Shown here one piece after another: positions 1-33,147 of a stretch of DNA of 33,147 nt. Below the pieces are notes generated by a model. That model did no database searches. It saw nothing but the letters and a program-made list of their open reading frames with translations, and had not been told where the DNA came from. The stretch's first letter is position 1, and each line of letters opens with the position of its first letter. The DNA comes from Parcubacteria group bacterium Athens0714_12 (GTDB taxonomy: Bacteria > Patescibacteriota > Patescibacteriia > UBA2591 > VMGY01), in NCBI GenBank assembly GCA_007378955.1, contig VMGY01000008.1, positions 1 to 33,147 of the forward strand, given 5' to 3'. The translations under genes were made by a program, and so were the position numbers.

Positions 1-103
1 TGCATAGATTGTATAGAGTTAATTTTAGCTCTATACCTTAATTCATCCAGCCGCATAGTCAATCCTTTCTAGTGTCAAGTGTATCATGAACGAGTGCAAA
101 AGG

Positions 104-131
104 TTGACATTTATTAAGAAAAAACTATAAT
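104..131 (+). promoter_or_regulatory. Consensus sigma-70 promoter: TTGACA, 16-nt spacer, TATAAT
   Basis: ttgaca at 104-109 and tataat at 126-131, about 30 nt upstream of the ATG at 163. Confidence 0.85.
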
Positions 132-162
132 ATGATAATCTCTTTTTTTGTTAATTTTTTTT

Positions 163-1206
163 ATGAATTCGCCAATTTTTCAAGAAATCCATAAATTACT
201 TAATCAAGCTAATAAAATTTTAATCATTTTTAAAAAAGATTATTCTTTGGATATAATTTCCGCCGCCTTGGCTTTGTTTTTATTTTTAAAAAAATTAGAC
301 AAGGAGGTGGCAATCATTTGCGAAAAAACAGATTTTCCTCCCGAATATTTTTCTTTGCCGCGAATAGAGGAAATAAAAAACAAATTTAATTTTTTGTTAA
401 AATCCTTACTTGCCATTAATACGGCAAAAGCTGAAATAAAAGAGATTAGCTATGCCATGGAAAAAGATAAGCTGGATATTTTTATTGCCCATGAAAAAGG
501 CTGTTTAAGCCCCAAAGAAGTTTCCATTTTTTTTATTTATCCCTTTGACTTGATTTTTGTTCTCGGCACCCAAAATTTGAATTTATTAGGCGAGAATTTT
601 GAAAGTTATAGAAAAATTTTTGAAAAACCGATTATTAATTTTGATTATAAAAAAGAGAATGAAAACTTTGGCCAAATAAATTTTATAGATTCGCAAAGCG
701 CTTCTTGTTCCGAAATGATTTTAGAATTGATCGGTTATTTTAATAAAGATTATTTTTTTGACGAAAAAATAAAAACTTGTTTGTTGAATGGAATGGTCGG
801 CGATGATAAAAACTATTTTGTGCCGATAAAAAGCGGCCTTAATTTAAAACTTTTAGGCAATGCTTTGAGCAATCTTAAATTTAATTCAGAAAAAAATGTT
901 TTTTGGACTCTTTTAAGCCGCGATGATTTCAACGGGGCGGAAGCGCGGGAGAATGATTTGATTTTACTGTCCAAGGGGCTATTAAATTATCTTCGCCAAG
1001 GCAAACTTTTGATTTTATTTTATGAAGATGAATTTAATAAAATAAAAGTTCAGTTTTTCTCGCTGAATAGGGAAATAAATATTTTAGAAAAATTTAAAAT
1101 TTTTAACCCGAGAGGAACTTTTAATTTCGCTGAATTTTCAATAGAAGAAAAAAATTTAATTGAAGCGGAAAATTCAGTGATTGAAAAAATTTTTGAAATT
1201 TTTTAA
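163..1206 (+). CDS. DHH/NrnA-like phosphoesterase family protein, probably catalytically degenerate
   Basis: ORF track begins at a TTG at 148; the ATG at 163 (MNSPIFQEIHKLL) fits the promoter better. Fold-like similarity to DHH proteins (SAALALFLFLKKL, NENFGQINFIDSQSASCSEMILELI), but DHH is replaced by DYK. Confidence 0.6.
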   Translation: MNSPIFQEIHKLLNQANKILIIFKKDYSLDIISAALALFLFLKKLDKEVAIICEKTDFPPEYFSLPRIEEIKNKFNFLLKSLLAINTAKAEIKEISYAMEKDKLDIFIAHEKGCLSPKEVSIFFIYPFDLIFVLGTQNLNLLGENFESYRKIFEKPIINFDYKKENENFGQINFIDSQSASCSEMILELIGYFNKDYFFDEKIKTCLLNGMVGDDKNYFVPIKSGLNLKLLGNALSNLKFNSEKNVFWTLLSRDDFNGAEARENDLILLSKGLLNYLRQGKLLILFYEDEFNKIKVQFFSLNREINILEKFKIFNPRGTFNFAEFSIEEKNLIEAENSVIEKIFEIF

Positions 1207-1234
1207 ATTCATATTTAATTGCTATAATAAAGAG

Positions 1235-1249
1235 TAAGTTATAAGTTAT
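1235..1249 (+). repeat. Heptamer repeat, copy A (taagttataagttat), 3 nt upstream of tRNA-Ile
   Basis: Two TAAGTTA units seen directly; same family as the other copies listed. Confidence 0.6.
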
Positions 1250-1252
1250 CTG

Positions 1253-1328
1253 GGGCATGTAGCTCAGCGGTCAGAGCACTTGACTTATAATCAAGTGGTC
1301 CTGGGTTCAAATCCCAGCATGCCCACCA
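1253..1328 (+). tRNA. tRNA-Ile, anticodon TAT (UAU), CCA encoded
   Basis: Cloverleaf folded by hand: gggcatg/catgccc acceptor, gctc/gagc D stem, cttga-cttataa-tcaag anticodon arm, ctggg-ttcaaat-cccag T arm, then ACCA. Confidence 0.9.
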
Positions 1329-1435
1329 ATCACAACTGCATTTGCATGTTTTATGACAATTTATTTATAAGGTAATAAACTATATAAAGCCGGGGTCGAT
1401 GGTTTGAATCCATCTACGGTCAAATCCATCACACA

Positions 1436-1464
1436 TTGACTTTTATATAATTTCGTGGTATCAT
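1436..1464 (+). promoter_or_regulatory. Sigma-70-like promoter: TTGACT, 17-nt spacer, TATCAT
   Basis: Upstream of the 66-aa ORF with a strong Shine-Dalgarno. Confidence 0.55.
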
Positions 1465-1522
1465 ATTTTTAAATGAGATATAAAAATTTATTAGTATAAA
1501 AAATAAAAAAAGGAGGGGGAAG

Positions 1523-1723
1523 ATGGGGAAAATAATTTTATCGTTGAAAATTCAAGAGGATGTTTTCATTATTAAAGCAGACTCCATCGCCTCCATGTTG
1601 CCGGCGATGAAGAATCTTGCCGAAACATTGAGGAAAAAAAAATTTACAGAAATTTTGGAAAAAGAATTGGATAAAATGGAGCTTTGTTTTGCAAGGGATC
1701 GCACGGGGCTCCAAAGTTGGTAA
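1523..1723 (+). CDS. Small hypothetical protein (66 aa)
   Basis: ATG preceded by a strong SD (aaaggaggggga) and a promoter at 1436-1464. Confidence 0.6.
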   Translation: MGKIILSLKIQEDVFIIKADSIASMLPAMKNLAETLRKKKFTEILEKELDKMELCFARDRTGLQSW

Positions 1724-1819
1724 AATTTTAGATTAGGGGGTCTATTGATAAAATGGGCCCTTTTAATTTAAAAATATAATGGCCGCTTGCCAAGAAATAA
1801 AAGAATTGTTATACTAATT

Positions 1820-1840
1820 TAAGTTATTAGTTATAAGTTA
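1820..1840 (+). repeat. Heptamer repeat, copy B (taagttattagttataagtta)
   Basis: Three 7-nt units seen directly; upstream of rpsT. Confidence 0.65.
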
Positions 1841-1909
1841 ATTATTATGCCCGATAGTACAACTTCAATAGTTCAGGCTATCGGGGCAATGATATTTTAA
1901 TATTTAATA

Positions 1910-1944
1910 ATAACTTATGAGATTAAAATGATCTCATAAGTTAT
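1910..1944 (+). promoter_or_regulatory. Perfect 14-bp stem, 7-nt loop hairpin in the rpsT leader
   Basis: ataacttatgagat - taaaatg - atctcataagttat, ending 10 nt before the rpsT ATG. Confidence 0.7.
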
Positions 1945-1954
1945 ACTACCGGGT

Positions 1955-2230
1955 ATGCCGATTAAAAAAGCCGCTTATAAAGCTTTAAGACAAAATAAAA
2001 AAAGAGCTTTAAAAAATAAAGCCGTAAAAAATAAAATTAAATCTTTGGAAAAAAAGTTCGCCAAAGAAATCAAAAATAAAGATAAGGCCAAACTTCAGGC
2101 TGTCTTTTTGCAAATTCAAAAAGCTTTAGATAAAGCGGTTAAAAACGAGATAATCAAAAAGAATAAGGCGAGCAGGAAAAAATCTAGGCTAAGTAAATTT
2201 TTGCGACAAATAGATTCAGTAAAATCTTAG
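1955..2230 (+). CDS. rpsT: 30S ribosomal protein bS20
   Basis: Short, Lys/Ala-rich: MPIKKAAYKALRQNKKRALKNKAVKNKIKSLEKKF...NKASRKKSRLSKFL. Confidence 0.9.
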   Translation: MPIKKAAYKALRQNKKRALKNKAVKNKIKSLEKKFAKEIKNKDKAKLQAVFLQIQKALDKAVKNEIIKKNKASRKKSRLSKFLRQIDSVKS

Positions 2231-3164
2231 GATTTATTTGAGTAGTTTTAGATTTAAAATCTATATCCAAAAGCTGGGCATAGATTTTTTTTAATTCTTC
2301 CAAAGAATATTTTTGGCTTTGCTGAACCGCTTTTTTTAAAACAAAAGGATGGAGCTTAAAATGCGAATTTATTTCAAACGATTTAATTTTTTTTTCCAGC
2401 AGATCTTTTACTTGAAGCAAAATTTTAAACTGTCTGATTAGCATGGTTAGTAAATATATTGGGCTGATGCCGCTTTCTATTTGTTCGTTAATTAATTTCA
2501 AGGAAACTTTTATATTTTTATTTCCGACCGCGTCGACTAAATTAAAAATATTTTCATCTAATTTCGCTTTAGTCAGCAACTCCACGTCATTCTTATTTAT
2601 CATTTCTTTGCCTTTATAGGCGGATAATTTATTTATTTCCTGGCTCATTTGCCATAAATTATCGCCCACAAAGGCGATGAGCAGATTTAGGGCCTGAAAA
2701 TCAATTTCGCTGTTTTGATTTTTTACTTCATTGACAACCCATTGTTTTAATTTTTCTTCCGAAAGCATGGGAAATTCAAAAACATATTTAATTTTTTTTA
2801 ATTGGCTGATTAAGTCCGGCGCGTTTTTTTTGGCCTTATCCTTCGGGCTTTGTTTTTTTATTTCTTTTTCCCAAAAAATTAAAATCAAATTTTTATCTTC
2901 TTCCAATTTTTTAAACCATGGCGACAATTCGTCCAAAATATTTTTTTTAAAGCTTTTCGCGTTTTCTAAAATAACCATTTTTTTCTTGGTTAAAAAACTA
3001 TGGGTGAAAAGCGCGTTTTTTAATTTATCCAGGGAAACATTTTCCTCGTCAAAAATAAAAATATTCCCTCCGCTTTTATCAATTTCCCTTTTGAATTTTT
3101 CTTTTAATTGATTTAATTTGCCGCGGGAAGAATAAGTATTCTGGCCATGAAGAAAGATAATCAT
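2184..3164 (-). CDS. holA: DNA polymerase III delta subunit
   Basis: 326 aa; MIIFLHGQNTYSSRGKLNQLKEKF, ENAKSF, LLTMLIRQFKILLQVKDL are typical of HolA. Confidence 0.85.
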   Translation of the reverse strand: MIIFLHGQNTYSSRGKLNQLKEKFKREIDKSGGNIFIFDEENVSLDKLKNALFTHSFLTKKKMVILENAKSFKKNILDELSPWFKKLEEDKNLILIFWEKEIKKQSPKDKAKKNAPDLISQLKKIKYVFEFPMLSEEKLKQWVVNEVKNQNSEIDFQALNLLIAFVGDNLWQMSQEINKLSAYKGKEMINKNDVELLTKAKLDENIFNLVDAVGNKNIKVSLKLINEQIESGISPIYLLTMLIRQFKILLQVKDLLEKKIKSFEINSHFKLHPFVLKKAVQQSQKYSLEELKKIYAQLLDIDFKSKTTQINPKILLNLFVAKIYLA

Positions 3165-3243
3165 AATCTAAGATACTAATAAATACTTAATGATACGAAT
3201 AAAATTGAAATTATATTTGTAATTTGCGCAATGCAATTTATAA

Positions 3244-5988
3244 TTAATAGCTCGTCATTTCGCCCCAGTTATTTCCTATTTTTATTTCCACTTCAATCGG
3301 CGCTTTTATTTTGATTATATTTTCCATAATGTCTTTTATTTTTTTAATCTTTTCTTCCATCTTTTCTTTTTTTATTTCAAAAACCAATTCATCGTGCACT
3401 TGCAAAAGCATTTTTATTGAATCGTCTTTTTCTATAAGCTTGGAATGAATTTCAATCATCGCTAATTTTATCAAATCAGCCGCCAGCCCCTGAACAGGCA
3501 TATTAATCGCCATTCTTTCCGCCGCTTTTCTGATTTGGTCTATATTGGAAGCGATTTCCGGCAAATAACGTTTTCTGCCGAATAAAGTTTCCGCGTAACC
3601 CAATTTTTTGGCTAAAGCAATGGTTTGCTCGATATAATCTTTAACCCCTGTGTAAATTTTAAAATATTCGTTAATGAAATTTTCCGCTTCCGCCAAAGAA
3701 AAATCAGCCGCTTCCGCCAATCCCTTGCTGCCAATGCCATACTGAATGCCAAAATTTACCGTCTTAGCCACCCGCCTCATGCTTGGTGTAACTTCTTCAA
3801 GCAGGCGATTGTAAATTTCCGCCGCTGTCCGAGCATGGATATCTTCGCCTTTTCGGAAAGATTCAAGCATTCTCTGGTCATTAGCCAATGAAGCGATAAT
3901 TCTTAATTCAATTTGCGAATAATCAATTGAAACCAATTCATAGCCCTTTTCCACGATAAAAGCTTTTCTTATCTGATTTCCCAATTCAGTTTTAATGGGA
4001 ATGTTTTGTAAATTCGGCTTGGAAGAAGATAGCCGGCCGGTAGCAGTGATTGTTTGGTTAAAGCTGGTGTGGACCCTTTTTGTTTTTTGATTGATTAATT
4101 TAGGCAAGGCATCTATATAAGTTGATTTTAATTTAGACAATTCCCTGTAATGGGAAATTAAATTTATAATCGGATGCCTTTTTTTTAATTTTTCCAGCTC
4201 GCTGGCCGCGGTTGACAGGCCGGTTTTTCCTTTTCTGATTTCATAAGAAGAGATTTTTAATTTTTCAAACAATATTTCTTTTAATTGCCCGGGGGAATTG
4301 ATATTAAACGGACAACCGGCCAATTGATGAATTTCATCTTGTATTTTTTTAATTTTTTCTTCCGCTTTATTTGATAAATTTTTTAATAAATCAATATCAA
4401 TCTTGATGCCGTTTTTTTCCATTTCAGCCAAAATAGGAATGAGTGGAATTTCTATTTTTTCAAAAACGCTTTTAACTTTTTCTTCTTCTAATTTTTTTTC
4501 TAAATTTTTCATTAAACGAAAAGTATAATCCGCGTCTTCGCAAGAATAATAAGACAAATTTTCCAAAGGAACCGATTCCATGGTCATTTGATTTTTGCCC
4601 TTTTTGCCGATTAAACTTTCAATGCTGATTTTTTGGTGGCCGAATTCATTAAAAGTCAGAGAGTCTAAATCATGCGCTCTTGAACCCGGATTTAAAAGAT
4701 AGGAGGCGATCATCGTGTCGAAATTTATTCCTTTCAAATCAATGCCGCTTTCTCTCAAAATTTCCAAATCATATTTGATATTGTGCCCGCATTTTTTAAT
4801 TTCCGGATTTTCCAAAATCGGTTTTAAATCATTTTTGATTTCAAGAAGCAAATCTTTAACGCTGACAAAATAAGCCATCCCGGCTTGCCAGCAAAAACTG
4901 ATACCCAGCAATTTAACTTTAAAAGGGTCCAAACCGGTTGTTTCGGTGTCTATGACAAACAATTTTTCCTTTCGTATTTTTTCCATAAAATCTTTAAAAT
5001 CCGTTTTGTTATTTATCAAATAATAATTTTCTTTTTTCGCCGCGGATTTTTTTTCTTTCTCGTCTTCCAAAAGGGAACTCTGGTGGAAGATATGGACTTC
5101 TTTGGAAAAAGGAATTTTAGACAGTAAGCTTCTAAATTCCAATTCTTGAAACAATTTGATTATTTTTTCTTTATTAAATTCTTTCATTTCGCAATCTTTT
5201 AAATTAATATCTATGGGAACGTCTTTAATAATTGTCACTAATTTTTTACTCAAGAAGGCGTCCTTTTTGCGTTCTAAAAGCAGTTTTTTTATTCTTTCGG
5301 TTATTTCATATTTTTTAATTATTTTTCCTTCTAAAAATTTATAAAGATTTTCCAAGGAACCGAAAGTTTTAATCAGCTCTATGGCGGTTTTTTCTCCAAT
5401 TCCCTTGACGCCGGCGATATTATCCGAAGGGTCGCCTTTTAAAGCCTTGAAATCAATTAATTGTTCCGGCTTTAATCCGCCATAACGTTCTTGCACGGCT
5501 TTTTGGTTGTAAATCACCGTATCAACAATTCCTTTTTTTAAGGTAAAAACTCTGGTTTTTTCATTGACTAACTGCAAAGCGTCCAAATCCCCGGTGACGA
5601 TAATATTTTCAAATCCTTCAATTTCGCCTTTTTTACTTAAAGCGCCAATGAGGTCATCAGCTTCATAACCGGCCTTTTCAAAAATAGAAACATTAAAAGC
5701 GTTTAAAAGCTTTTTGACGATAGGTATTTGGTCATAAAATTCCTGCGCTTGCTTGACGCGCGTTGCTTTATATTCTTTGCATTCCTGATGTCTGAAAGTC
5801 GGCTCTTTCCGGTCAAAAGCCACCGCCAAATAATCTGGTTTTAAATCCCTTAAAGCTTTCAGGAAAATTAAAGTAAAGCCATAAACAGCATTAAGCAATT
5901 CACCCTTTTTATTGCTTAAAGGCGGTATGGCGTGCCAAGCCCGATGAAGCAGGGCGTGGCCGTCAACAATAACAAATTTTTTAGCCAT
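3244..5988 (-). CDS. polA: DNA polymerase I
   Basis: 914 aa; FEN domain (FVIVDGHALLHRAWHA), 3'-5' exonuclease motifs (FVIDTETTGLDP, HNIKYDLEIL, YSCEDADYT), polymerase motifs (SIDYSQIELRI, RRVAKTVNFGIQYG, QVHDELVFE). Confidence 0.98.
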   Translation of the reverse strand: MAKKFVIVDGHALLHRAWHAIPPLSNKKGELLNAVYGFTLIFLKALRDLKPDYLAVAFDRKEPTFRHQECKEYKATRVKQAQEFYDQIPIVKKLLNAFNVSIFEKAGYEADDLIGALSKKGEIEGFENIIVTGDLDALQLVNEKTRVFTLKKGIVDTVIYNQKAVQERYGGLKPEQLIDFKALKGDPSDNIAGVKGIGEKTAIELIKTFGSLENLYKFLEGKIIKKYEITERIKKLLLERKKDAFLSKKLVTIIKDVPIDINLKDCEMKEFNKEKIIKLFQELEFRSLLSKIPFSKEVHIFHQSSLLEDEKEKKSAAKKENYYLINNKTDFKDFMEKIRKEKLFVIDTETTGLDPFKVKLLGISFCWQAGMAYFVSVKDLLLEIKNDLKPILENPEIKKCGHNIKYDLEILRESGIDLKGINFDTMIASYLLNPGSRAHDLDSLTFNEFGHQKISIESLIGKKGKNQMTMESVPLENLSYYSCEDADYTFRLMKNLEKKLEEEKVKSVFEKIEIPLIPILAEMEKNGIKIDIDLLKNLSNKAEEKIKKIQDEIHQLAGCPFNINSPGQLKEILFEKLKISSYEIRKGKTGLSTAASELEKLKKRHPIINLISHYRELSKLKSTYIDALPKLINQKTKRVHTSFNQTITATGRLSSSKPNLQNIPIKTELGNQIRKAFIVEKGYELVSIDYSQIELRIIASLANDQRMLESFRKGEDIHARTAAEIYNRLLEEVTPSMRRVAKTVNFGIQYGIGSKGLAEAADFSLAEAENFINEYFKIYTGVKDYIEQTIALAKKLGYAETLFGRKRYLPEIASNIDQIRKAAERMAINMPVQGLAADLIKLAMIEIHSKLIEKDDSIKMLLQVHDELVFEIKKEKMEEKIKKIKDIMENIIKIKAPIEVEIKIGNNWGEMTSY

Positions 5989-6015
5989 ATTCCCATTTTA
6001 CCCTTTTTTCTCAAA

Positions 6016-6036
6016 TAAAAAAAGCCCCTCGGGCTT
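6016..6036 (-). terminator. Rho-independent terminator downstream of tRNA-Cys
   Basis: aagccc-ctc-gggctt stem; T run on the minus strand. Confidence 0.6.
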
Positions 6037-6111
6037 AATATAAAAAATGATTAAATTATTGATTTTGATTGTTTGCTGCCAGTCCAAGGCTGGCGAACCA
6101 TGAGCTGGCAA

Positions 6112-6150
6112 GTTGTTTGTTATTGGTTGTAAGTTATTAGTTATAAGTTA
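6112..6150 (+). repeat. Heptamer repeat, copy C (gttgtttgttattggttgtaagttattagttataagtta), 3 nt from the tRNA-Cys 3' end
   Basis: Direct reading; tandem 7-nt units. Confidence 0.7.
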
Positions 6151-6153
6151 CCC

Positions 6154-6228
6154 TGGAGGTGCCGGTGGGATTTGAACCCACGAATAACAGTTTTGCAGAC
6201 TGTTGCCTTACCACTTGGCTACGGCACC
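6154..6228 (-). tRNA. tRNA-Cys, anticodon GCA, CCA encoded
   Basis: Reverse complement ggtgccgtagccaagtggtaaggcaacagtctgcaaaactgttattcgtgggttcaaatcccaccggcacctcca. Confidence 0.95.
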
Positions 6229-6302
6229 TTAATTAATTAAATATTAACAAAAGATTTTTTTTAAGGCAAACTCGGCAGTACCGGATTGTCCTATCGGGCA
6301 AA

Positions 6303-6325
6303 CAAAAAAAGGTCCGAAGACCTTT
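6303..6325 (-). terminator. Rho-independent terminator after the 106-aa ORF
   Basis: aaaggtc-cgaa-gaccttt with a T run on the minus strand. Confidence 0.6.
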
Positions 6326-6345
6326 TATAAAGAATCAAAATCAAA

Positions 6346-6666
6346 TTACATTTCGCTTTCTGAATTTTCCGAAATTCCCAAATCGTCTAAATTTTCTTCC
6401 CCTTTTGATTCTTCCAATCCTTTTTCTTCCTGTTCAATGACATCGTCCCATTCTTCCGTATCTTTGCCGACCAAAGCTTTTAATTTGCTTTTGAAATTTT
6501 GGTTGAATTCTTTAATAAGCTCGGAGTCTTTTTGGAAAACTTTGATTAATTTTTCCAAGGAATCTTTCGGCAGAATAGGCAAAAATATCAAAAGATCGTT
6601 CTGATCTTCCAATGAAATTTCAGACTGGTTTAAAATTTGTCGCAATTCTTCAAGAAGTCTAGACAT
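6346..6666 (-). CDS. Hypothetical acidic protein (106 aa)
   Basis: Single ORF followed by a terminator. Confidence 0.6.
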   Translation of the reverse strand: MSRLLEELRQILNQSEISLEDQNDLLIFLPILPKDSLEKLIKVFQKDSELIKEFNQNFKSKLKALVGKDTEEWDDVIEQEEKGLEESKGEENLDDLGISENSESEM

Positions 6667-6677
6667 TTTTTTCTTTT

Positions 6678-6836
6678 TTATCGTCTATCGGCGTATATCT
6701 CTGCCCTCCTTTTCATTTCAGTGTCTTGGTTGATTTCTTTCAATAGTTCAAGAGTCGCTTCTTTGATAACCAAATTATTTTCTTGGTTTTCTTTTTCCAC
6801 ATTTTCCATTCCTCCAAATAATTCCGGGTTAGGCAT
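6678..6836 (-). CDS. Small hypothetical protein (52 aa), below the ORF-track cutoff
   Basis: Reverse-strand reading MPNPELFGGMENVEKENQENNLVIKEATLELLKEINQDTEMKRRAEIYADRR, stop just upstream of the 106-aa ORF. Confidence 0.4.
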   Translation of the reverse strand: MPNPELFGGMENVEKENQENNLVIKEATLELLKEINQDTEMKRRAEIYADRR

Positions 6837-6864
6837 AAAATTTATTTAATTAATTTTTTACTCC

Positions 6865-6945
6865 GTGAAATCACGCCTGTCCCGCACTGAACTTGTTATG
6901 GTGCGGGGCTTCGCGGGAATCCGCCTCAATAGTGGATTATTTCAC
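6865..6945. repeat. Nested inverted repeat / structured element
   Basis: Outer arms gtgaaat (6865-6871)/atttcac (6939-6945); inner arms cccgcac (6881-6887)/gtgcggg (6901-6907); extra aatcc/ggatt arm. Confidence 0.6.
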
Positions 6946-7027
6946 TGAATTAATAATTCCATCATAAGCCATTTTTTTTCTTTTGTCAATGTTTTGCGCG
7001 AGATGAGCGCATTCTTTGGTTTTTCAG

Positions 7028-7063
7028 CCCATTGCCAAAATAAATTTGGCAATGGGTTTTTTT
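7028..7063 (+). terminator. Strong Rho-independent terminator with no upstream plus-strand CDS
   Basis: cccattgccaaa-ataaa-tttggcaatggg followed by T7. Confidence 0.8.
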
Positions 7064-7137
7064 GGATTTTGTAAAATTTACAGATAAAGAAAATTGTTGT
7101 AGAATATAATAATATCCTTTAAATTTGCCAGATTATT

Positions 7138-7473
7138 ATGAATCAAGAAAAATGGCTGGATTTAAAATTAAAAACTAAAGAAAAATTCGGCATTGCCAAG
7201 GAAAGCTCGGAAGAGTTGGAATTGGCGGAAAAAGAAGACGGGACGAAAATTATGGAAAAGAAAGAAATTATTGAATTTGAATCGCCGATGGGAAGGATAA
7301 AATTGGAAAAAATTTCCAAGCCGAAAGTGATAGGCAAAAAGACCTTGTATTCAAGGCGGATTGGCAGTAATATTGAAGTGAAATATGATTATTCGCCGGA
7401 CGAAATAATCCATCAATTAAAAGCCTACAAACAGGATAATGGCCAATGGCAGGAAATAACATATAATTTTTAA
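7138..7473 (+). CDS. Hypothetical protein (111 aa)
   Basis: ATG start; TATAAT at 7105-7110; directly upstream of the next CDS. Confidence 0.6.
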   Translation: MNQEKWLDLKLKTKEKFGIAKESSEELELAEKEDGTKIMEKKEIIEFESPMGRIKLEKISKPKVIGKKTLYSRRIGSNIEVKYDYSPDEIIHQLKAYKQDNGQWQEITYNF

Positions 7474-7486
7474 TAATTTAAGAATT

Positions 7487-7741
7487 ATGCCAGAAGAAAA
7501 ATTAATCGGCAAAATTACCCATTACTTTGACAAAATCGGCGTCGCGGTTTTGGAATTAACCAAGGCCGGCCTGAAAGTCGGCGAGACGATTCATGTTACG
7601 GGCCACGGGGCTGATTTTACGCAAGCAGTTGGTTCAATGCAAGTAGAGCATGAGAATGTAGAAAAAGCGAAAAAAGGCGACGCGGTCGGAATGAAAATTG
7701 ACGAGCCGGTAAAAGAAGGCGCCGAAGTTTACAAAGTTTAA
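7487..7741 (+). CDS. Small translation-factor beta-barrel (EF-Tu domain 2-like) protein
   Basis: EKLIGKITHYFDKIGVAVLELTKAGLKVGETIHVTGHGADFTQAVGSMQVEHENVEKAKKGDAVGMKI; no GTPase domain. Confidence 0.65.
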   Translation: MPEEKLIGKITHYFDKIGVAVLELTKAGLKVGETIHVTGHGADFTQAVGSMQVEHENVEKAKKGDAVGMKIDEPVKEGAEVYKV

Positions 7742-7804
7742 AAAATCTTTAAAACCAGAATAAATTTTTTTAGGGAGTTAGTTTTTTATTTTTCAAATTC
7801 ATTC

Positions 7805-7833
7805 ACCCGCGTTTTTAGCGCGGGTTTTATTTT
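7805..7833 (+). terminator. Rho-independent terminator
   Basis: acccgcg-loop-cgcgggt followed by a T-rich tract. Confidence 0.75.
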
Positions 7834-7926
7834 AGAGCAAGGTGTTGATACGTGATATTGCTTTATTTTCTTTTTTCTTTTATAATTGATAAGAATAAAT
7901 TTTGAGCTTTACTCTCTTTAAGTTTT

Positions 7927-10743
7927 ATGAGTTTAAATTTAAATAAAATTGTTATCAAAGGCGCTCGCGTCCACAATCTCAAGAATATAAGCTTATCTAT
8001 TCCCAAAAATAAATTCGTTATTATCACCGGCATTTCTGGTTCCGGCAAATCTTCATTGGCATTTGACACTATTTACGCCGAGGGCCAAAGAAGATACAGC
8101 GAAAGTCTGTCAAATTACGCCCGCCAATTTTTAAATTTATTAGACAAGCCAGATGTTGACCAAATTGAAGGGCTTTTGCCGACGATTGCCATTAGTCCCA
8201 GGGCAGTTTCGCATAATCCTCGCTCCACCGTGGGCACGGTCACGGAGATTTATGATTATTTGCGTTTGTTTTTTAGTTCCATCGGAAAAATGCATTGCCC
8301 TGATTGCGGACAAGAGCTTTTTTGGAAAAGTTTGGAACAAGTCCAGGAAAAAATTTTTAAAGATTTTTTAAACAAAGAAATTTTTCTTTTGGCGCCCGTC
8401 GTCCAAAATAAGAAAGAAGATATTAAAAATATTCTCGGCGAATTGAAAAAAGCCGATTATTTTAAAGTAAGGTTTGATAGCGTTATTTATTTGATTGAAG
8501 AATTGGAGGCGCGATACATAGATAGTAATAAAAAGCATAATTTAGAAGCCGTCATAGACAAAATAGTTGTTAATAAAAAGAATTATCAGGAGCTGAAAAT
8601 AGCGATTAAAAAAACTTTGGAATTATCTAATGGCTTGGCAATAATTCAGCAAAATAATTCAAACCAAGTAGGCGAAAAAAAAGATTTTTTTTTCAACCAG
8701 CATTATTTTTGTCCCAAATGCAATTTCCAATTTTATAAATTAGAACCGAGAAGTTTTTCTTTTAATAATCCGCAAGGGGCTTGCCCTCATTGCTCCGGTT
8801 TGGGCGAGGTGGCAAAGATAGACCCGTCTTTGCTGGTCGCCAATCCTGATTTGAGCATCGCGCAGGGAGCGGTCAAGCCGTGGTTTAAAATTTATATTCA
8901 GCAAAATAAATTCCTCAAAGCTTTGGAAGATTTGTCCAAGGCGTATAATTTTTCTTTAAACATCGCCGTAAAGAAATTAAAAAAAGAGCATTTAGATGTT
9001 ATTTTATACGGCTGCCGAGAGAAAGGTTTGAAATTTGAAGGGATAATAAATGATTTGGAAAAAAAATATAAAGAAACTCCTTCGGAATATCTGCGAAAAG
9101 AAATTGAAAAATATTTAAGGATTTATCCTTGCCCTCTTTGCCAAGGCAAGCGCTTGAGAAGAGAAATTTTAGCCGTGACGATAGAAGAAAAAAATATTGC
9201 CGATTTGACAAACTTGAGCTTGGAAGAACTTTACAAATTCATAAGCTGGCTGGAAAAAAGATTAAAGGAAAAGGAATTAAAATTTTTTTACCAATGCCTA
9301 AAAGAGATAAAAAACAGGTTAAGCGTTTTAATCCAAATCGGCTTAGATTATTTGACTTTGAATAGAAGCGTTAACACTTTGGCCGGCGGCGAGGCGCAAA
9401 GAATAAAATTGGCCTCTCAAATCAGTTCTCCTTTGAGCGGCTTGATTTATATTTTAGACGAGCCGACAATCGGCCTCCACCAAAAAAATGTCGCTAAGTT
9501 AGTCAGTGTCTTGGAAAAATTAAAAAATTTAGGTAATACGATTATTGCCACTGAGCATGATTCCCAAGTTATTTTGCAAGCTGACCACATTATTGATTTA
9601 GGGCCGGGCGCCGGCGAGCAAGGAGGAGAAATAATCGCGCAAGGCGCGCCTCAAGAAATCAAAAGGAATAAAAAATCTTTAACCGGCGCTTATCTTTCCG
9701 GCCGTTTAAAAATTTTACCCTTAAAAAAAATTCGTTCGGGCAACGGCCAAAAAATTATCATCAAAGGGGCGAGCCAATTTAATTTAAAAAATATTGATGT
9801 GGAAATACCTTTGGGCAGATTAATTTGCTTAACAGGAGTGAGCGGCTCGGGCAAAAGCACATTAATGACGGAAATTTTAGCCAAGGCCTTGGCCCGGAAG
9901 TTTTACAATAATAAGGAAACGCCGGGCAAGCACAAAGAAATTTCAGGCATAAACAATATAGATAAAATGATTAATGTCGACCAGTCGCCGATTGGTCGGA
10001 CGCCGCGTTCCAATCCCGCCACTTATACCGGCGTTTTCAGTTTAATCAGGGATTTTTTCTCCCAATTGCCGGAAGCGAAAATAAAAGGATTTAAGCCCGG
10101 CAATTTCAGTTTTAACGCCGAAGGCAAATGTTTAACCTGCGGCGGCGAAGGTTTTATTAAAATAGGAATGCAGTTTATGCCCAGTGTTTTTATAGAATGC
10201 GATGACTGTCGCGGAAAAAGATATAACAAAGAAACCTTGGAAATTCATCATCAGGATAAAAATATTGCCGATATTTTGGATATGAGCGTTGAGGAATCTT
10301 TAAAGTTTTTTAAGAATATTGAAAATATTTTCTGCAAATTAAAAGTTTTGAGCGAGGTGGGCTTGGATTATTTAAAGCTCGGTCAGCCAGCGCCGGGCCT
10401 TTCAGGCGGCGAAGCGCAAAGAATTAAATTAGCTTCAGAATTATCGCGAAGAAGCACGGGCAAAACTTTATATTTATTGGACGAGCCGACGACTGGCTTG
10501 CATTTTGACGACATAAAAAAACTTTTGGCGGTTTTAAACAGATTAGTGGATATAGGGAATACGGTTTTAGTTATTGAACATAATTTGGAGGTCATAAAAT
10601 GTTGCGATTGGGCGATAGATTTAGGGCCGGAAGGCGGGGATAAAGGCGGTTATTTAATCGGCGCCGGCACGCCCGAAGATTTGATTAAAAATAAAAAAAG
10701 CTACACGGGAAAATACCTCAAACAACTAACAACCTACAACTAA
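7927..10743 (+). CDS. uvrA: Excinuclease ABC subunit A
   Basis: 938 aa; two ABC modules ([43 protein letters not shown]), CPDCG/CPKC zinc motifs, [24 protein letters not shown]. Confidence 0.98.
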
Positions 10744-10757
10744 CAACCTACAACTTA
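10721..10757 (+). repeat. Heptamer repeat, copy D (aacaactaacaacctacaactaacaacctacaactta), spanning the uvrA stop codon
   Basis: Tandem 7-nt units seen directly; UvrA ends ...KQLTTYN* within it. Confidence 0.8.
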
Positions 10758-10762
10758 TATTT

Positions 10763-11701
10763 ATGCAGGATTTAGAAAAAGCGATTTTAAAAACGATTAT
10801 TTATTTTGATATTTTTAATTACCCTTTGACTTTGCCGGAAATTCATCAATGGCTCGGGATGAAAATTGATTCAGGCGATTTGAAAAATATTTTAGAGCAA
10901 AGCGAATTTTTAAGAAATAAAATAAGCCGAAAAGAAGGATTTTATTTTTTAAACGGCAGAGAAAATATTATTGAAATCAGGAAACAGCGAAATCAAATTA
11001 GCCAGAGGAAAATAAAAAAAGCCAAAAAAATTTGCCAATGGCTTTTATTTTTTAATCCTTTTATTAAAGGCATCGCCATTTGCAATGATTTAGGATATCT
11101 CAACGCGCACGGTGAAAGCGATATTGACCTTTTTATTATTACGCGAAAAAACAGAATCTGGCTGGCGCGTTTTTTTCTTACTCTGCCTTTAAAAATATTT
11201 GGCTTAAGGCCGACCAAGAAAAATAAAAAAGATAAAATTTGTTTAAGTTTTTTCATCGCCGAAGACAATCTTAATTTAGAAAAAATTAAATTAGAAGACA
11301 AGGAAGGCGCGCCGGATATTTATTTTATTTATTGGCTGGTCCAGCTTTTACCCATTTACGGCGAGGAAAATATCTGGCAAGAATTTTATCAAGCCAATGA
11401 TTGGCTCAAAAATTATCTGCCTAATTTTGAATTTAAAGAGTTGAATGAAAAAATTAAATTGCCGAAAATTTCTATGATTATAAGAAATTTTTTTAGACAG
11501 CCGCGCTTGTGTTCAATCAATGGTTTTTTTGAAAAATTTTATAAATTCATCCAATTAAAGATTCTCCCCCGCGAATTAAAAGAAAAAGCGAACCAAAACA
11601 CAGATATAATGATAACTGATAAAATATTGAAGCTTCATTGCCCTGATAAAAGGGAACTTTATCAGACAGCGTTTCTTGACAAAATAAAGCAAAGCTTATA
11701 A
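10763..11701 (+). CDS. Putative winged-helix plus nucleotidyltransferase-fold protein
   Basis: HTH-like N-terminus (ILKTIIYFDIFNYPLTLPEIHQWL); NTase-like GESDIDLFIIT motif. Confidence 0.5.
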   Translation: MQDLEKAILKTIIYFDIFNYPLTLPEIHQWLGMKIDSGDLKNILEQSEFLRNKISRKEGFYFLNGRENIIEIRKQRNQISQRKIKKAKKICQWLLFFNPFIKGIAICNDLGYLNAHGESDIDLFIITRKNRIWLARFFLTLPLKIFGLRPTKKNKKDKICLSFFIAEDNLNLEKIKLEDKEGAPDIYFIYWLVQLLPIYGEENIWQEFYQANDWLKNYLPNFEFKELNEKIKLPKISMIIRNFFRQPRLCSINGFFEKFYKFIQLKILPRELKEKANQNTDIMITDKILKLHCPDKRELYQTAFLDKIKQSL

Positions 11702-11743
11702 GATATTTATCATTAAATAGTTATAATTTTAACCAAAAAATCT

Positions 11744-12028
11744 ATGAATTTAAAGCCATTAAACGACAATCTCATTATTAAGCCGATTGAAGAAGTGACC
11801 AAAGGCGGTATTGTTTTGCCGGATTCCGCCAATCGGGAAAAACCGGAAAAGGGAGAAGTTATCGCTGTCGGTTCCGGCAAACTTTTAGAAAATGGGTATA
11901 GAGCGGCGATGAGCGTTAAAATCGGCGACAAAGTTGTTTTTAAAAAATATTCGCCGGACGAGGTTAAAGTTGATGGTCAAGAATTTTTAGTCATCAGCGA
12001 GTCGGATGTGATCGCGGTCATTGAGTAA
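11744..12028 (+). CDS. groES: Co-chaperonin GroES
   Basis: MNLKPLNDNLIIKPIEEVTKGGIVLPDSANREKPEKGEVIAVG...GDKVVFKKYSPDEVKVDGQEFLVI. Confidence 0.96.
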   Translation: MNLKPLNDNLIIKPIEEVTKGGIVLPDSANREKPEKGEVIAVGSGKLLENGYRAAMSVKIGDKVVFKKYSPDEVKVDGQEFLVISESDVIAVIE

Positions 12029-12041
12029 AATATTTTAGAAT

Positions 12042-12150
12042 GTCATTGCGAGCGAGACTGCTAGCAGGCAGTCGAGCGTGGCAATCTCGATGGGAGTGCG
12101 ATAGACAACGAGATTGCTTCGTCGCCTCTGCTGAGACTCCTCGCAATGAC
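12042..12150. repeat. Palindromic interspersed repeat, full copy, between groES and groEL
   Basis: Ends gtcattgcgag/ctcgcaatgac; inner arms gcaatctcg/cgagattgc; gactgc/gcagtc hairpin. Confidence 0.85.
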
Positions 12151-12174
12151 ACTTCAGAGCATTTTTTTATTTAA

Positions 12175-13824
<1,650 letters not shown>

Positions 13825-13857
13825 GGAAATTTTCAATTGCTAATTTCTAATACAAAG

Positions 13858-13885
13858 AGCCAGTCTTTTAAAGATTGGCTTTTTG
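13858..13885 (+). terminator. Rho-independent terminator after groEL
   Basis: agccagtctt/aagattggct stem followed by a T run. Confidence 0.7.
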
Positions 13886-13915
13886 TTATCCATGAAATAT
13901 GGTATTATAAAAAAT

Positions 13916-14848
13916 ATGTTTTTATTTTGGATTATAATTTTCGCAATTAGTCTTTATATTTTAATTAAGTCAGCTGATTATTTTACTGACTTGGCGGAAA
14001 AATTGGGTTTGATGCTGGGCATGAGTTTGTTTTTAGTCGGCGCTTTGATTGTTACTTTTGGCACTACCTTGCCGGAATTCGCCACCTCATTGCTCGCGGT
14101 TTTTAAAGGCAACACGGAAGTAGTTTCCGGAAATATTTTAGGCACGGTCATTGTCAATATTTTAATCGGGTTTGGGCTGGCTCCTTTGATTTGGAAAAAA
14201 ACAATCAATATAAAATTTGATTTATTACAAGGAGCATTGCCTGTTTTAGTCGTAGCCATGGTAATGGTGATTTTCACCATGGAAGACGGCATCTTGAATT
14301 TTTGGGAGGGTGTTTTATTTATTGCCGGTTTTTTAATTTACTTGATTTACAGCCATTCTATTTATAATTCCACCGCCTTTCCTAAAAAGAAAAGGCCGAA
14401 ATTTTCTATAAAAATACCTCTTTTAATGATTGTTTCTTTATTGGTGATTTTCGCCTCTTCTAAATTTGTGATTGATTCTTTGGTTGAGATAGCAAAAATA
14501 ATCAATATCGGAGCTGGCGTTTTGGCGGCCAGCGTTTTAGCGATAGGAACTTCTTTGCCGGAAATTATGATTGCGATTGTCTGCGTCAGAAAAGAGAAAT
14601 TTGATTTGACTTTAGGAAATATTATCAGCGCGTGGATTTACGACATTTTTTTAATCATAGGCGTATGCGCTTTATTTTCCCCTTTGGTTATTTTGCCTAT
14701 GATTTTAAGTTTAATTATTCCCTTTTGCGTGGTAACGGTAATTTTATATTGGATTTTTTTGGCAGACCGCAGAATTACGCCCATTGAAGGCGGTTTGATG
14801 ATTCTGCTTTACATTTTATATTTGGTTAAATTATTTAATTGGTTTTAA
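13916..14848 (+). CDS. CaCA-family Na+/Ca2+ exchanger-like membrane protein
   Basis: Two inverted alpha repeats: GTTLPEFATSLLAVFKGNTEVVSGNILGTVIVNILIG and GTSLPEIMIAIVCVRKEKFDLTLGNIISAWIYDIFLIIG. Track start is a TTG at 13883 inside the terminator; ATG 13916 is more likely. Confidence 0.85.
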   Translation: MFLFWIIIFAISLYILIKSADYFTDLAEKLGLMLGMSLFLVGALIVTFGTTLPEFATSLLAVFKGNTEVVSGNILGTVIVNILIGFGLAPLIWKKTINIKFDLLQGALPVLVVAMVMVIFTMEDGILNFWEGVLFIAGFLIYLIYSHSIYNSTAFPKKKRPKFSIKIPLLMIVSLLVIFASSKFVIDSLVEIAKIINIGAGVLAASVLAIGTSLPEIMIAIVCVRKEKFDLTLGNIISAWIYDIFLIIGVCALFSPLVILPMILSLIIPFCVVTVILYWIFLADRRITPIEGGLMILLYILYLVKLFNWF

Positions 14849-14860
14849 TTTGTTTTTATT

Positions 14861-17305
14861 ATGAAGAATGAAAAATTTATTTTGTGGTTTGATGAAATCG
14901 GCATTAAGGATGTTCCTTTAGTGGGAGGCAAGAATGCTTCTTTGGGAGAAATGTACCAAAAGTTAACTAAAAAAGGAATGATAATTCCGAATGGTTTTGC
15001 GGTGACTAGTTATGCTTATTGGCATTTTTTAAATAATTCACAGTCTAAAAACAGTGTCATCCCGAGTGAAATAAAGGATCCCGTTTCATTAAAAGTAAAA
15101 AATTTAAAGCAAGCGATCAAAGAAATTTTGAAAGACTTGGACACGCAGGATATAAAAAATCTTTCTGAAAGGGGCAAGAAAATCAGAGATTTGATTTTAA
15201 AAGCGGAATTTCCCGAGGACTTAAAAAAAGAAATTATTAAAGCGTATAAAAAACTTTCCCAAGAATACGGCAAAGAAAATTTAGATGTCGCGGTGCGAAG
15301 TTCGGCCACGGCTGAAGATTTGGCGACCGCCAGTTTTGCCGGCCAACAGGAAAGTTATTTGAATATCAAAGGCGAGAAACAGATTTTAGAAGCGGTAAAA
15401 AAATGCATTGCTTCTTTGTTTACCAATCGAGCGATTTCTTATCGCCAGGAAATGGGTTTTGATAATTTAAAAGTCGCTTTATCGGTGGCAGTGCAAAAAA
15501 TGGTTCGTTCGGACAAAGCATCTTCCGGCGTGATGTTTTCCTGCGACACGGAAAGCGGTTTTGCCGACGTGGTTTTAATTAATGCCGCTTATGGCTTGGG
15601 AGAAAATGTGGTTAAAGGCAGAGTCAGCCCGGACCAATATTATGTTTTTGAAACAACTTTAAAAAAAGGATTCAAACCGCTCATCGGCAAAACTTTAGGC
15701 GCTAAAGAGATGCGTTTAATTTATAGCGAAGGAAATGAGCCGACAAAAAATTTGCCCGTGCCAAAAAATGAACAGCAAGAATTCGCTTTAAAAGACGAAG
15801 AGGTTTTGACTTTAGCCAAATGGAGCTGTTTGATTGAAGACCATTATAAAAAATCAATGGATATTGAATGGGCGAAAGACGGCTTGGATGGCAAGCTTTA
15901 TATTTTGCAGGCAAGGCCGGAAACTGTCCAAAGCCAAAAAGAAGCCAGTGTTTTAGAAGATTATATTTTGAAAGAAAAAGGAAAAATTCTTTTTACCGGT
16001 TTAAGCGTGGGCAGCAGAATAGGCCAAGGAAAAGTCAATAGAATAATGGAAGTCAAAGATATTAATAAATTCAAAAAAGGTGAAGTTTTGGTGACTGATA
16101 TGACCGACCCCGATTGGGAGCCGGTAATGAAAATCGCCAGCGCGATTATCACTGATTTAGGCGGCAGGACTTCGCACGCGGCCATTGTTTCTAGAGAATT
16201 GGGCGTGCCTTGCGTGGTTGGCGCAAAAAAAGCCAGCCAAATTTTAAAAACAGGCATGGAAGTGACGGTCAGTTGCGCCGAAGGCGAAGAAGGAAAAATT
16301 TATCAAGGGATTTTGCCTTTTGAAATCAAAAAAACTAACATCGCCAATTTAAAAAAGCCAAAAACAAAAATAATGATGAATTTAGGCGAACCGGACCAGG
16401 CTTTTTCCGCGAGATTTATTCCTAACGACGGCGTTGGACTGGCGAGAGAAGAATTTATTATCAATAATTCCATAAAAATTCATCCTTTGGCTTTGATAAA
16501 TTTTTCAAAAATTAAAGACGAAAAAATTAAAAATAAAATTGAAAAATTGACTTTCGGCTATAAAAATAAAACTCAATTTTATATTGATAAATTAGCCGAA
16601 GGAATCGGAAAAATCGGAGCCGCTTTTTATCCGCGCGACGTGATTGTCAGGTTTTCTGATTTTAAAACTAATGAATACGCTAATTTAATCGGCGGCAAAG
16701 AATTTGAGCCGGAAGAAAGCAATCCCATGATCGGCTGGCGGGGCGCTTCGCGCTATTACGACCCTAAATTTAAATCAGCTTTCGGTTTGGAATGCTTAGC
16801 AATTAAAAAAGTCCGCGAGGAGTTCGGTTTGACTAATGTAATCGTAATGATTCCTTTTTGCCGGACAATAGATGAAGGAAAAAAAGTTTTAAAAATTATG
16901 GAAGAGTATGGATTAAAAAGAGGCAAGAACGGATTGCAAGTTTATGTGATGGCGGAAATTCCCGCGAATATTATTTTAGCGGAAGAATTCGCTAAAATTT
17001 TTGACGGTTTTTCCATCGGTTCAAATGATTTAACTCAATTGACTTTGGGATTAGACAGAGATTCACAGATTGTCAGCCATATTTTTAATGAACGCAATCA
17101 AGCAGTTAAAGATTTGATTAAACAGTTAATTCAAGCATCCCATAAATATAAAAGAAAAGTGGGAATTTGCGGCCAGGCACCGAGCGATTATGTGGAATTT
17201 GCCGAGTTTTTAGTTAAACAAGGCATTGATTCTATTTCCTTAAACCCGGATACAATCATTAAAACAACTTTAGCGATCTTGAAGCTGGAGAAAAGAAGCG
17301 GTTGA
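14861..17305 (+). CDS. ppsA: Phosphoenolpyruvate synthase (pyruvate, water dikinase)
   Basis: 814 aa; GGKNASLGEMYQ, VAVRSSATAEDLATASFAGQQESYLN, GGRTSHAAIVSRELGVPCVVGA, GFSIGSNDLTQLTLGLDRDS, VGICGQAPSD. Confidence 0.95.
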   Translation: MKNEKFILWFDEIGIKDVPLVGGKNASLGEMYQKLTKKGMIIPNGFAVTSYAYWHFLNNSQSKNSVIPSEIKDPVSLKVKNLKQAIKEILKDLDTQDIKNLSERGKKIRDLILKAEFPEDLKKEIIKAYKKLSQEYGKENLDVAVRSSATAEDLATASFAGQQESYLNIKGEKQILEAVKKCIASLFTNRAISYRQEMGFDNLKVALSVAVQKMVRSDKASSGVMFSCDTESGFADVVLINAAYGLGENVVKGRVSPDQYYVFETTLKKGFKPLIGKTLGAKEMRLIYSEGNEPTKNLPVPKNEQQEFALKDEEVLTLAKWSCLIEDHYKKSMDIEWAKDGLDGKLYILQARPETVQSQKEASVLEDYILKEKGKILFTGLSVGSRIGQGKVNRIMEVKDINKFKKGEVLVTDMTDPDWEPVMKIASAIITDLGGRTSHAAIVSRELGVPCVVGAKKASQILKTGMEVTVSCAEGEEGKIYQGILPFEIKKTNIANLKKPKTKIMMNLGEPDQAFSARFIPNDGVGLAREEFIINNSIKIHPLALINFSKIKDEKIKNKIEKLTFGYKNKTQFYIDKLAEGIGKIGAAFYPRDVIVRFSDFKTNEYANLIGGKEFEPEESNPMIGWRGASRYYDPKFKSAFGLECLAIKKVREEFGLTNVIVMIPFCRTIDEGKKVLKIMEEYGLKRGKNGLQVYVMAEIPANIILAEEFAKIFDGFSIGSNDLTQLTLGLDRDSQIVSHIFNERNQAVKDLIKQLIQASHKYKRKVGICGQAPSDYVEFAEFLVKQGIDSISLNPDTIIKTTLAILKLEKRSG
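15056..15083 (+). repeat. Half-copy of the palindromic repeat family inside ppsA
   Basis: gtcatcccgagtgaaataaaggatcccg shares GTCATCCCGAG and AAAGGATCCCG with the ileS copy; encodes SVIPSEIKDPVS. Confidence 0.6.
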
Positions 17306-17720
17306 CAAATTCTTAAAAAGCGATTAAATTTATATGAATTATTTAAAGCGCCTTAAAATTCAATAAAAAGGGGATGCGCATAAGGATAAAAATGGCCAAG
17401 GGGAAGAATAAGAAAAAATTAATTTTTGGCAAAAGAAAGGAGTAAGGGGTTGATGACAAAATTAACAGATATTTAAATTCGCAGGAAATTTGTGCGGTTA
17501 CTGGGAACGGAAAATATTATAAATAGATGGGGAAGTTCGGAAAATAGCGATAAATATTTTGTTTGTTTTTATTCCTATGAAAATCGTATCAAAAAGTTTT
17601 CGCCGGCAGATAATAACCACATTTTTTTAAAAAGGGTGAAATAGTCATAAGAATTTATGGCGATTCGCCAGAAATAATTATGGATTATTTGCAACTTTGT
17701 AAAAGAAAGGAGTAAGGAAT

Positions 17721-17861
17721 TTGAGAAAAATTAAAGAACGCATTATTCGCGCCTTGTCAAATTTAGATGATTTGGAAAAATTTTTGAATCTGAAAGAAGA
17801 TAAAAGTTTAGAAAGGGCAAAAAAAGAATTGGAATTCGCGGTGCTTGAAATAGGCATTTAA
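17721..17861 (+). CDS. Small hypothetical protein (46 aa, TTG start)
   Basis: SD aaaggag then TTG; MRKIKERIIRALSNLDDLEKFLNLKEDKSLERAKKELEFAVLEIGI, followed by a terminator. Confidence 0.4.
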   Translation: MRKIKERIIRALSNLDDLEKFLNLKEDKSLERAKKELEFAVLEIGI

Positions 17862-17877
17862 ATATTTATTTGAAAAT

Positions 17878-17910
17878 AGGCGTTTGGATAAAAATCCGAC
17901 GCCTTTTTTT
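17878..17910 (+). terminator. Rho-independent terminator
   Basis: aggcgtttggat-aaa-atccgacgcct followed by a T run. Confidence 0.7.
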
Positions 17911-17936
17911 ATTGGCGCGCGGTGAGGGCGGTGTAG

Positions 17937-17960
17937 TGGCCGCGGCTCGAGCCGCGGCCA
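17937..17960. repeat. Perfect 24-bp GC-rich palindrome
   Basis: tggccgcggctc|gagccgcggcca is its own reverse complement. Confidence 0.9.
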
Positions 17961-17998
17961 TTCTCTAACTTGTTTTTAACTCCGGAAAATAGTAAGAT

Positions 17999-18031
17999 AG
18001 TTGTAAGTTATAAGTTGTTGGTTGTTAGTTA
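17999..18031 (+). repeat. Heptamer repeat, copy E (gttgtaagttataagttgttggttgttagtta), about 4 nt upstream of tRNA-Ser
   Basis: Tandem 7-nt units seen directly. Confidence 0.7.
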
Positions 18032-18035
18032 TTTC

Positions 18036-18124
<89 letters not shown>

Positions 18125-18215
18125 TTAGGAAATGTCTTTTCGCCAGCCGATTTTAAGTACAAATTACTAAAGCGTCGGGTGTTTCAATTGAGGAGTTAAT
18201 AAAATAAGAAAATCT

Positions 18216-19343
18216 ATGAAACAAACTATTAAAATGAATAAATATGTTTTGATTGTTTTATCAGTAATAATATTGGCAGTTTTTGCCGGTGTAGGATTTT
18301 TTCTTTATAACAAAAGGGTTCAGCCTGAGGTTGTTAATCAAGCTGGAATTACTATGGAGGAATGTTCTGCAAAAGGTGGTGAAATAATAAATATTCTTGG
18401 TGACAAAAGAGCAGAAGACTTAGAGTTTCGCCGGGACCATAAAGCTGACTTTTGCATAAACAAGGCGGATTATTTGGGCGATGTTGTCGACTTGCGTTGC
18501 CCTTGTATTTGCTGTAAAAAACCAACCTCATCTGGTTTTAGCCATTATCAGGTGGAAAAGGCTATTATGGACTATCTTTTAACGCAAGAATATTTTAGCT
18601 GGAAAACAACAACTGATAGCCGTAATTTTTGCGTTATTGAAAATTTGAATCCGACTGAAGAAGGTCTGTTTCCGCTGTATGTTTGGGTACGTTGTGGAGA
18701 ATTTATTTTACAAAATGGAAAACTGAAGGAATTGAGCGGAGTATCGGTACCAACCAAAATAGACTATCCAAACGAATTGTCATTTTATGATATGAGCAAA
18801 ATGTCTCATGAAGCGCCAAGAGACGGTTTGCTCTATTCAAAAGACATCAAAACGATTTTCCCCCTAAATGTACAAAATAGAATAGCTGATTTTGATAGTA
18901 AAAATATCAATAGCAGGATTGAAGCGATTACAGTTGATTGGTTTAGAGAAGTAACCGGTCCAATTGAGGCTTTGGGACAGGTAAAAATTAAAGCAGACAG
19001 GGATACTTATACCACCCTTATGTCTTCAACTGTAGGGATTGGTTTAACTCCGATATACACATTAGGCAGACATCCAGAAACTATTAGATTTCGTTGGCAT
19101 ACTAACTATGGTCATTTTGTAAGTTGGGGATCTCCTGATTTAAAAGTCAATGAATTGGGATCAGAGGTTATAAACAGCGGAGAAAAAATCTATTGGTCAT
19201 ATGATGCTAACGAATGGGATGTAGAAAAGCCTTCCGTTCAAATCTTTTTAAGGATAGAAGATGCGCAGTCTGGGCAGATTTTGGCCGAATCAATCCTTGA
19301 AATAAACTGGGAAGATAGGAATATTGCAAAAGTTAAAAAATGA
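18216..19343 (+). CDS. Hypothetical membrane-anchored, cysteine-containing exported protein
   Basis: Single N-terminal TM (YVLIVLSVIILAVFAGVGFFLY), then ECSAKGG and CPCICCKK; C-terminal region looks beta-rich. Confidence 0.6.
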   Translation: MKQTIKMNKYVLIVLSVIILAVFAGVGFFLYNKRVQPEVVNQAGITMEECSAKGGEIINILGDKRAEDLEFRRDHKADFCINKADYLGDVVDLRCPCICCKKPTSSGFSHYQVEKAIMDYLLTQEYFSWKTTTDSRNFCVIENLNPTEEGLFPLYVWVRCGEFILQNGKLKELSGVSVPTKIDYPNELSFYDMSKMSHEAPRDGLLYSKDIKTIFPLNVQNRIADFDSKNINSRIEAITVDWFREVTGPIEALGQVKIKADRDTYTTLMSSTVGIGLTPIYTLGRHPETIRFRWHTNYGHFVSWGSPDLKVNELGSEVINSGEKIYWSYDANEWDVEKPSVQIFLRIEDAQSGQILAESILEINWEDRNIAKVKK

Positions 19344-19376
19344 GTCTATTTATTTTAGAATATGGCTTGCTACATC

Positions 19377-19456
19377 GCCTAACAACGGATAAAAGAAAAA
19401 AATCAAAGATTTTCCCTAAATTGCCTTCGGCAACTTCTTTTATCCGCAAACCGTTA
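19377..19456. repeat. attC-like imperfect inverted repeat
   Basis: gcctaac, then cggataaaagaa (19386-19397) and ttcttttatccg (19435-19446), then gtta (19453-19456); internal hairpins aaaatc/gatttt and ttgcc/ggcaa. Confidence 0.55.
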
Positions 19457-19483
19457 TATAAATAATCTGATATAATTAAACTT

Positions 19484-20011
19484 ATGATGAAAAACAAAAA
19501 AATATTTTATGGAATTTTAGTGATTGCTGTATTGGTCGTTGCGGGAATCGGTTTGCTGATACAGCAAAATAAATTCATCACTACGGAAGAAATAACGAAT
19601 TTTGAGGAATGTGCTAATGCTGGTTATCTAATATTAGAATCATATCCTCGGCAATGCAAAGCTCCGGATGGCAAAACTTTTGTTGAAGAATTCTGCGCGG
19701 ATTTGTGCGGAGATGGAATATGTCAAGAGGTTGTTTGTATGGCGATTGGTTGTCCCTGTCCTGAAACACTGGAAACTTGTCCTGAGGATTGTAAACATCT
19801 ACTTAATAAGTCAAAATTTTGTCCGGATTATGGAGATTGTAATGATTATGGTTTGGAGTCAAGGAAATGTGATAAAATTGGTGATTGCATAGCCTCTTGC
19901 TCATATGGTTGTGTAAGTAAAAAATGGATGGAGAGCAGAATGGATTGTCAAGCTATGTGGGAAAATTTTGAGTGTGAATGTATGAATAATATCTGCCAAA
20001 GAAAAACTTGA
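19484..20011 (+). CDS. Membrane-anchored cysteine-rich secreted protein
   Basis: N-terminal TM; FEECANAGYLILESYPRQCKAPDGKTFVEE module; CGDGICQEVVCMAIGCPCPETLETCPEDC module; further Cys pairs. Confidence 0.65.
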   Translation: MMKNKKIFYGILVIAVLVVAGIGLLIQQNKFITTEEITNFEECANAGYLILESYPRQCKAPDGKTFVEEFCADLCGDGICQEVVCMAIGCPCPETLETCPEDCKHLLNKSKFCPDYGDCNDYGLESRKCDKIGDCIASCSYGCVSKKWMESRMDCQAMWENFECECMNNICQRKT

Positions 20012-20120
20012 AATTGAGGTGGCGCATTTCGCAAAACGAAATACGAAATTCGGTGGATAGCTTAAATCAAAATTAAAATTTTTTCGAATTTTTATTAATT
20101 TAAGTTATTCAAAAAAATAT

Positions 20121-21386
20121 ATGAATCAAAATAATCAGCCAGTCGGTTCCGGTTTTTCCGGTTTAGGCATCGCGCCAAGTTTAATGGAAATTATAGATAG
20201 ACTAAATTATAAAATTCCGACTCCAATTCAACGTCAAACCATTCCAGTCGCCTTGCAAGGAAAAGATTTGGTTGGCGTGGCGCAAACAGGAACGGGTAAA
20301 ACCTTAGCTTTTGGCATTCCTTTAATCCAACGTCTAAATCAGATTAATGGTAACGGCCTTATAGTTTTGCCGACTCGCGAACTCGCAATCCAGGTTAATG
20401 AAGTCTTAAATAAGGTGGGTTTAAGATTGGGTTTAAGAACCGCGGTGCTTATTGGCGGCGCTCCAATACATTCGCAAATTCAGGCCCTAAGACGTAACCC
20501 GCATATTATTGTTGCCACTCCCGGCCGGCTTAATGATCATTTACAGCAAAGAACCGCTGACTTAAAAAATGTTAAAATAGTTGTTTTAGATGAAGCTGAT
20601 CGCATGCTGGATATGGGGTTTGCCCCGCAAATTAAGAGAATTTTTCTGAAATTGCCCGCTGAACGACAAACAATGCTTTTTTCCGCCACCTTGCCGCCGG
20701 AAATTATGAGAATGGCAACCAGTTTTTTAAAATTGCCGATTCGCATTGAAGTTGCGCCGACCGGCTCAATCGCTGAACATTTGACTCAAGAAATATTTAT
20801 TATTCACAAAGCTGATAAAACTAGGTTGGTAGATAAACTTTTACAGCAATACTTAGGCGCGACTCTTATTTTTACTAGAACAAAATATGGCGCTAAAAAA
20901 CTAACCAGAGTCATTAGGGACATGGACCACAGCGCCGCAGAAATTCATTCCAATCGTTCTCTTTCTCAGCGCAAAGATGCCATGGCTGGCTTTAAATCAG
21001 GCAAATATAGGGTTTTAATTGCCACTGATATAGCTTCCCGCGGCATTGACGTCACCAACATTGAATTGGTTATAAATTATGATTTGCCGGAAAATGCCGA
21101 AGATTATGTGCATCGAATTGGCCGTACGGCCAGAGCCGGAGTTGCCGGCCATGCCATTTCCTTGGCAACACCGGAACAGCGCAGGGAATTGCGCGACATT
21201 GAACGTTTGATTAGAAAAACTTTACCGATTTCTCCAGTGCCCAAATTACCGTTCGAACGAGAGCCTAAATTTGCGCCAATAATCCAATCAGGCCAAAGAT
21301 CATTTTCAAGACCGCGGCCAAAACGTCGCGCTTCCGGGCCTTACCGCGGAAGACGCCCTTTTTCACCATCAAGGCCACGGTCATAG
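20121..21386 (+). CDS. DEAD-box ATP-dependent RNA helicase
   Basis: AQTGTGKTLAFGIP, PTRELAIQV, VLDEADRMLDMGF, LFSATLP, IATDIASRGIDV, HRIGRTARAG; basic RG/RP tail. Confidence 0.96.
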   Translation: MNQNNQPVGSGFSGLGIAPSLMEIIDRLNYKIPTPIQRQTIPVALQGKDLVGVAQTGTGKTLAFGIPLIQRLNQINGNGLIVLPTRELAIQVNEVLNKVGLRLGLRTAVLIGGAPIHSQIQALRRNPHIIVATPGRLNDHLQQRTADLKNVKIVVLDEADRMLDMGFAPQIKRIFLKLPAERQTMLFSATLPPEIMRMATSFLKLPIRIEVAPTGSIAEHLTQEIFIIHKADKTRLVDKLLQQYLGATLIFTRTKYGAKKLTRVIRDMDHSAAEIHSNRSLSQRKDAMAGFKSGKYRVLIATDIASRGIDVTNIELVINYDLPENAEDYVHRIGRTARAGVAGHAISLATPEQRRELRDIERLIRKTLPISPVPKLPFEREPKFAPIIQSGQRSFSRPRPKRRASGPYRGRRPFSPSRPRS

Positions 21387-21470
21387 CCAAAGAGGTTAAT
21401 GTCGGCGAGATCGCTTCTCTTGCTTCGCCAAGGCTTCGCTTAATTTATTAACTTTCAGTGTTTTTTACAA

Positions 21471-21500
21471 ACCCTCTAATTTTAATTAGAGGGTTGTTTT
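21471..21500 (+). terminator. Rho-independent terminator
   Basis: accctctaat-ttta-attagagggt followed by tgtttt. Confidence 0.8.
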
Positions 21501-21552
21501 AATAGTAATATATTGGTAATATGCAGGAAGATTAATTATTAAATTAAATATT

Positions 21553-24288
21553 ATGAATCTTAAAAGTTTTGTTTTTTTCCTCATTTTCGGGCTGGCGTTG
21601 ATAATTATTTTTTCAGCTTCCGGCATTTTGAAATTATTAACTGACTGGTATTGGTTTCAGGAGATAGGCTTTAGCGGTATTTTTACCACTATTTTGCGCG
21701 CTAAAATATTGTTAGGATTAGCAATTGGAATTATTAGTTTTTTTATTATCTATTTCAATTTTTGGCTGATAAAAAAAATTACCGCCTCTAATTCGGATGT
21801 TATTGACATGTCTCAAGACGGGAAAAATATAATAAGTTTGGGCGGGTTAGCCGACAAATTTATCTTGCTGATTTCGCTTTTTTTGGGGTTTATAACCGGT
21901 CTTTTCGGAGCAAGTAATTGGGAAACAGTTCTCAAATATTTTAACTCTGTCCCTTTTAACGCGGTTGATCCAATATTTAATCGCGACCTATCTTTTTATT
22001 TTTTTGATTTGCCGTTTATTCAGTTCGCCGTCGGGTTGGGTTTTTGGATGATTATTGTTTGTTTGATAAGCGCGGCTTTAAGCTATTCCGCTCGGGGCGC
22101 GGCAAACCTGGGGCGGTCTGCTTTCAACATGGCGGGAATTTCAAAATTTTTATTTATAACCAAGCAGGCAAAAATTCATATATCAATTCTTATCGCCCTT
22201 TTATTTGTTTTATTGAGTTTTAATACTTTCGCGGTCAAGATTCCATCTTTGTTATATAGCTCAATGGGATCATTTACCGGCGCCGGTTACACGGAAATAA
22301 ATGCCATTCTGCCGTTTTTGAAAATACTCGGGATTATCGCTTTTGCGGCGGCCATACTGACGATAGTTAATATTTTTAAATCCAGTAATCGTTTTATTTT
22401 TATAGCTGTCGGAGCTTATATTTTAATTTCTATTTTAGGCGGCGCGGTTTATCCCGCGCTTATACAAAAATTTGTTGTTTTGCCGAATGAATTAGCCAAA
22501 GAAACCACTTACATTGAATATAATATTAAAGCCACGCGGGAAGCCTTTGGTTTGGATAAAGTAGTGGAGCGCGATTTGGCGGGCGAAACGACTTTGACCA
22601 TGGAAGATATAAACAACAACCAATCAACAATAAAAAATGTTCGGCTTTGGGATCGCGAACCATTGCTTGATACTTTCGGGCAATTGCAGGAAATCCGCAC
22701 TTATTATGATTTTGTTTCCATTGATAATGACCGCTATAATCTTGACGGAGATTACCGCCAAGTTTTGCTTTCACCGAGAGAGCTTAATTCTACGAGTTTG
22801 CCGCAACGGTCTTTTATCAATGAACGTCTGACTTTTACTCACGGCTTTGGACTCACTTTAAGTCCGGTCAACGAGGTGACACCAGAAGGCTTGCCGGTAT
22901 TATTTTTAAAAGATTTGCCGCCGTCATCAAGCATAAAGTCTTTGTCAGTAAGCCGTCCGGAAATATATTATGGCGAACTGGCGAGCGAATGGGCGGTGGC
23001 AAATACAAAAACTAAAGAATTTGATTATCCTTCGGGAGATGAAAATGTTTTTACAAATTATCAAGGAAGCGGCGGCGTGAAAATCGGGTCAATTTTTCGC
23101 AAGGCCTTATTCGCTTTGAAATTTAGTTCATTTAAAATATTTTTATCCGATGACATCACTTCTGATTCAAGAATAATGTATTACCGCAATATTGAAGAAA
23201 GGGTAAAAAAAGCCCTGCCATTTTTGCATTTTGACAGCGACCCTTATATGGTTCTTACCAAAGATGGCGATTTGAAATGGATTTATGACGCCTATATTAT
23301 TTCAGACCGTTATCCGTACGCCGAGCCGATGCCAAACGCTTTTAGCGTTTTTCCCGGAAGCAAATTAAATTATATCAGGAATTCCGTCAAAATAGTGATT
23401 AGCGCTTATGACGGCAAAATGAAATTTTATATTTCCGATCAAGATGATCCAATAATCCAATCTTACGCCAAAATTTTTAAAAATGTGTTTTTGCCTCTTA
23501 GCGAAATGGATGATGATTTAATTGCCCATATCAGGTACCCGGAAGATTTATTTTCTTACCAGACAGAGCTTTACGCGACTTATCATATGGGTGAAGCGCA
23601 GATTTTTTATAATAAAGAAGACCAATGGCAGATTCCTTATATTACTGGCAAAGGGCGGACTGATCCGATAATGCGGCATATGATTATGAAACTGCCGGAA
23701 GAAGAAAAAGAAGAATTTATTTTAATGATTCCTTTTACGCCCCGCGGCAAAGATAATTTGTCAGCCTGGATGGTGGCGAGAAATGACGGAGAAGCTTACG
23801 GACAATTAATGGTCTATCGCTTTCCCAAACAAAAATTGGTTTTCGGGCCAAAACAAATTACCAACCGCATCAGCCAGGACGCGGAAATCTCGCAGGAAAT
23901 TTCGCTTTGGGACCAAAGAGGTTCGGAAGTTATTATGGGCAACCTTTTAGTGATTCCGATTGAAGGAGCTTTAATCTATATCCAGCCGATTTATTTGCGC
24001 GCCGAGGGCGGAAGGATTCCGGAACTCAAGAGAGTGATTGTCGCTTATGAAAACCGCATTGCGATGGAAGAAAATTTGAACGCGGCTTTAGCGAGAGTAT
24101 TTGGCGGCAAAGTTGTTGCTGACGGAAAAGTAGATAAAACAACTCCGGCGTCCGCCACTGATACGGATTTAATCAAACAAATTAATAACCATTATAACCG
24201 CGCGATGAATGCCCAGCGCCAAGGCGACTGGTCTTTGTATGGCGAAGAAATTAAAAAACTCGGCGAGCTCCTAAAAAAAGCGAAGTAA
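21553..24288 (+). CDS. UPF0182 family membrane protein
   Basis: 911 aa; multiple N-terminal TMs, YFFDLPFIQFAVGLGFWM, NYIRNSVKIVISAYDGKMKFYISDQDDPIIQSYAKIF. Confidence 0.85.
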   Translation: MNLKSFVFFLIFGLALIIIFSASGILKLLTDWYWFQEIGFSGIFTTILRAKILLGLAIGIISFFIIYFNFWLIKKITASNSDVIDMSQDGKNIISLGGLADKFILLISLFLGFITGLFGASNWETVLKYFNSVPFNAVDPIFNRDLSFYFFDLPFIQFAVGLGFWMIIVCLISAALSYSARGAANLGRSAFNMAGISKFLFITKQAKIHISILIALLFVLLSFNTFAVKIPSLLYSSMGSFTGAGYTEINAILPFLKILGIIAFAAAILTIVNIFKSSNRFIFIAVGAYILISILGGAVYPALIQKFVVLPNELAKETTYIEYNIKATREAFGLDKVVERDLAGETTLTMEDINNNQSTIKNVRLWDREPLLDTFGQLQEIRTYYDFVSIDNDRYNLDGDYRQVLLSPRELNSTSLPQRSFINERLTFTHGFGLTLSPVNEVTPEGLPVLFLKDLPPSSSIKSLSVSRPEIYYGELASEWAVANTKTKEFDYPSGDENVFTNYQGSGGVKIGSIFRKALFALKFSSFKIFLSDDITSDSRIMYYRNIEERVKKALPFLHFDSDPYMVLTKDGDLKWIYDAYIISDRYPYAEPMPNAFSVFPGSKLNYIRNSVKIVISAYDGKMKFYISDQDDPIIQSYAKIFKNVFLPLSEMDDDLIAHIRYPEDLFSYQTELYATYHMGEAQIFYNKEDQWQIPYITGKGRTDPIMRHMIMKLPEEEKEEFILMIPFTPRGKDNLSAWMVARNDGEAYGQLMVYRFPKQKLVFGPKQITNRISQDAEISQEISLWDQRGSEVIMGNLLVIPIEGALIYIQPIYLRAEGGRIPELKRVIVAYENRIAMEENLNAALARVFGGKVVADGKVDKTTPASATDTDLIKQINNHYNRAMNAQRQGDWSLYGEEIKKLGELLKKAK

Positions 24289-24417
24289 AAAACAGAAAAC
24301 CCCCTGTTTTGACGGGATGCCTTACGGTATCCCAATGCAAGAGGATTTACTTCTTGAAATAAGTATAGAAAAAACCATCCGCAGTATCAAATAAAATTAT
24401 TTTTTTATTAACGTGAA

Positions 24418-25310
24418 ATGAAAAAAATAATTATACTTTTATTTTCATTATTAATATTAATTGGATACTCTAATAAGATTGAGCAGAATAAAATAATTTC
24501 CGATAGCAATCCCGAGAAAACAATTACTAAGAATGAACAATTAAATGAAATAGTTAATAATAGTGAAAAATTGGAGGAAATAATTAATAACAATGAAAAA
24601 CCGAAAGAAAGTGCTAATGATGCAAGTCAAACTCAATACTATAAAGTTGTTAAAGTAATTGACGGAGATACGATTACCGTGAATATTGACGGGACTAATG
24701 AAGTTATCAGAATAATTGGCGCGGATACTCCGGAAACTAAAGATCCCAGAAAATTAGTTGAATGTTTTGGATTTGAAGCCAGCGAGAAAGCGAAAGAATT
24801 ATTATCTGATCAGTGGGTTGAATTGGAAAGCGACCAAACACAAGGGAATAAGGACAAGTATGACAGGTTTTTAAGATATGTCAGAACCAAAGAAGGCTTG
24901 TTTTATAATTTAGAAATAATCAAACAGGGTTATGCCCACGAATATACTTATAACCTTCCTTATAAATATCAAAAAGAATTTAAAGAAGCGGAGCTTTACG
25001 CGAGAAATAATAAATTAGGATTATGGGCTGACGGCGCGTGCGATATTGATGATATTCCCGCGCAGGAAGTGGTTTCGCCGGCGACACAAGAACCAATGAT
25101 AGAGGCGCAATCCGAACCGTCGGCTGTTCAATCTCAATGCGAGTGTTTATATAACCAATACAATTGCGGCGATTTCATTACTCATGCGGAAGCTCAGCGC
25201 TTTATGAATGCTGCGGCGGAGTTAGTAATGATGTTCATAAATTAGATAACAATGGAGACGGATTAGCTCTGGATGATAGATTGGATAGTTTTGAAACCAT
25301 CTCAATTTAA
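24418..25310 (+). pseudogene. Thermonuclease (SNase) with Excalibur-like C-terminal tail, frameshifted near 25200
   Basis: SNase core intact (VIDGDTITV, IRIIGADTPETK, DRFLRYV, LGLWADGAC); after HAEAQRF the tail continues in another frame as YECCGGVSNDVHKLDNNGDGLALDD to a stop at 25308-25310. Confidence 0.75.
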
Positions 25311-25328
25311 TATTTTAAAATAAAAATT

Positions 25329-25668
25329 ATGGACAAACTTTATGAACAATCGGAAACCGGCTGTTGCCCGAGGTTTAATCCCGAGCCTTGGCAGGACAAA
25401 TTATTTCTTAAAAACAAGTCAAAAAGTTTTTTTTCATATTCCCTTGAATATGGGACAAGTGATAATCAAGAATATAGAAAAAATTAAAAACGCCGGCGCT
25501 TTTACTCCGGAATCGTTGATGCTTTTTGACGATAAATCTCTTTGGGGCTTCGACATTTATATTGCTGTCAGCAAAGAAATAAAGAAAATGTATTTTTTTT
25601 ACACCACCCGCCCGAAATGCGCCAAAACTTACGGCAAGAATCATACGGTGATTTTGGCTGAAATTTAA
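25329..25668 (+). pseudogene. Remnant of a conserved MDKLYxxSETGCCPRFxPxPW family protein (hydrolase-annotated), frameshifted and internally deleted
   Basis: Start ATGGACAAACTTTATGAACAATCGGAAACCGGCTGTTGCCCG reads MDKLYEQSETGCCPRFNPEPWQDKLFLKNKSKSFF, then HIPLNMGQVIIKNIEKI in the other frame after a T8 run. Confidence 0.7.
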
Positions 25669-25742
25669 AAAGTGCTTTTGAAAATTATTGAAAAAAATTA
25701 AAACATTTTTGGACGACAGATAATCCGCCTTTTGCCAAAAAC

Positions 25743-25775
25743 AAAGACGCTTCAAAATAAAGAAGCGTCTTTTAA
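25743..25775 (+). terminator. Rho-independent terminator
   Basis: aaagacgcttc/gaagcgtcttt stem. Confidence 0.65.
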
Positions 25776-25892
25776 TATAAATACCCCTTGTTTCAAGTAT
25801 AAATTTTTGCTAAACTGATAAATAATTGTCGTTCAGATTTGTGATAATAACAAGAATGAACTTTAAAATTTAAACCAAAAAAGGAGGGAAAA

Positions 25893-26960
25893 ATGTTGCC
25901 AAAAATGAAAATCGGGAAATTGGTATTTGAGCCTATTATTCAAGGCGGGATGGGTGCGGGCGTGTCTCTCGCCCCATTGGCTTCCGCTGTTTCAGCGCTC
26001 GGCGGATTAGGAACAGTGGCAGGCGCGGGCATTGATCGGTTAGTGAGCGAAAGAATCGGCAGAAAGGTAAATTCCAGGGAGGCCGCGGCAATTGAGATAA
26101 GTGAAGCAAAAAAATGCGGCAAGCCAATCGCGATAAATGTGATGGTGGCTCTCGTGGATAGCTATAATGAAGTGGTTTTAGGCGCGTTGGACGGCGGAGT
26201 TGATGTGATTATTTCAGGAGCAGGCCCGCCGTTAATGCTTCCTTCAGTAGTTGCCTCTCATCAGCGAGGCAAGGAAGTCGCTTTAATTCCCATTGTTTCT
26301 TCCGGAAGATTTTTAAGGCTTCTCTGTAAGCGATGGGAAAGAATGGGCCATATTCCCGATGCCGTAGTGGTGGAAGGGCCTCTTGCCGGAGGACATCTTG
26401 GTTGGAGAAAGATTGAAGAGATAGAAAATCCAGATAATGCCTTGGAAAAAATTCTTCCTGAATGCGTAGAGGTCGCCAAAGAATTTGGCGGATTTCCCAT
26501 AATCGCCGCCGGAGGAATTGATTGCAAAGAGGAGATTGCCCGATTTCTGTCATTGGGAGCGGCTGGCGTGCAAATAGCCACGCGATTTTTGGCCACTAAA
26601 GAAAGCAGCGCTTCAGAGGACTATAAGCAAGCTGTCCTGAAATGCAAAAAAGAAGACATCATCGTCACGATGATGAGTCCTTGCGGTTTGCCCTTTAGGA
26701 CATTAAAAAATTGTCCGATGTATGAAGGGGTCGCTTCCGGACGGCATAAAACCGTTTGCAATAAAGGATATGTTTTATTGCGGGGGAAGTGCTTGGCAAA
26801 GAGCGACGGCAAACATTTTTTTTGTCTTTGCAATGGCCTTTTCAGCTCGGCTGGTTATAGTTATGAAGGGACGCCTCCTCTTTATACTGTGGGCGCGAAA
26901 GCTTATCTTATTGATAAGATTTCAACAACAGAGGAGGTGATGAACGAATTAACGAATTAA
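25893..26960 (+). CDS. Nitronate monooxygenase / 2-nitropropane dioxygenase-like flavoprotein
   Basis: SD aaaggaggg; PIIQGGMGAGVSLAPLASAVSALGGLGTVAGAG, VEGPLAGGHLGW, PIIAAGGI, LGAAGVQIATRFLATKES. Confidence 0.9.
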   Translation: MLPKMKIGKLVFEPIIQGGMGAGVSLAPLASAVSALGGLGTVAGAGIDRLVSERIGRKVNSREAAAIEISEAKKCGKPIAINVMVALVDSYNEVVLGALDGGVDVIISGAGPPLMLPSVVASHQRGKEVALIPIVSSGRFLRLLCKRWERMGHIPDAVVVEGPLAGGHLGWRKIEEIENPDNALEKILPECVEVAKEFGGFPIIAAGGIDCKEEIARFLSLGAAGVQIATRFLATKESSASEDYKQAVLKCKKEDIIVTMMSPCGLPFRTLKNCPMYEGVASGRHKTVCNKGYVLLRGKCLAKSDGKHFFCLCNGLFSSAGYSYEGTPPLYTVGAKAYLIDKISTTEEVMNELTN

Positions 26961-26974
26961 CAAAATAAAACAAA

Positions 26975-27011
26975 AAGGGTTTGCCGGAATAATTTCGGCA
27001 AACCCTTATTT
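26975..27011 (+). terminator. Rho-independent terminator
   Basis: aagggtttgccg/cggcaaaccctt perfect 12-bp stem, then tattttaat. Confidence 0.8.
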
Positions 27012-27059
27012 TAATTATCGCTCTTGTCTTAAAGCTAAAATTTTGATAATCTACTTAAT

Positions 27060-30000
27060 ATGGACCAAGAAAAATTTTCTCAATTTGAGGAAGAAATTTT
27101 AAAATACTGGGAGGATAAAAAAATTTTTGCCAAATCTTTAGAGCAAAGAAAAAACGCTCCTCTTTTTAGTTTTTACGACGGCCCGCCTTTTGCTTCCGGT
27201 TCGCCGCATTACGGCCACATTTTAGCCAGCGTGATTAAAGATTCCATTACTCGTTATTGGACAATGAAAGGTTATAAAGTGGAGAGGACGGTCGGCTGGG
27301 ATTGCCATGGCTTGCCCGTAGAAAATTTGGTGGAAAAAAAATTAAATATTAAAACTAAAAAAGAAATCGAATCTTTAGATGAAGGCAAAGAAAAAAGCAT
27401 TGAGAAATTTAATCAAGCCTGCAGAGATTCAATTTATCTTTGTTTGGATGAGTGGCTGAAGACTTTGCGCCGCATCGGCCGCTGGGCTGATTATTCAAAG
27501 CAATACGCGACTTATAAAAACGAATATATAGAATCAGTTTGGTGGGCGTTTAAACAATTATATAATAAAGGATTGATTTATAAAGATTTCAGAGTCGCGC
27601 CTTATTGTCCGCGCTGCGGCACTTCCATTTCTAATTTTGAAGTCAATCTGGGATACCGCGAAGTGGAAGACCAGTCGATTTTTATAAAATTCAAGATTAA
27701 GCGTCATCCCGAGGGAATTTCAGCGACCAAAGGATCCCGTGTCAATCCGCGGGATTGCCGCGTCGCCTCTGGCAAGGCTCTTCGCAATGACATTTTTGAT
27801 GCATATTTTTTGGTTTGGACAACCACGCCTTGGACATTGCCGGCTAATTTATTTTTAGCCGTGGGCGAAGAAGTTGATTATGTCAAAGTTAAATTAAACA
27901 GCGAAAATTTAATTTTAGCCGAAGCTCGTCTGGAAATTTTGGAAGGCGATTATGAAATCATCGAAAAAATTAAAGGCAAGGAATTGCTTGAGGTGGAATA
28001 CGAACCGCTTTTTAAATGGAAGAATCATAAATATAAAATATTGGCAGGCAATGATTTTGTTTCCACAGAAGACGGCACAGGCATTGTCCATATCGCGCCG
28101 GCTTTCGGCGAAATTGACAATCAAATCGGCAAAAAAGAAAATTTAAAAGAGTTTCCGATTAATGTTGATTTGGAAGGAAAAATTATCAAAGGGTTAAATA
28201 TTCCCGGCGAAGGAGAATTTGTCAAAAAAGCGGATGAAAAAATAAAAAAAGATTTAAAAAATCGCGGTTTATTATATAAGGAAGAAAAAATCACCCATAC
28301 TTATCCTTTTTGTTGGCGTTGCGATTCGCCTTTGCTTTATTATCCTTTGGAAAGCTGGTATATCAGGGTGACGGCGCTCAAAGACAAGCTGATTGAAAAT
28401 AATTTGAATTTGGAATTAAAACAAGTAGACGGAAAAATAAAAAAAGGAATTTATTGGATGCCTAATCATTTGAAAGAAGGCCGATTCGGCAAATGGCTTG
28501 AAGGCGTCCGTGATTGGGATATTTCCCGCAGCCGTTATTGGGGCGCGCCGATTCCAATTTGGGAATGCGAAAAGTGCGAAAGCGTAAAAATTGTCGGCAG
28601 TATTAAAGAGTTGGGAAAACAAAAGCCGGAAGATTTGCATCGGCCATATATTGACCAAATAGAATTTACTTGCGAATGCGGCGGAAAAATGAAAAGGGTG
28701 GAAGGTGTTTTTGATTGTTGGCTTGAATCAGGCTCAATGCCTTTTGCCCAATATCATTATCCTTTTGAAAATAAAGAAAAATTTGAGCAAGGATTCCCCG
28801 CTGATTTTATCGCCGAGGGATTGGACCAAACGCGCGGCTGGTTTTATACTTTGCATGTTTTAGCCGTGGCAATCTTTGAAAAACCGGCTTTTAAAAATGT
28901 GATTGTCAATGGTTTGATTTTAGCGGCGGATGGAAAAAAATTAAGCAAGCGCTTAAAAAATTATACCCCGCCGGAAGAAATATTTAACAAATACGGCGTT
29001 GACGCTTTGCGTTATTTTTTATTAACTTCGGCGCCGATGGGCGAGGATTGCCGTTTTTCCAGCCAGCAAGTGGAAGAAACTTTCCGCAAAATAATTATCA
29101 TTTTATGGAATGTTTATACTTTTTATGAAATGCATGGCGCGGGGCAATTGACAACTGACAATCGACAACTGACAACCCCTGAAAATATTTTAGACCAATG
29201 GATAATCGCGAAATTAAATCTTTTAATTAAAGAAACAACGCAATATTTAGATAACTATGATTTGAATAAAGCAACTCGCCTTTTGGCTGATTTTGTCAAT
29301 GAATTGTCAACCTGGTATTTAAGAAGAAGCCGGACAAGATTTAAAAGCGAGGAGCAAAAAGAGCGGGGAGAAGTTTCAGCGACCCTTCATTATGTTTTAT
29401 TGAATTTGACCAAATTGCTGTCCCCTTTCATTGTTTTTTTGAGCGATGTTATTTACCAGAAAATTTCTTCAAACAAAGAATCAGTCCATTTGGAAGATTG
29501 GCCTCTGGCTGACGAGAATTTAATCAATCAAAAACTTTTAGAAGAAATGGAATTAGTCAAAGAAGTGGTGGAATTAGGATTAGCGGCCAGGGCGGAAGCG
29601 AAAATAAAAATCAGGCAGCCCTTAGGGAACTTACAACTTACAACTTACAACTCACAACTTAATGAACAATTAATTAATTTAATAAAAGACGAATTAAATA
29701 TTAAAAAAGTTAATCTTGTCAAAAAAATAAAAAAAGAGGGAGTGGTGGTGAAAGAAAATAATAAAATTAAAATCGCCTTGGAAACGGCGATTACGCCCGA
29801 ATTGAAACAAGAAGGAATGATAAGGGAATTAATCAGGCAGATAAATTCTTTTAGAAAAGAGCTGAAATTAACTGTTAAAGATTCAGTCAATATTTATTTG
29901 CAGACAGAAAGCAAGGAATTAAAAGAAGCCGTGAAAAAATATTATTCGTCATTGCTTAAAAATGTTTTGGCCAAAGAGATTAAATTTGAGAAAAAAGAAT

Positions 30001-30065
30001 CAGCCCACCAAAAAGAATTGGAGATTGAAAAAATAAAAGTTTTTATTAATATAGAAAAAATTTAG
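27060..30065 (+). CDS. ileS: Isoleucyl-tRNA synthetase (IleRS2/eukaryote-like type)
   Basis: PPFASGSPHYGHILASVIKD (HIGH), WDCHGLPVE, TTPWTLPANL, GKKLSKRLKNYTPP (KMSKS). Confidence 0.97.
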   Translation: MDQEKFSQFEEEILKYWEDKKIFAKSLEQRKNAPLFSFYDGPPFASGSPHYGHILASVIKDSITRYWTMKGYKVERTVGWDCHGLPVENLVEKKLNIKTKKEIESLDEGKEKSIEKFNQACRDSIYLCLDEWLKTLRRIGRWADYSKQYATYKNEYIESVWWAFKQLYNKGLIYKDFRVAPYCPRCGTSISNFEVNLGYREVEDQSIFIKFKIKRHPEGISATKGSRVNPRDCRVASGKALRNDIFDAYFLVWTTTPWTLPANLFLAVGEEVDYVKVKLNSENLILAEARLEILEGDYEIIEKIKGKELLEVEYEPLFKWKNHKYKILAGNDFVSTEDGTGIVHIAPAFGEIDNQIGKKENLKEFPINVDLEGKIIKGLNIPGEGEFVKKADEKIKKDLKNRGLLYKEEKITHTYPFCWRCDSPLLYYPLESWYIRVTALKDKLIENNLNLELKQVDGKIKKGIYWMPNHLKEGRFGKWLEGVRDWDISRSRYWGAPIPIWECEKCESVKIVGSIKELGKQKPEDLHRPYIDQIEFTCECGGKMKRVEGVFDCWLESGSMPFAQYHYPFENKEKFEQGFPADFIAEGLDQTRGWFYTLHVLAVAIFEKPAFKNVIVNGLILAADGKKLSKRLKNYTPPEEIFNKYGVDALRYFLLTSAPMGEDCRFSSQQVEETFRKIIIILWNVYTFYEMHGAGQLTTDNRQLTTPENILDQWIIAKLNLLIKETTQYLDNYDLNKATRLLADFVNELSTWYLRRSRTRFKSEEQKERGEVSATLHYVLLNLTKLLSPFIVFLSDVIYQKISSNKESVHLEDWPLADENLINQKLLEEMELVKEVVELGLAARAEAKIKIRQPLGNLQLTTYNSQLNEQLINLIKDELNIKKVNLVKKIKKEGVVVKENNKIKIALETAITPELKQEGMIRELIRQINSFRKELKLTVKDSVNIYLQTESKELKEAVKKYYSSLLKNVLAKEIKFEKKESAHQKELEIEKIKVFINIEKI
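27703..27791 (+). repeat. In-frame palindromic repeat insertion within ileS
   Basis: gtcatcccgag...cttcgcaatgac; last 41 nt match 33/41 with 12110-12150 by hand count; encodes RHPEGISATKGSRVNPRDCRVASGKALRNDIF. Confidence 0.85.
29146..29177 (+). repeat. Heptamer repeat, copy F, in frame within ileS
   Basis: caattgacaactgacaatcgacaactgacaac encodes QLTTDNRQLTT. Confidence 0.75.
29628..29660 (+). repeat. Heptamer repeat, copy G, in frame within ileS
   Basis: aacttacaacttacaacttacaactcacaactt encodes [11 protein letters not shown]. Confidence 0.75.
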
Positions 30066-30074
30066 TTATTTTCT

Positions 30075-31886
30075 ATGATAGATAATGCGATTGAGGAGAT
30101 TAAATCTCGTTTGGATATCACGGAGATTATATCCGAATACATTACTTTAAGGCAGGCAGGGATTAATTTTAGGGCGCTTTGTCCTTTCCATAAAGAGAAG
30201 ACGCCTTCTTTTTTTGTTTCGCCGGAAAGGCAGCTTTGGAAGTGTTTCGGCTGCAATGAGGGAGGGGATATTTTCGCGTTTGTGATGAAAATGGAAGGCA
30301 TAGAATTTCCCGAAGCTTTGCGGCTTTTGGCGAAAAAAGCGGGCGTGGAGCTGGAAACCAGAGATCCGCGCGCGACCAGCCAGAAAACAAAACTTTTAGA
30401 TATTTGCCAGGAGACGGCCGCTTTTTACCAATCAATTCTTTATTCTCAGGCTGGCGAAAAAATCAAGCAATATCTTAAAGAAAGAAAAATTTCCGAGCAA
30501 AGCATAAAAAGTTTTTTTCTTGGTTACGCTCCTGATTCATGGAACAGCCTTTTGCAATTTTTAACCAAAAAAGGGCACAAAGAAAAAGACCTTGAATCAG
30601 CCGGCTTGATTATTAAAAAAGCGCAAGGCGGTTATTACGACCGTTTTAGAAATCGCCTGATGTTTACCATTTTAGACCCTCATAGCGTGATAGTCGGCTT
30701 TGCCGGCCGGAGCTTAGACGACCAAGACAGCGCTAAATATATCAATAGCCCGGAAACGCGAATTTATTATAAGTCCCGCCTTTTGTATGCTGTTGACAAA
30801 GCAAAAAGCGAAATTAAAAAAATGAACTTCGCTATTTTAGTGGAGGGTTATATGGATGTTATTTCGTCTCATCAAGCCGGAATAAAAAACGTGGTTGCCA
30901 GCGCGGGGACAAGTTTGACCATGGATCAAATCAAACTTTTAAAACGTTATACTGCCAATGTGGTTTTGGCTTTTGATATTGATTTGGCGGGGCAAGAAGC
31001 GACCAAGCGAAGCATTGACCTTCTTTTGGAAGAAGAGGTGAATGTTAAAATCGCTGTTTTGTCGCGCGGCAAAGATCCCGATGAATTGATAAAAAAAAGC
31101 CCCCAAGAATGGAAGGAGTCAATTGAAAAAGCAAAAAGGATTATGGATTATTATTTTGATTCCACTTTTTCAAATTTAGACATCGGCAAGGTGGAAGATA
31201 AAAAGAAAGCGGCTAAAATATTACTACCCATTATCGCTAAAATCGGCGACAAAATAGAACAAAGCCACTGGCTGCAGAAATTAAGCGGAAATATAAAAGT
31301 GGAAGAAAAAATTTTAAGGGAAGTTTTGGAAAAGCAAAGACAAAAAATCCGTCCGGGATTTTTAAAGAAAAAAGACGCCGGAGAACAGAAAAAAGTCGTT
31401 ATTGACCGTTATTTCTTGATCGGCGAGCAATTAATCGGCTTAATTTTGAAAAGTTTGTGCTTATCACCCAAAAAAGACGAATCTTTGTTTGAAATTGTAA
31501 ATAATTTGCCCTTAGAAGCGTTAAAAAACGAAAAATTACAAGAACTTGCCAAACAGCTAATATTTTGTTACAATAATTTTTATAAAAAGAACTTTGATTT
31601 TAGCTACTCTGAATTTAAAAAAGAGATAGGTCCCGCCAGCGCGGGATATTCGGATTTATTGCTTTTTAATATAGAAAAAGATTTTCCCATGTTGGAAAAA
31701 AAAGTTTTAGAAAAAGAAATCAACCAATCAACTAAAAACTTAAAAAAGAATTTATTTCTTAAGAGATTAAAAGAAGTGGAAAACCAACTCAAGAACGCGG
31801 AAAACAAAAAAAATAAAGAGGAGATAGAAAATCTTACCCAAGAATTAAAAAACATCACTCAAGAATTATTTAAGCTGATGCGGTAA
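30075..31886 (+). CDS. dnaG: DNA primase
   Basis: CHC2 zinc finger CPFHKEKTPSFFVSPERQLWKCFGCNEGGDIFAFVMKMEG; Toprim LVEGYMDVIS, FDIDLAGQEA. Confidence 0.97.
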   Translation: MIDNAIEEIKSRLDITEIISEYITLRQAGINFRALCPFHKEKTPSFFVSPERQLWKCFGCNEGGDIFAFVMKMEGIEFPEALRLLAKKAGVELETRDPRATSQKTKLLDICQETAAFYQSILYSQAGEKIKQYLKERKISEQSIKSFFLGYAPDSWNSLLQFLTKKGHKEKDLESAGLIIKKAQGGYYDRFRNRLMFTILDPHSVIVGFAGRSLDDQDSAKYINSPETRIYYKSRLLYAVDKAKSEIKKMNFAILVEGYMDVISSHQAGIKNVVASAGTSLTMDQIKLLKRYTANVVLAFDIDLAGQEATKRSIDLLLEEEVNVKIAVLSRGKDPDELIKKSPQEWKESIEKAKRIMDYYFDSTFSNLDIGKVEDKKKAAKILLPIIAKIGDKIEQSHWLQKLSGNIKVEEKILREVLEKQRQKIRPGFLKKKDAGEQKKVVIDRYFLIGEQLIGLILKSLCLSPKKDESLFEIVNNLPLEALKNEKLQELAKQLIFCYNNFYKKNFDFSYSEFKKEIGPASAGYSDLLLFNIEKDFPMLEKKVLEKEINQSTKNLKKNLFLKRLKEVENQLKNAENKKNKEEIENLTQELKNITQELFKLMR

Positions 31887-31950
31887 TTTTATTTATAAAA
31901 ACCCCATAGGGAGATCGCGGGGCGGGATAAGAATTTGCCAATTTTATTTT

Positions 31951-33147
31951 ATGCCTAAGAAAAATAAATTAAAAAATAAAAAAGCTCATGGTTCGGAAAA
32001 GAAAAAAATTTTCAAACCTAAGAAATTAAAAAAAGCTCCAAAAAAATCCGGGCGGAATTTGCCAAAGAAAAATTTAAAAGCAAAGGCGAAAAAAACCAAG
32101 GCAATCAAAGTTAAAGAAAAAAAATCCATTGGCCGGGAAAAGGAAAAAGCCAAAAAAATCAAAGGCGTCTGGCCTCAAAAAGAATCGGAAGAATTATTAA
32201 TCAAAGGGAAGAACCGGGGCTTTCTCACGGAAAACGAGCTTTTATACGCTTTTCCCAATTTGGAAGATTATTTAAAAGAATATGAAAATTTTTTAGATGC
32301 CTTGGATTGCATCGGACTTGAAATAAAAGAATCTGCTGAAAATATTTTAGAAAAGAAAGAAGATAAAAAAAAGGCTTCGCGTTCTTTTACTTTCGGCAAG
32401 TTTGAAGGCGATTCAATTCAAATGTATTTAAAAGAAATCGGACGCCGTCCAAAAATTAGTTAAAGCTAATTTGAGATTAGTTGTGAGCATCGCCAAGAAA
32501 TTTGTCGGACACGGCTTGTCTTTATTGGATTTGATTCAAGAAGGAAATACCGGTTTGTTCAGGGCGATAGAAAAATTTGATTACCAAAAAGGATATAAAT
32601 TTTCCACTTACGCGACTTGGTGGATCAGGCAGGCAATCACCAGAGCTTTGGCCGACCAGTCAAGGACAATCAGAATTCCCGTTCATATGGTGGAAACGAT
32701 TAATAAATTGCAGCAGACCAAAAGGCGGTTAGTCCAAGATTTGGGAAGAGAACCGATGCCGGAAGAAATTGCCGCGGAAATGGGGGAAGACATAGAAAAA
32801 GTCAGGCATATTTTGAAAATATCCCAGGAAACCATCTCCGTGGATATGCCGATCGGCGACGAAGATGAAAGAGATAGCACGTTGGCTGATTTTATTGAAG
32901 ATATAAAAACTATCACTCCGAACAGAATGGCGGCTTTACAAATTCTGCGAGATTATGTAAAAGATATAATAAAGGAATTAACGCCCAGAGAAAGAAAAAT
33001 TTTAGAAATGAGATTCGGTTTGATTGACGGAATCTCGCATACTTTGGAAGAAGTAGGCAAAGAATTCGGCGTGACAAGGGAAAGAATCAGGCAAATTGAA
33101 ACCAAGGCTTTGGAAAGAATCAGGGAATCAAAAGGCATAGAGAAGTT
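31951..33147 (+). pseudogene. rpoD: Sigma-70 RNA polymerase sigma factor, with a frameshift/internal deletion near 32440; runs off the window
   Basis: Lys-rich N-terminus to ...[17 protein letters not shown] (stop 32461-32463); regions 2-4 continue in another frame: [66 protein letters not shown]...[15 protein letters not shown]. Confidence 0.85.

Follow-up and report, generated by a model that had tools for sequence, protein, structure and literature searches.

Outward-pointing heptamer arrays at tRNA gene ends, with further copies inside protein genes, in a Patescibacteria genome

This study revealed that tandem arrays of a degenerate heptamer, YAACYNA, have their main site in the first bases outside tRNA and tmRNA genes, where they always point outward. 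The period of seven, the place at tRNA gene ends and the outward polarity recur across lineages while the unit differs. The arrays in ileS and at the end of uvrA, the subject of a first-pass annotation of this DNA, are minority copies of this genome-wide family, whose arrays have about five units. The pattern suggests that some process operates at the ends of tRNA genes, seven bases at a step. We favour a heptamer process that keeps its period, varies between lineages and is linked to the ends of tRNA genes, the mechanism of which we infer from the arrangement of the arrays.

Results

In the window, that is, the whole 33,147-nt stretch of DNA that was analysed, two heptamer arrays were found in ileS and a third at the uvrA terminus, just where the first-pass annotation had placed them. 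The isoleucyl-tRNA synthetase gene ileS (27060..30065, + strand; Pfam PF00133 and PF08264) hosts array 1 at 29145..29179 (+), composed of CAATTGA, CAACTGA, CAATCGA, CAACTGA and CAACCCC, and array 2 at 29627..29661 (+), composed of GAACTTA, CAACTTA, CAACTTA, CAACTCA and CAACTTA. Array 1 encodes QLTTDNRQLTTP and is located in a variable linker ahead of the anticodon-binding domain. The QLTTxN-type peptides that had been assigned to the ileS arrays are their translations, and UvrA (gene at 7927..10743, +) ends with QLTTYN. The claim that the arrays are read through is correct for ileS only: the uvrA array (10723..10757, +) spans the stop codon and the spacer ahead of the following gene and supplies both the final residues QLTTYN and the TAA stop (within CAACTAA), so that it terminates UvrA. 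As a separate observation, ileS contains at 27697-27790 an extra stretch of approximately 25 residues (KRHPEGISATKGSRVNPRDCRVASGKALRNDIF), the DNA of which begins with CGTCATCCCGAGGGA and is reminiscent of dispersed palindromic repeats; its start recurs as a near copy at 15056-15069.

Four further arrays of the window, all on the minus strand, had been overlooked, and three of them abut tRNA genes. A two-unit array (1235..1248, -) is situated at the 5' end of tRNA-Ile(tat) (1253..1328, +), a six-unit array (6109..6150, -) at the 3' end of tRNA-Cys(gca) (6154..6228, -), and a five-unit array (17997..18031, -) at the 5' end of tRNA-Ser(gga) (18036..18123, +). All three point outward, and each of the window's three tRNA genes has one array. 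The fourth array (1820..1840, -), with the units TAACTTA, TAACTAA and TAACTTA, is intergenic and adjoins no known RNA gene.

In the draft assembly as a whole (27 contigs totalling 827 kb, both strands), the three-unit YAACYNA pattern gave 61 matches, merging into 29 separate arrays with at least three perfect units, and the reversed three-unit pattern gave none in the same 827 kb. The two-unit pattern used for scans, CAACYNACAACYNA, was matched with at most one mismatch 17 times in the window, where dinucleotide shuffles predict 0.16. Its exact form was found 42 times in the genome and its reversed control not at all. A chance origin of the heptamer arrays is thereby excluded.

The composition of the unit was determined from 184 units in 36 arrays. 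Near-fixed bases occupy positions 2, 3, 4 and 7 (A, A, C and A); C or T stands at position 1, T predominates at position 5 and position 6 varies freely, which gives the degenerate consensus YAACYNA; CAACTTA, TAACTTA and TAACTAA are the commonest units. Half of the arrays have exactly five units, and 33 of the 36 have between three and six. Neighbouring units are less alike than expected, positions 5-6 being identical in 21 of 148 pairs versus 30.9 expected from shuffling within arrays (p 0.004), and units two apart match above expectation (p 0.004, whole units), resulting in a 14-nt alternation. As neighbouring units are unlike and alternate units alike, slippage by single units and target-site duplication both fit poorly. 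The acceptor stem of a tRNA is likewise 7 bp long; the arrays bear no apparent relation to acceptor stems in sequence.

For the survey of tRNA genes, ARAGORN was run on the array stretches, its results were combined with the 46 tRNAs that Rfam identified genome-wide, and the stretches around the remaining tRNAs were added. At least one array was present at 21 of the 47 tRNA and tmRNA genes. All 24 arrays at these gene ends point outward. They start at a distance of 3-12 nt, 14 of them 5' and 10 of them 3' of the gene, and read TAACTTA... in the direction leaving the gene, the strand differing accordingly; two arrays that seemed to point inward are outward arrays of a neighbouring tRNA gene. 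Eighteen of the 21 genes carry arrays on one side and three on both. Among the 29 strict arrays, 18 are separated from a tRNA or tmRNA gene by no more than 12 nt, for which the probability by chance is below 1e-27 even when arrays are confined to noncoding DNA, assumed to make up 12% of the genome. An Rfam search of the stretches around the remaining intergenic arrays gave tRNAs only and no other noncoding RNA. Hairpins upstream of the non-tRNA arrays were not unusual (mean z -0.1); RNA hairpins as general starters of arrays were consequently rejected, and a general structure-triggered version of the process is unsupported. The arrays were also considered as part of a larger mobile element, a candidate that was discarded, the BLAST similarity between flanks being mostly tRNA gene sequence and overlapping windows.

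The relatives used for comparison, designated here by G numbers (this genome being G000), all belong to other genera and families. Placement of this genome in the Patescibacteria is based on these relatives and on its genes. In G003, from another family of the order, YAACYNA arrays at tRNA genes point outward in seven cases and inward in none; its stretches were picked because they bear arrays, so that their polarity is informative and their frequency is not. In G021, from a third family, tRNA genes picked by score, independently of arrays, carry a different unit, TAGCTTN (near variants counted), outward in ten cases and inward in none. The marked tRNA isotypes differ between G000 and G003. 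When periods of 5 to 15 were tested, only 7 (and 14) was enriched, with 12 period-7 runs versus at most one for the others in this genome, and 46 versus at most four, 14 excepted, in stretches of 123 loci from relatives, both sets consisting partly of stretches fetched for their arrays. Once the array-chosen stretches were removed from the relatives, 42 period-7 runs were still present, with many different units and most of them within ORFs; the units seen include CAACTTA, CAAGCTA, AAAATTC and CAAATCC. Period-7 runs occur in 18 of 94 tRNA flanks in this genome, 5 of 30 in G003, 14 of 42 in G021 and 6 of 48 in G009, which shares its genus with G021, G017 and G023. Few were seen in G026 and G056, and none in the tRNA flanks of G002 and G054, which belong to the same class. 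Other periods gave almost nothing in the flanks of any genome tested.

Inside protein genes, seven ORF arrays were identified genome-wide, in mechanically called ORFs: two in ileS and one each in leuS, pheT, ksgA, an nrdG-type radical SAM gene and a PfkB-type kinase gene. Arrays cover the stop codons of three further genes, namely uvrA, secF and a solute-binding protein gene. The first-pass annotation had pointed out that a CAACTTA tract is free of stops in all three frames (QLTTYNL) and that its complement carries TAA, which is correct, and had expected the open orientation within genes; genome-wide, all seven ORF arrays are in the sense orientation (chance 1/128). Given the stop codons of the complementary orientation, purifying selection is sufficient to produce this strand bias. 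The polarity at tRNA genes, unlike the bias within genes, is not accounted for by coding. The proposed tolerance of phase applies in part: ORF arrays do occur in phases 0, 1 and 2, but an insert of 7n bases shifts the downstream frame unless n is a multiple of three. Aminoacyl-tRNA synthetase genes host four of the seven ORF arrays (binomial 2e-4, with these genes assumed to make up approximately 5% of coding sequence), an excess that was noticed post hoc.

The loops that bear the arrays were compared with 28-29 homologs per protein from the class. The residues encoded by the arrays are not common to these homologs. The arrays encode 11-12 residues, but the loops differ from the homolog median by only +2 and +1 residues in IleRS, -1 in KsgA, +1 in LeuRS and +5 in PheT. 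Both IleRS loops are thus as long as those of array-free homologs, and a net insertion in ileS is not supported. At the same loops, other genera carry other heptamers: AGAATTC in LeuRS of G017, AAAATTC in PheT of G002, and CAAGCTA in both KsgA of G026 and IleRS of G021. The array-bearing loops of IleRS, LeuRS, PheT and KsgA are places tolerant of change. The arrays of different lineages were not found to be orthologous and in register at one loop, offset 0 being best in only two of four pairs.

Array growth within genes does occur, given that the heptamer array in PheT of G021 exceeds that in PheT of its congener G017, with which it is 76% identical, by 39 in-frame bases. Length-neutral overwriting may be a general rule, since the sites of this genome are near-neutral relative to distant homologs, but the 39-nt difference between the congeneric PheT genes tells against it. 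Two observations on the host proteins may be recorded here. The IleRS linker that holds array 1 contains PPRSPFDKGEEGVVSPSLVKGRVGVGF in G052 (L075) and an NNT triplet repeat in G007 (L079), so that, counting this genome, one IleRS loop is home to several kinds of repeat DNA. PheT of this genome (L042:7017-9818, -, contig C12) includes an NlpC/P60 peptidase-like domain (residues ~483-595, PF00877) between its B1 and B5 regions; PheT of some relatives aligns through this domain (G010) and that of others skips it.

Discussion

The arrangement of the arrays would be explained by a DNA-level process that writes or spreads seven-nucleotide units, starting preferentially at the ends of tRNA genes, on either side. 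Such a process may itself be free of tRNA-specific functional constraint, because the array-bearing tRNAs change between lineages. Copies would also arise away from tRNA genes, and those in protein genes would survive purifying selection when they have the stop-free orientation, lie in tolerant loops and bring a net length change divisible by three, which fits the seven of seven sense copies. We consider this whole reading, a writing process with a seven-nucleotide step at tRNA ends and selection filtering the gene copies, evenly poised between being right and being wrong. Its extension to a group of Patescibacteria, in which a DNA-writing process of fixed seven-nucleotide step would keep its period and outward polarity, vary its word and spill into loops of essential proteins, is offered tentatively and is, in our estimation, somewhat improbable. 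Against this reading, neighbouring units differ and alternate ones match more often than by chance, so that simple copying of one unit would not produce the arrays. A resident RVT_1 reverse transcriptase is unlikely to be the writer, since an RVT_1 profile search gave no match in this genome; telomerase-like or otherwise reverse-transcribed repeats were discarded as a candidate on the same grounds. The search gave no match in G009 or G021 either, and G003, which shares the YAACYNA unit, has one RVT_1 gene (G003:C7:36261-36869).

The outward orientation at tRNA genes could equally reflect selection for function. Arrays would then act in the leader or trailer of the tRNA, through leader-trailer pairing, as a protein-binding boundary, or as a termination or processing signal, and the copies in protein genes would be accidental. 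The perfect polarity to tRNA and tmRNA genes in three lineages would be expected, genes with arrays on both sides have leader and trailer arrays that are complementary by construction, and unit positions 2-4 and 7 are far more conserved than position 6. Nevertheless, arrays flank both sides in just 3 of the 21 genes that bear any, over half of the tRNA genes have no array, arrays are wholly absent from two genomes of the class, G000 and G003 differ in the tRNAs that are marked, and the unit varies between lineages. Selected function, in all its variants together, is therefore rather unlikely in our view. The writing process is moderately preferred to a function in tRNA processing because arrays are one-sided at 18 of 21 genes and absent from the majority, the marked isotypes differ from those of G003, and some relatives are free of arrays.

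The remaining explanations leave more of the evidence unaccounted for. Some eukaryotic retroelements target tRNA flanks, and a transposable element with this preference and 7-bp target-site duplications could build tandem units by repeated insertion and excision, in line with a constant seven-nucleotide period of lineage-specific sequence. Transposon excision has also been raised for the TAACTGA repeats (MacGregor 2015, PMC4679880). However, target-site duplication would give identical neighbours, which are rarer here than expected, and no flanking element was seen beside the arrays, the similarity between flanks being largely that of overlapping windows or tRNA sequence; we regard a transposon as quite unlikely. 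The view that the repeat invades ORFs as such, by phase-tolerant insertion, was the theme of the first-pass annotation and draws on the openness of all three frames and the seven of seven sense copies. It has become very improbable: 18 of the 29 strict arrays adjoin tRNA or tmRNA genes and only five lie inside ORFs, the loops at the five sites compared exceed the homolog median by 5 residues at most, and 7n bases preserve the frame only one time in three. Ordinary simple-sequence slippage, in which chance seeds grow locally and are tolerated in AT-rich spacers beside tRNA genes, is the least probable of the explanations considered. It can refer to the change in coding arrays, such as the 39 additional bases in PheT of G021, and to an intergenic array that, in a pair of genomes 97% identical, is visibly more diverged than the sequence on either side of it. 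It cannot explain why dozens of sites share one consensus, why the polarity relative to tRNA genes is fixed or why the period is 7 only, and the shared consensus and polarity had already disfavoured it.

Earlier records of heptamer tandem repeats come from scattered bacteria and follow no common rule. A period, place and polarity that stay fixed as the unit changes constitute such a rule and direct attention to tRNA gene ends; this rule also implies that the machinery, rather than the sequence, would be conserved. The copies in protein genes also illustrate a route by which non-genic repeat DNA gives residues to essential enzymes. Segments such as QLTTYN, YKLQATS and KIQNSKFK in these synthetases should accordingly not be taken for ancestral protein sequence.

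With regard to known systems, a literature search for heptamer repeats flanking tRNA genes found no paper, and as it covered few subscription papers, this is weak evidence of novelty. Rickettsia palindromic elements are also repeat DNA read in frame within conserved proteins, but they are longer and palindromic, whereas the present arrays are non-palindromic tandem heptamers. Repeats written by a reverse transcriptase require RVT_1, which is missing from three of the four genomes searched (G000, G009 and G021) and represented by one gene in G003. Arrays built from target-site duplications would have identical neighbours, in contrast to the 21 of 148 (30.9 expected) counted here. The repeats of the Nostoc trnL intron (2002 study, as cited in PMC3488679) are likewise described as degenerate, seven nucleotides long, linked to a tRNA, variable in copy number and forming paired arms; they are, however, placed there in the P6b arm of one group I intron in tRNA-Leu(UAA), and the present arrays lie outside the mature ends of tRNAs of many isotypes. 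The tandem repeats of Bacillus and Paenibacillus (Subirana and Messeguer 2021, PMC8161180) share a constant size, a sequence that varies between families and species, and an origin left unexplained, and they are not known to show tRNA linkage or polarity. The fixed length with unrelated sequences has its counterpart here (periods 7 and 14 only), but those repeats measure 52 or 20-21 nt rather than 7 nt.

The closest resemblance is to the TAACTGA direct repeats of Beggiatoaceae, some Cyanobacteria and Bacteroidetes (MacGregor 2015, PMC4679880). These are also dispersed heptamer direct repeats in sets of 2-6 copies, mostly intergenic, with stops in one orientation and an open reading in the other, and a few of them lie inside ORFs or over stop codons. 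TAACTGA itself fits the YAACYNA consensus, and 33 of the 36 present arrays have three to six units. In contrast, the TAACTGA heptamer is single and invariant, and related heptamers are rarely tandem, whereas the present unit is degenerate and lineage-variable, with TAACTGA accounting for 3 of 184 units. The TAACTGA repeats are located for the most part in forward orientation a few nucleotides upstream of the start codons of protein genes, and that paper mentions tRNA only through the name of pheS; the present arrays point outward at tRNA ends, with 18 of the 29 strict arrays at tRNA or tmRNA genes. Given that both unit and location differ, we place the present arrays outside the TAACTGA repeats, which are nevertheless their nearest described counterpart.
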